A stretch of DNA of 64,000 nucleotides from Marinilabiliaceae bacterium (GTDB lineage: Bacteria; Bacteroidota; Bacteroidia; Bacteroidales; Marinilabiliaceae): NCBI GenBank assembly GCA_009777175.1, contig WRMI01000001.1, forward strand, positions 1 to 64,000, in the 5' to 3' direction. Of this stretch, positions 1-64,000 are shown piece by piece; the first letter of the stretch is position 1, and each line of letters starts with the position of its first letter. A model generated the notes under the pieces. The model was not told the DNA's origin and searched no databases. It worked only from the letters and a program-made list of their open reading frames with translations. The position numbers and the translations under genes were made by a program.

Positions 1-29
1 TGTATAATAAGAATAAAAATTTTTAAGAT

Positions 30-212
30 ATGCCAAGAATAAATTTTGTCACAAAGAGATTTCACAAAGGACACAAAGTATTAAATATCAACATATATCA
101 ACTTGTGATCTTTGTGCATTCTTTGTGTACTTTGTGGTTGAAAACACTTTTTGGAGTGGACTCAACAAAAAATAAACTTGAAGAAAAAATGATCATCAAA
201 AAATATTTTTGA
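30..212 (+). pseudogene. Remnant of a paralogue of the gene at 396
   Basis: The leader and first six codons (MPRINF) match those of the gene at 396. The reading frame then runs into a CACAAAG-type palindromic repeat (50-137). After the repeat comes a stretch containing TTTTTGGAGTGGAC, which resembles the LEW-coding part of the intact paralogues (near 543 and 6457), and then a stop. I read this as a decayed gene copy whose interior was lost or replaced by the repeat, not as a functional 60-residue gene. Confidence 0.5.
50..137. repeat. CACAAAG palindromic repeat
   Basis: Three CACAAAG-type units lie on the left (50-78) and four units of the complementary CTTTGTG type on the right (about 103-137), so the segment can fold as a long imperfect hairpin. 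The same design recurs at 27263-27356. Confidence 0.75.
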
Positions 213-372
213 AATCTTCTAATAAAAAAATTTTTTATCAACTATTATGTATAATAAGAATAAACACTTTTCGGAGTGGACTCAACAAAAAATAAACTTG
301 AAGAAAAAATGATCATCAAAAAATATTTTTGAAATCTTCTAATAAAAAAAATTTTTATCAACTTATATAATA
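142..372. repeat. Two tandem direct repeats of about 120 bp
   Basis: Positions 142-261 and 262-372 are nearly identical over roughly the first 100 bases and are offset by exactly 120. The motif TGTATAATAAGAATAAA occurs at 1 and again at 249. A similar leader (ATTTTAAGATATGCC) precedes both 30 and 396. The block looks like repeated 5' ends and gene fragments of the family that follows. Confidence 0.8.
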
Positions 373-395
373 ATATTAATAAATAATTTTAAGAT

Positions 396-1952
396 ATGCC
401 AAGAATAAATTTTAAAGCATTAACCGAAGGAAGAGAATCAAATCAAATTACTCTTCCATTTGACATAATGATTTGTCATTACTTCACAAATGGTGGGTAT
501 TTAGGAAAAGTTAAATTTCCAACAAGAAAAAATCAAAACATTTTGGAGTGGTCATCAATTTCACTACCTGATTGGAAATGGACTGGGAAACCAAGACGTA
601 ATAAAAAAGAGATGGCATTACTCATCGAATGGATTAAAAAATATGAATATGTGATAATAGAAATTGGTTGCAAGAGACTTGATTTCACTACATTTTATAA
701 ATTTCTCAAGATTTTTTACAATGAGAAGATTTTAGATAACTTCGTATTATTCAAAAAAGAGAAAACATTATTACCACTTGATATTATGCTTGTTAATTGG
801 AAAGAATTCGACTATAGAAATTTTCCACAAATTGTAGTATGCCTTGATACAAATTTAAATTTTATTGGGGTAGTAGAGGTATCTTATCCTGAAAAAACAG
901 TATTTATTGAAGAATTTAGAGGATTTGAATACAACGATATAAGTAAATGGATTATAAAATATGAAGAATATATTAAAGGACTTGCTTTTGGAAAGGTAGA
1001 GTATAACGAATTTTTATCTAAATTAGAGCATGATAATAGTAATTATGTCTATAATGAAAGTGGCAATATCATTTATGATTTCAAAATGGATTATATTGAT
1101 GAAAGTAGTCCCCGTAGCGTAATGAACTTTTGTGATCCAATACTCCAAAAGGAATTTTACGGAAATGTCTACTATTTTGGCTATAGATTTAAGAAATATG
1201 AAGAACTTAAAGATTATTATACAAAAAGCGATTTTGATATAATAAAAAGTCAATTAAAAATACAATTAAAGGAAGTAAATAGTAGGAATTGGATTGGCAA
1301 AAAATTGATAGAGAAAGCTTTAGGAAGATTAAACTCGAAAATGAAAGTTAATTCTAAAATATTTGGCGATATTAATATAATTATATTTCCAAATTTTAAG
1401 AGTAATAATTTAAATGATAAAATATCGCGTGCGGTTTGTAGGTTTGTTCGTTCATTAGATTATGCTGAATATAAAGAAATTAAAAACATACCAATGATAG
1501 AAAATCCTATACCATACGAAAAAGACTGGTATAGGAAACCGAGACCAGAGGAAGAAAAGATTTGGTTCCACGTGGACCAAATGCTCATTGATAGACGACA
1601 TTATAAAATACCTGACGAAGAGTTTGAAAAAGAAATAACAATAGTTAATAAAATAATTGATAGTTTTAATAAATGTGGCAAATTTCAAATAAATTTAATT
1701 GCTAAAGAAGAGGAAATACTTTTTAGAGTACATTTTCGGAAATATTTGAAATTTGAGATAAGTATATTCAACAAAGATGAAGATCATACAAACATACTAT
1801 TGGTAGATGAAAATATATTAACAGAAGAAAACATCAACACCTCAAATGCCACGCTTATAGAAATGATAACCAGAACCGAAGAGCTGATAAACGCCACTGG
1901 CGGAAGTGTTGATGATTATAAAATTTTCTGTTTTAAATTAATGGGAAGATAA
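396..1952 (+). CDS. Unrecognised protein with island module and phosphoribosyltransferase-like C-terminus
   Basis: 518 residues, no signal peptide or membrane segment, so probably cytoplasmic. Residues about 75-212 form a module (an EW..KY helix, a strand pair around PQIVVCLD and FIGVV, then W..KY) that is also found as a free-standing protein at 6415 and in the 5806 gene. Residues about 300-518 match the C-terminal part of the next gene. That part has a strand followed by FPNFKSNNLN (325-340) and the segment LLVDENILTEENINTSNATL (468-487), which resembles the hydrophobic-strand, acidic pair and TT/TS-x-x-TL layout of a PRPP-binding loop. The protein ends in CFKLMGR. The phosphoribosyltransferase-like fold is my inference; the loop is degenerate, so catalysis is doubtful. 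Function unknown. Confidence 0.75.
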   Translation: MPRINFKALTEGRESNQITLPFDIMICHYFTNGGYLGKVKFPTRKNQNILEWSSISLPDWKWTGKPRRNKKEMALLIEWIKKYEYVIIEIGCKRLDFTTFYKFLKIFYNEKILDNFVLFKKEKTLLPLDIMLVNWKEFDYRNFPQIVVCLDTNLNFIGVVEVSYPEKTVFIEEFRGFEYNDISKWIIKYEEYIKGLAFGKVEYNEFLSKLEHDNSNYVYNESGNIIYDFKMDYIDESSPRSVMNFCDPILQKEFYGNVYYFGYRFKKYEELKDYYTKSDFDIIKSQLKIQLKEVNSRNWIGKKLIEKALGRLNSKMKVNSKIFGDINIIIFPNFKSNNLNDKISRAVCRFVRSLDYAEYKEIKNIPMIENPIPYEKDWYRKPRPEEEKIWFHVDQMLIDRRHYKIPDEEFEKEITIVNKIIDSFNKCGKFQINLIAKEEEILFRVHFRKYLKFEISIFNKDEDHTNILLVDENILTEENINTSNATLIEMITRTEELINATGGSVDDYKIFCFKLMGR

Positions 1953-1996
1953 CATGGAATTAAATATTTATAAACATAACCCAAAATTAATAATTT

Positions 1997-3649
1997 ATGA
2001 ATAAAAAATTGATGCCATTCTTTGAGTTGGCAAAACTATCGAGTAATGACACAGGGTTTGCTCAGGGTATATCAATAGTCAAAAAGTTTGGAGAACCTGA
2101 AGTAATAGTGATATTTGACCCTTGTGATGGTGAACAAAATATCAGAAATTTTCCCTACATTAGAGTTCACGATTTAGATGTTGTGGGAGAATATAATAAA
2201 GAAAAAGTTGATATAGATTCAATTAAAAAATGGACAATCAGCAATAAAGAAAAAATTGATAATCTATTTTATAACGAAATTGATAACGATATCTTTCGCT
2301 TATATGTAATGTTTTCAACAAAAGTAGATGATCTCGAATATTTTATACCTATAAAACCATGGAGAAGTGGATTATCTCTTTCTGTGTGGATTGATGAATT
2401 GGACTATTACAAATATGAAAAGATTCAAATTTCTGTTATATGTAAATGTTCAAATGACAAATTTGTTGGAGTTGTCAGTGCAATTGACCCTAAACAGTTT
2501 TTGTTTATTAAGGGATATGAAAAATATTCAAAAGAAATTGTGCAATGGGTACGAAAATATCAACAAGACATCATAAATGTTTCCAAAGGAAAAATGCAAG
2601 GACTTGATTTTGTGGGCATAGTAGCTAATGACCGTGTGTTTGAAAGTATAAATGAAACAAAGCCGCCTGACCAAGTACATGTTAATAGTAAACTCGTTTA
2701 CACGTTTGACATTAACTTTAATGATGATCATCCCGATAACATTATGTGCTTATGCGATGAAACATATAATACAGAAGTTAGTCGTGATATACATTTTGTA
2801 TCTTATAAATTTAAAGAATATTCTGAAGTTAGCGGCAACTTTTTTGACGAAAAAGAGTTTAACGATGTAAAAAGCGAATTTAGAAAACAATTGAAAGATA
2901 ATAGAAGTAAGAAAAATTGGATTGGTGAAAAGTTTATTAAACAAGCTTTAGAAAAATTAAAGTGGATTCATAAAATAGATTATGAAGAGTATAATGATAT
3001 TTGCGTCATTATTTATCCAAAGACACCAAGCCACGATAAATTAACTGACTCTATTGTGTACGAAACTCTTTCATCGGTTTACGGAGCAAATGAAATTGAA
3101 GATAAGAAAATTATGGAATTACGTTTGATTAATAACAAAGTACAAAAAGAGGATAGTTGGTATTGGCCATCAGAAGAGGGAGAATCAAATATTTGGTTTA
3201 ATGAGCAGGACTTATATCGGGAGATATTATATAGAAAAGCAAAAGAATATCTAAAAGAATATGATGGCGATGAACTGAAACTAAAAATTAAAGAGGCGAA
3301 AGAATGGGCAGAAGAACAATATGAAAAAGATAGTGAGATAGTTAATAGAATTATTAGCCGTTTCAATAATGTCGGAAAATTTGAAATAAAGGAAATTGCA
3401 GGAACCGAAGAAGTCAAATTTAGAAAGTATTTTCATGATTATTTGAGATTTGAGAATATTGAATATTTTTTTGATAAGGATATTGTCAACATATTAATAA
3501 TAGGAAAAAATATAATGACAGATGATGATATAACTACATCCAACTCCACACTTTTAGAAATGATAAAACGAACAGAGGAGCTTTTAAGAATAAAAGGCGC
3601 TAATCCGAGGGATTATAGAATAATCTGTTTTAGGTTGTTAGGAAATTAA
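1997..3649 (+). CDS. Paralogue with two island modules and phosphoribosyltransferase-like C-terminus
   Basis: 550 residues, cytoplasmic by appearance, 44 bases after the previous gene and probably co-transcribed. Residues about 53-105 (IRVHDL ... KKWTISNKEKI) and 143-210 (ISVICK ... FVGVVSAIDP ... QWVRKYQQDI) are two versions of the island module. Residues about 307-550 are homologous to the end of the preceding protein: NWIGEKFIKQAL, a strand ending IIYPKTPS (338-345), and IIGKNIMTDDDITTSNSTLL (501-520), whose DDDITTSNSTL resembles a PRPP loop better than the sister protein does. A charged, Lys/Glu-rich helical insert of about 50 residues lies before the last domain. Function unknown; possible nucleotide or PRPP binding is an inference. 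Confidence 0.75.
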   Translation: MNKKLMPFFELAKLSSNDTGFAQGISIVKKFGEPEVIVIFDPCDGEQNIRNFPYIRVHDLDVVGEYNKEKVDIDSIKKWTISNKEKIDNLFYNEIDNDIFRLYVMFSTKVDDLEYFIPIKPWRSGLSLSVWIDELDYYKYEKIQISVICKCSNDKFVGVVSAIDPKQFLFIKGYEKYSKEIVQWVRKYQQDIINVSKGKMQGLDFVGIVANDRVFESINETKPPDQVHVNSKLVYTFDINFNDDHPDNIMCLCDETYNTEVSRDIHFVSYKFKEYSEVSGNFFDEKEFNDVKSEFRKQLKDNRSKKNWIGEKFIKQALEKLKWIHKIDYEEYNDICVIIYPKTPSHDKLTDSIVYETLSSVYGANEIEDKKIMELRLINNKVQKEDSWYWPSEEGESNIWFNEQDLYREILYRKAKEYLKEYDGDELKLKIKEAKEWAEEQYEKDSEIVNRIISRFNNVGKFEIKEIAGTEEVKFRKYFHDYLRFENIEYFFDKDIVNILIIGKNIMTDDDITTSNSTLLEMIKRTEELLRIKGANPRDYRIICFRLLGN

Positions 3650-3671
3650 TATATATAAAAAATTAAATTAT

Positions 3672-4304
3672 ATGCAAATTATAAATAAAAAAATGAAGCC
3701 ATTATTTGAAATGGCAAAAATGGTATACGATGATACAGGGATTTTGGAATCTATATTTTTAAGTAAAAAGACATCAGAACATGAAGCAAGGATAAAATTT
3801 GATCCTAGAAATGGTGAAAAAAAATCAAGAAAGTGGCCATACATTAGAGTTCACGATTTGAAAGTTTATGGAGAATATAGTAAGAAAGTTGACATTGATT
3901 CACTAATACAATGGACTAGCGACAACAGAGAAAATATAAATAATGTCTTTTATGAAAAGATTGACTTTGACGTGTTTCGTTTGTTTTTAAGATTTTCAAG
4001 AAAAATGGATGATATTGGAGATTTCATAAAAATACCAAAAACCCATAGTATGAATAGAACGAGTCTTGATATTCATATTGATACTGATTCTTATTTTGCA
4101 GTATGCAAGTCCCAGGTTTGTATTATTTGTACAAAAAATAATAACAAATTTGTTGGAATTGTCAGTGCAGAAGACCCTAAACAATTTTTGTTTATTAAGG
4201 GATATGAAAGATATGCAGAAGAAATTGTATCATGGGTATGGTTAAATCGACAAGATGTTATAGATTCTTCAAATGGAAAAAAGTATTGGTTTAGTAAGCA
4301 ATAA
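3672..4304 (+). CDS. Truncated paralogue (N-terminal half only)
   Basis: 210 residues, clearly homologous to about the first 200 residues of the gene at 1997: start NKKMKPLFEMAK against NKKLMPFFELAK, then PYIRVHDL, QWTSDNREN, FVGIVSAEDPKQFLFIKGYE. Similarity stops at the GK that ends the second module, and the frame closes after KYWFSKQ. The phosphoribosyltransferase-like half is missing and I see no continuation of it in 4305-4562. It may be a stable stand-alone module like the product of 6415, or a gene broken by recombination. Confidence 0.65.
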   Translation: MQIINKKMKPLFEMAKMVYDDTGILESIFLSKKTSEHEARIKFDPRNGEKKSRKWPYIRVHDLKVYGEYSKKVDIDSLIQWTSDNRENINNVFYEKIDFDVFRLFLRFSRKMDDIGDFIKIPKTHSMNRTSLDIHIDTDSYFAVCKSQVCIICTKNNNKFVGIVSAEDPKQFLFIKGYERYAEEIVSWVWLNRQDVIDSSNGKKYWFSKQ

Positions 4305-4456
4305 CAAATTATATGGTAAAAAATGGAGTTTTTGTCTCCCTATCCCAATACATTTATATCATTATTAAACAACAAGATAACACATTGTTGAAATTAAAAA
4401 ATCACATTTATTTTTAGTAATTTTCAAAATAATATCAGTAGAATAAAAAAAGTAAT

Positions 4457-4464
4457 TACTTTTG
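4457..4464 (+). promoter_or_regulatory. Candidate -7 promoter element TACTTTTG
   Basis: Matches the Bacteroidota consensus TAnnTTTG and lies about 100 bases before the start at 4563. No clear TTTG is seen 19-21 bases upstream, so this is a half-match only. Confidence 0.4.
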
Positions 4465-4562
4465 TATAAAAATATAACGTTTTTGGATGGTTACGGGACT
4501 TCAACTGTTCGGAAATGTTAAAATTTAATATTTTTAGAAGTCCGAATTAAAATTTATATCAT

Positions 4563-5633
4563 ATGGAAAATTTAGAAAAGCATCTAAAGGACATTTGCAG
4601 GAAGGACAGCGATGGCACGTTTGACGATTATAATGAACGTCAGATTTCGCAAGAAATAGTTCTTCCTATTTTGTTCAACTTGGGTTGGACAATTACAGAT
4701 GCGAAGGAGGTATATCCTGAATTTCGTACCAAATTTAATTTCAGGATAGATTATGCATTGATTTTAAATGGGATACACAAAGTTCTAATTGAAGTCAAAA
4801 GAAAAAGTGTTGAATTGGATGAAAAAGCAGAGGAACAATTGGAAAAATATCTGCGGGAATACTCCAATACAAATTTTGTTTGTGTTTTAACCAATGGTTT
4901 AATGTGGAAATTTTATGTTTATAACGAAAAAGATGAACGCATAGAATTGGTATCAGTAGTGGTAATTGAAAATGCATCGGCAAGCAAAAGGTTGAGCGAC
5001 TTTTTATCAAAAGAAAAGGTTGCGAATGGCGATGCCATAAAAATTTTAAGAGAATTAAAGAAAAGCCAAACAGATCCAGAGTATGAAAAAATAATGGAAG
5101 AAGGCTGGAGCTATTTATTTAGCAACGATTTTTTGCAGGAAGAACTTACAAAATTGATAAATAACGAAGTTCTATTACTCAATGGATTTTCTGTTGGAGA
5201 AGAAGATTTGAGAAATTTTATTGGTAAGAAATTACAAGCGATCATTCCTGCCGTGATACCGCGTAAATCACAATTTAAAGGGAATTTAAGAATTATATCG
5301 TATAAAAAACCACGAAAGGTAATTATTCATACATCTTCTAAAGGTATGTTAAAATTTGGTAATATGAAGTTAGCCATAAAAGCGTTTGTTGAAGATATTT
5401 CATATGAAAATCCTAAAATTTTAGAAGACTACTATAATTCTGATGAAAATCATGGAAGATTGCATAATTACATAGCCAAATCCTTTGATGAACTAACAGA
5501 CAAAGGATCTACTGTAGAAGCGAATGGCTGGCATATAAATGTTAATTTAGAACACGAGAAGGTTTTTAAATATATTTGGGAACCTTTGTGTAAAAGAATG
5601 GGAAAGACTCCGCGATTTATTGAGTTGCCGTGA
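4563..5633 (+). CDS. PD-(D/E)XK nuclease-like protein with HsdR N-terminal-type domain
   Basis: 356 residues. The N-terminal ~150 residues look like the type I restriction enzyme R subunit N-terminal domain. A helix contains E31, then GW (41-42), then RIDYAL with D63 and LIEVKRK with E77 and K79; together these make the D...ExK core of the PD-(D/E)XK nuclease fold, followed by QLEKYL and VLTNG. There is no helicase or ATPase motor, so it is not a complete HsdR. The C-terminal ~200 residues, including NGWHINVN, are unrecognised. It has its own candidate promoter and lies between the paralogue cluster and the small module genes. A role as nuclease, defence effector or binding protein is inferred from the fold only. 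Confidence 0.7.
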   Translation: MENLEKHLKDICRKDSDGTFDDYNERQISQEIVLPILFNLGWTITDAKEVYPEFRTKFNFRIDYALILNGIHKVLIEVKRKSVELDEKAEEQLEKYLREYSNTNFVCVLTNGLMWKFYVYNEKDERIELVSVVVIENASASKRLSDFLSKEKVANGDAIKILRELKKSQTDPEYEKIMEEGWSYLFSNDFLQEELTKLINNEVLLLNGFSVGEEDLRNFIGKKLQAIIPAVIPRKSQFKGNLRIISYKKPRKVIIHTSSKGMLKFGNMKLAIKAFVEDISYENPKILEDYYNSDENHGRLHNYIAKSFDELTDKGSTVEANGWHINVNLEHEKVFKYIWEPLCKRMGKTPRFIELP

Positions 5634-5668
5634 AGATCACATTTCTTTTGAGCAAACTCACAATCGTT

Positions 5669-5725
5669 TCGCCCGCTCATGCGGCTTAGTGGTCGTGCCC
5701 CACATAGCCGCATGAGCGTGTGCGA
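5669..5725. repeat. Inverted repeat with 13-bp perfect arms
   Basis: CGCTCATGCGGCT (5674-5686) and its complement (5706-5718) flank a 19-base loop. TCGC and GCGA extend the pairing outside. No T-run follows, so it is not a typical terminator. It is GC-rich compared with its surroundings. Confidence 0.75.
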
Positions 5726-5805
5726 GACATTGAAAATAAACAATTCAAAACCATTAAACCCAAAAAATTGATAATAAATAAAATAACATACAAAATAATT
5801 TTAAT

Positions 5806-6390
5806 ATGAAAAAAACCAAAAAAGAATCGCACCCTATCAATATAATGATTGATGAAAACGCACTTTACATACCTACAAAAACGAAAAAAAACACACAAAT
5901 GAAAAAGCGAAAAAAAGAATTTGATGTTAAAGATATGAAGGAAGAGGAGTTGGATATGATTTTAGAATGGTCAGAAAAATACATACCAAAAATAGTAGAT
6001 GTGTATGAAGGTCGTCTTGCAGAAGAGATATTATATGAGGCGTTTAATAAATTTCTATTTGATGACAGTTTTTTGGATAATTACAGAGAAATAGGTAAAC
6101 ATCGGACAAGGCTCCCTATCAATATAATGATCGATGAAAACGAAGTTTACATACATACAAAAACGCCACAAATTGTCGTATGCACGGATGACAATTGGGA
6201 TTTTATAGGAGTCGTTAGCATAGAAAATACAAAAGAAGCAGTATTTATTGATGACAAATATAACTATTTGCAAAAAGAAATATCACTGTGGATAGAAAAA
6301 TATAGGGAATTCCTGCAAAAAGTGGCTGATAATGAAATTGATACTACTGAATTCGTGGCTAAATTAGAGTACGATTTCAGAAATCAATAA
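5806..6390 (+). CDS. Small protein of the island module family, with an N-terminal duplication
   Basis: 194 residues. The main part (from about residue 45) is the island module: LDMILEWSEKYIPKIVDVYEG, then LPINIMIDENEVYIHTK, PQIVVC, FIGVVSIENT and LWIEKYREF. The first 25 residues (PINIMIDENALYIPTKT) repeat the sequence at about residues 103-120, and the DNA at 5829-5880 and 6110-6170 is almost the same. The ATG at 5899 (MKKRKKEF) resembles the start of the next gene (MKKQKNEN). The ancestral start may therefore be 5899, with the upstream part being the tail of a deleted sister copy. Function unknown. Confidence 0.65.
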   Translation: MKKTKKESHPINIMIDENALYIPTKTKKNTQMKKRKKEFDVKDMKEEELDMILEWSEKYIPKIVDVYEGRLAEEILYEAFNKFLFDDSFLDNYREIGKHRTRLPINIMIDENEVYIHTKTPQIVVCTDDNWDFIGVVSIENTKEAVFIDDKYNYLQKEISLWIEKYREFLQKVADNEIDTTEFVAKLEYDFRNQ

Positions 6391-6414
6391 ATAAATATAC
6401 TAAAAAATATAGAG

Positions 6415-6885
6415 ATGAAAAAGCAAAAGAACGAGAATCAAAAAAATATGGACGCAGTTTTGGAGTGGACAAAAAAATACCAGCGTGAAATAATAGATAT
6501 AGGTGAAGGTCGGCTTGACGTTGATATTTTTATAACGTTTTTAAGACTACTGAACAGAGAAGGTGCGCAAGATAGTTACATAGTATTAGGCAAACATTTG
6601 ACAAACCTGTCTATCGAAATAATGATTTATGAAAACAGAGATAACTCATATCCCAAAACGCCATTAGTTGTCGTATGCTTGGATGAGAAACGTGTTTATG
6701 CAGGCGTAGTTAGCATCGATAATACCCAATACGCAGTATTTACCGACGAAAAATACAAGTATCTACAAAACGAAATATCTTTATGGATTGGAAAATACAA
6801 ATCTGAAATTGAAAAAGTAGCTGACAATAAAATGGAGGTTAGCGAATTTGCAGTAAAATTGGAACACGATAAAACTAATAACTAA
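6415..6885 (+). CDS. Stand-alone island module protein
   Basis: 156 residues, 24 bases after the previous gene. The whole protein corresponds to residues about 75-215 of the gene at 396: VLEWTKKYQREIIDIGEGRLD, LVVVCLDEKRVYAGVVSID, EISLWIGKYK and a shared end, KLEHD. There is no signal peptide, cysteine pair or known catalytic motif. A single free module next to multi-module relatives suggests a binding or adaptor unit, but this is inference. It is followed after 4 bases by the JAMM protein gene, so the three small genes probably form one operon. Confidence 0.7.
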   Translation: MKKQKNENQKNMDAVLEWTKKYQREIIDIGEGRLDVDIFITFLRLLNREGAQDSYIVLGKHLTNLSIEIMIYENRDNSYPKTPLVVVCLDEKRVYAGVVSIDNTQYAVFTDEKYKYLQNEISLWIGKYKSEIEKVADNKMEVSEFAVKLEHDKTNN

Positions 6886-6889
6886 AACA

Positions 6890-7489
6890 ATGGCAAGAAC
6901 CCAATACAAAATCCAAGAGGTTGGTTTATATATCAAAGAAAAAATTGATATTTCCAAACGACCAATAGTTGATGATAAATTATCTACACTTGAAGTTATG
7001 AAAAAAGTGAAATATTTTCAACTTCATCTTGATTATAAAGAGATGTGTTATGTCATTTATGTCAATAATGCAGACAAATTGTTATCAATAATAAAAATCA
7101 GTGAGGGTAGTGATACAAATGCAACCGTAAGTATAAAACAGATTATGCAAGGCGCATTACTACAAAATGCAGTAGGTATGATATTAGTTCATAATCATCC
7201 CAGTGGAAATGAAAAGCCAAGCGACAAAGATATAAAATTGACAAATCGTGTTAGAAAGTGTGCTAAGATGTTTGATATTGAACTAATTGACCATATAATC
7301 ATAACCCCGGATGATAGTTACTCGTTTGAAGAAGATTATTCCCCCAAAAAACAAAAACAGACATTTATAGAAAATATCATAGACGAAACAGAAAAAATTG
7401 AGCGAGATATTTTAAAGAAACAACTTAAAGAAAACGAAGATTTTTATAAAAAGATGCTTGATGAAGAGCTTTTATTTGAAAGAGATTGA
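6890..7489 (+). CDS. RadC-like JAMM/MPN-domain protein
   Basis: 199 residues. It has the metalloprotease-type JAMM motif H-x-H-x7-S-x2-D as HNHPSGNEKPSDKD (H101, H103, S111, D114). A Glu in LDYKEMCYVIYVN (E51) corresponds to the conserved EE of LQHEEFWVLFLN in the genuine RadC at 32089. It lacks the N-terminal helix-hairpin-helix part of RadC and instead has a charged Lys/Glu C-terminal helix (about 150-199). Short RadC-like JAB proteins are common on mobile elements. The substrate is unknown. It closes the operon of module proteins, 4 bases after 6885. Confidence 0.8.
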   Translation: MARTQYKIQEVGLYIKEKIDISKRPIVDDKLSTLEVMKKVKYFQLHLDYKEMCYVIYVNNADKLLSIIKISEGSDTNATVSIKQIMQGALLQNAVGMILVHNHPSGNEKPSDKDIKLTNRVRKCAKMFDIELIDHIIITPDDSYSFEEDYSPKKQKQTFIENIIDETEKIERDILKKQLKENEDFYKKMLDEELLFERD

Positions 7490-7594
7490 ACTGTTTTATT
7501 TTGTTATTCAAAAAACAAAACTTTGTGCAACAAGCAGATGGATGACATTGTGTGGGCAACATCTCACTGCTCACATCACATCCCAACACTCAAA

Positions 7595-7646
7595 TCTCGC
7601 TACTCACTACTGAATACTCACTACTGAATACTCACTACTCACTACC
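7595..7646. repeat. Microsatellite-like ACTCACTACTGAAT run
   Basis: Imperfect copies of TACTCACTACTGAA run from the intergenic region into the last codons of the minus-strand gene at 7635, whose final residues GSE and stop codon TAG are written in the repeat. Confidence 0.75.
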
Positions 7647-8408
7647 AACAACAGTAAAATCATCCGCATCCATCCAAGCAGGAAATTTTTCTTTGAATTG
7701 ATTTAGTTTATTAAGTGAAAGTTCTGCTTTTATTAATCCTTCTTCATCTTCTTTTAATGAGCCGATTATATTACCAAGATAATCATAAATATAACTATGT
7801 CCGTTGTAACTTATTTCGTTACTATTTCCGATGCGGTTAACTCCTGCTGTATAGCATTGATTTTCAATAGCACGCGCTTTTAGGAGTGTTTTCCAAACGT
7901 CAATTCTTGGTTTGGGCCAATTGGCGTTAAAAAGAGCTAAATCATAATTGTTTCGATTGCGGCACCAGACAGGGAATCGTATATCATAACAGACAAATAG
8001 TGCGCAGCGCCACCCTTTTAAATCTATTATTGAATTTTTGTTACCCGGCGTATAAACCAAATCTTCGTCACTCATGCGAAAAAGATGTTTTTTGTCATAT
8101 TTTTCGATTTTTCCATTAGGATAAACAGCCAAAAATCGGTTGTAGTATAGTCCATTCTCTTTGATAGAAACACTTCCAGCGATAACAGCATCTTTTTGTA
8201 ATGCAAAATTTTTCATCCAATTAATTGTATCACCTTCCATTGTTTCGGCTATTTTATGGGGGTTCATAGAAAAACCTGTATTAAACATTTCAGGCAAAAG
8301 AATCAAATCAAAATGTTCAGTTTCATTTAGAAACATATTTTCAATTTTGATTAAATTGAATGACGGCGATTCCCACGCTATATCGTACTGAACAAGAACA
8401 ATTTTCAT
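7635..8408 (-). CDS. Nitrilase-superfamily amidohydrolase, omega-amidase (YafV/NIT2) type
   Basis: 257 residues, full length for the family. The Glu-Lys-Cys triad is visible: E40 in LLPEMFNTGF, K106 in YDKKHLF and C140 in FVCYDIRFP. NANWP and the ARAIENQ segment are typical of the omega-amidase branch, which hydrolyses the amide of alpha-ketoglutaramate and similar metabolites in the cytoplasm. The ATG at 8408 follows atpC by 34 bases, so it may be read from the atpDC transcript. The last three residues and the stop fall in a repeat. Substrate assignment is by family resemblance. Confidence 0.85.
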   Translation of the reverse strand: MKIVLVQYDIAWESPSFNLIKIENMFLNETEHFDLILLPEMFNTGFSMNPHKIAETMEGDTINWMKNFALQKDAVIAGSVSIKENGLYYNRFLAVYPNGKIEKYDKKHLFRMSDEDLVYTPGNKNSIIDLKGWRCALFVCYDIRFPVWCRNRNNYDLALFNANWPKPRIDVWKTLLKARAIENQCYTAGVNRIGNSNEISYNGHSYIYDYLGNIIGSLKEDEEGLIKAELSLNKLNQFKEKFPAWMDADDFTVVGSE

Positions 8409-8442
8409 TGGAATAGAAAAAATAAAATGGGTTCTATTCTAA

Positions 8443-10223
<1,781 letters not shown>

Positions 10224-10249
10224 TTATTTTGTTATATAAAGTCTATTAC

Positions 10250-10530
10250 TCATTTACTCATTTATTACAAGGCAGGCGACCGCAAGGGTACGCCCCTACA
10301 CTTATTCACTCATTCACCCATTCACTCATTTATTACAAGGCGGGCGACCGCAAGGGTACGCCCCTACACTTATTCTCTCATTCACTCATTTATTACAAGG
10401 CGGGCGACCGCAAGGGTGCGCCCCTACACTTATTCTCTCATTCACCCATTCACTCATTTATTACAAGGCGGGCGACCGCAAGGGTGCGCCCCTACACTTA
10501 TTCTCTCATTCACCCATTCACTCATTCACT
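10250..10530. repeat. Four-copy tandem array of REP-like hairpin units
   Basis: Four units of about 61-70 bp, each with TTTATTACAAGGCGGGCGAC, CGCAAGGGTRCGCCCCTACA and a TTATTCTCTCATTCACYCAT tail. The core pairs GGGCG.ACC with GGT.CGCCC. The array fills the gap between the polyprenyl synthetase stop and the atpD start. Confidence 0.9.
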
Positions 10531-10535
10531 GATAG

Positions 10536-11516
10536 CTACTTCCTTCTATTCATCAAATCATCCGCAAAATCAACAAGTTGGCTCAACTTTTCTTTTGGAG
10601 CATCTATTTCATCAATACTCTTTAACGAAATTTCGTAAAAAAAGTTTATTTTTTCTTTAACTTTTTTTGAAATATTTGCTTCTTCGTAAAGATTTTTAAT
10701 TTTTTCAATTTTTATTTCTCTATCAAGTTCCTGATTATTAAGACATAACAACAATTCATTTTTGCTTGTATCTTTTAAATCATTAAGTGCAGTAATCAAT
10801 AAAAAAGTTTTTTTGTTGCAAACGATATCGCCTCCGATAGGTTTTCCTAATTCTTCGCTATTTCCATAAATATCGAGCCAATCGTCTTGCAATTGAAACA
10901 TCATTCCGATGTAAGTTCCGAAGGTATAGAGTGCATCCAAATTCTTCTTTTTTCCGCCACCGATAATAGCACCAATTTTAAGACTTCCACCTAAAAGAAC
11001 GCCTGTTTTAAGCATAATCATTCTAAGATATTCGTGCGTTTTAACGTCATTTCGTTTTTCAAAGTCCATGTCCAATTGCTGCCCTTCACAAACATTTAAT
11101 GCTGTTTTATTAAAAGTATCAATAACGGGGAACAACACTTTTTTTGGTGCTTGCGAAATAAATAAGTGCGCCAATGCAAACATTGCATCACCCGAAAGGA
11201 TGGCAGAATTTTGGTTCCATTTTTTATGAACAGTAGGATTATTTCGGCGTTTATCAGAATTGTCCATCAAATCGTCGTGCAGCAAAGTAAAATTGTGAAA
11301 TATTTCTAAACCTATTGCTGGTAAAGATGCATTGTCGAGGGCTTCGTCGTTGAATAGTGCGCATCCTGCAAAACACAAAACAGGACGAATACGCTTTCCT
11401 CCCAAGGACATAACGTATTTAATAGGGTCATATAATCCCTGTGGATCAGCCAATTGTGAAAAATATTTTTCAATTCCGGCTTCGATTAGCGGTTGATATG
11501 TTTTTATTATTGACAT
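10536..11516 (-). CDS. Polyprenyl (geranylgeranyl/farnesyl-type) diphosphate synthase
   Basis: 326 residues. Trans-prenyltransferase that joins isopentenyl diphosphate to an allylic diphosphate, feeding quinone and carrier-lipid synthesis. The first Asp-rich motif is LLHDDLMD, preceded by GGKRIRPVL and followed by RRNNPTVH. The second Asp-rich motif is QLQDDWLD, with GGDIVCNKKT after it. Chain length cannot be read safely from sequence. It starts 20 bases after the Hsp70-like gene and is probably in that operon. Its 3' end abuts the tandem hairpin array. Confidence 0.93.
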   Translation of the reverse strand: MSIIKTYQPLIEAGIEKYFSQLADPQGLYDPIKYVMSLGGKRIRPVLCFAGCALFNDEALDNASLPAIGLEIFHNFTLLHDDLMDNSDKRRNNPTVHKKWNQNSAILSGDAMFALAHLFISQAPKKVLFPVIDTFNKTALNVCEGQQLDMDFEKRNDVKTHEYLRMIMLKTGVLLGGSLKIGAIIGGGKKKNLDALYTFGTYIGMMFQLQDDWLDIYGNSEELGKPIGGDIVCNKKTFLLITALNDLKDTSKNELLLCLNNQELDREIKIEKIKNLYEEANISKKVKEKINFFYEISLKSIDEIDAPKEKLSQLVDFADDLMNRRK

Positions 11517-11536
11517 CTTTATTTTATTTTATTTTA

Positions 11537-13126
11537 TTATTCAATTAATGTTCGTGCGGCTCTTGCGATGGCGCTTCCCATTTCTTCGGGTGTTTTAACG
11601 CCTTTTAGTTTCAGTTCGAATTCTAATACGTCAACGTCAACTTTTGCGTGAACGTTTAAAATTCCTTCTGAATCGACTTCAAATACTACTTTTATTGGTG
11701 TTCCTTTGGGCCAATTTTTTGATAGTTGTAACGATTTATCTCCCACTAACAAAACTGCTTCACTTGGGTCTATTGTAGTTTTTTCTGTTACATCTGATTC
11801 GTAAACTTTCATTGAAACATACGATTGATTGTCGTATCGGGTAACGAAATGGTCTTCACCACGGCAATTATTAAGCGGAGTATTAGCAAAAATCAACTGT
11901 TTAATCATATCTTTTCCGTTATCGTCCATAAAATCAGTACCATAGTTCTTGCTTGTAACGTTAATAACTCTAACTTGCGATTTTTGGATAATATTTTTAG
12001 GTTTTTCGTCAATTCTTCCTTCAGCGTAATCTTCCATTGCTTTAGAAAAGTATTCGTTGAGTGCAAAAATAGCGGCACCTTTTGCGACACACTCGTCAGG
12101 GTCGGTCAATTTGGCATCACATTTGAGTTCTCTATCTACTCGTGCTTTAATTTGAGGCATTCTCGAAGAGCCGCCTACCAATAAAACTTCGTCAATCTGT
12201 GAAACGTTTTTACCTTTTGCAATTTCTAATACTTCACGTGTTTTTTGGATGGTTTCGTCCAATTGAGCTTTTGTTAAGAGTTCGAACATTTGTCGTGAAA
12301 TTGATGAACGCATTGATTTTCCTTCGTAATCAATAACAATGTTAACACGTTCGCGCCCTGTTAAAGTTTTTTTCTTTTCTTCAGCAACAAGCAAAAGCAG
12401 ATTAGCGAGGGCGATGTTGTTTTCCATAGTATATTCAGTTTTGTGTTCCTTATTAAATTGATTAAGAAGGTATTGAGCGAGAGCTTTGTCCCAGTCGTAT
12501 CCGCCGAGGTGGTGGTTGCCGTCAGTAGCGACAACAGAAATGGTTTTATCGCTCACCCTAATAACGGTAACGTCAAACGTACCTCCGCCGAGATCATAAA
12601 CAAGGACAGTTTTATTATCTTCGAGTTTCATTCCATAAGCAATTGCTGCTGCTGTTGGTTCGTTAATAACTCCGAGAACTTCGAGTCCTGCGATTTCGCC
12701 TGCCTGTTTGGTTCTGAGTCTCTCTTTTGTGCCGAAATATGCGGGACATGTAATAACTACTTTCGTAACAGGGTTAGGACTTTGAGAGGCATCATTGGCA
12801 TCTTTAACGATTTTTTTTAGGATATAAGCAGATATTTGCGTGGGGTCGGTTCCGGCAGGAAATTTCGTTGGTTTTTCGTAAGCCTCATCAGTGCTAATAA
12901 AACGTTTAATAAAAGCAACTGTCCGCTCTGGTTCGGCTTTCAACATCTCTTTTGCCTCTTCGCCTACAATCACTTTGCTATCTGTTTCAAAATAAACTAC
13001 TGACGGAGTTGTATTTTGACCATTAAAATTTTTTTGCACAACCGGTCTGTCAAATTCATCTACTTGTGCTACACAAGAATAAGTTGTTCCTAAATCTATT
13101 CCGAATACTTGTCTGGTATTGTCCAT
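11537..13126 (-). CDS. Hsp70-family chaperone lacking the C-terminal lid
   Basis: 529 residues against about 630 for DnaK. The N-terminal ATPase domain is intact: GIDLGTTYSCVAQ, VVITCPAYFGTKER, INEPTAAAIAYG, VYDLGGGTFDVTVI and EVLLVGGSSRMPQI. The substrate-binding part is short, ending soon after VFEVDSEGILNVHAKVDVD and AARTLIE, with no helical lid. This is a second, specialised Hsp70, not the housekeeping DnaK. It lies 18 bases after a GrpE-like gene, so the two likely work as chaperone and nucleotide exchange partner. Client unknown. Confidence 0.88.
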   Translation of the reverse strand: MDNTRQVFGIDLGTTYSCVAQVDEFDRPVVQKNFNGQNTTPSVVYFETDSKVIVGEEAKEMLKAEPERTVAFIKRFISTDEAYEKPTKFPAGTDPTQISAYILKKIVKDANDASQSPNPVTKVVITCPAYFGTKERLRTKQAGEIAGLEVLGVINEPTAAAIAYGMKLEDNKTVLVYDLGGGTFDVTVIRVSDKTISVVATDGNHHLGGYDWDKALAQYLLNQFNKEHKTEYTMENNIALANLLLLVAEEKKKTLTGRERVNIVIDYEGKSMRSSISRQMFELLTKAQLDETIQKTREVLEIAKGKNVSQIDEVLLVGGSSRMPQIKARVDRELKCDAKLTDPDECVAKGAAIFALNEYFSKAMEDYAEGRIDEKPKNIIQKSQVRVINVTSKNYGTDFMDDNGKDMIKQLIFANTPLNNCRGEDHFVTRYDNQSYVSMKVYESDVTEKTTIDPSEAVLLVGDKSLQLSKNWPKGTPIKVVFEVDSEGILNVHAKVDVDVLEFELKLKGVKTPEEMGSAIARAARTLIE

Positions 13127-13144
13127 TATTATTTGTTTTTTTAT

Positions 13145-13771
13145 CTATTTTTTAAATTTAAATATATTAACTTCTGCATGTCTCATCACTCGGTCGTTGT
13201 ATATATCGCGGAAACCGCAAATATTACAGGAGGCGATGGTAACGTCTTGATTAACATCATCTGTTTCAAAAATTTCTACAATTCGATGTTCTTTGGCAGA
13301 ATATAGTTCTCCAATTTCAGCGTCAAATGGTTCTATATCATAATCGCTAAGCAAATCTAATAGGGCAAATGCCATATTTTCAAATTGTTTCAGCAGGTTG
13401 ATATAATCTTCGTTTTGCTCGTCAACTTTTTGAGAATAAATATTATACTGCCTCACTGCTCTATCATATTCTCTGATGATTCCTTTTAGTAAAGGAGAAA
13501 GAAATTCTTTTCGTAAACCATTCTTGTATGTTTGCAGTTCGTCATGTAAACGATTATTAATCAAATCTTTATAAGAGAAATCTTCCACTTGAGCAACAAT
13601 TTTTTTAATATCAGCGGCAATTTCCTGCAGTCCGGAAATTTCGAGCATTATCGGTTCATTGTCTAATAAGTGTGTAGTTTCCGCTGTTTCTGTTGCCTCA
13701 GTTGTTTCAGTTGTTTCAGTTTCCTGATCACTATCTGAAACCTGATGACCTAAATTTTCGCTACTTTCCAT
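13145..13771 (-). CDS. GrpE-like protein paired with the Hsp70-like gene
   Basis: 208 residues from the ATG at 13771 (MESSENLGHQ). The longer frame to 13870 would add an unlikely hydrophobic leader. A Glu/Thr-rich low-complexity stretch precedes a long helical region. The C-terminus follows the GrpE beta-domain pattern: EPFDAEIGELYSAKEHRIVE, a DVNQDVTIAS segment, then CGFRDIYNDRVMRHAEVNIF, comparable to GY...vlR.A.V.V in GrpE. GrpE is the nucleotide exchange factor of Hsp70. Its position immediately before the Hsp70-like gene supports the call. It is divergent. Confidence 0.7.
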   Translation of the reverse strand: MESSENLGHQVSDSDQETETTETTEATETAETTHLLDNEPIMLEISGLQEIAADIKKIVAQVEDFSYKDLINNRLHDELQTYKNGLRKEFLSPLLKGIIREYDRAVRQYNIYSQKVDEQNEDYINLLKQFENMAFALLDLLSDYDIEPFDAEIGELYSAKEHRIVEIFETDDVNQDVTIASCNICGFRDIYNDRVMRHAEVNIFKFKK

Positions 13772-13838
13772 AGTTAAGTTATTAAAATATAAGTTTTTAT
13801 GTTCGTAAATAATTCTATTATTTTTGTCAAATAAAATG

Positions 13839-13846
13839 CAAAAATA
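13839..13846 (-). promoter_or_regulatory. Candidate -7 element for the grpE-like/hsp70-like operon
   Basis: Reads TATTTTTG on the minus strand, matching TAnnTTTG, about 68 bases upstream of the start at 13771. A good -33 TTTG is not seen. Confidence 0.4.
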
Positions 13847-13989
13847 TAAAAAAAGTTGTTTTAATAGCATAAAAATAAAAAAATTTTTAATTTATTTTTT
13901 TAATTTTTTTAATTAATAAAAATAAAAAAATTTTTTCATAAAAATACAACTTTTTTCAAATATTTACGTATTAACGGAGATGTATTAAG

Positions 13990-13997
13990 TATTTTTG
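13990..13997 (+). promoter_or_regulatory. Candidate -7 element TATTTTTG
   Basis: Matches TAnnTTTG 33 bases before the ATG at 14031. No clear -33 element. The 13871-13989 stretch between the divergent genes is extremely AT-rich and holds nothing else recognisable. Confidence 0.4.
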
Positions 13998-14030
13998 GAC
14001 ATATTTATAGTTAATAATTTGATTATCAAA

Positions 14031-15017
14031 ATGAAACAAATTTTTTATTGTTTTAATATTATTTTATTTGCGGGCTTAATGATGTCGGCAAATGCACAGC
14101 CCGTTCCGGCTGTTGACGAAAATATCCCGTGGTTAATTACTTTTGGTAAAGATGGAGATACCGCGTGGGGAGACGATGATTTTATTCAAATCATATTCTT
14201 TTCGATACCCGAGAGTCAGCAAGGCTCAATTTACATTAGAGTTTTTGACCCAGACGTTGGAGGGATGCACGACGAACTGAAAGGCTCGTGGAATACACAG
14301 ATGCGTTATTCCGTTTATGGCGGACGAGGGGCTTGTTCTAACGAGGGTGCCCGAAAATTAAAAAGAGACGGAAATTACAAAAGTGGCACAATGCTCGGCT
14401 CAAAAACATTTGGTAATGACCCAAAATTTGACGGAAAATGGTTTACATTCGGTCCATTTAACCCCTCAGAAGGAGAACTGTTGCAAGACTATGGCGGATA
14501 TGTTTTTAAATTTGTCGTTGAAGGGTTGTCGGGAGACGACGGAAATGTTTATACGCTGTTTCTTAGTTCCGACGCTAATTCTAACAAACCCATCGAAGGC
14601 GCATTTGCTTTTTATTTTAAGTACAAATTCAGGTTACACGACAACGTGAACGAAGTGTCCCATATCTATCCTTACATCACCGACAAGGTTGTTTCCATAA
14701 AACAGAGTAATTTTGATTGGGATGACGACGGAATTATTAGAATTATTTCACCCTCAAAGAATGGTGAACGAATGGCAGTGTCGGGCGATGACGTATGGGT
14801 TACAAGCCAACATCACATTGGTAAAGACGACATTAATTCATCTTTGGACATACAGATGATTAAGGACAAAAACAAAAAAATTAGAAATAACAACGTTGTC
14901 ATTTATCTCGAAAACCAATACGGAGAGTTGATGCCGTTCTACAGCATTCCCATCGGGGGAATACCAAAATATAAATATAGTATAGGAATTAAACCAAAAT
15001 CAGGCGACAAACCATGA
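14031..15017 (+). CDS. Secreted protein of unknown function coupled to the SpoIIE regulator
   Basis: 328 residues from the ATG at 14031, which gives a clean signal peptide (MKQIFYCFNIILF ... SANAQ). The longer frame starts at a TTG. The mature part is rich in Asp, Gly and aromatic residues, with no known catalytic motif. DSDGDTAWGDDD-like acidic loops and FDWDDDGIIRI suggest calcium binding or a beta-sandwich, but I do not recognise the family. The stop overlaps the next start (ATGA, 15014-15017), so translation is coupled to the propeller sensor. It could be a periplasmic partner or ligand-binding subunit of that sensor. Confidence 0.7.
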   Translation: MKQIFYCFNIILFAGLMMSANAQPVPAVDENIPWLITFGKDGDTAWGDDDFIQIIFFSIPESQQGSIYIRVFDPDVGGMHDELKGSWNTQMRYSVYGGRGACSNEGARKLKRDGNYKSGTMLGSKTFGNDPKFDGKWFTFGPFNPSEGELLQDYGGYVFKFVVEGLSGDDGNVYTLFLSSDANSNKPIEGAFAFYFKYKFRLHDNVNEVSHIYPYITDKVVSIKQSNFDWDDDGIIRIISPSKNGERMAVSGDDVWVTSQHHIGKDDINSSLDIQMIKDKNKKIRNNNVVIYLENQYGELMPFYSIPIGGIPKYKYSIGIKPKSGDKP

Positions 15018-18000
15018 AATTAATAACATTAAAACCCATTTTATTCACGATGTTTTTATGCATTGCACTGATTGCCAATGCACAATCGTTTCGTTTTAGG
15101 AATTATGATTCCAATATGGGACTTCCTCAAAACTTTGTCTATTGCGTTGAACAAGGTCTCGACGGATACCTTTGGATAGGGACGGGAGAAGGATTAGTGA
15201 AATATGACGGACATAATTTTCGCACTTTTTTGACTACCGACAATCTTGCAGAAGATTTTATTATGGACCTACACATTGCCATTGACGGAAAAGTTTGGAT
15301 AGGACACAATGCAGGAACTTTTTCATATTTTAAAAATAATAAATTTTTTCCCATCGAGATTCCAGATGCAAATAGTTCTGTCAGGAGTATTTGTCAAGAT
15401 AAAAGTGAAAGTATTTGGGCAGTAGTGCAAAACAGCGGTATAGTCCGTATTGACAAAAACTTAAATGTTACAACTTTTTTTGACAAAGAGAAGTTAGATT
15501 TTGGTCTCAATTTTTACTCAATTTGTCCTATCACAGAAAAAACATTACTCGTTGGAACTACCGAAGGATTGTTGAAAGTTACAATTAATGATAATAACGA
15601 AATAATTTCCGCTATTGAAATCGAAGATATTCCTCAAACCAAAATCACGACCATAAAACCACGAAAGGGCATTATCGGCGAGTATTGGGTTGGAACAGAA
15701 TATGAGGGATTTTACAGATTTTTTGCAGGAAGTTCGCAGGCAACGCAAATTAGCGACAACCGTCTTTGTCTGAATTTTGATTTAGAAAATGAGACAATTC
15801 AGGATATTGTAGAAGAAAATGATGGTCATTTGTTGCTCGCCACGTGGGGAAATGGTGTTATCAAACTATTCTTTGACCCTGTTAAACAAGATTTTACAGA
15901 ATCTTTTAATTTTTCGTCCGCCAATGGACTTAAATCCAGAGATGCCGATTATGTGAGGAGTATTTTGTGCGATAGCGAAGGAAACTACTGGTTCGCTACA
16001 TTCGGCGCTGGACTCTTTTTGTTGGTAGACGAAAGTAACGTATTCTATAATTTAAGCGACATCGGTTTTGTTGACTATAAAGCAGTTTCAGTTTACAAAA
16101 CAGACGAATCGTTCTATTTCGGCTTAGATAATGGTTTCATAAAAGCAGACCCCTATTGCTATACTGATTTCGAGTTATTTGACATTCAATTTGGTATTCC
16201 ACGAGACGAAGTAATAGATTTTTATAAATCTGAGGACGGTTCTCTTTGGGTAGCAACGGGAAATAACGGACTTTATGTTCAAAAACCAAATCAAAAAAAT
16301 TTTATTCCTTATAGATACACCGATAATCTGACAGGGAAAAAAATTCGCGATATGAAAGGTCACGGAAACTCACTGTATTTGGCTACAATTGGAGGTTATT
16401 TTGAGATTAATACACATTCAGGAGAAATAATTCACCTTAATACCGAACGTGGACTTCCTCACAATAACATTAACTTTGTTTACAGAGATAGTCAAGGGCA
16501 TATTTGGATTGGACCGAAAAATATGGGTATTTGCAAAATTGTAAAATCTGACATCGAACTACATAAAATTTCCTTAGATATATCTGGAATAGCAGAAGAC
16601 CTTGACGGAAACTTTTGGCTCGCTACACAAGGAAGAGGAGTAGCGAAATTTGTTGGTGATTCTTTGCAATTTATAACAATAGCAGAAGGATTAGCTAAAA
16701 ATTTCTGCTATAAAATTGCATTAGACCAATCAAACAGACTTTGGGTACTACATTTTCCCGGAATGAGCTGCATTAACCTTGATGATTTCAAAATAAAAAC
16801 ATTCGGATATGAAGAAAATATGGGTGCCGACTTTTATGACGTTTTTGAAGATAAATATAGAAACTTATGGTTTGCATCAAGCCAAGGCGTAATTAACTAT
16901 TTTCCGTTGAAAGACCACGAAAATTCTATTCCACCGAAACTTAATTTTACGAAAATAATTATTTCTGGCAAAGAGTACGAAATTACAGATATCATCAAAC
17001 TGTCGTATCCATGGAAAGAAAAGTATGTAATTCATCTTGATTTTATGGGAATTAGTTTTAAAGACCCCAAAGGAGTAACTTACCAATATCAATTGGAACA
17101 AGAAGGCGATAAACCTACGGATTGGATTAATTTGCCGACAACGTGGTGGGAGCGTGAATATTTGCCCGATGGAAATTGGATACTGAAAATTAGAGCATTT
17201 AATTCGGATGGTGTCTATAATATTGAACCATTGACAATTAAAATTCAAATTGCGGCACCACCATGGAAAAAAGGTTGGTTCTATTTAGTCACAATTCCTG
17301 TATTTCTTTTCCTTATATATTTGGTAATCAATGTTCGTGAGCGTAAATTAAGACATCAAAAAGAACAATTAGAAAAGGAAGTCGCTAATCAAACAGTAAT
17401 TTTACGGCAACAAAAAGCGGAAATAGAACGGAAAAATAGAGATATAACCGATAGTATCAATTATGCCAAACGAATACAAACGTCAATATTGCCCCCTGCC
17501 GATATTTTAGAGGCACGATTCCCTGAATCGTTTATATATTTTGCGCCTCGTGATATCGTTAGTGGAGACTTTTATTGGGTAACAGAACTAAAAGGAAAAA
17601 TTATGTGCTGCTGCGCAGACTGCACGGGACACGGCGTTCCGGGTGCATTTATGTCAATGATTGGCTCTACACTTTTGAGTGATATAGTTAAACGACCCGA
17701 AATTTCCTCGCCCGCAGATATTCTGAGCCGTTTAGATTTTGAAATAAAAATTTTGTTGCAAAAAAATACAAAAGAACTCTCCCAAGATGGCATGGATATT
17801 GCTATTGTTGAAATTGACCTGCAAACATACAAAATTAGAATTGCATCTGCAAAACGCCCCGTTTATCTCTATTTTAATGACGAACTAACTATATATAAAG
17901 GAGTTAGAAGGAGTATCGGCGACCACGTTACAGACTATAATGCCCCTCCATTCGTTAATATAGAATATGACGGCAAATCAAAAGATAAAATTTATCTCTT

Positions 18001-18196
18001 TTCTGATGGATATGCCGACCAATTTGGCGGTCCCCACGGAAAAAAACTTATGATTAGCGCCGTGAAAGATATGCTCGACGAAATTCATAAGAAACCCATG
18101 AAAGAGCAATTTTTTATTATAAAAAACAATTTTATTAATTGGAAAAATAACCAAGAACAAGTAGATGATGTTATTTTCATCGGAATTGGGTTGTAG
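15014..18196 (+). CDS. Two-component-type propeller sensor fused to a SpoIIE/PP2C phosphatase
   Basis: 1060 residues. A signal peptide (to about 23) is followed by periplasmic propeller repeats (GLPQNFVYCVEQGLDGYLWI, GTGEGLVKYDG, DSQGHIWIG, DLDGNFWLAT), a Y_Y_Y-type Ig domain (about 650-750), one membrane helix (GWFYLVTIPVFLFLIYLVIN), a coiled coil, and a cytoplasmic PP2C-type SpoIIE domain. The metal-site motifs are VSGDFYW, CADCTGHGVPGAFMSMIG, SQDGMDIAIVEID, LFSDGYADQFGG and QVDDVIFIGIG. In Bacteroidota, propellers of this type usually end in a histidine kinase; here the output is a Ser/Thr phosphatase, which would act on an anti-sigma antagonist or similar partner. None is encoded nearby. 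Confidence 0.93.
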   Translation: MKLITLKPILFTMFLCIALIANAQSFRFRNYDSNMGLPQNFVYCVEQGLDGYLWIGTGEGLVKYDGHNFRTFLTTDNLAEDFIMDLHIAIDGKVWIGHNAGTFSYFKNNKFFPIEIPDANSSVRSICQDKSESIWAVVQNSGIVRIDKNLNVTTFFDKEKLDFGLNFYSICPITEKTLLVGTTEGLLKVTINDNNEIISAIEIEDIPQTKITTIKPRKGIIGEYWVGTEYEGFYRFFAGSSQATQISDNRLCLNFDLENETIQDIVEENDGHLLLATWGNGVIKLFFDPVKQDFTESFNFSSANGLKSRDADYVRSILCDSEGNYWFATFGAGLFLLVDESNVFYNLSDIGFVDYKAVSVYKTDESFYFGLDNGFIKADPYCYTDFELFDIQFGIPRDEVIDFYKSEDGSLWVATGNNGLYVQKPNQKNFIPYRYTDNLTGKKIRDMKGHGNSLYLATIGGYFEINTHSGEIIHLNTERGLPHNNINFVYRDSQGHIWIGPKNMGICKIVKSDIELHKISLDISGIAEDLDGNFWLATQGRGVAKFVGDSLQFITIAEGLAKNFCYKIALDQSNRLWVLHFPGMSCINLDDFKIKTFGYEENMGADFYDVFEDKYRNLWFASSQGVINYFPLKDHENSIPPKLNFTKIIISGKEYEITDIIKLSYPWKEKYVIHLDFMGISFKDPKGVTYQYQLEQEGDKPTDWINLPTTWWEREYLPDGNWILKIRAFNSDGVYNIEPLTIKIQIAAPPWKKGWFYLVTIPVFLFLIYLVINVRERKLRHQKEQLEKEVANQTVILRQQKAEIERKNRDITDSINYAKRIQTSILPPADILEARFPESFIYFAPRDIVSGDFYWVTELKGKIMCCCADCTGHGVPGAFMSMIGSTLLSDIVKRPEISSPADILSRLDFEIKILLQKNTKELSQDGMDIAIVEIDLQTYKIRIASAKRPVYLYFNDELTIYKGVRRSIGDHVTDYNAPPFVNIEYDGKSKDKIYLFSDGYADQFGGPHGKKLMISAVKDMLDEIHKKPMKEQFFIIKNNFINWKNNQEQVDDVIFIGIGL

Positions 18197-18230
18197 TTTT
18201 TAGTTTTTAAATTTTTTAAATAATAAATTT

Positions 18231-18785
18231 ATGACATATCGATTTAAAATAATTTCAGACGAAGAAAAAGATTTCGTTTTTGAAATGCTTATTGACAGTA
18301 ATGCCTTATTTTCAGACTTTAATGATTTTATTCAAAAACAATTAGATTTTGACAAAAAAGAGATGACATCTTTTTTCCTGACCGACATCGACTGGAAAAA
18401 AGAAGTTGAAATTACCCTTTTTGACATGAGCGACGGCGAAACTGAACAACTTGTTATGGATAGAATTCCCCTCATTGAAATGGTTAATATCAGGCATCAA
18501 AGGTTAGTTTATATGTTTGATATGTTTAACGATAGATACCTATATATCGAACTTATCGACATTAATCCTACTAAAATAAAGAATCCTCGTTGCGTTCGTT
18601 TAGAAGGAACAATACCATCACAATTTCTCGGTGATTTTGATAAAGAATTCGATAAATTACTCGAAGATGATAAACTAGAAAATTATATTGAAGAAACATT
18701 AGTCGAGGATTTTGACGATATTATTGACGAAATGGGGCAAGACGATGATTATGATGGTTCGGCATCGTATGATGATTATTATTGA
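18231..18785 (+). CDS. Plasmid pRiA4b ORF-3-like family protein
   Basis: 184 residues. The start (MTYRFKIISDEEKDFVFEM), the DSNALFSDFNDFIQ segment and LTDIDWKKEVEI follow the pRiA4b ORF-3-like / IS1096 passenger TnpR-like family, whose biochemical role is not established. The C-terminus is strongly acidic (DDIIDEMGQDDDYDG ... DDYY). It begins 34 bases after the SpoIIE gene and may be co-transcribed. No DNA recombinase motif is present, so the TnpR name of the family should not be taken as function. Confidence 0.75.
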   Translation: MTYRFKIISDEEKDFVFEMLIDSNALFSDFNDFIQKQLDFDKKEMTSFFLTDIDWKKEVEITLFDMSDGETEQLVMDRIPLIEMVNIRHQRLVYMFDMFNDRYLYIELIDINPTKIKNPRCVRLEGTIPSQFLGDFDKEFDKLLEDDKLENYIEETLVEDFDDIIDEMGQDDDYDGSASYDDYY

Positions 18786-18819
18786 AATATTTATTCTCCT
18801 CTAATCCACATTAACATAA

Positions 18820-18965
18820 AAAAGGAAACATTCCCAACGGAATGCCGGTTGCGTGTGTCGTTATTTTCTACCAAGCGAGGCATTCTTTTCGACAAGCTCA
18901 AAGCATTGCCTAACGGAATGCAAAAAACAAATAATAAGACATTTTGGTTTCCCCCGCAAAAGTAA
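18820..18965. repeat. GCATTCC-type hairpin repeat cluster
   Basis: Two hairpin cores (near 18827-18844 and 18903-18920), variants of GCATTCCTAACGGAATGC, are joined by TCTACCAAGCGAGGCATTC, TCGACAAGCTCAAAGCATTG and AGACATTTTGGTTTCC. The same parts recur in mixed order at 24540-24715 and 57905-58250. Nothing else is seen in the 18786-19030 gap. Confidence 0.75.
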
Positions 18966-19032
18966 TATTTCCCCATTTAACAACAAATAAATTTTTTATG
19001 GTCAAGAATTCTGAATAAAAAAATTTTTTTTA

Positions 19033-19107
19033 ATAAAACTAAAAAAATAGTTGCATAACTAAAATATTAGTTTTATCTTTGCACCGCAATTTTATTTATA
19101 AAACTAA
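19033..19107 (+). promoter_or_regulatory. blaI promoter overlapped by three ATAAAACTAA operator-like boxes
   Basis: The -33 TTG (19051-19053) and the -7 TATCTTTG (19074-19081) are 20 bases apart. Boxes of ATAAAACTAA lie at 19033-19042, inverted at 19067-19076 (touching the -7) and direct at 19098-19107 in the leader. This is what an autoregulated BlaI/MecI-type operon would show; the BlaI link is inferred. Confidence 0.7.
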
Positions 19108-19121
19108 TTAAAATAATAATA

Positions 19122-19523
19122 ATGAGAGAATTAACAAAAGCTGAAAGCGAAATTATGCAATTTCTTTGGCACAAAGAACGGGCATTTGTACAAGAAATTA
19201 TTGACGAAATGCCCCTGCCAAAGCCCGCATACAACACCGTTTCAACAATAATAAGAATTTTGGAACAAAAAGGAGTTGTTGGACATGAAGCCTTCGGACG
19301 CTCACACCGCTATTTTCCGTTAGTGAAAAAAGAAGAGTACACTAAAGGTTATATGAAAAATGTTTTACGAAATTATTTTAGCAATTCACCTGCGCAAATG
19401 GTTTCGTTTTTTACCCAGCAGGAAAATTTGTCAGTAAAAGAATTGGAAGATATCAAACTGCTGTTAGAAAATGAATTAAGTAAAAAAAAAGAAGTTAAAC
19501 CATCTAAAAAACCAAAGTTATGA
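19122..19523 (+). CDS. blaI: BlaI/MecI-family transcriptional repressor
   Basis: 133 residues. Winged-helix DNA-binding domain (LTKAESEIMQFLWHKERAFV, YNTVSTIIRILEQKGVV, FGRSHRYFPLVKKEEY) and a C-terminal dimerisation part, ending in a Lys-rich tail. In this family, cleavage by the membrane metallopeptidase encoded next door relieves repression. The TGA overlaps the next ATG (19520-19523). Its target here may be its own operon; no beta-lactamase gene is present. Confidence 0.9.
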   Translation: MRELTKAESEIMQFLWHKERAFVQEIIDEMPLPKPAYNTVSTIIRILEQKGVVGHEAFGRSHRYFPLVKKEEYTKGYMKNVLRNYFSNSPAQMVSFFTQQENLSVKELEDIKLLLENELSKKKEVKPSKKPKL

Positions 19524-20797
19524 ATTTTATCGAATTTATTTTAAAATCAAGTCTAATTGTTGCGTTTCTTTGGATAATCTATCATTTTTTGATGCGCAAA
19601 GAACCATATCTATTATTTAATCGATGGGTGTTGCTTGGAATAATTTTGTTTTGTATAATTTTACCAAACGTGCAACTCCCTGTTTTACCGCCTGTTATGG
19701 TGGAAACAGCAACTATTACCGAAATAAAAATAGATGAAACTTTAGAAATATTAGCAGAAACAAATCAAACCTCTTTTTCGTGGGTTTTGTTGTTCTATAT
19801 AACTTATTTTATTGGCATGGGATATTTCTTGATTCGATTTTTCAAAAGGATGTATATAATAAGGAATAGAATTGCCAAGAATAGTTTTATGAACACTGAA
19901 AATATTACTGCTTTTACTTTTTTCCGCAAAATTTACATCGACCGAAGCAAATTTTCAGATGACGATTATGAAACAATTTTGTGGCACGAACAGGCTCACG
20001 CGCGGCAACTACACAGTTTGGATTTAGTTCTGGCAGAATTACTGATTATTTTGCAATGGTTCAATCCATTTGTATGGAAACTGAAAAAATCATTAGCCGA
20101 GTTGCACGAATATCTTGCCGACAGGCACGTGGTTGCACAAGGCGTTCCAATCGAACAGTACAAACAACTGTTATATAATCAAGCAACAGGCGTATATCCG
20201 GAATATGCCAATGCTTTTAGTTATTCACTGATTAAAAAACGATTAATTATGGTGTCCAAAATCAAAAATGGAAATCGGGCTGCTTTGAAAATCTGCTGCC
20301 TGATTTTCGCAATGGTTATGACTGTTGCATGGTCTTGTTTTACCAATTCAAAGCAGGAAACTCCTGAAACGGACCCCGTTTCGGTTGAAGTACCTGACGA
20401 AAATTTGGCTGAAATTGAGACTGAAATCGAACAAGAGGAACTCTACGACGAAGAATTAGCAAAAGATGCATTAGCAGTCGTAGATAAATCTCCTCAATTT
20501 CCCGGTGGTGAAATAGCATTACTAAAATTTATCGCCGACGAAGTTAAGTATCCCGACGAAGCGAAGGAAAAGGGAATTGAAGGTAGGGTTATGGTACAGT
20601 TTATTGTTGATGCAGAAGGTGATGTGAGAAATGTTAAAGTGATGAGAAAAGTTCACCCTCTGTTAGACAAAGAAGCTGTGAGGGCTATCAATGTTTTGCC
20701 CAAATGGATTCCGGGAGAGCAGAATGGAAAGCCAGTAAATGTTTATTACACTATTCCGATTAACTTTACATTACAAAAGGAAGCAAAGGAAGAGTGA
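19520..20797 (+). CDS. BlaR1-type M56 membrane metallopeptidase with TonB C-terminal domain
   Basis: 425 residues. Membrane helices at the N-terminus (about 5-25 and 36-52) and near 88-107. The cytoplasmic zinc site is HEQAH (H156, E157, H160) with downstream ELHEYLADRHV. A further membrane helix lies near 265-280, then an acidic linker, then a TonB-type domain (about 330-420; PQFPGGEIALLKFIADEVKYP, GRVMVQFIVDAEGDV, PKWIPGEQNGKPV). The penicillin-sensor domain of classical BlaR1 is replaced by TonB_C, a usual Bacteroidota arrangement. Likely senses an envelope signal and cleaves the BlaI-like repressor. Confidence 0.9.
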   Translation: MNFIEFILKSSLIVAFLWIIYHFLMRKEPYLLFNRWVLLGIILFCIILPNVQLPVLPPVMVETATITEIKIDETLEILAETNQTSFSWVLLFYITYFIGMGYFLIRFFKRMYIIRNRIAKNSFMNTENITAFTFFRKIYIDRSKFSDDDYETILWHEQAHARQLHSLDLVLAELLIILQWFNPFVWKLKKSLAELHEYLADRHVVAQGVPIEQYKQLLYNQATGVYPEYANAFSYSLIKKRLIMVSKIKNGNRAALKICCLIFAMVMTVAWSCFTNSKQETPETDPVSVEVPDENLAEIETEIEQEELYDEELAKDALAVVDKSPQFPGGEIALLKFIADEVKYPDEAKEKGIEGRVMVQFIVDAEGDVRNVKVMRKVHPLLDKEAVRAINVLPKWIPGEQNGKPVNVYYTIPINFTLQKEAKEE

Positions 20798-20812
20798 TTA
20801 TGAATTGAGTAT

Positions 20813-20855
20813 CAATTAATCCCTTGCGGTAAAGCGGGGGATTAATTGTTTTTTT
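20813..20855 (+). terminator. Rho-independent terminator of blaI-blaR1
   Basis: Perfect stem CAATTAATCCC (20813-20823) / GGGATTAATTG (20838-20848) with a 14-base loop, followed by seven T. Confidence 0.9.
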
Positions 20856-20928
20856 ATAGGAATTATGTTTAAAATACATTATTTATTCGGAGTTCAAACT
20901 TTTAGTTTTCATAAGGGAATGGATTTTT

Positions 20929-21034
20929 GCACACAGATAACACAGATACGAAAGAATTTCACAGATTTTACTTTTCAGCAAGTTATCCTCGAAAAAATCT
21001 GTGTATATCTGTTTAATCTGTGTCATCTGTGTGC
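20929..21034. repeat. CACAGAT palindromic repeat
   Basis: Left arm holds several CACAGAT units, right arm the complementary ATCTGTG units; arms of about 40 bp can pair. It is followed at once by TTATGAATAATGC. A half copy lies at 33471-33515. Confidence 0.8.
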
Positions 21035-21083
21035 TTATGAATAATGCCTGTCAAATAAATAAAAATAAATAAAATCATCTATA

Positions 21084-23450
21084 ATGTTAATAAATAATTT
21101 ACAATTAGCAATTATTCAGTTGAAAAAATACCCGTTTTTTTCAATAATTTCAATTATAAGCCTTACTATCGGTATAGCTTCAACAATTTTAATTTACTTA
21201 TGGATTCAAAACGAATATTCTTATGAAAAGTTTCATAAAAATTCTGATGAGATATATCGTGTTTTGCATCTAAAAAATGAAAGTGGACAGATAGTAAAAA
21301 GCGACCGGTCATTGTTACCACTTGCTGCGGCGTTATGTTCGGATTTTCCTCAAATAGAAAATGCTACATTAATAAAGTATGAAGGCGAAATACATTTTCG
21401 TTGCGGGGAGCATCTTTATCAGGAAGAAATCAGTTTGGTAGATGCTCAATTTTTTAAGATATTTTCATTTCCCGTTGTAGAAGGCGACCCAATTGAAGCA
21501 ATGCAATCTACAAATGTTGTGGTAATTACCGATGTAGTTGCAAAGAAAATTTTTGGCGAAGAGCCCGCATTAGGAAAAACCATTCGATTATTAGATTATA
21601 AGAACATTGAATGTGTCGTAGGCGCGGTTATCAGCGTGCCGGCTCAATCGCATATTGGGCTCAGTATTGTAATATCAATAAAATGGTATGAAACAAGCCC
21701 AGCCAGTTTTTTATTAAATAGTTGGACAAAAGGGGAAAATACGGTTGTTTATGTTAAAATGGTTAAAAATGCACGTTTTAATTCGCAAACGCGGAAAGAT
21801 TTACAAGACTATTTGAGCAAACATCAAAAGAATCATGACAAGTTGTTGTTTCAGCCTTTGAAAGATATTCATCTACATTCCGACTTTTTTTCATATAATG
21901 ACAAAAATCGCGGTAACTATAAGAATATCTTTATTGTAGCAGGTTTAGCATTATTGATATTGTCAATGGGTGCATTTAATTTTACGGTTTTAGAAACTGC
22001 ACTCGGCTCGCAGCGGGGAAAAGAAGTAGCAATTCGGAAAGTTTACGGGGCATCAATTTTGGCTCTGTTATCACAATTTTTTTCGGAAACAATTTTAAAA
22101 TCTGTTATTGCATTATGTTTAGCGGTCGTTACAATTTATTTGACTTTACCTTTTTTTAATCAATTAGCAGACGTGAAATTAGAGTTGGTTTTCTCCGTTA
22201 CAACAATTATTTCATTATTTGTGATTGGAATTATTTCAGCGCTATTTGCAGGTGCATATCCTGCATTTTTTCTCACTTCACTAAGTCCATTCAAAGCGTT
22301 TCGTGGAGGCTCAAAAAAAGGAATAACATCTATTTTGGTTAAACAATTGGTATTGTTTCAATTCACTATTTCTGTTATTATGATTATTTCTACTATAACG
22401 ATTCAAAAACAATTGCATTATACTAAAACGGCTGATTTAGGCTTGGATAAAAAAGATATTGTGATTTTTCATACAGGTTTGTATTACCATATAAACAGTT
22501 TGAAAAAAGTGATACTCGAAAATTCATATATCAAAGCAGTTTCTATTGGCAGTGCTATTGACAATTGGGTATGGGAAGGAAATTTTAAATGGTTTGGACA
22601 AAACAATGCTCCCGATTCTGCACGAATGAATATGATTTGGGTAGATGGTGATTTTGATAAGGTTTATGGGCTTAAGATGTTAGATGGAGAATTTTTGAAA
22701 GGCGATTTTGATTCTTATTGGACAAATAGTGAACATCAAGCCGTTATTAACGAAGAAGCGGCAAAACTTATTGGAATAGAAAATCCAATTGGTATCAAAA
22801 TTAGAGTACCTCTCTGGGGGGATTTTACAATTTGTGGAATAGTAAAAAATTTTCATTTTCGTCCTTTGCACGAACCTCTTGCACCTCTTGTTATGTTTTA
22901 CAGCCCAGAAACCATTGAAAAGGTTCATGTAAAAATAGTTCCGGGTAGTGAAACTGAAACTTTGAATTATCTTAAAACTACATACGAGCGAATGAGACCC
23001 GACCATGTATTTGATTATCAATTTTTTGAAAATATTTTAGATAATAATTACAGAGTTGAAAAAAATGTTGGAAATATTTTCATTCTATTTTCCTTGTTGT
23101 CAATTTTGATTTCTATTCTTGGAATTTTGGGAATGTTGACTTTTTCTACTGAAAGGAGGGTGAAAGAAATTAGTTTACGAAAAATAAATGGGGCAAAAGC
23201 ATTTGATATAAATTTTTTGTTTTTGAAAGAATATATAATCTGGGTACTTGTTGCAATAGTTATTGCTATTCCGATTGCATGGTATTTTATCAATTTATGG
23301 CTTAAAAATTTTGCTTTCAAAACCGGTTTAAGTTGGTGGATTTTTGTGTCTGCAGGGTTTATTGTCGTTTTAATTGCAGTGGTTACGGTTTATGTTCAAA
23401 CATTTCGAGCAGCACGAACTAATTGTATTGTGGGGCTGAGAAAGGAGTAG
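21084..23450 (+). CDS. FtsX/MacB-type ABC transporter permease
   Basis: 788 residues. N-terminal membrane helix (about 19-41), a long periplasmic MacB-type domain with GEEPALGKTIRL, then FtsX blocks. The first is near 285-410 (ILSMGAFNFTVLETALGSQ, RGKEVAIRKVYGAS). A second half follows with a MacB-type periplasmic loop and a last FtsX block (LGMLTFSTERRVKEISLRKI, NGAKAFDINFLF). Permeases of this class move peptides, lipids or drugs with a separate MacB-type ATPase; none is next to it. The stop TAG sits in the first copy of a GTAGTGAGTAGTG repeat. Confidence 0.9.
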   Translation: MLINNLQLAIIQLKKYPFFSIISIISLTIGIASTILIYLWIQNEYSYEKFHKNSDEIYRVLHLKNESGQIVKSDRSLLPLAAALCSDFPQIENATLIKYEGEIHFRCGEHLYQEEISLVDAQFFKIFSFPVVEGDPIEAMQSTNVVVITDVVAKKIFGEEPALGKTIRLLDYKNIECVVGAVISVPAQSHIGLSIVISIKWYETSPASFLLNSWTKGENTVVYVKMVKNARFNSQTRKDLQDYLSKHQKNHDKLLFQPLKDIHLHSDFFSYNDKNRGNYKNIFIVAGLALLILSMGAFNFTVLETALGSQRGKEVAIRKVYGASILALLSQFFSETILKSVIALCLAVVTIYLTLPFFNQLADVKLELVFSVTTIISLFVIGIISALFAGAYPAFFLTSLSPFKAFRGGSKKGITSILVKQLVLFQFTISVIMIISTITIQKQLHYTKTADLGLDKKDIVIFHTGLYYHINSLKKVILENSYIKAVSIGSAIDNWVWEGNFKWFGQNNAPDSARMNMIWVDGDFDKVYGLKMLDGEFLKGDFDSYWTNSEHQAVINEEAAKLIGIENPIGIKIRVPLWGDFTICGIVKNFHFRPLHEPLAPLVMFYSPETIEKVHVKIVPGSETETLNYLKTTYERMRPDHVFDYQFFENILDNNYRVEKNVGNIFILFSLLSILISILGILGMLTFSTERRVKEISLRKINGAKAFDINFLFLKEYIIWVLVAIVIAIPIAWYFINLWLKNFAFKTGLSWWIFVSAGFIVVLIAVVTVYVQTFRAARTNCIVGLRKE

Positions 23451-23578
23451 TGAGTAGTGTTATTGAAATGCAATATTTCCCCAAAGCTTCCTTTTTGGTG
23501 TTGTAGGCAATGCGGGCGGGAGCTTTTTACCAAATTGATAACATTTTTACAAAATGTTTTTCAAATTTAAAAAAAATA

Positions 23579-23609
23579 TTTGTGTTTAAAGAATAAATAT
23601 GTATTTTTG
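23579..23609 (+). promoter_or_regulatory. Promoter of the toxin-antitoxin pair
   Basis: TTTG (23579-23582), 19 bases, TATTTTTG (23602-23609): a full match to the Bacteroidota promoter, 20 bases before the antitoxin ATG. Confidence 0.75.
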
Positions 23610-23628
23610 CGAAAAAATAAATTGAATT

Positions 23629-23835
23629 ATGGCAACGATAGTTATTGATGTAGATAATCGAAGCAGTGCCTCAAAGATAATGCAGGCAATCCGCTTATTT
23701 AGTGGGGTTAGGAACGTTGTTCTTGAAAAAGATGTACGTTATCCACACTTGGATAAATCAATTCAAGAAATAAATGAGGGAAAAGTTACTCGATGTAAGT
23801 CCGTAGATGAATTAATGGATAAACTCAATTCGTAG
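23629..23835 (+). CDS. Antitoxin of the YafQ-type pair
   Basis: 68 residues (MATIVIDVDNRSSASKIMQAI ... SVDELMDKLNS). An N-terminal strand and two helices, with the C-terminal tail expected to wrap the toxin. It is called antitoxin mainly because it precedes a clear YafQ-type toxin by 4 bases behind its own promoter. It is not an obvious DinJ/RelB ribbon-helix-helix protein. In such pairs the antitoxin usually represses the promoter. Confidence 0.75.
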   Translation: MATIVIDVDNRSSASKIMQAIRLFSGVRNVVLEKDVRYPHLDKSIQEINEGKVTRCKSVDELMDKLNS

Positions 23836-23839
23836 AAAA

Positions 23840-24115
23840 ATGTATGAAATAGAATTTTCCAATAGTTTCAAGAAAGATTACAAGCGGGTTAAGAAGAGGG
23901 GGTTTAATAACTTGCCTTTGTTGTCCGAAGTGTTTGGTCAACTGATAGAAAAGGGATGTGTAGACAATGTTTTCCGTCCACACAAACTTGTAGGAAATTA
24001 TGCAGGGTGCTGGGAATGTCATATACAACCCGATTGGCTGTTGATTTGGAAAATTGATGAAAACTCAAAATTGATAAAGTTGATAGCCACAGGAACACAT
24101 TCTGACTTGTTTTAA
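23840..24115 (+). CDS. YafQ-family mRNA interferase toxin
   Basis: 91 residues, full length. KKDYKRVKKRG at the start, PHKLVGNYAGCWECHIQPDW, LLIWKI and TGTHSDLF at the end. H48, H61, D65 and H87 line up with the four catalytic residues of YafQ, so the toxin looks active. It would cut ribosome-bound mRNA when freed from its antitoxin. Followed by a 700-base repeat-rich region. Confidence 0.92.
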   Translation: MYEIEFSNSFKKDYKRVKKRGFNNLPLLSEVFGQLIEKGCVDNVFRPHKLVGNYAGCWECHIQPDWLLIWKIDENSKLIKLIATGTHSDLF

Positions 24116-24796
24116 CCTATAAAACGAAAAAATGCACTGCCTCCAACGAAACGGTTTATCTCAAGCAGTGGTGTAGCTCCACTTTTTAGTTATTTCATTC
24201 GGTTTAGCTATACTTTGTGCTTGTCTAAAAAGCGGTGCATTGAATTTATTGAAATGAATGCTTCTTTTTTTTGACGATCCCCCGAGTTGCGCTTTTAGGT
24301 CGACCGCAAGGGTACGCATCTACCGGGTTTTCTATGTGGCACTCCTTGCGGAGGGCTGCTGTGTGGGATGAATGGAGATGGTGAGGTTTGGTGAGGATAT
24401 AGCAAAATAGATTCCTCACTTCGTTCGGAATGACTCTATAACCATTTATCACTCTATCACACTAGAACGGTCAGTCATTCCGAATGGAATAAAGTGAAAT
24501 GAGGAATCTAACCGAATGTAAGAGTCTCAGTTTTCCACATTCCACTAGGCGATGCATTGAGCTTGTCGAAAATGAATGTGACGCTTGGTAGAAAATAATT
24601 TCAAAGCATAAAAACGCATTCCGTTAGGAATGCGACCAAATTACCATTAATGACATGAAAAGGGATGCATTCCTAACGAAATGCAAAAAACCAAAATGTA
24701 GGACATTTTCGTTTCCTCAGCAATAATAGATTTTTCCTTATAAAATAACAAAAAAAAGTTTGTGAGGTAAGGAACTCTGAAAATAGTTTTTTTTAT
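24116..24796. repeat. Repeat-rich intergenic region
   Basis: No gene is seen. It holds GACCGCAAGGGTACGC (about 24301), stretches related to TTCCGAATGAAATGAGGAATC (24405-24435 and 24475-24515), TGCATTGAGCTTGTCGAAA (about 24552) and two GCATTCC-type hairpins (24615-24633, 24666-24684). The ACATTTTCGTTTCC tail also occurs near 18940. Confidence 0.7.
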
Positions 24797-24798
24797 AT

Positions 24799-24840
24799 TT
24801 TTTCAAAAAAACCTGCATATGCAGGTATTTTTTTTGAAAA
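24799..24840. terminator. Long perfect-centre hairpin, possible bidirectional terminator
   Basis: ACCTGCATATGCAGGT (24811-24826) is a perfect palindrome flanked by TTTCAAAAAA and TTTTTTTTGAAA, which pair as well. A/T runs on both sides would suit termination in either direction. Confidence 0.5.
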
Positions 24841-24914
24841 TAGTTGCGTTTCTTTGCAAAAATTTTTTATATACTTTTTTGAGGTTGCGCCCGACACAAA
24901 TCAGGGTTTTTAAT

Positions 24915-27260
24915 ATGAAAAAAATAGTAATTTATTCAGTAATTGTCGCTTTTACAAGTTTGAGTATAACAGTAAATGCACAAACAATCCGCTATGTAAC
25001 CCCCAATGGAACGGGAAATGGTACTTCGTGGATTAATGCCGCAAGTGATATACAAACTATGATAAACTTGTCAGAATCAGGCGACCAAGTATGGATTAGA
25101 TATGGTAACTATCTGCTTGAAGAATCTTTGGAAATGAAAGCGGGCGTTCAAGTTTTCGGAAGTTTTTTTGGAAACGAAACATCTTTCAACAACCGTCCTA
25201 AAAGCGATATTGACCTAAATGGAACAATTGAACCGTGGGAATTTACATACGCAACTGTTTTAGACGGACAAAATGATTGCAGAATATTAAATCAGGCAAC
25301 TAATTTCACTGTTGAAACCGTTTGGGATGGCTTAACAATTGCCAATGGCTATTCAGAGCAAATTGGACAATCTGCTGCTCTCGCAGGCGGTGTTTATATC
25401 AGAGAAAACGGTAAACTTATTAATTCTATAATAAGCGATAACGAAACAGAAGGAGCACATTCAGCAGGAGGAGGAGTTTATGTTAATCTTGGAACAATTG
25501 CTTATTGTTTGATAAATGAAAACACAGCGGGTAACGGTGGCGGAATTTATAATTATTCAGGAACGGTTAGTGAATGTATGATAACAGAAAATAGCGGGCG
25601 AAGTGGTGGCGGAATTTACAACAATAAAGGAAACGTAATTAATTGTATGATTAGTGATAATTTTGTAAATTATTTAGGTGGTGGACTTTATAATTACGGT
25701 GGAGGAATAGTTACAAATTGTACCGTTAGCAACAATACAGCAAATATGGGAACAAGTGGAGGCGGCATATATAATAAGGATGGAACAATAATCGATTGTA
25801 CTGTCAGTGAGAACAATACCTTAGGTAACGGTGGTGGCATAGCCAACGAAGGAACAATTTTTAACTGCATTGTAAGTGCTAATAGTTCCGAAAACAATGG
25901 TGGTGGAATATACAATCTTACGGGTGGAATTGTAAATGACTGTACAGTAAGCCAAAACTATGCCAAAAATGGCGGCGGGATATACAACAGTTATGGAATT
26001 ATTTCAAGATGTACCGTCAACAACAACGAAACTTCAATTATGGGAGGCGGTGTTTTTAACACTCACGGAAGTATAAATAATTGTACAATAAGTTGGAATG
26101 AAATTTTGTGTGGAGATGCAAGTATTTGCTACGGAGGCGGAATATATAACGAAAATGGTAGTGTAACTAATTGTAAAACAGACAATAACACTGCAAAGCA
26201 TAACGGTGCAAACGGCGAATCTTTTGGAGGTGGAATATATAATATCAACGGAACTTTAACAAATTGTTTGATAGTAAGCAATAAAGTTATGACAAATTTT
26301 ATTGGTGATGCTTATGGAGGTGGTATTGCCAATGGTAACGGAACTGTTACAAATTGTACGGTTGTATGGAATTGGTCATATTCAGCGGTAGGAAATGGAG
26401 TTGGAGGTGGAATTCACAACTTTAATAATGGAACGGTAAACAATAGTATTATTTGGGAAAACTCTGCAAATGATGGAGAAATTGGAAGCGATGGATCAGC
26501 CACAACTGTTTCGTATTCAGCCATAGCGGACGGATATGCAGGAGAGGGAAATATAATTTTAAGTTTAGATAATATGGCGGGTGGTCCAATGTTTGTCGAC
26601 CCTGAAGAAAATGTTGAAGATAATTACAGACTATTGGAAGGTTCTCCGTGCATTGATGCTGGAAACAATAACTTTGTGGCATTAACAAACGCACTTGATT
26701 TAGATGGAAATCCAAGAGTTGAGAACGGCATAGTTGATATGGGCGCTTATGAATCGCCAAACTTAAATACAACTTACTCAATTAGCGGAAAAGTTACACA
26801 TATCGGAAACCCCGTTGCAGGAGTAACCATTTCGCATACAGCGGGACACCCTGTACTTACAAATTCGCAGGGTGAATACGTTATCAGAGTAAATGAAGGT
26901 AGTAATGTAACAATTACGCCCATTTTGGCAGGATTTATCTTTACACCTTCAAGCATTACTCATACAAATGTTACAGAAGATATTACAAATCAGAATTTTA
27001 CCATTGACGAATCAGGAATTTTCGATGTAACACACGAAAATGGTACGATTTTAGTTTATCCAAATCCCACAAGTGGGAAGTTTTCAGTTTTCAGTTTTCA
27101 GTTTTCAGAAAACAGTGTTGAAATATTTGATATAACAGGCAGAAAACTTGCAACTTTTAAACTTGATATACTTTTAACTGAAATAGATATATCCCATTTG
27201 CAAAATGGAATTTATTTTTTAAACATTGAAAATAAAACAATTAAAATAGTGAAAAACTAA
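24915..27260 (+). CDS. Secreted beta-helix protein (choice-of-anchor Q type) with T9SS sorting domain
   Basis: 781 residues from the ATG at 24915, which opens a signal peptide (MKKIVIYSVIVAF ... VNAQ); the upstream in-frame start would precede it with 32 unlikely residues. About fifteen GGGIYN/GGGVYN turns alternate with N-C-T/I strands, the sign of a right-handed parallel beta-helix of the pectin-lyase fold. Next come a choice-of-anchor Q region (GGPMFVDPEEN, SPCIDAGNN, DLDGNPR, VDMGAYE), a carboxypeptidase-regulatory-like domain (ISGKVTHIGNPVAGVTI) and a type A sorting domain (VYPNPTSGKFSV ... NGIYFLNIENKTIKIVK). Exported through the outer membrane. No catalytic residues recognised; adhesin-like or glycan-binding roles are possible. 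Confidence 0.88.
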   Translation: MKKIVIYSVIVAFTSLSITVNAQTIRYVTPNGTGNGTSWINAASDIQTMINLSESGDQVWIRYGNYLLEESLEMKAGVQVFGSFFGNETSFNNRPKSDIDLNGTIEPWEFTYATVLDGQNDCRILNQATNFTVETVWDGLTIANGYSEQIGQSAALAGGVYIRENGKLINSIISDNETEGAHSAGGGVYVNLGTIAYCLINENTAGNGGGIYNYSGTVSECMITENSGRSGGGIYNNKGNVINCMISDNFVNYLGGGLYNYGGGIVTNCTVSNNTANMGTSGGGIYNKDGTIIDCTVSENNTLGNGGGIANEGTIFNCIVSANSSENNGGGIYNLTGGIVNDCTVSQNYAKNGGGIYNSYGIISRCTVNNNETSIMGGGVFNTHGSINNCTISWNEILCGDASICYGGGIYNENGSVTNCKTDNNTAKHNGANGESFGGGIYNINGTLTNCLIVSNKVMTNFIGDAYGGGIANGNGTVTNCTVVWNWSYSAVGNGVGGGIHNFNNGTVNNSIIWENSANDGEIGSDGSATTVSYSAIADGYAGEGNIILSLDNMAGGPMFVDPEENVEDNYRLLEGSPCIDAGNNNFVALTNALDLDGNPRVENGIVDMGAYESPNLNTTYSISGKVTHIGNPVAGVTISHTAGHPVLTNSQGEYVIRVNEGSNVTITPILAGFIFTPSSITHTNVTEDITNQNFTIDESGIFDVTHENGTILVYPNPTSGKFSVFSFQFSENSVEIFDITGRKLATFKLDILLTEIDISHLQNGIYFLNIENKTIKIVKN

Positions 27261-27262
27261 CT

Positions 27263-27640
27263 TCGTGCAACTCTGTGAACTCTTTGTGCGCCTTCGTGGT
27301 AGAATCTTTTTTTTTACCACAAAGGAACACAAAGGTTTCACAAAGGAACACAAAGAAAATAAATATTAGTGTGTAGAGTATAGAGTATAGAGTATAGAGT
27401 GTAGAGTGTAGAGTATAGAGTGTAGATTTGAACTATGAGACTATAAACTATGAAACCATTAAACTATAAAACTATAAAACTAACAACTTCTCATTCACTC
27501 ATTTCTACTAAGGGAACTTATAAAAATAAGGGATATCTTTACTCATTCAATGATAACTGAAAACTGACAACTGATAACTGAAAACTGACAACTGACAACT
27601 GAAAACTGAAAACTGAAAACTGAAAACTGATAACTAAAAA
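27263..27640. repeat. Stack of five different short repeats
   Basis: In order: a CACAAAG palindrome (27263-27356); GTAGAGTATA units (about 27372-27425); ACTATAAA units (27430-27482); an ACTCATT remnant; then about a dozen GAAAACTGACAACTGATAAC-type units (27548-27635) ending 15 bases before the next ATG. No gene is seen. Confidence 0.85.
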
Positions 27641-27649
27641 TATAAACAG

Positions 27650-30600
27650 ATGAACAAGAAAAATTTTTATTCATTATTGCTCGCTCTTTTGGGCTTGAGC
27701 ATAAACATTAATTCTCAGACCATCCGTTATGTTAAGCCGAATGGCGCGGGAGACGGCTCGTCGTGGGAAAATGCGGCAGGCGTTATACAAAATATGCTTA
27801 ATGCCTCTGCTGTTGGCGACCAAGTTTGGGTTGCCGCAGGAACTTATTATGTAAATACCATTCAAACGGGATTGGCGATGAAACAAGGCGTGAACGTTTA
27901 CGGAGGTTTTTTTGGAATTGAAACTTCAATTAATTCTCGCAATAAAAGCGACTTAGATGGAAATGGTATCATTGAACCGTGGGAGTTTACATACGAAACA
28001 ATTTTTGACGGACAACAAACAAGAGCCGTGATGTATCAATCGCAAAATTTCACAGTTGAAACCACTTGGGATGGTATTACTTTTACAAACGGAAGAACTG
28101 TAATTGGGTATCAAGATTATGGTGGCGGTGTTCGATTAATGGAAAACGGTAAGATAGTTAATTCCAAATTTTTGGACAACTATGCAACACATAGAGGAGG
28201 AGGTGTTTATAACAATGGTGGCGCTGTAAGCGATTGTTTAATAAGCGAAAATGTTAGCACAAACGGATTGGGTGCGGGAATTTATAACAATGCTGGAGGG
28301 ATTGTTTCTAATTGTAAAGTTACAGAAAACACAGGTGACCTTGGCGGTGGAATTTACAACTATAATGGTACTATAAATAACTGCATAGCAAGCGAAAACG
28401 TTGTAAAAACTTCGGGTGGTGGAATTTATAACAGTGGCGAAGGGATTGTTTCTAATTGTACGGTAAGCGAAAACAAAACTACGATAGGCTCTTCGGGTGG
28501 TGGAATTACTAACGTAAATGGAACAATAATTGACTGTATAATTAGCAATAATATGGCTATTGCATCTACCAATTATTCAGGAAACAGTGCTTATGGAGGC
28601 GGAATATACAACCAAGACAAAGGAATAGTTATTAATTGTACTGTTATAGGGAACTCTACTTATGCTGAAAAAAGTAATTCGGTCAATGGAGGCGGAATTT
28701 CGAACAGCGGAACGCTAATAAATTGTATAGTTAGCGGGAATACGGTATCTTCGTCATCTCCCTCAAGCACTAATAATCGTGGCGGCGGAATATTCAATAA
28801 TTACGATGGAATAGTGCTCAATTGTTTGATTATTGGGAACACCACATCTTCAACCGATGCAACAGCAATTACTACGGGCGGAGGCGTTTACAATTACGGA
28901 GGAACGGTTGCAAACTGTACGGTTACAGATAACACAACTACGGGAGACGGCGCAGGAATTTACAACATTGACGGAACTATTGCAAACAATATTATTTGGA
29001 AAAATAATGATACCCAAATTTTTAATACAGGAAACAACTCAACTATTGCTTATAATGCCATTCAGGGTGGTTTTGCTGGCGATGGAAATATTGATATTTC
29101 GGACGATAATATAAATGGCGGTCCTATGTTTGTCGACCCTGACAACGATAATTTCAGACTTATGAATAATTCACCTTGTATAGATGCAGGAGAAAATTTA
29201 TATGTTACTGATATAAACACACTTGACTTAGACGGAAACCCAAGAATTTTCAACGGTACGGTTGATATGGGAGCCTACGAATCGCAAATTATACCTCAAG
29301 AGCCTGTTACAATTAGCGGAAAAGTTACGTTTAATAACATACCGCTCGCAGGCATAACCATTGAAAATGCAGACGGTTACTCAGTTTTCACTAATGACGA
29401 GGGAGAATATGAACTTACAGTAAATAAAAATTCAGATGTTACAATAACTCCATTTTTGCTGGGATATACGGGATATGAATTTACTCCGCCGTTTATTACT
29501 TTTATTAATATTGAGGATGATATTGATAATCAAAATTTTATTGCTGATGATATTATCCGTTATGTAACTGAAGATGGAACAGGAGACGGTACTTCGTGGG
29601 AAAATGCGTCAGGAAATATTCAGGCAATGCTCGACCAAGGCGGACAAATTTGGATTGCAAGCGGAACATATCAAATTTCTTCTACTTTAACAATGAAAGA
29701 ACGTGTGAATGTTTATGGCGGATTTAACGGCAATGAAACTGCCGTAAGCAGCCGTACTAAAAGCGATTTAGATGGTAACGGTATAATAGAACCGTGGGAA
29801 TTTACATCCCCTACAATTATTGACGGACGAAATTTAAGACAAGTTCTTAATCAACCGATAGAATTTGAAATAATGGAAACATTTTTTGATGGCGTTACGC
29901 TAACTAACGGAATAGGCGGCGCTTATATACGTAAAAACGGTAAATTAATCAACTCTGTAATAAGTGAAAATGAAAGTTCCAACTACGGAGGAATCTATAA
30001 CGACGGCGGAACGGTTACCGACTGTTTGATTAGCGAAAACGTTACAAGTGGTTCAGGCGGCGGAATATACAATGGCTTTTACGGAATAATTACAAACTGT
30101 AAAATTATTGACAATACTGCTTATAATGGCGGTGGAATATTCTGTAGGGCTTATGGAATTGTAGATAATTGCATAATTACGGGAAACAGCGCAGCGTATC
30201 CTGACAATTATGCTATGGGTGGCGGTATTCACGTTTATTTTAGAACACCGATAACTAATTGTGTAATACACAATAACATTGTTGAAGGTATGGGCGGCGG
30301 AATATATTATGAAAGCACAAACGGAAACGTAACCAATTGTATAATAAGTGGTAACATTGCTACTCGTCCCCTAAGTGCTACTTTTAGTGTTAACGGCGGC
30401 GGAATTTACAACTATGGTAGCGATGTAACAATATCTAATTGTTTGGTTACGGGCAACACGGTTGAAACTGCTACGGGTTCATATACTCCCATTGGCAGCG
30501 GAATTTACAATAATGGAACGGTAACTAATTGTACGGTAGTTTCTAACGACGACAACGCAGGCGGCAGCGGTATCTATAACACACGAAACATAAACAACTC

Positions 30601-31198
30601 TATTGTTTGGCGAAATACAGGCATACAAATAACTAATTCGTCAGGAAATTACCCATCAGTAACATATACTGCCGTAATGGGAGGCTTCACGGGTGATGGA
30701 AATATCAACTTAACGTCAGATAATTTAAACGGTGGTCCCATGTTTACCAACCCCAATAATGGAAATTTCAGACTTAGCGAAAATTCACCATGCATTGACG
30801 CAGGTAATAACGAACTTATTGCCCCAGACAATATTGTTGATTTAGATGGAAATCCAAGAATTTGGAACGAAATAGTTGATATGGGTGCTTATGAAAATGG
30901 CTCATTAGGAGTTATGACTGAAAATATTGTAGAAACATCTATTGTTATTTATCCAAATCCCACGGATGGAAAGTTTTCAGTTGTAGGGGCAAACCTATTT
31001 GTTTGCCCAGATGAAGGGTCGAATAACATTCGTCCTATTGAAATATTTGATGTTTCAGGACGCAATGTAGGGGCGTATACCATACGCCCAATCGACAATG
31101 GTGCAATGGTCGACATTTCGTTTTTATCAGCAGGCATCTATTTTATTCGAATTAATACAGACAAAGAAATGATAACCAAAAAAATAATCAAAAAATAG
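27650..31198 (+). CDS. Secreted double beta-helix protein with T9SS sorting domain
   Basis: 1182 residues, signal peptide to about 24 (INSQ). It is the previous gene's architecture doubled: first GGGIYN beta-helix and choice-of-anchor Q block (GGPMFVDPDND, SPCIDAGEN, VDMGAYE), a carboxypeptidase-regulatory-like domain (ISGKVTFNNIPLAGITI), a second IRYVTEDGTGDGTSWENA module with beta-helix and anchor block, and a type A sorting domain (VIYPNPTDGKFSV ... AGIYFIRINTDKEMITKK). Exported by T9SS. No enzyme motif seen. The sorting domain contains two in-frame hairpin inserts (30983-31091). It is a paralogue of the 24915 gene and probably arose by duplication and internal fusion. Confidence 0.88.
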   Translation: MNKKNFYSLLLALLGLSININSQTIRYVKPNGAGDGSSWENAAGVIQNMLNASAVGDQVWVAAGTYYVNTIQTGLAMKQGVNVYGGFFGIETSINSRNKSDLDGNGIIEPWEFTYETIFDGQQTRAVMYQSQNFTVETTWDGITFTNGRTVIGYQDYGGGVRLMENGKIVNSKFLDNYATHRGGGVYNNGGAVSDCLISENVSTNGLGAGIYNNAGGIVSNCKVTENTGDLGGGIYNYNGTINNCIASENVVKTSGGGIYNSGEGIVSNCTVSENKTTIGSSGGGITNVNGTIIDCIISNNMAIASTNYSGNSAYGGGIYNQDKGIVINCTVIGNSTYAEKSNSVNGGGISNSGTLINCIVSGNTVSSSSPSSTNNRGGGIFNNYDGIVLNCLIIGNTTSSTDATAITTGGGVYNYGGTVANCTVTDNTTTGDGAGIYNIDGTIANNIIWKNNDTQIFNTGNNSTIAYNAIQGGFAGDGNIDISDDNINGGPMFVDPDNDNFRLMNNSPCIDAGENLYVTDINTLDLDGNPRIFNGTVDMGAYESQIIPQEPVTISGKVTFNNIPLAGITIENADGYSVFTNDEGEYELTVNKNSDVTITPFLLGYTGYEFTPPFITFINIEDDIDNQNFIADDIIRYVTEDGTGDGTSWENASGNIQAMLDQGGQIWIASGTYQISSTLTMKERVNVYGGFNGNETAVSSRTKSDLDGNGIIEPWEFTSPTIIDGRNLRQVLNQPIEFEIMETFFDGVTLTNGIGGAYIRKNGKLINSVISENESSNYGGIYNDGGTVTDCLISENVTSGSGGGIYNGFYGIITNCKIIDNTAYNGGGIFCRAYGIVDNCIITGNSAAYPDNYAMGGGIHVYFRTPITNCVIHNNIVEGMGGGIYYESTNGNVTNCIISGNIATRPLSATFSVNGGGIYNYGSDVTISNCLVTGNTVETATGSYTPIGSGIYNNGTVTNCTVVSNDDNAGGSGIYNTRNINNSIVWRNTGIQITNSSGNYPSVTYTAVMGGFTGDGNINLTSDNLNGGPMFTNPNNGNFRLSENSPCIDAGNNELIAPDNIVDLDGNPRIWNEIVDMGAYENGSLGVMTENIVETSIVIYPNPTDGKFSVVGANLFVCPDEGSNNIRPIEIFDVSGRNVGAYTIRPIDNGAMVDISFLSAGIYFIRINTDKEMITKKIIKK
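30983..31091. repeat. Two REP-like hairpins inside the T9SS sorting domain
   Basis: Arms GGGCAAAC (30987-30994) / GTTTGCCC (31001-31008), and GGGCGTAT (31071-31078) / ATACGCCC (31082-31089). Both are preceded by TGTAGG or its edge, as in the intergenic repeat family, and both are read through in frame (VGANLFVCP, VGAYTIRP). Confidence 0.75.
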
Positions 31199-31365
31199 TA
31201 TATATAAGAGAGGTTATGTGGGGTTTGTGTTTTGGGAGAATACCCCGAGTTAGCGTAAGCGCAATTCGGGGCATCTCCGACATTTTTCGAAAATATCAAA
31301 ACACCGCCTAACGGAGTGTTTCACTCATTTTAAATTCAATGAAAACTGATAACTGACAACTAAAT
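31199..31365. other. Gap between convergent genes
   Basis: Contains an imperfect hairpin CCCCGAGTTAGC / GCGCAATTCGGGG (about 31242-31270), a CCGCCTAACGGAGTG hairpin relative (about 31302) and a TGAAAACTGATAACTGACAA repeat just before the upp stop. No gene. Confidence 0.6.
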
Positions 31366-32019
31366 TTACAATTTAGCACCATAAGCCAAATCGCCGGCGT
31401 CTCCAAGTCCGGGAACAATATAAGATTTAGCGTTCAATTCTTCGTCTAATGCGGCGAGCCATAAAGTTACCGGTTCAAATTTCAATTTTTCTTCGATGTA
31501 ATCAACTCCCGCTTGTCCGGCAATAATGCTGACTATATGAGTATGTTTAGGTTTTCCATTTGTAAGTAACGCTTTGTAAGACAATTCCATAGAAGAACCT
31601 GTAGCAAGCATGGGGTCTGCTAAAATCAAAACTTTTTCATTTAAATCTGGGCTTGAAATATATTCAACCCTAATGTCGAAATCGCCTTCTTCCGAATAGC
31701 GTCTGTATGCTGAAACAAAAGCATTTTCGGCATCATCAAAATAATTGAGTAAACCGTTGTGAAAAGGAATTCCTGCTCGCAAAATGGATGACAAAACAAT
31801 TTTATCGTTCAAATACCATTCTTTTGAAAACCCTAAGGGAGTTCGAACTTTCTTTTGCTTATAATTCAACGACTTGCTAATTTCATAAGCAAAAACTTCG
31901 CCAAGACGTTCCATATTCCTACGAAAACGCAAAGAGTAATTTTGTATTTCAATATCACGCATTTCTGCTACAAAACGATTGATTACTGACGGCGGCTGAT
32001 TAATAATTTTTATTTCCAT
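31366..32019 (-). CDS. upp: Uracil phosphoribosyltransferase
   Basis: 217 residues from the ATG at 32019 (MEIKIINQPP); the frame can be extended four codons to a TTG. It converts uracil and PRPP to UMP (pyrimidine salvage, cytoplasm). The PRPP loop is ILADPMLATGSSM, with SSILRAGIPFHNGLL before it and the uracil-binding end PGLGDAGDLAYG. Length and motifs are normal. Convergent with the T9SS gene; radC lies upstream on the same strand, 69 bases away. Confidence 0.94.
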   Translation of the reverse strand: MEIKIINQPPSVINRFVAEMRDIEIQNYSLRFRRNMERLGEVFAYEISKSLNYKQKKVRTPLGFSKEWYLNDKIVLSSILRAGIPFHNGLLNYFDDAENAFVSAYRRYSEEGDFDIRVEYISSPDLNEKVLILADPMLATGSSMELSYKALLTNGKPKHTHIVSIIAGQAGVDYIEEKLKFEPVTLWLAALDEELNAKSYIVPGLGDAGDLAYGAKL

Positions 32020-32088
32020 ATTTAAAGTCAATTAAAAATTGTGTTAATTCTAATTTATAAACGATGTAATTTCTTGAAAACTAAATGA

Positions 32089-32790
32089 TTATTTAATTAA
32101 ATTATTATCATAAAAACTATAATAGCGGTTATCGCTGATAATTAAATGATCCCTCAACGGAATTTCCATAATTTTTCCTGCTTCTACTAATCTGTTAGTA
32201 AGGTTAATGTCTTCGTTGCTCGGATTCGACTTTCCAGATGGATGATTATGGCAAATGACAATAGATGAAGCGTTGTTTTCGAGAGCCTTTTTCATAATAA
32301 TGCGTACATCTGCCGATGTTGACGATATTCCTCCTTTGCTAACATTATATTTTGATATTATTTTATTTGCGCGATTCAAAAATAGTACCCAAAATTCTTC
32401 GTGTTGAAGGTCACCCAAAATAGGCAAAAACAGATTAAAGATATCAAAACTATTATCAATAACAGGTGATTCAAGAACATTTTGAAAGGAGCGTCTTCGA
32501 CCTAACTCCATCGCTGCGACTATCGAAACTGCTTTGGCAATACCAACTCCATGAAAACTTTCTGTTAGTTGTTCGACGGTTGCCTTCCCTAATTCGTTCA
32601 AATTATTTCGATATTTTATCATTATTTTTTGAGCAAGCTCAACCGCAGATTCTTTGGAACTACCCGAACCAATTATTATTGCTATAAGTTCGGCATCAGA
32701 AAGTGCAAAAAAACCTTTTTGCAAAAATTTTTCGCGCGGACGATCTTCTGTGGCTAAATCTTTTATTCCATATTTGACACTTTCAGACAT
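32089..32790 (-). CDS. radC: RadC family JAMM protein (full length)
   Basis: 233 residues. N-terminal helix-hairpin-helix region (LSDAELIAIIIGSGS, FHGVGIAKAVSIVAAMELGRR) and C-terminal JAB domain with LQHEEFWVLFLN, the motif HNHPSGKSNPSNED and a DHLIISDNRYYSF end. The old name DNA repair protein RadC is kept, although a repair role is not established. It is the standard chromosomal form and a useful comparison for the short relative at 6890. A TATCTTTG lies 38 bases upstream. Confidence 0.94.
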   Translation of the reverse strand: MSESVKYGIKDLATEDRPREKFLQKGFFALSDAELIAIIIGSGSSKESAVELAQKIMIKYRNNLNELGKATVEQLTESFHGVGIAKAVSIVAAMELGRRRSFQNVLESPVIDNSFDIFNLFLPILGDLQHEEFWVLFLNRANKIISKYNVSKGGISSTSADVRIIMKKALENNASSIVICHNHPSGKSNPSNEDINLTNRLVEAGKIMEIPLRDHLIISDNRYYSFYDNNLIK

Positions 32791-32827
32791 AATGTTTTCC
32801 TTTTATCTCAATTTTAAAAAAATCATA

Positions 32828-32855
32828 CAAAGATAGCATTTTTTTTTCGAACAAA
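32828..32855 (-). promoter_or_regulatory. Candidate radC promoter
   Basis: TATCTTTG on the minus strand (32828-32835) with TTTG at 32852-32855. The spacing of 16 is shorter than the usual 19-20. Confidence 0.45.
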
Positions 32856-32873
32856 AAAACTGAAACAAAAACC

Positions 32874-32911
32874 ATAAAAAAAAAGTCTTACAAAATTTTT
32901 GCAAGACTTTA
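32874..32911 (-). terminator. Terminator after tRNA-Pro
   Basis: On the minus strand AAAGTCTTGC and GTAAGACTTT pair across an AAAAATTTT loop and run into a T tract (32875-32884), directly after the tRNA. Confidence 0.85.
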
Positions 32912-32919
32912 ATTATTTT

Positions 32920-32997
32920 TGGTCGGGGTAGCAGGATTCGAACCTGCGGCCCCCTGCTCCCAAAGCAGGTGCGCTAACCGGACTGCGCTACACCCCG
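32920..32997 (-). tRNA. tRNA-Pro (anticodon TGG)
   Basis: 78 bases with encoded CCA. Acceptor stem CGGGGTG / ACCCCG, D arm GTAGCGCAGTCCGGTTAGCGC, anticodon arm CCTGCTTTGGGAGCAGG with TGG, T arm GCAGGTTCGAATCCTGC. All arms pair as expected. It is a single tRNA with its own promoter and terminator. Confidence 0.97.
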
Positions 32998-33032
32998 CCA
33001 TTAGACACCATAAATATTAATTTAATACGCCG

Positions 33033-33063
33033 CAAAGATAAAACTAATTTTTGAATCCGCAAA
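33033..33063 (-). promoter_or_regulatory. tRNA-Pro promoter
   Basis: On the minus strand TTTG (33060-33063), 19 bases, then TATCTTTG (33033-33040), about 36 bases before the tRNA 5' end. Confidence 0.8.
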
Positions 33064-33159
33064 ATTTTTGGTAAAAAAAATATTTTTTTTCTATTTTATT
33101 GACATAAATTTTTGCATTCTTTGAGGTTGCCCTTTATCATTTCCTTCATTTAAAGGCAG

Positions 33160-33872
33160 ATACAGGAGTCAAATAGTGTTTTGTAATTTATTTTAAAATG
33201 GCACATTTTCAGATTCCTCATTTCACTACGTCTCATTCGGAATGACGAATTATTACGTTGAACAGTTCAGTTTCCGTTGCGGCACTACCGCTGCGGAAAC
33301 TTGTCTCAACAAAATGAATGATATGGTCATTCCGAGTTTAGTGAGGAATCTTTGTCTGCGACATTTTACACATAACTTTAAAGTAGGTCTTTTTTTGCAT
33401 AAAGTGCACAATTACAGAAAATCCACAAAGATTAATTACCCTATTTTACTCATCAAAATAATGAAATGCACACAGATAACACAGATGCGACAGAATTTCA
33501 CAGATAATAAAGATTTTTATATCGGGCATTTTAACCTATATTACTCATAAAAGTTAAGGCAACCGCAAGTGTTGCCCCTTCAATGTTGGGTACCGTTGTG
33601 TGTGCGACCCTTGCGGTCGCATAATTACCATCCCAAATAATATTGTAGGGGCGAGGCTTGCCCTCGCTTTTTTTTATTTAGGCAACCGCAAGGGTTGCCC
33701 CTACAATGGTTATCTCCATATTATTAAGGGCAACCGCAAGGGTTGCCCATACACACACCGTTAAAAGATATAAAATATTTGCTTTATGAATAATGCAGGC
33801 TAAAATAGTCCCTTCAGTGACTATTTTTTATTAACTGCGGGCTTTAGCCTGCAGCAATATATGAATAATGCA
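33160..33872. repeat. Repeat-rich region with a composite REP element
   Basis: No convincing gene. Holds TTCCTCATTTCACTACG... and ATTCCGAGTTTAGTGAGGAA (about 33212-33350), a CACAGAT half-palindrome (33471-33515), then five GGGCAACC/GCGACC-type hairpins (about 33556-33752). Of this, 33594-33772 is the inverted counterpart of 50236-50412. TTATGAATAATGC occurs at 33784 and ATATGAATAATGC at 33859. AATAGTCCCTTCAGTGACTA with a following T-run (about 33806-33830) sits inside a GCAGGCTAAA / TTTAGCCTGC pair and may terminate transcription of metK or from the plus strand. Confidence 0.8.
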
Positions 33873-33874
33873 GG

Positions 33875-35122
33875 TTAGATTTTAAACTCTTCTTTAATTG
33901 CTTCTACAAAATCGAGTTTCTCCCACGTAAAAAACTCAACTTCTTTTTCAATTTCGGTGCCGTTTTCTAATACTTTTATGACTTTTTTGTATGGTTTACG
34001 TCCCATGTGTCCGTAAGCCGCTGTGGCTTCAAAAATTGGATTTTTCAATCCTAAACGGTTAATAATCTTAAAAGGACGCATATCGAATAATTTTGTAATT
34101 CTTTGAGCGATTTCGCTGTCGGGCAAATCAACTTTTGCTGTTCCGTTGGTATTAACGTAAATTCCGACAGGTTCTGCAACTCCAATTGCGTATGCTACTT
34201 GAATCAGGATTTCGTCTGCAACACCAGCTGCGACCATATTTTTTGCAATATGTCGTGCGGCATAAGCAGCGGAACGGTCTACTTTAGAACTATCTTTTCC
34301 CGAAAAAGCACCACCTCCATGCGCCCCTTTACCTCCGTAAGTGTCAACGATAATTTTTCTGCCTGTAAGACCGGTATCACCGTGAGGACCGCCAATTACA
34401 AATTTTCCTGTAGGATTGACATGCAAAATATAATCATCAAAAAGTCCGGAAATTGAGGAATTTAATTTTTTTATAACTCTCGGAATAAGAATGTTTTGAA
34501 CATCTTTTTTGATAGTTTTTTGCATTATGTCATCTTCTGCAAAGGGGTCATGCTGCGTTGAAACCACAATCGTATGCACTCTTTTGGGAGTGTTGTCTGC
34601 GTTGTATTCGAGGGTAACTTGTGATTTTGCATCGGGACGCAGATAGGTCATCTCTTTGCCATCGTGCCTTATTTGAGCCAGTTCCATCAAAAGTAGATGT
34701 GACAAATGCAAAGGTAACGGCATAAAATCTTCGGTGTCGCGGCATGCATATCCGAACATCATGCCTTGGTCGCCGGCTCCTTGGGTCTCTTCTGTTTCGC
34801 GGTCTACACCACGGTTGATATCATCCGATTGCTCATCAATGACCGAAACAACTCCGCACGAGCCGCTATCGAACATATATTCGGCTTTTGTGTAGCCAAT
34901 ACCTTCAATTACTTGACGGACAATTTTTTGAACAGGAACATAACCTTTAGTTCTTATTTCTCCGCCCACTACAACTAAGCCCGTTGTTACCAATGTTTCA
35001 CAGGCTACGCGTGAATTTTTATCTTGACGTAACAATTCGTCAAGAATTGCATCTGAAATCTGGTCGGCTACTTTGTCAGGATGACCTTCGGATACCGACT
35101 CAGACGTAAAAAAATAACTCAT
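33875..35122 (-). CDS. metK: S-adenosylmethionine synthetase
   Basis: 415 residues, normal for Bacteroidota. It makes SAM from methionine and ATP in the cytoplasm. Family motifs: [20 protein letters not shown], the [12 protein letters not shown] hexapeptide region, [40 protein letters not shown]. Upstream are a SAM-II-like riboswitch and a promoter on the same strand, so the product likely feeds back on its own expression. Confidence 0.97.
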
Positions 35123-35187
35123 AATAATATATAAAATAAAGGTTTAATACTATTGTTAATTATTTTTGTGGAGGGGGGTAAAAAAAA

Positions 35188-35241
35188 ATGCATTTTAGCA
35201 ATTTTTTAAGTGGTTGCAAGCAGCCAAATCCTTCCACTTCA
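35188..35241 (-). ncRNA. SAM-II-like riboswitch upstream of metK
   Basis: On the minus strand the P1 stem AAGTGG (35234-35239) / CCACTT (35208-35213) encloses a loop with GGATTT, then GCTTGCAA. After the stem come AAAAAATTGCTAAAATGC (down to 35190) and a T-run. The order GATTT ... TTGCAA, P1 3' strand, A-rich stretch, GCTAAA is that of the H-type pseudoknot SAM-II (metA motif) aptamer. The palindrome AAAATGCATTTT followed by T could terminate transcription at the 3' side. Confidence 0.75.
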
Positions 35242-35276
35242 ATAATTTAAAAATTAAAATATCATGAAAAACGCCG

Positions 35277-35308
35277 CAAAAGTATTGTTATTTTTTCTAT
35301 TTACCAAA
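35277..35308 (-). promoter_or_regulatory. metK promoter
   Basis: On the minus strand TTTG (35305-35308), 20 bases, TACTTTTG (35277-35284). The predicted transcript starts just before the SAM-II-like element, leaving a leader of roughly 150 bases. Confidence 0.7.
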
Positions 35309-35504
35309 AAAAATATCATAAAAAATGTTAATAAATGTTAAAATATGTGTAAAAACCTTTTTTTACAAAATAAATATAAATTTTTTTAGTTATTATTAAA
35401 AATTTTGGATTCGTGGATTAAACTGATTAGGCGGATTTTCACAGATTCATAATTTTTTGAACCCCAATATATAAAGTAAAATATAATTATCTAAACTCTA
35501 ATTT

Positions 35505-36668
35505 ATGAAACAATACTTAAAAAAAAGGAGGTGGAAATTTTTTCTTATTCTGGGAGCGGTTGTTATCAGTATCTTTTCTCTTTTATATACGAGTCGTCTT
35601 TCAAAAGAACTGAGCTCTGAGGTACATAAAAGAATGAAAATATGGTCGTTAGCATATAATAAACTTGCTAATGATCAATATACGAGTGATGACTTCGAAC
35701 TTATCCTTGAAATAATTACCACAAATACCAATATCCCTGTAATATTAACGGATATCGAAGGCAATGTGGTCGAACACAGAAACATCGATGTTCCCGCCGA
35801 CAAGCAGGAAAAACATCTTCAAAAAGTTCTTTCAAAGATGAAAAAAGAGAGAGAGCCTGTTATAATCAGCCTTGGCGATGACGATAAACAATACCTTTAT
35901 TATAGTGAATCACTATTAATATCAAAGCTTCAGTGGTTTCCTGTTGTGCAATTATTTATTGTTTTTGTTTTTATGATAATTGCTTACACCGCATTTAGCA
36001 CTGCTCGCCGCTGGGAACAAGATCATGTTTGGGTAGGTATGGCTCGCGAAACTGCACACCAACTCGGCACACCAACCTCATCCCTCTTAGGGTGGATGGA
36101 CATTTTAGAACTAAAACAATGCGACACAAAGTACATTAATGAGATGCGATTTGACATTAAAAGACTTTTGACAATTACCGCACGTTTTTCAAAAATTGGC
36201 TCTAAACCCGAACTCGAAAATGAAAAAATTATTGAAGTCGTAGAGCAAATGATAGAGTACTTGCGAAATCGCTCATCTAAATTAGTAACTTTTTCTATTA
36301 AAAACGATATTCAAAATGATTTTGAAATTAAAATGTGCCGTCCCCTTTTTGAATGGGTCATTGAAAACATTTGCAAAAATGCAATCGATGCGATGGAAGG
36401 GGAGGGCGCAATTGATGTCCATATTTTCGAACAAAAAGAAAAATTAATTATTGATATTTCGGATACTGGAAAAGGAATCGCTCGAAACCTGCAAAAATCT
36501 GTCTTTAAACCCGGATATTCAACAAAACCAAAAGGATGGGGATTAGGACTTACTCTCGCTAAAAGAATTGTAGAACAATATCATAATGGAAAACTTTTTA
36601 TTCCATCCTCAACAACAAAGAAAGGAACTACTTTTAGGATTTTGATACCTTTAGTCGGTAACGAGTAG
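35505..36668 (+). CDS. Membrane sensor histidine kinase
   Basis: 387 residues. Membrane helices about 12-29 and 146-165 enclose a periplasmic sensor of about 115 residues with no recognised domain. The HisKA-like box is MARETAHQLGTPTSSLLGWM-like, with H185. The ATPase domain shows ENICKNAIDAMEG (N box), ISDTGKGIA (G1) and GWGLGLTLAKRIVE (G2). No HAMP or receiver domain is present and no response regulator is nearby, so it is an orphan kinase. Its ligand is unknown. Confidence 0.93.
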   Translation: MKQYLKKRRWKFFLILGAVVISIFSLLYTSRLSKELSSEVHKRMKIWSLAYNKLANDQYTSDDFELILEIITTNTNIPVILTDIEGNVVEHRNIDVPADKQEKHLQKVLSKMKKEREPVIISLGDDDKQYLYYSESLLISKLQWFPVVQLFIVFVFMIIAYTAFSTARRWEQDHVWVGMARETAHQLGTPTSSLLGWMDILELKQCDTKYINEMRFDIKRLLTITARFSKIGSKPELENEKIIEVVEQMIEYLRNRSSKLVTFSIKNDIQNDFEIKMCRPLFEWVIENICKNAIDAMEGEGAIDVHIFEQKEKLIIDISDTGKGIARNLQKSVFKPGYSTKPKGWGLGLTLAKRIVEQYHNGKLFIPSSTTKKGTTFRILIPLVGNE

Positions 36669-36829
36669 TGATGAAAATGATTTTGCAGAAACCAAATAGA
36701 GGTATGCCCTACAACAAACAAATCTGGAAGGAGATTCTACGTTATTTTGAAATTCGTCATTTATTAGAAAAAAAATTTTATTTTGCAAAAATTTTTTAAT
36801 TATTCTTTATGAAATACGAAAAAAATATC

Positions 36830-36837
36830 TAATTTTG
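36830..36837 (+). promoter_or_regulatory. Candidate -7 element TAATTTTG
   Basis: Matches TAnnTTTG 33 bases before the ATG at 36870. No -33 element at the right distance. Confidence 0.4.
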
Positions 36838-36869
36838 TAATTCAAAACTTTTTAAAATTGTCAATAACA

Positions 36870-37826
36870 ATGCACAAATTGCGTAGAAAAATAAAATATT
36901 CTATACTAATTTTTTTTATAAAAATATTCATGTATAAAGTACGTCTTGCTCCGAGGTCTTTGGTAATCTGTGTTTTTGCGGGATTGGGGCGGCTTTCATT
37001 TTTCTTTGTTAGGAAGGAGCGGGAAAAAACTATCAAAAATTTGAAAATTGCTTATGGAGAAACTAAAACTGATAAAGAAATCAAAGTTATGGCAAAAAAA
37101 GTATTTGTCAATTTGGCATTGGCATTTGCCGATTATCTGCATACAATAAAATTTTTACGTAAAGAACAATTCTCTAAAATTATTGATTTTGAGGGCATTG
37201 AACATTTAGAACAAGCATATAAAGAAGGTCGCGGCGTTCTTTGTATGACGGGACACCTCAGTTCTTGGGAATTTTCCGCAATTATGCCTCCCATTTTAGG
37301 TTTTGAAACGTCTGCACTTAGCCGTCAAATGAAAAACAAAAAAATTGACGACCTTATTGTTAGTTATCGGCAAAAAAGAGGTATGAAAAACATCGGTCGA
37401 GGTAGTAAATATCCGCAATTGATTGAAGTACTTAAAAAAGGGGAATGCCTGATAATAATGACCGACCAAGATACTAAGACAAAAGGAGTTTTTGTAAATT
37501 TTTTTGGAAAACCTGCTTATACGCCCTTAGGAGTTGCGCGGTTAGCATTTGATTCAAAAGCAGTTGTCGTTCCGATGTTTATGATACGAAAACCTGACAA
37601 AAAATATTGTTTCAAAATTCTCCCGCCAGTCCCCTTTATTGATACGGGAAATTTAGAACACGACTTGTATGAAAATACTAGAATTCACACCGAAATTTAC
37701 GAAAAAATGATTGCACAATATCCTGAACAATGGGTCTGGATGCACGAAAGATGGAAAACAACCCCCGAAGAAGTAGAACGATTCTTAGAAAATAAAAGAA
37801 AAACGGCTATGAATAACGAATCTTAA
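36870..37826 (+). CDS. Lipid A-type lysophospholipid acyltransferase (LpxL/HtrB family)
   Basis: 318 residues from the ATG at 36870; the frame can be extended to a TTG at 36858. An N-terminal hydrophobic stretch anchors it in the inner membrane. The HX4D/E catalytic motif is GHLSSWE (H129, E134). LSRQMKNKKID, RGSKYPQLIEVLKKGECLII, TDQDTKTKGVFVNFFG and the end WVWMHERWKTTPEE are typical. It would transfer an acyl chain to lipid A or a related envelope lipid. Confidence 0.92.
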   Translation: MHKLRRKIKYSILIFFIKIFMYKVRLAPRSLVICVFAGLGRLSFFFVRKEREKTIKNLKIAYGETKTDKEIKVMAKKVFVNLALAFADYLHTIKFLRKEQFSKIIDFEGIEHLEQAYKEGRGVLCMTGHLSSWEFSAIMPPILGFETSALSRQMKNKKIDDLIVSYRQKRGMKNIGRGSKYPQLIEVLKKGECLIIMTDQDTKTKGVFVNFFGKPAYTPLGVARLAFDSKAVVVPMFMIRKPDKKYCFKILPPVPFIDTGNLEHDLYENTRIHTEIYEKMIAQYPEQWVWMHERWKTTPEEVERFLENKRKTAMNNES

Positions 37827-37859
37827 AATAGAATTATCAATTTTTTTAATATAATAATA

Positions 37860-38921
37860 ATGAATAAAACCATTTTGACAATTATTTGTTCGGCGGCAAT
37901 TATTTTGTCGGCGAATGCGCAACGTGGCAATATAAAACAAGATGAGGCATTACGTCTCTCTAAATTGCCTTTAAAATGTTTGCAACAAGAATATCCTAAC
38001 AAATTAGGACAAACTTTGCTTGACCGCAGCGAACTTGCCGAGCCTCACCAATTACATCCGGCATTCTACGGCTGTTTTGATTGGCATTCGTCCGTTCATG
38101 GACATTGGATGCTTGTAAAAATTCTGAAATTGTTTCCAAATGTAGAAAACAATAAAGAAATACGTCTGAAATTAAGCGAAAACATTTCAGCAGAAAACAT
38201 TGCGGTTGAAGTTGCTTATTTTGATAGAAAACATGAAAAATCGTGGGAAAGGACTTATGGCTGGGCATGGATACTAAAATTAACCGAAGAACTTAACACA
38301 TGGAACGACCCATTCGCTCGAACATTAGAAGAAAACCTTCAACCGTTAGTGGACAAAATTTTAGAACTCTATTTTGATTTTTTACCAAAATTAAATTATC
38401 CTATTAGAGTTGGCGAGCACTCAAATACCGCATTTGGGTTAAGTTTTGCGTGGGACTACGCTAAAACAACAAGAAACGACGAGTTGATGACACTTATCGA
38501 AACTGTGGCATTAAATTTTTATTGGAGCGACGAAGGGTGCCCTATTGACTGGGAACCAAACGGTTTCGACTTTTTATCTCCATGCTTAGAAGAAGCCGAC
38601 TTAATGCGGAGAATACTACCAACCGAAGAGTTCGAAGAGTGGCTACAAACCTTTTTGCCACAATTAATCAGAGCAGATTTTATTCTCCTTCCTGCACAGG
38701 TTTCTGATAGAACAGACGGAAAATTAGTTCATATTGACGGATTAAATTTCAGTCGCGCAAGATGCCTCAACGAAATTGCTAAAACTTTGCCTAAATATGC
38801 CTTCCTCAAAAAAATTGCCGAAGATCATATTAAACATAGTTTGCCGGAAATTGTTGACGGTAGTTATGAAGGTGAACATTGGTTAGCAACTTTTGCACTA
38901 CTTGCATTAATTAGTTTTTAG
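37860..38921 (+). CDS. DUF2891 secreted protein
   Basis: 353 residues with a signal peptide ending SANAQ (about 20). FYGCFDWHSSVHGHWMLVK, TYGWAWILKL, RVGEHSNTAFGLSFAWDYA and SPCLEEADLM are the conserved segments of DUF2891. The regular helices and His/Trp-rich pockets suggest an alpha/alpha-barrel enzyme, but no reaction is known. Its stop lies at the start of a TTAGTTGTCAGTTGTCAGT repeat. It follows the acyltransferase gene by 33 bases and may share its transcript. Confidence 0.88.
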   Translation: MNKTILTIICSAAIILSANAQRGNIKQDEALRLSKLPLKCLQQEYPNKLGQTLLDRSELAEPHQLHPAFYGCFDWHSSVHGHWMLVKILKLFPNVENNKEIRLKLSENISAENIAVEVAYFDRKHEKSWERTYGWAWILKLTEELNTWNDPFARTLEENLQPLVDKILELYFDFLPKLNYPIRVGEHSNTAFGLSFAWDYAKTTRNDELMTLIETVALNFYWSDEGCPIDWEPNGFDFLSPCLEEADLMRRILPTEEFEEWLQTFLPQLIRADFILLPAQVSDRTDGKLVHIDGLNFSRARCLNEIAKTLPKYAFLKKIAEDHIKHSLPEIVDGSYEGEHWLATFALLALISF

Positions 38922-38966
38922 TTGTCAGTTGTCAGTATTTGGCATCCCGGTGGGCGATACATTGAA

Positions 38967-39157
38967 TTTTTAAATAACAATGAACATTATCACCCGTAAC
39001 TACTTCTTAATTAATCTTTTAACTATTGTTTCTTGTGCCTCTGGGGTTTTCTGATAAATAACAAGCGTACCATCAAAAATATTATAGGTTCTCCAATTCG
39101 AAAACCTATAAACATTTCCCATAAAAACAAAAATTGATTTGCTGTTTTTTGCTAAAT
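38967..39157 (-). pseudogene. Duplicated 3' end of the GH3 gene
   Basis: About 190 bases almost identical (around five differences) to 41505-41693, the end of the GH3 gene and its downstream sequence. It encodes only the last ~50 residues (stop equivalent near 38999) and has no start. The copy ends abruptly before the WG-repeat gene stop. Confidence 0.9.
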
Positions 39158-39172
39158 TGGGAAATTCTTCTA

Positions 39173-41167
39173 TCATTTTCTTATTTCTCGCCCGTCTAAG
39201 TCAAAATATAATTTGTCGCCTTCTCTAAGGGTCATCACAAAACTGTTGTCTATCAGTTCGATGCCTTCGGCAATCGTTTTGGGAATTATCACCTTTCCAG
39301 AATAATCTATGATTCCGTAGGTGGTTTCTATTACTGTATATCCGCCGGTAACGCCAAGTATAAATGTAATCTTGCCTTTGAGAACATCACCTACAAGGAT
39401 TCTTTCGTGCGGATAGAAGACCGTTACGTCAAATATTTCGTGCTCCAATGGAATAACCACATTGTCCGAATAGTCGATGATACCGAAGAGGTGCTTCAAG
39501 GGGTCTTTAAAAGAAGATTTTGCAGTGGCAACAACAATCCATCCTTTTTCTTCAAAAGTAGCCATGTCGAATCTGGAGTAGTAGAAGTTCGACCGGACTA
39601 TTTCCTTTTTTTGATCCAGATCATATATCCCGTAGTAATTTCGGAGCCCTCCGCCCCATTCGCCAAATTTGCCGATACCGTATGCCCTGGTGAGCAAATA
39701 CCAGTTGCCCGGAACAGAATCCAATTTCACAACAGATGTGAACCTTCGATTGGATCGAAGCAACTCTTTGCCTGATTTGTCAATTAATATATGTTCGGGT
39801 ACAATAGTAGACAAATTATTCCTTATGTTTGCTCCTGCTGCGCGCTGCATCGCCGCTCTTTGCATGTCGCTGTTGTATTTGTTCTCTATTTCTCTCTGTT
39901 TTTGTTGAAATTGCTGCTCCCATCTTTGTTTTTTCTGTTCGGCTTGCAGATTGCCACCGGTAGGTCCATGATATACTCTTTGTTGTTCAAGTGCTGACAT
40001 AGACATCATTGCCGTGCTGACGGCAAATAATTGATCAGCCATTCCTTGTAAAGCGGCGGCGGTAGCACGTAATTCTGCTTCAATATCAAGGTTCACCATG
40101 ACTTTCGTTGCTACTGTTACCCCGTTTTCAAAATCAATTGCCGCGATATATTTTGGTTTAATAACTTCTTTGCCTGCCAAGTTAATAAAGCCATACTTAT
40201 CTTTCTTCATCACCTTTGCCATACCTTCCGAAAAACCAAATACCTTGTCATAGTTTAATTTTATCGGGATAACCACTTTTTCAGCCGTGTCTATATAACC
40301 CCATTTTTTATTTCGCATCACGGCGATTAATCCTTCGGAGTATGGACCGTATTGTTCGTAATTCAACTTGCAAGGAATAACAATTTTCCCTTCTCTGTCG
40401 ATGTAGCCCCACAAGCCGTTTTGTTTTACTGCAACTGATCCATTCGAAAAGTAGGTGCAGTCGTCATAATCCGCAGGGATGACCATCTTGCATCGTTCGT
40501 TGATAAACCCAATTTTTCCGTGACCTCTCAGGGGCGCAAGACCTTCGTCGAAAATGATGGCTTCATACTGCGCAGGGATAACTTCTTTCCATTGCATATC
40601 AATTATTCCCCATTTATCTTCGCGTTTGACAAATGCAAAATCAAACAATACTTCCCCGAAAATTCCGATATCATCATAAACAGGTTTGCATATTTCACGG
40701 TAGGTGGTATCAATAACTCCCCATTTTCCCTCGCGTTTGACGAGCGCAGCACCCCACGAAAAATTTTTGATTTCATCGTAAACAATTGGCAATATTTCAG
40801 CGCCTGTCGTATCAATTATGCCACATTTTTTGTCACGTTTAATGCGGGCAACGCCATTCGAGAACGGATGGGCTTCATCGTAAATCAGCGGGATGACTTC
40901 CTGTCCCTGACGGTTCACGTAACCCCATTTATTTTTCCGTACGAGGAGTAGACCATCGCTGTAGACCCATCCTGTTCCTTCGTAAATTATCGGTACTACA
41001 ATATTTCCCTTTTCGTCAATGAAACCAAACTTCTTTTTTTCCGATACCTTATACCAACCAAGTTCGTCTGGCTCACCCTCTTTCTTGTATGTGGGCTCTT
41101 GCGCATAATTACCAATACCTACGGCAAGCAGCATGATTGTTATAATTAATCTCGTTCTGGTTTCCAT
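39173..41167 (-). CDS. Secreted WG-repeat protein
   Basis: 664 residues from the ATG at 41167 (METRTRLIITIMLLAVG ... NYAQ signal peptide); the longer frame adds 20 residues. Nine N-terminal WG beta-hairpin repeats of the type KWGYVNRQGQEVIPLIYDEA, a Gln-rich coiled-coil region (LQAEQKKQRWEQQFQQKQRE), a unique middle, and two more WG-type units near the end (FGIIDYSDNVVIP, YGIIDYSGKVIIP). WG repeats probably form a propeller or solenoid; the role is unknown. The gene lies between two copies of the GH3 3' end, a sign of recent insertion or duplication. Confidence 0.85.
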   Translation of the reverse strand: METRTRLIITIMLLAVGIGNYAQEPTYKKEGEPDELGWYKVSEKKKFGFIDEKGNIVVPIIYEGTGWVYSDGLLLVRKNKWGYVNRQGQEVIPLIYDEAHPFSNGVARIKRDKKCGIIDTTGAEILPIVYDEIKNFSWGAALVKREGKWGVIDTTYREICKPVYDDIGIFGEVLFDFAFVKREDKWGIIDMQWKEVIPAQYEAIIFDEGLAPLRGHGKIGFINERCKMVIPADYDDCTYFSNGSVAVKQNGLWGYIDREGKIVIPCKLNYEQYGPYSEGLIAVMRNKKWGYIDTAEKVVIPIKLNYDKVFGFSEGMAKVMKKDKYGFINLAGKEVIKPKYIAAIDFENGVTVATKVMVNLDIEAELRATAAALQGMADQLFAVSTAMMSMSALEQQRVYHGPTGGNLQAEQKKQRWEQQFQQKQREIENKYNSDMQRAAMQRAAGANIRNNLSTIVPEHILIDKSGKELLRSNRRFTSVVKLDSVPGNWYLLTRAYGIGKFGEWGGGLRNYYGIYDLDQKKEIVRSNFYYSRFDMATFEEKGWIVVATAKSSFKDPLKHLFGIIDYSDNVVIPLEHEIFDVTVFYPHERILVGDVLKGKITFILGVTGGYTVIETTYGIIDYSGKVIIPKTIAEGIELIDNSFVMTLREGDKLYFDLDGREIRK

Positions 41168-41345
41168 TACTTTATTTAAATTACTACACTGTCTCATTAC
41201 ATATCTTTTTATTAAAAATGTACTCAAATTCTATATTTCCGTCGTTCATTTTGCGGCAGTAACGTCTGCTATCCACTTTTCAATGGGGTGTCTCACAATA
41301 GCCTGCAAGTGAGAATATTTTATTTATTCTTTAAAAATCATAGCG

Positions 41346-41376
41346 CAAAGGTAAATATTATTTCTGAAAAAACAAC
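41346..41376 (-). promoter_or_regulatory. Promoter of the WG-repeat gene
   Basis: On the minus strand TACCTTTG (41346-41353) with TTG(T) about 19 bases upstream (41373-41376), giving a leader of roughly 175 bases. Nothing else is recognised in 41228-41504. Confidence 0.6.
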
Positions 41377-41536
41377 AAAACAGCAAAACAGAATACAGAA
41401 AAAATTTTCCTAATTATTTTTCCTACTTTTTGGCTTACTCTTACTGCATAACCTATAACTCAAAGATATTCACACTTAAACCAGCATTTTATGGTGTTGC
41501 ATTATTTTAAATAACAATGAACATTATCACCCGTAA

Positions 41537-43174
41537 CTACTTCTTAATTAATCTTTTAACCATTGCTTCTTGTGCCTCTGGGGTTTTCTGATAAACAACA
41601 AGCGTACCATCAAAAATATTATAGGTTCTCCAATTCGAAAACCTATAAACATTTCCCATAAAAACAAAAATTGATTTGCTGCTTTTTGCTATATCGTAAA
41701 TTTGCTGCTTTTTGGAATTGTTTGCCGTATTGCGTCCCCAACTTTCATCGGCAACAACAAAAATTATGTTTGTGTAATTCTTTGCTTTTTTAAAGACTTC
41801 CTGAAAATTTGCATCATTATTGAGCGGGAGTTTAAATAACTCAATATTAGGTTGTTGATTGATTATTTTTTCAAAATTAGAGATATCGCCAATAATAAAA
41901 CATCCCCATTTTTCAGAATTATCTTTTATAGGAATAACGTTATTTTTATTACTAATCACTTTCACAGCGGCTTCGTAGAGTTGTCTGTTCAATTTTTTTG
42001 CTTCGGGAGAATTAAGTTCGCTAAGTAATTTTTCGGGAGCTATTTTAATAGTATCATTTTGAGTCAGAAAGTATTTGAAGGCTAACGAACGTTTACATTT
42101 ATCTTCAATTTCTTGTGCTGTTATTTTTTTATCATTAATAAACTCTTTAACTTTATTAATTGCTTCGGGCAGGTTTTCGGTAAAGAGGATTATATCGTTA
42201 CCGGCAGCCAATGCCAATGCATCTACTTCACCCGGTTTTCCCATAATTTTAGCACCTTTCATATTAACTGCATCGGAAATTACTAAACCTGTGAAATTAA
42301 ATTCGTTTTTCAGGATATTTTTCATTATATTGCTCGAAAAAGTTGCAGGAATATTAGTTTTTGGTTCTAGTGCAGGAACTTCTAAGTGCGAGCTCATAAT
42401 TCCCCAAATTCCTTCATTAGCGAGTGTTTTAAAGGGGAAAAGTTCAACGGAGTCAAGTCTTGCTCTATTGTGATTAATTTGAGGAAGTGTTTTGTGGGAA
42501 TCGGTATCAGTATCGCCGTGTCCGGGGAAGTGTTTTGCGACTGCCATAACGCCTCCATCTTGCAGTCCTTGCATATATGCGGATGCTTTTCGTGCGACAT
42601 TTTTAGGGTTGTCGCCGTAGGAACGTACTCCAATAACGGGGTTTTTAGGATTGCTATTAATATCTGCAACGGGAGCTAAATTGGCATGAATACCCATAAT
42701 TTTACATTGCCGCGCTATTTCGAGACCCATTGCATAAATCAGCGAGTCATCTCGAATTGCACCAAGCGTCATTGCTTTTGGAAATTCAACAACACCCGAA
42801 AAACGCATGGCAACTCCATTTTCGCCATCTATTGAGACAATAAGTGGTATTTTTGAAATACTTTGGTATTCTGCAATTACTTCTTGTGCTTTTTGAGGAG
42901 TCATCCGAAACAAAATAATCCCACCGGGTTGATTATTTTCAATCAATTTTTTATAACGGTCAAAAGCAACTTTATTATCAGGATTTTCTATTGCAATCCA
43001 AAAAAGTTGTGCAATCCGTTCCTCTTCTGTTAAAATATTGTAAATAGAATCAGCCCATTGAGCACCAATTTGATAAACATCAGTTGGATATAATGACTCC
43101 GTTTCTTTTGGTTTTGAATACATAATATTGCTTATTATTAGTATACTTAAAACAATTTTTCTTCTTAAATTCAT
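41537..43174 (-). CDS. Glycoside hydrolase family 3, NagZ-like
   Basis: 545 residues with an N-terminal signal peptide. Beta-N-acetylglucosaminidase-type barrel: PGGIILF, IDGENGVAMRF, NLAPVADINSNPKNPVIGVRSYG, KHFPGHGDTDTDSH (214-227; the His loop of NagZ) and VISDAVNMKGA with the nucleophile D301. The C-terminal ~150 residues form a second, smaller alpha/beta domain. The serine-hydrolase domain often fused to Bacteroidota GH3 proteins is absent. A likely role is trimming GlcNAc from muropeptides or glycans in the periplasm. Third gene of the minus-strand operon PQQ-propeller, signal peptidase, GH3. Confidence 0.9.
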   Translation of the reverse strand: MNLRRKIVLSILIISNIMYSKPKETESLYPTDVYQIGAQWADSIYNILTEEERIAQLFWIAIENPDNKVAFDRYKKLIENNQPGGIILFRMTPQKAQEVIAEYQSISKIPLIVSIDGENGVAMRFSGVVEFPKAMTLGAIRDDSLIYAMGLEIARQCKIMGIHANLAPVADINSNPKNPVIGVRSYGDNPKNVARKASAYMQGLQDGGVMAVAKHFPGHGDTDTDSHKTLPQINHNRARLDSVELFPFKTLANEGIWGIMSSHLEVPALEPKTNIPATFSSNIMKNILKNEFNFTGLVISDAVNMKGAKIMGKPGEVDALALAAGNDIILFTENLPEAINKVKEFINDKKITAQEIEDKCKRSLAFKYFLTQNDTIKIAPEKLLSELNSPEAKKLNRQLYEAAVKVISNKNNVIPIKDNSEKWGCFIIGDISNFEKIINQQPNIELFKLPLNNDANFQEVFKKAKNYTNIIFVVADESWGRNTANNSKKQQIYDIAKSSKSIFVFMGNVYRFSNWRTYNIFDGTLVVYQKTPEAQEAMVKRLIKK

Positions 43175-43245
43175 TATAGTGGTTAGTGGTTAGTGATTAG
43201 TGGTTAAATGATATTTTCATTTCTTATGAATAATGCAATTTAAAA

Positions 43246-43707
43246 TTAATTTTTGTGATTAATTTTTGTCCATACCCAAATCAAAAAATTTGTTATCGGA
43301 GCAATAACAGGCAGGCAAAATGCAATAAATTTTCTATTATTTCCAATGGCAAAATGTGCTAATTTCCAGCGAGATTTGACAATTTTGGTTACTGTTCCTT
43401 TTATTTGTTCTGGTTTTATAGGATTGTCCTTTATAAGTTTGCTATCTCCGCGGGTATAAAAAAGATTTTTTTTTCTGTTTCGTTTTATTAACCTGTGTGT
43501 TACCCACTTGTTATCTATCTTAAAGACAACAACATCGCCAATTTTGAGGTTTTCAATATCTATTGTCTTGATTTGTACAATGTCGTTATGCACCAAAAAA
43601 GGAAACATACTAAAACCGGACAACACGATTTGAACTATTTTTTCTTGTATTAACATTTCTTCCAAAATAGGTGAAAAATCAATATTGGAAATCTCATTAT
43701 TAATCAT
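43246..43707 (-). CDS. Signal peptidase I-like protein (S24/S26, Ser-His type)
   Basis: 153 residues. S33 in SGFSMFPFLVHNDIV and the second catalytic box VTHRLIKRN, with H71 in place of the bacterial lysine, point to the ER/archaeal-like (S26B, SipW) branch. The C-terminal hydrophobic stretch (about 125-148) anchors it in the membrane; there is no N-terminal anchor. The ATG overlaps the preceding stop by 4 bases (43704-43707). It may process a dedicated set of exported proteins, perhaps those encoded with it. Confidence 0.85.
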   Translation of the reverse strand: MINNEISNIDFSPILEEMLIQEKIVQIVLSGFSMFPFLVHNDIVQIKTIDIENLKIGDVVVFKIDNKWVTHRLIKRNRKKNLFYTRGDSKLIKDNPIKPEQIKGTVTKIVKSRWKLAHFAIGNNRKFIAFCLPVIAPITNFLIWVWTKINHKN

Positions 43708-44954
43708 AATTCATAACAAAACAATAAATCCTGATCTCTAACATACAATTTTCCATTTGCAACAACATGATGCGTCAAAACTAAATTATCGTTGGTTTCT
43801 ATTGTTGTTCGTTCAGGAACATCAAATCCGCCAAACTCTTTCCAACCGTTTGGAGATGCTTCGATTAGTAGCAGTGCGCCACGACCTTCAGACAGTAATA
43901 GACGGTCATTAATAGCGACCATTCCACCATTTCCAAATTTGCTGCCGCCTCTACCGATATGCCAGACATTTTCGCCGGTTTCAAGATTTTGACAAGTCCA
44001 CCCAGAAGTTTCTGAAAAACCGTAAAGATAACCATCAATCAATACAACTCCGCTACTATAATTGCACATATTTGTGTTGGCATATACAATTTCGGTTTTA
44101 AAAGTTTCATTTTCCTTTGAAAGTCGGATAGCAGTTGATCCTGCATTGTAACCGGCTGTAGCATAAACTAAATTTTCGTGGTAGAGGGGCGTAGGAATTA
44201 CTGCAACTTTATAACCTTCGATTTCAAGGCGCCAAAGCAATTTGCCATCTTTTGCCGAAACACCTGCAATGCCTTTTGCGGATTGCTGAATATATTGCCT
44301 AACTCCTTCAATTTCAGCAACAATGGGCGATGAATATGCAGCTTCGTCTGTCCATTCTTTTGCAATCCAAACAGTTTTGCCTGAATATTTGTCGAGAGCC
44401 GCCATGGTTCCACTTTCGCCACCAGGGGTGCAAATCATTAGATTATCGTCTATCAGAAGTGATTCGCTGTAACCCCATTGGGACATAATTTTGCCATCAA
44501 ACTCTTCGGGTAGGTTTCTTTGCCACAAAATTTTTCCGTCAATAGCCGACAGACAATGAATGTCGCCTGCGGGACGTAACAAATAGAGCCTGTCGTCATC
44601 AACGGTAATTGTGCCGCGAGGACCGTCACCATGTTCCTGCACAAAACGCTCACCAAGTTGTTGTTTCCAGATTAATTTGCCCGTTTCAGTATCTAATGCA
44701 AAGGCAAATTCACAACTGTCAGCACCCGACAAATATAACGTTGTACCAACAACAGCAGGCGATGAATATCCGGCCCCTGCATCCCTGAATATCCACGCAA
44801 GACGAGGTTTTTCTTCCGACCAATCCAAATTGGCTGAATTATTCCTTATTATGTTACGACGATTTTCACCTCGCCATTGAAACCAATCTTGAGCGGAGAT
44901 GTTTAAACAATAAATTGATATTGTTAATGTTAAGATAATTTTTAATTTTATCAT
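43704..44954 (-). CDS. Secreted PQQ-binding-like beta-propeller protein
   Basis: 416 residues from the ATG at 44954 (MIKLKIILTLTISIY ... ISAQ signal peptide). After QDWFQWRGENRRN come propeller blades such as FAFALDTETGKLIWKQQLGE, HCLSAIDGKILWQRNLPEE and ALDKYSGKTVWIAKEW. The catalytic residues of true quinoprotein dehydrogenases are not evident, so it is called a PQQ-like propeller, probably a binding or scaffold protein. Paralogues at 50589 and 55458. First gene of the operon ending in GH3. Confidence 0.88.
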   Translation of the reverse strand: MIKLKIILTLTISIYCLNISAQDWFQWRGENRRNIIRNNSANLDWSEEKPRLAWIFRDAGAGYSSPAVVGTTLYLSGADSCEFAFALDTETGKLIWKQQLGERFVQEHGDGPRGTITVDDDRLYLLRPAGDIHCLSAIDGKILWQRNLPEEFDGKIMSQWGYSESLLIDDNLMICTPGGESGTMAALDKYSGKTVWIAKEWTDEAAYSSPIVAEIEGVRQYIQQSAKGIAGVSAKDGKLLWRLEIEGYKVAVIPTPLYHENLVYATAGYNAGSTAIRLSKENETFKTEIVYANTNMCNYSSGVVLIDGYLYGFSETSGWTCQNLETGENVWHIGRGGSKFGNGGMVAINDRLLLSEGRGALLLIEASPNGWKEFGGFDVPERTTIETNDNLVLTHHVVANGKLYVRDQDLLFCYEL

Positions 44955-45041
44955 TATAATAGTTTTGTTAATATTAATTCTAATGTATTTGTAAAGTTTT
45001 GAAAACCAAAATATGAAATAACTCAGGGCTTTCACAATATT

Positions 45042-45334
45042 TTAAAATTTCATTCTAACCGCCTTCTGAAGTAAAAAACAGGGTTTTCCGTTTTGTGGGA
45101 CTGTAATATCATTGTCTTTGGGATAATATTTTCCTTCAATTGTAATTTCTTTGTTTTCTTCTCCGAAAAAATGAATCGAATAATCATTTTCAAAAATTTT
45201 TCACAAAGTTTCTGCTAAAAATTTGTGAAGTGGTTTTAATTTTGCCGTACTCCTTGCTCCAAACTCTTTGTATGCCTTAAATGAGGCTTCAAGTTCTTTT
45301 ATCAGTTCCTGTTCTTTGTACTGATTTGCTTTCT
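45042..45334 (-). pseudogene. Remnant of an unidentified gene with an in-frame stop
   Basis: One minus-strand frame reads KANQYKEQELIKELEASFKA and continues to LHKFLAETL, then a TGA, then KIFENDYSIHFFGEENKEIT and on to QKAVRMKF and TAA. The codon pattern is clearly that of a protein, but the start is missing and a stop interrupts it. The family is not recognised. Confidence 0.7.
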
Positions 45335-45344
45335 TTTAAAAACG

Positions 45345-45376
45345 CAAAGATATACTTTATATTTCAATTATTCAAA
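45345..45376 (-). promoter_or_regulatory. Promoter facing the pseudogene and the PQQ/SPase/GH3 operon
   Basis: On the minus strand TTTG (45373-45376), 20 bases, TATCTTTG (45345-45352). It lies only about ten bases before the remnant's first codons, so the operon would have a leader of roughly 380 bases that includes the remnant. Confidence 0.65.
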
Positions 45377-45534
45377 TAAAATTTTCGGATTTTTTGATTT
45401 TCGCACTGTCCCCTCGCTTGCATACAACCCCGAGAGTTACACTTTACGGTCGCCCAAATTGCGAAATTCGGGACTTCAAATTTTCAAGTTTTGCCCCACC
45501 AAATTGACCCTTTTTTCTTTTTTTTGCAAAAATC

Positions 45535-45565
45535 TTTGTTGTTTAAAATAATATATATAATTTTG
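45535..45565 (+). promoter_or_regulatory. Promoter of the 45655 lipoprotein gene
   Basis: TTTG (45535-45538), 19 bases, TAATTTTG (45558-45565), about 90 bases before the ATG. Between 45377 and 45534 I see only a degenerate repeat with CCCCGAGAGTTACACTTTAC. Confidence 0.75.
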
Positions 45566-45654
45566 CAAAACTATTTTTATAAAAATAATATTATAAATTA
45601 TTTATTATCAAACATTTAATAATGACTTTTGTTTAATTAAAATCACATTTAACA

Positions 45655-47289
45655 ATGAAGAAATTTTTAAGATTAATCATGATGATGGCGATATTTTCTT
45701 TTGCCATCATTAATTGCGACAAAGGCTCGCCCGGTTTATCAGAACCAGAAGAAGAACCAGGTGATGATCCTACTGAAACAAACGGAAATATGCAATCTTT
45801 GGAACTACTGGGGTTAGTTAAAGACACCGACGGCAATCCACTAAGTGGAGTAAAAGTATCCACAGGTGATTTAACTACAACTACCAAACAAGACGGCACT
45901 TTCACTTTCGACAAAGCCGAAGTTATTGACAAACGTGCTGTCATTTTGTTTGAAAAAAGGGAATATTTTTCTGTTACACGTTCTGGTGTAAAAGAAAATG
46001 AAATGTTTATTGAAGCTGTTATGCACCCTAAGGGAAACAGTACAATAAGTCTACAGACCGAATTTAATTCATCTGAAGGAAAACTTTTGCAAGTTCCTGC
46101 AGGAATGAAAGTAGATTTGGCATCGTCTTCAATTAAGCGTGCCGATGGTTCGGCTTATAGCGGCAGAGTTAATGCCGATATGCTTTATTTAGACCCCAAC
46201 AACCCAAATTTTTCGAGCATGATGCCCGGCGGTGATTTAGCCGCAATTACAGAAAACAACGACCAAGTAATGCTAGTTTCGTGGGGTATGACCGAAGTTA
46301 GCCTTACAGACGACGACGGAAATCCGCTACAATTAATTAGCGACAAACCCGCAACCCTTACTTACCCAATCCCTGCAGGAATGGAAAACAATCCTCCCCC
46401 AACTATTCCTCTTTGGCATTTTGATGACGAAAAAGGAATTTGGAAAGAAACAGGAATTGCAAAATTAGAAGGTAATGTATACGTTGGCGAGGTTACTCAT
46501 TTTTCGTGGGTAAACTTAGATGTACCCGCAGAACGAGTTACTGTTAGAGGTAAAGTGGTTTGCGATGGTAATAAACCTGTTCCTTATGTAGAAGTGAAAG
46601 TTGGACAAACAGGCGCAATTACGAATAGCAAAGGTGAATATTCTGCTTTTATACCCGAAAATACTCAGGTTACAGTCAGTGTTACTGCAAATGGTGGTTC
46701 AGATTTTAAAATAATCCCACAACAACCAGGAAACACTACTTATAATGTTGAAGACCTGATAGTGCCATGTTCAGATGATGATGATCCCGGCGAATTTGGT
46801 ACTTCAACGCACGTCGAAAAAGCAGCAATAAAATATTTAATAGAAGGCGGAACCTATTTTGTTATTACATTTGACGGAAATGGTAAAAGATTTAGATGGG
46901 ATATATTTGACGAAGAATATATTATGGGAAATCAGATGGTTTATATTGTCAATCATATTACACAAACTTTTTGTTGGGGAGCAGGTGGCTATTGGGTTGA
47001 TGAATATGATGCATACGATCCCTCTATTAATTATTTTGCTTCTATTTTTAGTATTGAGGAAGAATATTTATCTGAGTTCAAGCAGCCTGGAACTATTTCA
47101 ATAGCAGGAAAAGCATGTAATCATTATATAATTCCTTCGGGTGGCACATCTGTTGTTTATGGTGTTTGGAACGGATTGGTTTTGCTTTTAGAAATAAACG
47201 ACGATGTATTTTTACTTGCCCAAGATGTTACTCTTGAAGTGCCTAATGTTGCATTTACTAAAACATTTAATATTACTTGGTTACCTTAA
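45655..47289 (+). CDS. Lipoprotein with carboxypeptidase-regulatory-like domains
   Basis: 544 residues. Signal peptidase II site FAIINC (Cys 21) followed by an acidic Glu/Pro linker. Two Ig-like carboxypeptidase-regulatory domains: LGLVKDTDGNPLSGVKVST near 52 and VRGKVVCDGNKPVPYVEVKV near 298. Between them lies a region with VNADMLYLDPNNPNFSSMMP and LTYPIPAGMENNPPP, seen in large Bacteroidota surface lipoproteins. The C-terminal ~170 residues are unrecognised. Cell-envelope location; probably structural or glycan-binding. Likely co-transcribed with the next gene, 63 bases on. Confidence 0.85.
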   Translation: MKKFLRLIMMMAIFSFAIINCDKGSPGLSEPEEEPGDDPTETNGNMQSLELLGLVKDTDGNPLSGVKVSTGDLTTTTKQDGTFTFDKAEVIDKRAVILFEKREYFSVTRSGVKENEMFIEAVMHPKGNSTISLQTEFNSSEGKLLQVPAGMKVDLASSSIKRADGSAYSGRVNADMLYLDPNNPNFSSMMPGGDLAAITENNDQVMLVSWGMTEVSLTDDDGNPLQLISDKPATLTYPIPAGMENNPPPTIPLWHFDDEKGIWKETGIAKLEGNVYVGEVTHFSWVNLDVPAERVTVRGKVVCDGNKPVPYVEVKVGQTGAITNSKGEYSAFIPENTQVTVSVTANGGSDFKIIPQQPGNTTYNVEDLIVPCSDDDDPGEFGTSTHVEKAAIKYLIEGGTYFVITFDGNGKRFRWDIFDEEYIMGNQMVYIVNHITQTFCWGAGGYWVDEYDAYDPSINYFASIFSIEEEYLSEFKQPGTISIAGKACNHYIIPSGGTSVVYGVWNGLVLLLEINDDVFLLAQDVTLEVPNVAFTKTFNITWLP

Positions 47290-47352
47290 TATTAGCCTCA
47301 ACCAACATTTTTTTCTGAACTCTTTTTACAAATATTTATTTTAATTAAGAAA

Positions 47353-49311
47353 ATGAATAAACTAAATTATTTAGCAATAATGTTGTTCCTTGTAGGAATG
47401 ACTGTAAATACGAAAGCGCACTCACAAGATATTCCTGCAACTCTTTTTGGAAATTATACGGGCGAAGTCAATGCGGTTATAACATTGTTCAGTATTGACG
47501 AAACTTTTGATGGTCTTACAATAGAATTGAGGCAAACTGCCACCGACTATCGTCTTGTGATTGCAGAAATTGACTTAGGCGACGGCAATATTATGCCTGA
47601 ATATGAATTAGAAGATATAACAATTACTCCTTCGGGTGTTGGTTACCAATTATCTAAAAGCGGCTCTTTGAATATAATTATTCCTGAAATAATAATACCG
47701 CCGATGCCGCCTTATTTTCCCGATGGCGCTACACTTACTGATGTTCCTGCGGCTATTACATTGGAAAATGGATACATCGAAAACAACGTTCTTACTTTGG
47801 AAGTAAAAGCGGTTCTCACTTTGGGATTTATCCCTGTTCCAATAAACATTTATTTTGAGGGCACAAAATCTGTTGTGATTATTAATACTGAAATTTGGAC
47901 AGCCGCCGATCTTAAGGCATTAGCCGACTTTGTAAACGAAGGCAACGGGAACTTAACAGCAGGCGTAGATTTTATCTTGATGTCTGATATAGATCTTAGT
48001 GACTATGCCGATGGAAACGGATGGGAGGCAATCGGAAAAAACCCTTATGAAAATCCAAATTTGGTTTTTGAAGGAAATTTTGATGGCAACGGTAAAAAAA
48101 TTACCGGACTGAAAATTAGTAGCACCCTATTTGAAGTCGGACTTTTTGGATATGTTGTAAACGCAACCATAGAAAATTTAGGAATAGAAAACTGCGACAT
48201 CGAAGGATTATTGAACTTAGGAGGTCTCGTGGGATATATTGAAAATAGTACCATCAAAAATTGTTATGTAACCGGAAACATAAGCGGATCAGATTGGGTG
48301 GGACTGATAGCAGGAAACGTTAATAATGACTGTTTGATTGAAAATTGTTATGCAATTGGAAATCTAACCGGAATAGCAACAGCAGGCGGATGGTTAGGAG
48401 GTATTGCAGGTTCCAATGGCAATTCTGTAATATCAAGTTGTTATGCAGATGTGGAAATAATTGTTCCTTGGGGCTCTTGTGGCGGAATTACTGCAATTAA
48501 CTCTGGTATTATAAAAAATTGTTATGCAAAAGGAAACGTAACAGGCAATTACAATGTCGGCGGGTTAGTAGGAGAACACAATAATTATGGAACGACTCTT
48601 GCTATTGAAAATTGCTACGCTGCCGTTAATGTAACAGGATTCGAAAATGTTGGAGGATTGGCGGGAATAGTTTACAATAACGCTGTTATTAAAAACTGTG
48701 TAGCAGCAAATCCTTCTGTAATTGCTACATCTGGAACTAATTTCATTAACCGTATCACAAGTTCCGATTTTGACAGCCCAAATGCATTTATAAACAACTA
48801 TGCACTTGAAACAATGATTATCGAAGCAAACGGTACTCCTGTTACTATTACTCCTAATTTAAACGGCATTGAAGGCGCAAATGCTACTCTTGCTCAACTG
48901 CAATCGCTTGCTTTCTATAATACTGTTAGTAATTGGAATCAAACAGTTTGGGATATTAACGACCCAACGGGAGTTTGGAATATTTGTGATACCAAAACAT
49001 TGCCTTTCTTGCGATGGCAAAATGTTGACTGTAACGAAAACATTGAAACAATTTCCCAAAACGGTGGATTGCAGATATATCCTAACCCAACGAGTGGAAA
49101 GTTTTCAGTTGTAGGTTATCAGATGTCAGATGTAGGGGCGTATAACATACGCCCTATTGAGATATTAGATATCACGGGTCGTATTGTCCACCGTGAACCG
49201 TTTATCGTGAACCGTGCAACCGTTGAAATAGACATTTCGCATTTATCTTCTGGTATTTATTTTGTGAAGGTTGGAAATGAGATAGTTAAAATAGTAGTGG
49301 TTAGTGATTAG
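47353..49311 (+). CDS. Secreted GLUG-motif protein with T9SS sorting domain
   Basis: 652 residues, signal peptide to about 25. An N-terminal beta-rich domain (about 28-180), then TAADLKALADFVN and LMSDIDLSDYADGNGWEAIG leading into GLUG-type repeats (LGGLVGYIENSTIKNCYVTG, VGGLVGEHNN), a beta-helix scaffold typical of adhesins. The type A sorting domain begins LQIYPNPTSGKFSV and ends SSGIYFVKVGNEIVKIVVV. It contains an in-frame hairpin insert (49132-49154). The last residues VVVSD and stop are written in a GTAGTGGTTAGTGATTAG repeat that continues downstream. Confidence 0.87.
   Translation: MNKLNYLAIMLFLVGMTVNTKAHSQDIPATLFGNYTGEVNAVITLFSIDETFDGLTIELRQTATDYRLVIAEIDLGDGNIMPEYELEDITITPSGVGYQLSKSGSLNIIIPEIIIPPMPPYFPDGATLTDVPAAITLENGYIENNVLTLEVKAVLTLGFIPVPINIYFEGTKSVVIINTEIWTAADLKALADFVNEGNGNLTAGVDFILMSDIDLSDYADGNGWEAIGKNPYENPNLVFEGNFDGNGKKITGLKISSTLFEVGLFGYVVNATIENLGIENCDIEGLLNLGGLVGYIENSTIKNCYVTGNISGSDWVGLIAGNVNNDCLIENCYAIGNLTGIATAGGWLGGIAGSNGNSVISSCYADVEIIVPWGSCGGITAINSGIIKNCYAKGNVTGNYNVGGLVGEHNNYGTTLAIENCYAAVNVTGFENVGGLAGIVYNNAVIKNCVAANPSVIATSGTNFINRITSSDFDSPNAFINNYALETMIIEANGTPVTITPNLNGIEGANATLAQLQSLAFYNTVSNWNQTVWDINDPTGVWNICDTKTLPFLRWQNVDCNENIETISQNGGLQIYPNPTSGKFSVVGYQMSDVGAYNIRPIEILDITGRIVHREPFIVNRATVEIDISHLSSGIYFVKVGNEIVKIVVVSD
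49132..49154. repeat. REP-like hairpin inside a T9SS sorting domain
   Basis: GGGCGTAT (49136-49143), AAC loop, ATACGCCC (49147-49154), preceded by TGTAGG; read in frame as VGAYNIRP. Nearly the same as 31067-31089. Confidence 0.85.
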
Positions 49312-49430
49312 TGGTTAGTAAGAATCTCTGTGTTACTAAAAAAAATAATTACACAGAGGCACACAGAGTAGCACAAAGACTCACAGAAAAATTAGTGTTA
49401 ATTTGTGAAATTCGTGGCTAAAAAGAAGAA
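49290..49430. repeat. TTAGTGATTAGTGG run and CACAGAG palindrome
   Basis: A GTGGTTAGTGATTAGTGG run spans the stop codon at 49309-49311. It is followed by CTCTGTGTTACT and ACACAGAGGCACACAGAG units (49324-49388), then TTAGTGTTAATTTGTGAAAT, a unit also seen near 56815. Confidence 0.75.
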
Positions 49431-49435
49431 ATTCC

Positions 49436-50206
49436 GTGAAAATCTATCCAATCCCTCAAATCAGTGAATCCCCCGATGGATTTAGCCCACAGTCATTTAA
49501 ATTAGAAATATGTGCCTTTTCACTGACAGGCGCAATCGATGCCCAACAAGCAGGCGCAGATAGGATAGAACTTTGCGCAGGAGCTGCCGAAGGCGGAACT
49601 ACTCCCGATTTTGCACTTATTAAAACCGCAAACCATAAACTTTCAATTCCTGTATTTCCTATTATTAGACCTCGAGGTGGAAATTTTTGTTACAACCAAT
49701 CTGAATTTGAAATGATGAAATTATCAGTTTTAGAATGCAAGAAGTTAGGTTGTAAAGGAGTTACATTCAGCATTTTATTGAATGATTTAACTGTCGATGC
49801 TGATAGAACGTCACAACTTGTCGAATTAGCATATCCAATGGAATCAACCTTTATCAGAGGTTTTGATTTAACTCCCGACCCTTTCGAGGCATTAGAAGTT
49901 ATAAAACAAACAGGATGCAAAAGAATTTTAACGTCAGGTCAAAAAGAAAAAGCGCACGATGCAATACTGCTACTTAAACAACTTGTCGAAAATGCAGGTG
50001 AAGAGATAATTATTATGCCCGGTTCAGGAATTAATCCCGAAAATTTGAAACAACTAATCGAAGAAACAGTCGCAAAAGAGTTTCATGCATCAGCAAGAAA
50101 AATTGTTCCAAATTTAAACCCATTTATTGACCAATTTGGATTTGGAAATCTTATTGATTGCGATATCGAAAAAGTGAAAAATATGAAATTGTGTTTTGAT
50201 TTTTAA
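49436..50206 (+). CDS. cutC: CutC family protein
   Basis: 256 residues. TIM-barrel family: KLEICAFSLTGAIDAQQAGA, DRIELCAGAAEGGTTPDFAL, FPIIRPRGGNFCY, GFDLTPDPFEAL, GCKRILTSGQ. Linked historically to copper homeostasis, but the biochemical role is unsettled. The usual THRAFD motif reads TFIRGFD here. The only usable start is a GTG at 49436, inside a repeat-derived stretch, which adds about 20 residues (KIYPIPQISESPDGFSPQSF) before the normal family start. An ancestral start at LEICAFS may have been lost. Confidence 0.85.
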   Translation: MKIYPIPQISESPDGFSPQSFKLEICAFSLTGAIDAQQAGADRIELCAGAAEGGTTPDFALIKTANHKLSIPVFPIIRPRGGNFCYNQSEFEMMKLSVLECKKLGCKGVTFSILLNDLTVDADRTSQLVELAYPMESTFIRGFDLTPDPFEALEVIKQTGCKRILTSGQKEKAHDAILLLKQLVENAGEEIIIMPGSGINPENLKQLIEETVAKEFHASARKIVPNLNPFIDQFGFGNLIDCDIEKVKNMKLCFDF

Positions 50207-50224
50207 CCTACATTTTTCATAATA

Positions 50225-50470
50225 AATCAAATATGTAATATCGTTTAACGGTGTCTGTATGGGCAACCCTTGCGGTTGCCTTGAATGATATGGGATATAA
50301 ATTGTAGGGGCAACCCTTGCGGTTGCCTAAAAAAAGGGCGAGGGCAAGCCTCGCCCCTACAATGCCATATAGGATGGTAATTTTGCAACCGCAAGGGTCG
50401 CAAAAACAACAATACCCAGATATATGTGGCATGCTGCGAGACAATGAATAGTATTTATGAATAATGCCGT
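50225..50470. repeat. Composite REP element, inverted relative to 33594-33772
   Basis: Hairpins GGGCAACCCTTGCGGTTGCC (two), an AGGGCGAGGGCAAGCCTCGCCC hairpin written here in parts (stem AGGGCGAGG / CCTCGCCC, loop GCAAG) and a GCAACCGCAAGGGTCGC copy. The order and the linkers ATTGTAGGGGC, GGATGGTAATTTTG and CCGTTAAACGATATTA-like ends match the other locus in reverse. It ends in TTATGAATAATGC (50455-50467). Confidence 0.85.
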
Positions 50471-50500
50471 TAATTTAATAAACAAAAAATGTTTAAATAC

Positions 50501-50529
50501 TTGATATTGAAAAAATTTTTCTATTTTTG
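50501..50529 (+). promoter_or_regulatory. Promoter of the 50589 gene
   Basis: TTG (50501-50503), 18 bases, TATTTTTG (50522-50529), about 60 bases before the ATG. Confidence 0.65.
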
Positions 50530-50588
50530 CATTAATTTTAAATAAAATATTATTGTTAATAACTTATAAATCAAATAATTATTTAATT

Positions 50589-51794
50589 ATGAAACTTTTT
50601 TTTGGAACTTTAGTATTTCTTTTGTCTTTCAGTATTTATGCACAAAAGACTATTCAATGGCGCGGAACTGACCGTTCGGGCGTTTATGACGAAACAACCC
50701 TACTAAAATCTTGGGGTCAAGATGGTCCCAAATTATTATGGCACTATGATGGCTTGGGCGAAGGACATTCGTCTGTGGCTATTGATGCCAACAAAATTTA
50801 TGTTACCGGTTTAATAGGAAAAACCGGCTACCTCTTTGTTTTTGACATTAACGGAAAAATTTTAAACAAAATTGAGTACGGAAACGAATGGGACAAAAAC
50901 TACAACGGTCCCCGAAGCACTGTTACTATCAATGAAGGAAAACTCTACATTGCTACAGGAACAGGCGATTTAATCTGTTTAGACCAAAATTCCTTTAACC
51001 TTATTTGGAAAAAGAATATTCAAACAGACTTTGGAGCAAAAAATATCAAATGGGGTATCAATGAATCGCCTCTAATTGTAAATGAAAAAATTATTTTTAC
51101 TCCTGGAGGAAAAACCAATAATGTAGTCGCATTAAACAAGAATGACGGCTCGTTAATCTGGGCATCTTCGGGCGAAGGGGGTTCTGCCGCTTACTGTTCG
51201 CCAATTTATGCCAACGACCTGCAAATACCACAAATTATTACAATGACAGAAGACCATATTCTTGGAATAGATATAGCAACGGGCAAAAAATTATGGTCCC
51301 ACGAAAATAAAAACAGATATTCTGTACACGCCAACACACCAATTTATAGCAACGGAATGGTGCTTTGCACAAGCGGATACGGAAAAGGTTCTGTTATGTT
51401 AAAACTCACAAACGGAGGAAAAACAGTCGAAAAAGTTTGGGAACAAAAATTACTTGATACGAGAATTGGAGCAATGGTTAAAATTGGTGATCATATATAC
51501 GGATCAGGTGATTTCAGCAAATTCTGGTTCTGTGCCGACTGGAAAACAGGAAATATTTTATACCAAGATAAATCTTTACCCACAGGAGTTACAATAGCAG
51601 CAGATGGAATGTTATTTTGCTATTCCGACAAAGGAGATATGGCATTAGTAAATATTTCACCCCAAAAATTTGACATGATTAGCAAATTTAAAATTACAAT
51701 GGGAACAGAACAGCATTGGGCACACCCCGTAATTAATAACGGAATATTGTACGTGAGGCACGGAAATACTTTGATGGCTTATAAAGTGAAATGA
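50589..51794 (+). CDS. Secreted PQQ-binding-like beta-propeller protein
   Basis: 401 residues from the ATG at 50589 (MKLFFGTLVFLLSF ... IYAQ signal peptide). KTIQWRGTDRSGVY at the mature start, then blades including YLFVFDINGKILNKIEYGNE, LICLDQNSFNLIWKK and VALNKNDGSLIWASSGEG, ending AHPVINNGILYVRHGNTLMA. Very similar along its whole length to the protein at 55458 and less so to the one at 43704. No dehydrogenase catalytic site seen. Function unknown; envelope-located. Confidence 0.87.
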   Translation: MKLFFGTLVFLLSFSIYAQKTIQWRGTDRSGVYDETTLLKSWGQDGPKLLWHYDGLGEGHSSVAIDANKIYVTGLIGKTGYLFVFDINGKILNKIEYGNEWDKNYNGPRSTVTINEGKLYIATGTGDLICLDQNSFNLIWKKNIQTDFGAKNIKWGINESPLIVNEKIIFTPGGKTNNVVALNKNDGSLIWASSGEGGSAAYCSPIYANDLQIPQIITMTEDHILGIDIATGKKLWSHENKNRYSVHANTPIYSNGMVLCTSGYGKGSVMLKLTNGGKTVEKVWEQKLLDTRIGAMVKIGDHIYGSGDFSKFWFCADWKTGNILYQDKSLPTGVTIAADGMLFCYSDKGDMALVNISPQKFDMISKFKITMGTEQHWAHPVINNGILYVRHGNTLMAYKVK

Positions 51795-51933
51795 ATGTTC
51801 GTCTATTTAGTTGTTAGCCGTCAGGCCTGGGCGACAGTGCGGTAGGGAAAACCGAATATGATTAAGAATTGGGCGAAATTGACAGAGAAATAAAGATATA
51901 ATTGAATGTTAAACAATTAAATAGGAGGACAAT
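51795..51933. other. Leader with unusual GC-rich segment and strong ribosome site
   Basis: GTTCGTCTATTTAGTTGTTAG opens a segment that resembles 52707-52725 in its first part. GACAGAGAAATAAAGATATA resembles the AACAGAGAAAAAATAATAAA before 54313. AGGAGG (51923-51928) stands 5 bases before the ATG at 51934; I saw no comparable Shine-Dalgarno at the other starts I checked. Confidence 0.5.
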
Positions 51934-52641
51934 ATGAAAATAAAAATTTGTTTTAATCTGATAATAACTCTTGTGGTTATTCTTTTTGTTTCGTGCGACA
52001 AAAACAACCAAACAGTAGAAGGTAAAGATGTACAGCGTTTTTTAGGAATATATTATTTGGAAGGAACGTGTGAAGAATATGTTTCTGGCGGTGTGTTTCT
52101 TGATGAACGTGAAGTTACTATAAAAAAGGGAACTGAAGCCGACTTGCTAATAAACATTGGTTCTTTGACTTCTGTTGATTTTAATGCTTCTGTATCGAAT
52201 GATAGTTTGTATATACCTTTTCAAATGTGGAGTAATTTTGACGGAACTCAATCGTCATTACAAGGAAAAGGGGAAATAAAAAATGACACTCTTTTTCTAC
52301 GTTATAAGGCAGGAGGCTCGTTTGGCGTTGTAGATTGTGAATGCAAGGGTGGAAAAGAAAAAACGACATACATAGGTACAATCATAGATATGCCAAATCC
52401 TTGTACAACTGTTCCTTGTTTGCCCGGTATAATATTTGGTTTAGAAACTTTTTATGGAAATTGGGTTTTATCCATTAAATCACATTGGATTTGGTCTGAC
52501 AATGAACTAATTGTCGAGGATACAGAATATTTCATTGGAGACAAAGTAAAAATAACAGGAATAATAAGCAGAAAACAAGATGCAAATTCGAGCCAATACA
52601 CGGAACTTGAAATTCAAACAATGACAAAGTTGTCAGAATGA
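51934..52641 (+). CDS. Lipoprotein of unknown function
   Basis: 235 residues. Lipobox ILFVSC (Cys 21). The mature part is beta-rich with several cysteines (TCEEY, VDCECKG, NPCTTVPC) and no recognised motif; its size and pattern suggest a small beta-barrel or lipocalin-like fold. Start fixed by the AGGAGG 5 bases upstream, an atypical signal for this organism that may mark foreign origin. Flanked on both sides by GC-rich segments unlike the rest of the region. Confidence 0.75.
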   Translation: MKIKICFNLIITLVVILFVSCDKNNQTVEGKDVQRFLGIYYLEGTCEEYVSGGVFLDEREVTIKKGTEADLLINIGSLTSVDFNASVSNDSLYIPFQMWSNFDGTQSSLQGKGEIKNDTLFLRYKAGGSFGVVDCECKGGKEKTTYIGTIIDMPNPCTTVPCLPGIIFGLETFYGNWVLSIKSHWIWSDNELIVEDTEYFIGDKVKITGIISRKQDANSSQYTELEIQTMTKLSE

Positions 52642-52893
52642 AAAATGCCCGAACGTCTAACGGGCGGTTTGACGCAACGGCAGCCCTAACCCGCAGAAAA
52701 GGCAATGCGACAACGAACGTTCGTCTACCGCATAAACGGTGGTGAAAGTCGTTTCTTCCTCAATCCGCAGGAACTTTGGCTGCGAAACTGATACCGCAAA
52801 ATACAATAAAAAATAAAAAATAACGTTTATAAAGATTGAATTTGTAAACTGATAATTTGAATTTTTAAAATATTTAGTTCATATTACGAAATT
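52642..52893. other. GC-rich segment between accessory genes, cassette-border-like
   Basis: Contains AACGTCTAACGGGCGG, CAGCCCTAACCCGCAG, ACGAACGTTCGTCTACC and TTGGCTGCGAAACTG, followed by AT-rich TAACGTTTAT. GTCTAAC fits the RYYYAAC core of integron attC sites, but a matching GTTRRRY partner with palindromic arms was not found. TAACGTTTAT recurs before 54313. Confidence 0.35.
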
Positions 52894-53466
52894 ATGGATT
52901 TAATATACACTTTATACAATGATAGCCGCACGGTTTTTCGATTGAAAGATGTTGCAATGCTTATAGGCGAAACAAATTTCAATTCGTTGAATATGAAATT
53001 GAATTATTATGTTCGTACAAACAGGTTGCAAAATCCACGCAAGGGCATTTATTGTAAGGACAATTACAATTTGCAAGAATTGGCGTGCCGTATTTTTGCC
53101 CCTGCTTACATTTCGTTGGAAAATGTTTTGCAACAGGCTGGGGTTATTTTTCAGTATGACAACCGTTTGACAATCATTTCCTATCTAAGTCGTGAAATTG
53201 AAATTGATAATAGATTATTTTCTTTTCGTAAAATTAAAGATGAGTTATTAATATCTTCACAAGGAGTTGAACAAAAAGGAAATAGACTAACAATTGCCAC
53301 GCCGGAGCGTGCTTTTTTGGATATGCTTTATTTGAACGGTGCTATCTATTTTGACAATCTTAATCCGCTAAAAATAGAGATGATTGAGCAAATTTTGCCT
53401 ATTTATAATTCAAAAATTTTAACAAAACGAGTAGAAAAATTGTTTAAAAACCATGGACTTAAATAA
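52894..53466 (+). CDS. AbiEi-type antitoxin
   Basis: 190 residues. N-terminal winged-helix region (FRLKDVAMLIGETNFNSLNM, YYVRTNRLQNPRKGIYCK) and the typical ACRIFAPAYISLENVLQQAG and TPERAFLDMLYLNG segments of AbiEi-like transcriptional antitoxins. It would repress its operon and counter the nucleotidyltransferase toxin next door. The 3' end overlaps the toxin gene by 14 bases. AbiE systems give abortive defence against phage. Confidence 0.87.
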   Translation: MDLIYTLYNDSRTVFRLKDVAMLIGETNFNSLNMKLNYYVRTNRLQNPRKGIYCKDNYNLQELACRIFAPAYISLENVLQQAGVIFQYDNRLTIISYLSREIEIDNRLFSFRKIKDELLISSQGVEQKGNRLTIATPERAFLDMLYLNGAIYFDNLNPLKIEMIEQILPIYNSKILTKRVEKLFKNHGLK

Positions 53467-54145
53467 ACACAAATATTTAATGTTGCAAATTTTGCGGGAT
53501 ATTTATTCTGATTTAGAATTGGCTAACTCACTTGGTTTTAAAGGCGGAACAGCTTTGATGTTTTTTTACGAATTACCGCGTTTCTCAATTGACTTGGATT
53601 TCAATCTACTTAAAAATGAAAAAGAAAATGAAGTTTATCAAAAAGTAAAAACAATTTTGCTAAAATACGGAAAAATAGACGATGAGGCACAAAAGCTTTT
53701 CGGTTCCATTCTTGTTTTGAATTATGGAAGTGGAGAACGAAAATTGAAGATAGAAATTTCTAACCGTTTGCATGACAATCACTATGAAGTTAAATCGTTT
53801 ATGGGAATCAATATGGTTGTTATGAAAATTTCAGATATGTTTGCACACAAATTATGCGCATTGTTAGACAGAAACGAACTGGCAAACCGTGATGTTTTTG
53901 ACTGTTGGTTTTTTATGGAAAAACGCACTCCAATAAATAAAAATATTGTTGAAAACAGAATGAAAATGCCTTTTGCAGACTATCTGCAAAAATGTATAGA
54001 CACACTTAATAGTTTGCCCGACAAAAGTTTCTTGAACGGAATCGGCGATTTACTCGATGATAAAATGAAAAATTTTGTACGCACCAAAATACGCACCGAA
54101 ACAATAATGCTGTTAAATTTTTACAAAGCATTTCCATTATTATGA
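53453..54145 (+). CDS. AbiEii-type nucleotidyltransferase toxin
   Basis: 230 residues. The polymerase-beta-like signature is LGFKGGTALMFFYELP with RFSIDLDF right after it (GG and D-x-D). KISDMFAHKLCALLDR and NRDVFDCWFF follow, as in AbiEii/AbiGii proteins. The expected activity is NTP transfer to a cellular target such as tRNA when antitoxin is lost. Motifs and length look intact, so the pair is likely functional. Confidence 0.9.
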   Translation: MDLNKHKYLMLQILRDIYSDLELANSLGFKGGTALMFFYELPRFSIDLDFNLLKNEKENEVYQKVKTILLKYGKIDDEAQKLFGSILVLNYGSGERKLKIEISNRLHDNHYEVKSFMGINMVVMKISDMFAHKLCALLDRNELANRDVFDCWFFMEKRTPINKNIVENRMKMPFADYLQKCIDTLNSLPDKSFLNGIGDLLDDKMKNFVRTKIRTETIMLLNFYKAFPLL

Positions 54146-54312
54146 ATATGCAACTCGTATTCAATTAATTGTTAACGAAATATCCAAGAGAACTTGCGGT
54201 TTAGCGAAACTGCGGCATTTAACAGAGAAAAAATAATAAAGTTTTAATAATAACGTTTATGATTTATATAAAATGAAAAATAATATAAGGCAATGGATAA
54301 AACTAAGAAAAA
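54146..54312. other. Spacer with inverted AACTTGCGGTTT / GAAACTGCGGC parts
   Basis: TTGTTAACGAAA, GAACTTGCGGTTTAGCGAAAC, TGCGGCATTTAACAG, then TAACGTTTAT before the next gene. It shares the GCGAAACTG and TAACGTTTAT parts with 52642-52893. Possibly a second cassette-like border; weak. Confidence 0.3.
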
Positions 54313-54672
54313 ATGAACGAGATTGAAAAATACATTTTACAGTACCCCGAAAATGTCCAAGAAATTTTACACAAAATTAGAAAATTGATTAAAGATATTG
54401 TTCCAAATGTAGAAGAACTAATTTCATATAGAATGCCGTGCTACAAAATAAATAAAAAACCATTGGTTTATTTTGCAGCATTTAAAAATCATATAGGGTT
54501 TTACGCTACACCCAACGGACACAGTGAATTTGTTGAAGAACTTTCAAAATATAAGCAAGGAAAAGGATCTGTACAGTTTCAACTCAACCAACGTATTCCT
54601 TTTGAATTAATAGAAAGAATTGTAAAATTTAAAATATCAGAAATAACAAATAAACGATTAGTAAAGAAATGA
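54313..54672 (+). CDS. DUF1801 family protein
   Basis: 119 residues. YPENVQEILHKIRKLIKDIV, EELISYRMPCYKINKKPLVY, FAAFKNHIGFYATPNGH and the end RIPFELIERIVKFKI are typical of DUF1801 (YdhG/iron-chaperone-like). Full length for the small form. Often found among accessory cassettes; no established function in bacteria. Confidence 0.88.
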   Translation: MNEIEKYILQYPENVQEILHKIRKLIKDIVPNVEELISYRMPCYKINKKPLVYFAAFKNHIGFYATPNGHSEFVEELSKYKQGKGSVQFQLNQRIPFELIERIVKFKISEITNKRLVKK

Positions 54673-54733
54673 TTTTTAATATAAAACAGATTTTGATGCC
54701 ACGAGAAACTGAAAGAAAAAATAGCTTTGTAAA

Positions 54734-55030
54734 ATGAAAAAACATAATCAGGTAGTACTTCACGAAGGGGAAACCCGAGAAATTATAATCTACCGCGATG
54801 GCAGCAATGCACCGAAAGTAGAGGTTCTGTTGCGAATAGAAAATTTGTGGGTAACGCAAAAAGCAATGTCAGCGTTGTTTGATATTGAGTGTTCTGTTAT
54901 TACAAAACACATCAAAAATACCTTTGAAACGGGCGAACAAAGCGAAAATCAAGTATGTGCAAAAATTGCACATACTGCCGGAAAAACTACAACACAAATA
55001 AAATACATGATTTTTTATAATAATAAGTAA
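54734..55030 (+). pseudogene. Truncated RhuM-family (virulence protein) gene
   Basis: 98 residues against roughly 300 or more for the family. The start is recognisable: EIIIYRDGSNAPKVEVLLRI, ENLWVTQKAMSALFDIECSV, ITKHIKNTFETGEQSENQVC, AKIAHTAGKTTTQIKYMIF. The frame then ends, with the rest of the RhuM domain absent. The next gene starts one base later, so a deletion joined unrelated genes. Confidence 0.8.
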
Positions 55031-55303
55031 ATGATAAAAAAAAATTCACCACTATCTAGTAAAGACCGCGAAACTTTAGACAACGGTACTGATACTATTA
55101 ACCGTACCCGTTACATGAATTTTATCATAAATGAATTTGCGTATGGATTCAAACGTCCTTTGAGAGAGACTTTTATCTATTTAGATGAATTTGGCGGTTT
55201 GGATTTTTTAATCGATAATTATGATTATCAGCACACAAGGCATGAATGCGACACAATTTTGACTTTGTTGAAAATTTGTCGAAACAATGGAGGATGGTTA
55301 TGA
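55031..55303 (+). CDS. DUF3791-like protein
   Basis: 90 residues. RTRYMNFIINEFAYGFKRPL, RETFIYLDEFGGLDFLIDNY and DYQHTRHECDTILTL follow DUF3791, a small helical family usually encoded directly before a DUF3990 protein. The TGA overlaps the ATG of such a gene (55300-55303). The first ~25 residues are unlike the family and may come from the rearrangement that cut the RhuM gene; M29 (MNFIINEF) could be the ancestral start. Confidence 0.7.
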   Translation: MIKKNSPLSSKDRETLDNGTDTINRTRYMNFIINEFAYGFKRPLRETFIYLDEFGGLDFLIDNYDYQHTRHECDTILTLLKICRNNGGWL

Positions 55304-55425
55304 GAGTATTTCATGGAAGCGATACACGGATAGAAAAAATTGACCTAACAAAAGGAAAAGAGCATCCCGATTTCGGACGTGGGTTTTATGTTACAAATGT
55401 TCGAGGACTTAAAACAAGAAACTAA
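55300..55425 (+). pseudogene. Truncated DUF3990 gene
   Basis: 41 codons: MRVFHGSDTRIEKIDLTKGK, then EHPDFGRGFYVTNVRGLKTRN in two halves. The HGS and DFGRGFYVT motifs are the N-terminal signature of DUF3990, an ADP-ribosyltransferase-fold family of about 150 or more residues. The remainder is missing, so the gene is broken. Overlaps the DUF3791 stop by 4 bases. Confidence 0.75.
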
Positions 55426-55457
55426 TATTTTAATAATTAATACATAACATATTTTAT

Positions 55458-56675
55458 ATGAAAAAAACACCATTTTTTATTTTGATGTTATTTACAGCCT
55501 TCTTTTTACAGGCGCAAGATATCATCGAATGGCGGAACAACCGCACAGGAATTTATAGTTCCGAAACAGGACTTCTTAAAGAGTGGGCTTCAGATGGTCC
55601 AAAACTTTTATGGCACTACGACGGTCTCGGCGAAGGACACTCATCAGTGGCTATTGCAAACAACAAAATTTATGTTACAGGATTGGTCGATGGTGAAGGA
55701 CATCTCTTCGTTTTCGATATCTATGGGAAAATTTTGAAGAAAAAACCATACGGCGACGAGTGGGATAAAAGCTACAACGGTTCCCGCGGTACCGTTACTA
55801 TTAACGATGGTAATATTTACATCTTTTCGGGAACGGGAAACCTTATTTGTATGGATATAAATACCTACGAAATTGTTTGGAAAAAGAACATTGAAGATTT
55901 TGGAGGAAGTAATATCCGTTGGGGAATATGCGAATCACCGCTTATTATTGACAATAAAGTGATTCTCTCTGTTGGAGGTAAACAGCATAACATTGTTGCA
56001 CTCAACAAAAAAGATGGCTCTTTAATATGGTCATCACCCGGAAAAGGAGACCTTTCTTCCTATTGTTCACCACTTTACATTTCAAATCAGGAAGTTTCTC
56101 TGATTATAACTACAATGGAAAAGAATATTGTCGGTTTAGAGGCACAAACAGGAAAATTACTTTGGTACCATAAATATGAAAATGACCGTCAAATTCACCC
56201 AAATACGCCTGTTTATGACGGTAAAGATATGGTGCTTATTACCAACGGTTATGACTTAGGTTCTGTGATGCTTCGCCTCAAAAATGGAGGTCGTTCCATC
56301 GAAAAAGTATGGGAAAACCACGATATTAAATCGCAACATGGAGGAATAGTTAAAATTGGTGACTACGCTTATATTGGTGGCGATAGACGCTCATCAAAAT
56401 TTTGGCACTGCATTGAATGGAACACAGGCAAAGTTATGTACAAAGATAACACTATTACCGAAGGTGTTGTTATTGCAGACGGTGACGGTATGCTTTATAT
56501 GTATTCTGAACGGGGAGAAATGGCTTTAGTCAAACCAACACCCGAAAAATTTGACCTCGTAAGCATATTTATGATTACAATGGGTACAGAACAACATTGG
56601 GCGCATCCCGTACTGCACAAAGGAATTTTGTATGTAAGACACGGAAATACGTTGATGGCATATTTGGTTAAATAA
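55458..56675 (+). CDS. Secreted PQQ-binding-like beta-propeller protein
   Basis: 405 residues, signal peptide to about 20 (FFLQAQ). Close paralogue of the 50589 protein: IIEWRNNRTGIYSSETGLLK, LLWHYDGLGEGHSSVAI, HLFVFDIYGKILKKKPYG, VALNKKDGSLIWSSPGKG, HPVLHKGILYVRHGNTLMAY. The two copies flank the accessory block 51.8-55.4 kb, which suggests that the block was inserted between duplicated genes or that the duplication enclosed it. Function unknown. Stop followed at once by a GTGAATGAGGGAATGAGGGA run. Confidence 0.87.
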   Translation: MKKTPFFILMLFTAFFLQAQDIIEWRNNRTGIYSSETGLLKEWASDGPKLLWHYDGLGEGHSSVAIANNKIYVTGLVDGEGHLFVFDIYGKILKKKPYGDEWDKSYNGSRGTVTINDGNIYIFSGTGNLICMDINTYEIVWKKNIEDFGGSNIRWGICESPLIIDNKVILSVGGKQHNIVALNKKDGSLIWSSPGKGDLSSYCSPLYISNQEVSLIITTMEKNIVGLEAQTGKLLWYHKYENDRQIHPNTPVYDGKDMVLITNGYDLGSVMLRLKNGGRSIEKVWENHDIKSQHGGIVKIGDYAYIGGDRRSSKFWHCIEWNTGKVMYKDNTITEGVVIADGDGMLYMYSERGEMALVKPTPEKFDLVSIFMITMGTEQHWAHPVLHKGILYVRHGNTLMAYLVK

Positions 56676-56865
56676 GTGAATGAGGGAATGAGGGAATGAG
56701 GGAATAAGTAAATGAGTAGTATTGAATAATATAAAATATTTTTGGGGAAGATAATAAGATAAGGAACATGAAAAAAATTATTTCAATATATTCAATAACA
56801 ATTTCAATAAATTAGTGTTAATTAGTGTAATTAGTGGCTAAATATAAACAAATTAGAGATTTTTT
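56676..56865. repeat. GAATGAGG run and TTAGTGTTAATTAGTG unit
   Basis: GAATGAGGGAATGAGGGAAT (about 56678-56705) begins right after the stop codon. AATTAGTGTTAATTAGTGTA (about 56812-56835), also present near 49392, precedes the next gene. No gene or promoter seen. Confidence 0.65.
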
Positions 56866-57798
56866 ATGAACTCAAAATCATTAAATGAAGGCAAAATAAA
56901 ATTTTTATTATTCTTATTCTTTATTCTGTTTTGTTCACAAGTTTTTTCTGTAATAATTCGACACGACAAAAAAATTGAGAAATATACAGAATATGCAAAT
57001 CAACCAAAATTTAATTGTGTAGGATATTTTAGTGCGGAAAACGGTAATGGCGGTACTTTTGTATTAATATCTCCCATACATATTTTAACCGCCGCACACT
57101 CTTTCATTGATTATGACACGGAAGAAGAAATAATCGAAATTGATAATAAAACGGTTACTGTTTATAATCCTTATAATGAAAGGATTGATTCTATAGAAAA
57201 ATATATTTTCAACCTCAACGGCAAAATTTTAAATGGAAAAAAACTGATACTTCACCCGAATTATTTTATTGATTCAGAAGAAGATCCCGATTTCGATATA
57301 GCGATAATTGAATTGGAAGAATCTGTCAATGATGTTGTTTTTCCTACTTTATACGATAAATTTGACGAACAAGAAAAAATAGGTACTTTTGTTGGTTTTG
57401 GAGCCTCTGGTTTTGGAAATACAATAGTTACAGAATTGTTAAACTTAAAAATTGCAGGTAACAATGTAATTGATAGCATCGGAGGAGCACTCTATTTAGA
57501 CAATTATTGTAAATTATTCGCTGATTTTGATGACCCCGAAAAGATAACTCCCAACAAATTAGGTGATTCCAGCCCGTTAGAACTTGAATTTGGAACTGGC
57601 GGCGGAGACAGTGGCGGTCCTCTTTTCTTTGAATCTGATAATGACCAATTGTTTATAGTAGGAATATTAACAGGAGGAGGTCTTACATCGGAAAATATAG
57701 AAAAATTTCGAATGTATGGTCAAATTAATGAATGGACTCGGATTTCAACATTTAAAAAATGGATTGAAAATACAATTAATGATTTGCAGAGTGAATAA
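56866..57798 (+). CDS. Secreted trypsin-like serine protease (S1 family)
   Basis: 310 residues with an N-terminal signal (FLLFLFFILFCSQVFS). The catalytic triad is visible: H78 in HILTAAHSF, D144 in DFDIAIIEL and S249 in GTGGGDSGGPL. Length fits a single chymotrypsin-fold domain. There is no T9SS sorting domain or lipobox, so it is probably periplasmic. The substrate is unknown. Acidic loops are frequent. Confidence 0.9.
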   Translation: MNSKSLNEGKIKFLLFLFFILFCSQVFSVIIRHDKKIEKYTEYANQPKFNCVGYFSAENGNGGTFVLISPIHILTAAHSFIDYDTEEEIIEIDNKTVTVYNPYNERIDSIEKYIFNLNGKILNGKKLILHPNYFIDSEEDPDFDIAIIELEESVNDVVFPTLYDKFDEQEKIGTFVGFGASGFGNTIVTELLNLKIAGNNVIDSIGGALYLDNYCKLFADFDDPEKITPNKLGDSSPLELEFGTGGGDSGGPLFFESDNDQLFIVGILTGGGLTSENIEKFRMYGQINEWTRISTFKKWIENTINDLQSE

Positions 57799-57899
57799 GG
57801 ATAAAAAAATATTGCATTTAAAAGTACTAACCGATAATAAATTTCAGACTTCCTGATATCAGAAACGTTTGTTTGTTTTTTATTAAGAAAAATCAATTT

Positions 57900-58336
57900 T
57901 TGTAAAGGAAACCAAAATGTTCTACTTTTTTGGTTCTTTGCATTCCGTTAGGAGATGCATTGAATTTATTGGAATGAATGCATTCCAACAGAATACTTTC
58001 TTTCTCATTTACTCACTACTCACTTTAGCCACGAATTGCACTAATTATCACGAATTATTTTTTTGATTCGCGGATTGGACGGATTAGACGGATTAGACGG
58101 ATTTTCGCGGATTTATTTTTATTTTGTTAGCCACTAATTTTCTCGAATTATTTTTTTTTATTGCTATTTAGGGATGCATTCCTAACGGAATGCGGGTGTT
58201 GTTATTGATTATTTCTACCAAGCGTTGCATTCCTAACGGAATGCTTTCTTTCTCATTCACTCATTTACTCATTCCCTCATTTACTCATTTACTCATTCAC
58301 TCATTCACTCATTCACTCATTCACTCATTCACTCAT
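57900..58336. repeat. Repeat-rich intergenic region
   Basis: No gene. GCATTCC-type hairpins at 57940-57959, 58176-58193 and 58227-58244; ACGAATTGCACTAATTATCA and a GGATTAGACGGATTAGACGG tandem inside an imperfect palindrome (58027-58145); then an ACTCATTCACTCATTCACTC microsatellite (58255-58350) that runs into the end of the minus-strand gene. Confidence 0.85.
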
Positions 58337-59485
58337 TCACTCACTACTCCCAACCCCCTCGCTCCACCTAAGCTTTCTGTACGCTTGGTTAGCTTTAGGA
58401 TATTGTTCTTGTTGGATATAGATAGATAAACCGCTGAAATCTTGAATTGGATTTATTGATCGTGTTCCTGCAGAATAGTAATATGGTGTATTTGCCTTAT
58501 AGATAACACATTGGTTAAGTATTTGTTCTATTTCTGAGGTATTTTCAGGGGCAATTTTATTTAAATAGTTGCCGAGGTCGAAATATATTTTTTGCGTACC
58601 ATATCCAAATGTTTGAATTTCATTCAATTCTGTTTCGTCGGCAAAGTAGGAAGTAGTCTTTTGTTTGAAAATTGGAATTAAATCATCAAGTTGTGATGTT
58701 TTTATAACACTAACAGTTGCCGAACGGTAAAAGTCACTTTGGTTATTATAGTATTGGAAAAAATCTTCTGCAACAGATATCAAATCGGGCTGCTTTTTCA
58801 ACAGATGCCGCATCATTGATGAATACACAAAACCGGGAACTAACACTTCGGCGGGCGATGCGACAATATATTCAGCTTTATCTTTCAGTTCGTAACAAAC
58901 CTCCACCGATGCCATAAAACAGGCATCAAAAACGATGAAATCTAATTTATAAGGAATTGCATCTGCAAAATCAGATAATTCCATATAATTATAGTTATCG
59001 TCAGTTGTAGTATCTAAAATCACTGATTTCAGTACGATATCAGGTTTTGACATTTCAGCGGGTAGCCAGCCTGTTCCGTGAGATAATACAACCATTCCAT
59101 AAGAATTTGCAGGTCGATATTCTTTAATCTTATTTAAAACTTCTGTTAACGTTGTTGGATTTGCAGAATTTTCAAAAGTAGAAAAATCGATGGTGTCCGC
59201 AGTGGCACGTTGTTGGTCGTAATAAATATGTAACAAAACAGGCTCTTTTCCGGTGTCGGCGTAAACAAAAAGATTTCCGTCAAAAGATTTATCCCAATTA
59301 TTTATTAAAATATTAATTTTTTGAGCGGCTTCTGCACGAAAATCATTGTCAACACCGAGGTAAACCAATATAGTTCGGTTTGTGCTTATGGTCGAGTCTA
59401 AAATTTCAGAATCTTTTTGGCATGAAAAAAGTAGCACCATAAGGCTTAACAGTGCTAAAATAATATTTTTAAGTGGCTTTTTCAT
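58337..59485 (-). CDS. Clostripain-like (C11) cysteine peptidase lipoprotein
   Basis: 382 residues from the ATG at 59485 (MKKPLKNIILALLSL), which gives a lipobox LLFSC (Cys 22); the longer frame to 59557 would hide it. The catalytic dyad is in MVVLSHGTGWLP (His) and FIVFDACFMASVE (Cys), as in C11/clostripain. ILVYLGVDNDF is the first strand. Likely attached to the envelope and cleaving after basic residues. The last residues (GVGSSE) and the stop are written in the ACTCATTCACTC repeat, so the original C-terminus may have been lost. Confidence 0.88.
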   Translation of the reverse strand: MKKPLKNIILALLSLMVLLFSCQKDSEILDSTISTNRTILVYLGVDNDFRAEAAQKINILINNWDKSFDGNLFVYADTGKEPVLLHIYYDQQRATADTIDFSTFENSANPTTLTEVLNKIKEYRPANSYGMVVLSHGTGWLPAEMSKPDIVLKSVILDTTTDDNYNYMELSDFADAIPYKLDFIVFDACFMASVEVCYELKDKAEYIVASPAEVLVPGFVYSSMMRHLLKKQPDLISVAEDFFQYYNNQSDFYRSATVSVIKTSQLDDLIPIFKQKTTSYFADETELNEIQTFGYGTQKIYFDLGNYLNKIAPENTSEIEQILNQCVIYKANTPYYYSAGTRSINPIQDFSGLSIYIQQEQYPKANQAYRKLRWSEGVGSSE

Positions 59486-59540
59486 ATTCATTTGATTTTT
59501 AATGTTATAATTAATTGTATCGTTTAAAAAAAGTTCCTCC

Positions 59541-59599
59541 CCCCTGCCGTCTTCCAATTTGGCTTGGGTTGCATTTCCCTCGGTTGGAAGGGGCAGGGG
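59541..59599. repeat. Imperfect inverted repeat
   Basis: CCCCTGCCGTCTTCCAA (59541-59557) pairs with TTGGAAGGGGCAGGGG (59584-59599) with two or three mismatches. No T-run, so probably another interspersed repeat type. Confidence 0.6.
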
Positions 59600-59709
59600 T
59601 TGGTTCTTGTCTTCAATTTGAACCAGAGGAACAAAAAGTTTTCATGATATAATCAACTTTTTTGAAATTTAACATTTTTACAATGAACTTTTTTACAGAA
59701 TTTCTTTAT

Positions 59710-60915
59710 TTATAAATTATTTGGATCAGTTTCTTCCCAATCAATAACCACTACATCAAAACCAATTTGTTTAAAATTAAAGATAGGATCTTCGGGTTCG
59801 ATAGGTTCTTCTGTTTCGGGGTCGACAACGGGTAGATCTGAATCTTCACCATCTTCGTCTACAAAATCTTCGTCTATCACGATACCGCCCGACGATGAGC
59901 CATCTAAATATATATCATATTTATATGCTTTGTTCATGAGCCAGTTAGTAGGTAGCGGATATCCGACTTTTACAAAAAGAGGTCCCGTGACGGTACTCCC
60001 TAATTCTTCATACATTGGATGGTCTTCGGCATTTGTATATCCTACTACATCGCTACCGTCCGAGATTCTGAAAATACGGTAAACCACTTCAATGTATGAT
60101 AAATTATTAAGGTTAGCGATTGTTTTGTCCCATTTGCGACCGCTCAAATCTTGCGGCATCAGCATAAGTGCACCCGATGTTCCTTCAACATTCACCGCTG
60201 TTGTGTTTCCAGCGAAAATGTTATCTTTCTTATCGGCTGCTTTCAAATAACTGAAACTCGTATTAAATTCTTCGGGAGCGGCTGCCCACATTATTTCAGA
60301 ATAATCAAAAGTTCCATCTTTACCAACATTCTTTACGGCAATTGATTGAATTACAACAGTAAAATCTTCATTAGATATAACTCTGAAATCAATTTTAGAT
60401 AAAATGTGTTTGAAAGAAAGCGGAACTAAGTTCGTTTCGGGGCGGGACAAAATGTCTACATTTTTAGCAGCTAATAAATCTAACTGCAATTCGGGTGTTT
60501 CGGCAATTTCATAACTATGAAGTAAATCCTCTCCTAATTCCGTTTCTGAATAAGGATAATAGGCATAAAAATTGATAGGATAATAATCTTCGATATTGTC
60601 ATCCTCATCTTCACTTTCGGGCCAATTTCTTGATTTACCTTCCCAACTCCATAAATAATTAGCGGAGTTGTATTTATATTTGCCGTTGTCGATAAACAGT
60701 TCTGAATCAGAACCGTTAGTGGCAAAGATACCAAAACCGTTGGCATCTGACTTAAGCAGGTCAATATCTGCAGTTATTGCTCTTGTTTTACCTGTGCTTA
60801 TTTCAAAACCTATGCTATTTGAAGCAGGGTTATTCACGTTGATCACCTCATCTTTGGTGCAACTTGCTATTGTTATGGCTGTTATTACTAAGCCTGTTCT
60901 TATTATACTTTTCAT
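59710..60915 (-). CDS. Fimbrillin family lipoprotein
   Basis: 401 residues. Lipobox TIASC (Cys 19), SIGFEISTGKTRA, an N-terminal domain with YYPINFYAYYPYSE and PLSFKHILSKIDFRV, and a C-terminal domain with PLFVKVGYPLPTNWLMNKAY and KYDIYLDGSSSGGIVIDE, matching FimA/Mfa-like fimbrillins. In this family the lipid-linked precursor is cut by an Arg-specific protease at the surface and polymerises by strand exchange. The end is acidic (PETEEPIEPEDP). The partial gene at the window edge is a close paralogue. Confidence 0.88.
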   Translation of the reverse strand: MKSIIRTGLVITAITIASCTKDEVINVNNPASNSIGFEISTGKTRAITADIDLLKSDANGFGIFATNGSDSELFIDNGKYKYNSANYLWSWEGKSRNWPESEDEDDNIEDYYPINFYAYYPYSETELGEDLLHSYEIAETPELQLDLLAAKNVDILSRPETNLVPLSFKHILSKIDFRVISNEDFTVVIQSIAVKNVGKDGTFDYSEIMWAAAPEEFNTSFSYLKAADKKDNIFAGNTTAVNVEGTSGALMLMPQDLSGRKWDKTIANLNNLSYIEVVYRIFRISDGSDVVGYTNAEDHPMYEELGSTVTGPLFVKVGYPLPTNWLMNKAYKYDIYLDGSSSGGIVIDEDFVDEDGEDSDLPVVDPETEEPIEPEDPIFNFKQIGFDVVVIDWEETDPNNL

Positions 60916-60984
60916 CGTCTTAAAATTTAATGGTTGATTAATTTATTTCTTATTTTTATTTTTTTATTTTTTGTTTTTGGTTTT

Positions 60985-61080
60985 TCTATGGGCAACCGCA
61001 AGGGTACGCCCCTACATTCTTTTTATTTTTTCTACGGGCGACCGCAAGGGTACGCCCCTACATTCTTATTTACTCATTCA
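60985..61080. repeat. Two REP-like hairpins between fimbrial genes
   Basis: GGGCAACC/GGTACGCCC (60990-61016) and GGGCGACC/GGTACGCCC (about 61035-61062), each with CGCCCCTACATTCT, followed by TTTACTCATTCACTC that reaches the stop of the next gene. Confidence 0.85.
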
Positions 61081-61088
61081 CTCATTTA

Positions 61089-63671
61089 CTAATTTCTCAC
61101 GCTTCTAATATTACTACCTTGTCCTCTTGGGATGTCACCCATTGCAGTATAACCGTGGTCTTGTAGACATATACCCATTGGATTAAACCACGAATCCATT
61201 CCTCCTGTGAGATAATATCCCGTAATACCTTGATTTTTAATAATTCCTGTGGAGCCGTCTCTTTGTCCTCCCACGGGGAAGAACAGGCTTGCTTTTGTAT
61301 TTTCGTTGAAGAATAGCCCTCCACCGAATGCTGCATATTTTGTTCCGCCTGCAACAACACCATTGCTGGTATAGTCATTACTTTTATCTGCGGGTCTTCG
61401 GTCATAAAAACCATCAGCATAATATCCATAAGCATAATTATCTTGATTGCCATTTCCGCCTTGTGCGAGAGTATAATTCTCCCATAACGAATGTCGCGTT
61501 TCAGTATCAACTGTACCGTTGTCGTTTGGACGCCTGTAATTTGGAGGACTTACTTCATGAATATTGCTATTATAATCGGGCAGAGACGTTGATTGCCAAA
61601 TAATATTTAATTTGTCGGTGTAGTTGTCCCACGCCCAATTAAAGTAAACGTCGCTTGACCATTGGAAATAAGCACCAACCTGACTCGGATATTCAGTAAA
61701 TTTTGTTTTATTAGTTTCGCTAACAGGTTTGTTCATTTCATCAACGGTAAGGTTGTATGGCGCAAATTTAACCGAGTAACCGCGCCCCTTAATAACATAA
61801 TCATCACCCTCGCCTTGTCTGAGATAAATTTTCTGATATTTATTGTAATCATTATACCACAGTTCCACAACCGCATATCTTGCAGGAAATGATGTCGTAT
61901 AATCAGGATTTTCATTATTATATTTACTAAAAGGCTTTTGTAAACCGATTCTGAATGTAATATTTTCATTTGCACCAGCATATCCGTTTATTGCGTTAGA
62001 ATAATTATAACTATTCATGGGATAATCTTCTGCGTTACCGGGATTATCAGTTCCAATTTTGGGGTCTAATGAGCCACTTGCTGCGAGCAATACTCCGTCA
62101 CCATTGGCGGGATCCCAATTGCCATCATATTCAGTAACACTTGCAGCCCACGCACCACTATTAGAATTGCCAACATTCACTTGAACAATACGCTCACCAA
62201 TTTGGTTATGTCTCCAAAATGCTCCTACAATTGATGATCTTTCATCAATAAATTCGGGTGCCGGAATGTTGTCATTATTTTGTCGAACAACTGTTTGTGC
62301 CACTTGATTTCCATTGAAATTCATTGAAATAGTTGCTTCTCGGAAGTCATTACCACCGTTAGTTTCAACAAAAACATTCACACTTTGAGTACCTTTGCCT
62401 GATATTGTTTTGCTCGGATTATTATTAGTCAAAGATAGTGCCAACCAATTATTAGATTCAGGTACGGTAAGCGTCCACTGCGTTTCTGTATCGGTTGTTC
62501 CATTTGATTTTTGCGTTATCACCATCAGTTTTTGTCCTGCGGGTTTTTGCGCACCGTGTTGCAAAAGTAGAAAATCGGGTGTTATGGTAATACTGCCAGA
62601 CGTTAACAACGTGATGTTGTATATTACTTGTTTACCCGGCTCCCATTTATGTCCAGATAAATTAATTTCAGTTGTAGAACCGTCTTGATATGTTACTGTA
62701 ACTTTTGCATTTTCGCCGAGAGTTTGAGGTATCATCATCAAATATCCATTTTCTGCAATCAGATTTGTGGACATATTTTCGGTAACGAGAAAATAATCAT
62801 TTCCATTTTCGAAATTTAACGATGCAGAAAAATCTTGATTCTGCGGCGTACCGAGATTAGACCAAGCGATGCTGCTGCCATCTACAGATAAATCTCCTGA
62901 AACTATAACTCCCGATATGCTTATTCCAATAATTTTTTCATTATATTTTTCTTCGTGTCCCGAAACCTGGAAACCTACGCCTGTTAGTGCATGTTTCATG
63001 TGTAGCGCAATTGCATTTCCTGTGGGTCTTATATCATAACGTGGTATCGCTACCATTAGGTCGGGTTGATTGATAACATTATCAGGAGTTACATATCTTA
63101 AACTTGGCGTTCCTTTGGTGGTTTCCGTACCTTTGATAGTAATTCCATTGTCGCTATCCGCATAAGGTGCGTATGCAAAGAAAGAATAACGGTCGGTAAC
63201 TTTATCGGGTTCCCAATAAACGTTATCGCCAACATAACTCCATACTCCTGCATTATTTATCAATTTTTGATTAAACATTTTATTAGGAGTATCGTTTTCG
63301 TTCCAATCGGAATTTCCTGTAGCCGAACTAAATACGCCCATTGTAGTCATATCGGCTGCATCATTAATCAGTGTTCCTCTTGTTTCTATTCCCAATTGTG
63401 TTGTAAATTCGATATGTTTTTTTGCATCATAAGGAATTTCAGCGTTATCATCCATAAACCTGTCTTGACACGAGTTTAAAGATGCAACTAATACGAAAAA
63501 GAGAGTTGAAACTCCGCAAAAGAAGAGTACATCCCATACTAATTGAACAACTTTTAAAGTTTTATTGTTCCACAAATGCGTTTTATATCCTTTTTTTCCA
63601 AAAATACGTGATTGAATTTCACTGATTTTTGAAAATCCTATATTTCTTGATATTTCGATTATTCTTGACAT
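61089..63671 (-). CDS. Large fimbrillin-like lipoprotein, possible fimbrial tip adhesin
   Basis: 860 residues. Residues about 88-360 are fimbrillin-like (HIEFTTQLGIETRGT, RYSFFAYAPYADSDN, MKHALTGVGFQVSG, GHKWEPGKQVIYNITL). A BACON-like Ig segment follows (ITPDFLLLQHGAQKPAGQKL, ESNNWLALSLTNNN). The C-terminal ~350 residues (Tyr, Asn, Gly-rich; GRGYSVKFAPYNLTVDEMN, GYYLTGGMDSWFNPMGICLQ) resemble the ligand-binding ends of fimbrial accessory proteins. It is unusual that ~45 residues precede the hydrophobic lipobox segment (VLVASLNSC, Cys 68). Probably the tip or a minor subunit of the adjacent fimbriae. Confidence 0.82.
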   Translation of the reverse strand: MSRIIEISRNIGFSKISEIQSRIFGKKGYKTHLWNNKTLKVVQLVWDVLFFCGVSTLFFVLVASLNSCQDRFMDDNAEIPYDAKKHIEFTTQLGIETRGTLINDAADMTTMGVFSSATGNSDWNENDTPNKMFNQKLINNAGVWSYVGDNVYWEPDKVTDRYSFFAYAPYADSDNGITIKGTETTKGTPSLRYVTPDNVINQPDLMVAIPRYDIRPTGNAIALHMKHALTGVGFQVSGHEEKYNEKIIGISISGVIVSGDLSVDGSSIAWSNLGTPQNQDFSASLNFENGNDYFLVTENMSTNLIAENGYLMMIPQTLGENAKVTVTYQDGSTTEINLSGHKWEPGKQVIYNITLLTSGSITITPDFLLLQHGAQKPAGQKLMVITQKSNGTTDTETQWTLTVPESNNWLALSLTNNNPSKTISGKGTQSVNVFVETNGGNDFREATISMNFNGNQVAQTVVRQNNDNIPAPEFIDERSSIVGAFWRHNQIGERIVQVNVGNSNSGAWAASVTEYDGNWDPANGDGVLLAASGSLDPKIGTDNPGNAEDYPMNSYNYSNAINGYAGANENITFRIGLQKPFSKYNNENPDYTTSFPARYAVVELWYNDYNKYQKIYLRQGEGDDYVIKGRGYSVKFAPYNLTVDEMNKPVSETNKTKFTEYPSQVGAYFQWSSDVYFNWAWDNYTDKLNIIWQSTSLPDYNSNIHEVSPPNYRRPNDNGTVDTETRHSLWENYTLAQGGNGNQDNYAYGYYADGFYDRRPADKSNDYTSNGVVAGGTKYAAFGGGLFFNENTKASLFFPVGGQRDGSTGIIKNQGITGYYLTGGMDSWFNPMGICLQDHGYTAMGDIPRGQGSNIRSVRN

Positions 63672-63709
63672 TTTGTTTATTTTTTAAGTGTTATTACTAG
63701 ATTTATTAA

Positions 63710-64000
63710 TTATAAAGGTTTATTTTCAATCCCCCAATCTGCCACCACAACAAAAAATCCTATCGGTTTGTCGGTGAAAATTGGATCTTCGGGCTCAATT
63801 GGTTCTTCTGTTTCGGGGTCAACAACGGGGAGTTCAGTAGTGTCGCCATCTTCGTCAATAAAGTTGCCATCAATCAATGTACCTCCCGACGATGTTCCGT
63901 CTAAATATAAAACATAATTATATGCCTTATTCATAAACCATTCAGTAGGTAGAGGATAGCCCACTTTCACAAACAGCGACCCGTCTATGTTGTTTCCTAA
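63710..64000 (-). CDS. Fimbrillin family protein, 3' part only
   Basis: The frame is open to the window edge, so the start is outside. The ~97 visible residues (SLFVKVGYPLPTEWFMNKAY, NYVLYLDGTSSGGTLIDG, VDPETEEPIEPEDPIF) are nearly the same as the end of the 59710 protein. Paralogous major-fimbrillin candidate. With its neighbours it forms a three-gene minus-strand fimbrial operon. Confidence 0.88.
   Translation of the reverse strand, partial: LGNNIDGSLFVKVGYPLPTEWFMNKAYNYVLYLDGTSSGGTLIDGNFIDEDGDTTELPVVDPETEEPIEPEDPIFTDKPIGFFVVVADWGIENKPL

Follow-up and report, generated by a model that had tools for sequence, protein, structure and literature searches.

The stretch of DNA analysed here, called the window, is 64 kb long, and the feature under study lies on its minus strand, 5′ of a gene for S-adenosylmethionine (SAM) synthetase, metK. 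The metK product has many solved homologs, for example 7r3b and 1fug, and its nearest named relative is the MetK of a Marinilabiliaceae metagenome-assembled genome (79% identity). The start of metK lies ∼62 nt 3′ of an aptamer, and the parts of the leader are collected in Table 1. Elsewhere in the window, positions 35505–36668 encode a divergently transcribed membrane histidine-kinase-like protein in which Pfam found HATPase domains only and no recognized HisKA, and positions 37860–38921 encode a protein that consists almost entirely of DUF2891 behind a signal-like N terminus.

Table 1. Features of metK and its leader, in window coordinates
Feature	Position	Strand	Basis or remark
−33 promoter box TTTG	35305–35308	−	pattern TTTG-N20-TACTTTTG
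−7 promoter box TACTTTTG (TAnnTTTG)	35277–35284	−	pattern
SAM-II (long loop) aptamer	35185–35243	−	RF01726, 64.3 bits
P1 5′ strand AAGUGG	35234–35239	−	sequence; alignment of 40 aptamers
GAUUU, loop L1	35226–35230	−	sequence; AUUU nearly invariant in alignment
UUGC, P2b pseudoknot 5′ strand	35216–35219	−	pairs with GC-U-AA
P1 3′ strand CCACUU	35208–35213	−	sequence; alignment of 40 aptamers
GCUAAA, P2b pseudoknot 3′ strand with unpaired U	35194–35199	−	invariant in alignment
Competing hairpin AAAAAU.UGC[UAAAAU]GCA.UUUUUU	35182–35207	−	uses GCUAAA strand; "terminator" of the preliminary description
Anti-P1 element CCcUCCAC	35168–35175	−	pairs with GUGGAaGG of P1 5′ strand (35237–35230); in leader minimum free energy (MFE) fold
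AAUAAUU, outer extension of anti-P1 helix	35158–35164	−	pairs with AAUUAUU (35247–35241); MFE and duplex fold
metK, S-adenosylmethionine synthetase, 415 aa	33875–35122	−	three S-AdoMet_synt Pfam domains; solved homologs

The two promoter boxes together form the pattern TTTG-N20-TACTTTTG (35308–35277), which we take to be of the Bacteroidota primary sigma type, and transcription would start near 35271. A preliminary description of this DNA had placed a promoter upstream of the aptamer, and the pattern bears it out: the TAnnTTTG box occurs in the 80 nt that precede the aptamer in 89 of 106 leaders, where 7.5 would be expected, and the full two-box arrangement, with TTTG 17 to 22 nt before TAnnTTTG, in 27 of the 106 (0.26 expected).

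An Rfam scan of the whole window returned two above-threshold matches, one tRNA and one to RF01726 (SAM-II long loop). The latter runs along the full length of the model (1–60 of 60) at 35243–35185 on the minus strand, with a score above the 44-bit gathering cut-off (Table 1) and an E value of 4.4e-10 for all of Rfam against 64 kb. Against RF00521 (SAM_alpha), the model with which the preliminary description had proposed to check its SAM-II-like riboswitch, the aptamer scored 20.0 bits, below the gathering cut-off of 36 bits, so that the check fails with RF00521 and passes easily with RF01726; the aptamer is thus the Bacteroidota long-loop form. SAM-V gave no match at its gathering score in the same scan, and no SAM-I (RF00162) was found in the organism's own genome, which holds a single copy of RF01726. 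Within 35308–35182, every sequence motif listed in that description was found at its place on the minus strand. The full-length match and the metK context in relatives strongly support, at the level of sequence, the identification of the element 5′ of metK as a long-loop SAM-II riboswitch.

The aptamer was read on the solved SAM-II layout, in which we take UUGC to pair with GC-U-AA and the GAUUU of L1 to form the third strand of the SAM-binding triplex. This layout fits the window better than a P2 register pairing GAUUU with AAAUU, which was rejected. P1 has no mismatch in any of the 40 aligned aptamers, and its inner variable pair, U-A in 33 and A-U in 7, shows covariation; the helix is intact in the window. 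The pseudoknot helix P2b (UUGC with GC-U-AA) is likewise formed in 40/40, but being invariant gives no covariation evidence. Both P2b and the AUUU third strand are present in the window, and the pseudoknot pairing, whose absence had been named as grounds for abandoning the riboswitch, is in place. Among relatives each of the three P2a pairs has changed in both strands, with 69% of cells paired; in the window, as read from the alignment, P2a is degenerate and retains two G-U wobble pairs only. When partners were slid by 1 to 3 columns as a register control, pairing in the 40 aptamers fell from 92% to 26–54%. The window also carries a U two positions before GCUAA, giving ATT instead of AAT or AGT, a state seen in 1 of 80.

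RF01726 matches were found in 52 of 61 genomes (60 relatives and the organism's own) and, in a phylum-wide search, in 46 of 297, and metK lies directly downstream at 82 of the 83 oriented riboswitch loci. The preliminary description, which had treated SAM-II as occurring in some Bacteroidota cases, thus overstated its rarity; within the Bacteroidales it is the norm. Among 80 named metK loci from GTDB genomes, 58 were picked out by a simple motif pattern, which is loose enough that a few of its hits may be wrong; they include loci of Marinilabiliaceae, Bacteroides, Parabacteroides, Porphyromonas, Flavobacterium, and Chryseobacterium. One relative has, in addition to a normal metK copy, a weak second RF01726 match (L082, G038:C14:87192-87256) that scores 32.7 bits, below the cut-off, and is not followed by metK.

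Reports of SAM-II from the Bacteroides group date from 2005 (PMC1273637) and 2007 (PMC2258182), Corbino et al. 2005 (PMC1273637) listing a case from Bacteroides thetaiotaomicron, and the long-loop form RF01726 was described from Bacteroidetes and marine sequences by Weinberg et al. 2010 (PMC2864571). The riboswitch itself is therefore not new but an ordinary, well-conserved representative of a known class, and SAM feedback on SAM synthetase by such a class is expected. The window resembles RF01726 in its full-length match above the cut-off, Bacteroidota host, hairpin with pseudoknot, and SAM-gene context; the only differences found are the U in place of A or G two bases before GCUAAA and the weak P2a. 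It shares motif order and pseudoknot with the RF00521 SAM_alpha/metA element but differs in its low score with that model, in preceding metK rather than metA, metZ, or metX, and in the lack of a clear terminator. SAM-V has a nearly identical ligand-binding core (PMC6061858) but, unlike the window element, a P3 helix and an overlap with the Shine–Dalgarno sequence. In the literature searched, we found no description of the output mechanism of the metK SAM-II family. What is fresh here is the comparative support for a second, alternative helix within the leader.

In the MFE fold of the window leader P1 is absent, and GUGGA/UCCAC, GG/CC, and AAUUAUU/AAUAAUU pairings join the P1 5′ region to positions 35175–35158; such fold energies leave out the pseudoknot and cotranscriptional folding. 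For the window alone this alternative fold is moderately better than chance (z of −1.7 to −1.8), 4 of 100 mononucleotide shuffles being equally good. A contiguous-helix test within the window's own family was weak (z = 2.3), and, of 64, 12 other leaders have platforms that pair with the window P1 region better than its own platform does. In a swap test across 107 leaders, the P1 5′ region of each leader was matched against the downstream part of the same leader and of the others, and the own pairing was better (z = 5.5, 0 of 20,000 permutations). Leaders with a GUGG-type P1 gave z = 4.9, whereas the test was not significant for the GAGG type (z = 0.9), in which it is silent because the P1 region barely varies. 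The permutation ignores the tree, and the guard against relatedness is provided by four decoys, two from promoter or upstream regions and two from coding sequence, all of them null (z = 0.9, 0.1, −0.3, and 0.1). The aptamer loop, meant as a fifth decoy, gave z = 3.96, but it overlaps the pseudoknot strand and the P1 3′ strand and so is not a true decoy. Matched changes on the two sides of the helix are seen in relatives in the pairs AGUGGAUGGA/UCCAUCCGUU and GUGGAGGGAU/GUCCCUUUAC and further in GUGGAUGG/CUAUCCAC and GUGAAAAG/CUUUUCAC. By mean z, the complete leader is structured (−2.06), whereas the first 60 nt 3′ of the aptamer, folded alone, are not (−0.26). This comparative sequence evidence suggests that related leaders have this alternative fold in common, in place of a conventional terminator hairpin.

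The GCUAAA strand also has a predicted alternative pairing. Across the family its pairing with the next 45 nt exceeds that of shuffles (z = 5.1); relatives possess cleaner equivalents of the window hairpin that lack a T-run, such as GCUAAAAUGCGAUUUUAGC, and leaders with a GAGG-type P1 have an equivalent hairpin, GCUAAAG...CUUUAGC, also without a T-run. We read this as the competing hairpin of the ligand-free state. Its 5′ arm holds the UGC of the pseudoknot, and the hairpin therefore cannot form with SAM bound.

The mechanism that we propose builds on four observations: which aptamer this is, the gene that it precedes, the pattern of the promoter, and the comparative signal in favor of the alternative helix. 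At low SAM, the P1 5′ strand (GUGGAaGG) would pair with the downstream C/U-rich element (CCcUCCAC), the GCUAAA strand would be kept in its own hairpin, and metK would be made. At high SAM, the ligand would bind the pseudoknot, composed of P1 and UUGC/GC-U-AA with GAUUU as third strand, and thereby withdraw the P1 5′ strand and GCUAAA from their alternative pairing; the 3′ half of the leader would be left largely single-stranded, and metK expression would drop. That this copy binds SAM, and that binding turns metK off, we infer. An OFF switch of metK built from a SAM-II aptamer and a competing anti-P1 fold is, leaving the Rho step out of account, a reading that we hold with good confidence, and the riboswitch very probably allows the bacterium to turn down SAM synthetase when SAM is abundant.

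The drop in metK would be due not to an intrinsic terminator but to premature Rho-dependent termination or to decay of the leader. We favor this account with low confidence, and control of translation, in which the SAM-bound fold would alter access to the metK start region, is the main rival, itself a possible reading though not a likely one. Translational SAM-II cases exist, in metX and in Sinorhizobium meliloti metA (PMC9373788), and most leaders here have no intrinsic terminator. Against translational control, the distance from the start of the aptamer to the ATG is long and variable, from 65 to 342 nt, and masking of the start codon was rejected as a candidate, the start region being predicted to be almost equally open in full and aptamer-removed leaders (0.47 vs. 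0.45 across 64 leaders; in the window, 0.44 for both). Composition was likewise rejected as evidence for a Rho site. In the window platform C outnumbers G by 13 to 2, but metK leaders with no detected SAM-II, a background from which the window's own genome was left out, show a C-over-G bias that is equally strong (C:G ratio of 1.56, vs. 1.50 with SAM-II).

An OFF switch whose output is an aptamer-overlapping intrinsic terminator is improbable. The preliminary description had seen a palindrome and T-run at this place, and they are there: the palindrome AAAATGCATTTT runs into a T-run of nine T. SAM-II riboswitches are mostly considered transcriptional (PMC6061858), and terminator-like hairpins occur in a few relatives, for example L025 and L135. 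The polarity is nonetheless wrong, since SAM binding prevents the hairpin, which takes the GCUAAA strand, and as a terminator it would make an ON switch for metK rather than an OFF switch. It is also weak, at −5.0 kcal/mol, a stability equaled in 13 of 200 shuffles; a scan of the window leader for intrinsic terminators did not call the palindrome and T-run, and no GC-rich hairpin with a U-run formed in the ligand-bound state was found there. Terminator-like hairpins were found in 7 of 107 leaders, against 1.7 expected, so a few family members may use a terminator and most do not, and the T-run is not conserved among relatives. On polarity, weakness, and poor conservation we rejected a terminator role for the hairpin; of the transcription control of SAM synthetase proposed earlier, the SAM-II element before metK stands, but control by an overlapping terminator is not supported. 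A decayed aptamer that has lost SAM binding, to which the rare ATT before GCTAA and the poor P2a might point, is most improbable, every family-invariant nucleotide being kept and the 64.3-bit score lying well within the range of over-cut-off relatives (48.5–73.2 bits with RF01726).

Extended to the family, the reading of an OFF switch with a competing anti-P1 fold would make the metK SAM-II riboswitches of Bacteroidota share a common terminator-free platform, with the anti-P1 helix and the GCUAAA hairpin as the ligand-free state and with SAM freeing the C/U-rich strand so that Rho stops transcription; taken whole, this is a speculative and rather doubtful proposal. The alternative helix offers a modest lead on how switching may work in bacteria mostly without Shine–Dalgarno sequences and, here, without clear terminators.

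The window also contains repeats. Downstream of metK, at 33554–33756, are three direct copies of a palindromic repeat of ∼32 nt (GGCAACCGCAAGGGTTGCCCCTACAATG), with a related inverted segment at 33592–33661 and another match to its core at 50305–50316 on the minus strand; it looks like a REP-type intergenic repeat. At 33194–33368 lies an imperfect inverted repeat with 34-nt, AGTTTAGTGAGGAATCT-like arms that are 71% complementary and 107 nt apart, possibly a small nonautonomous element.
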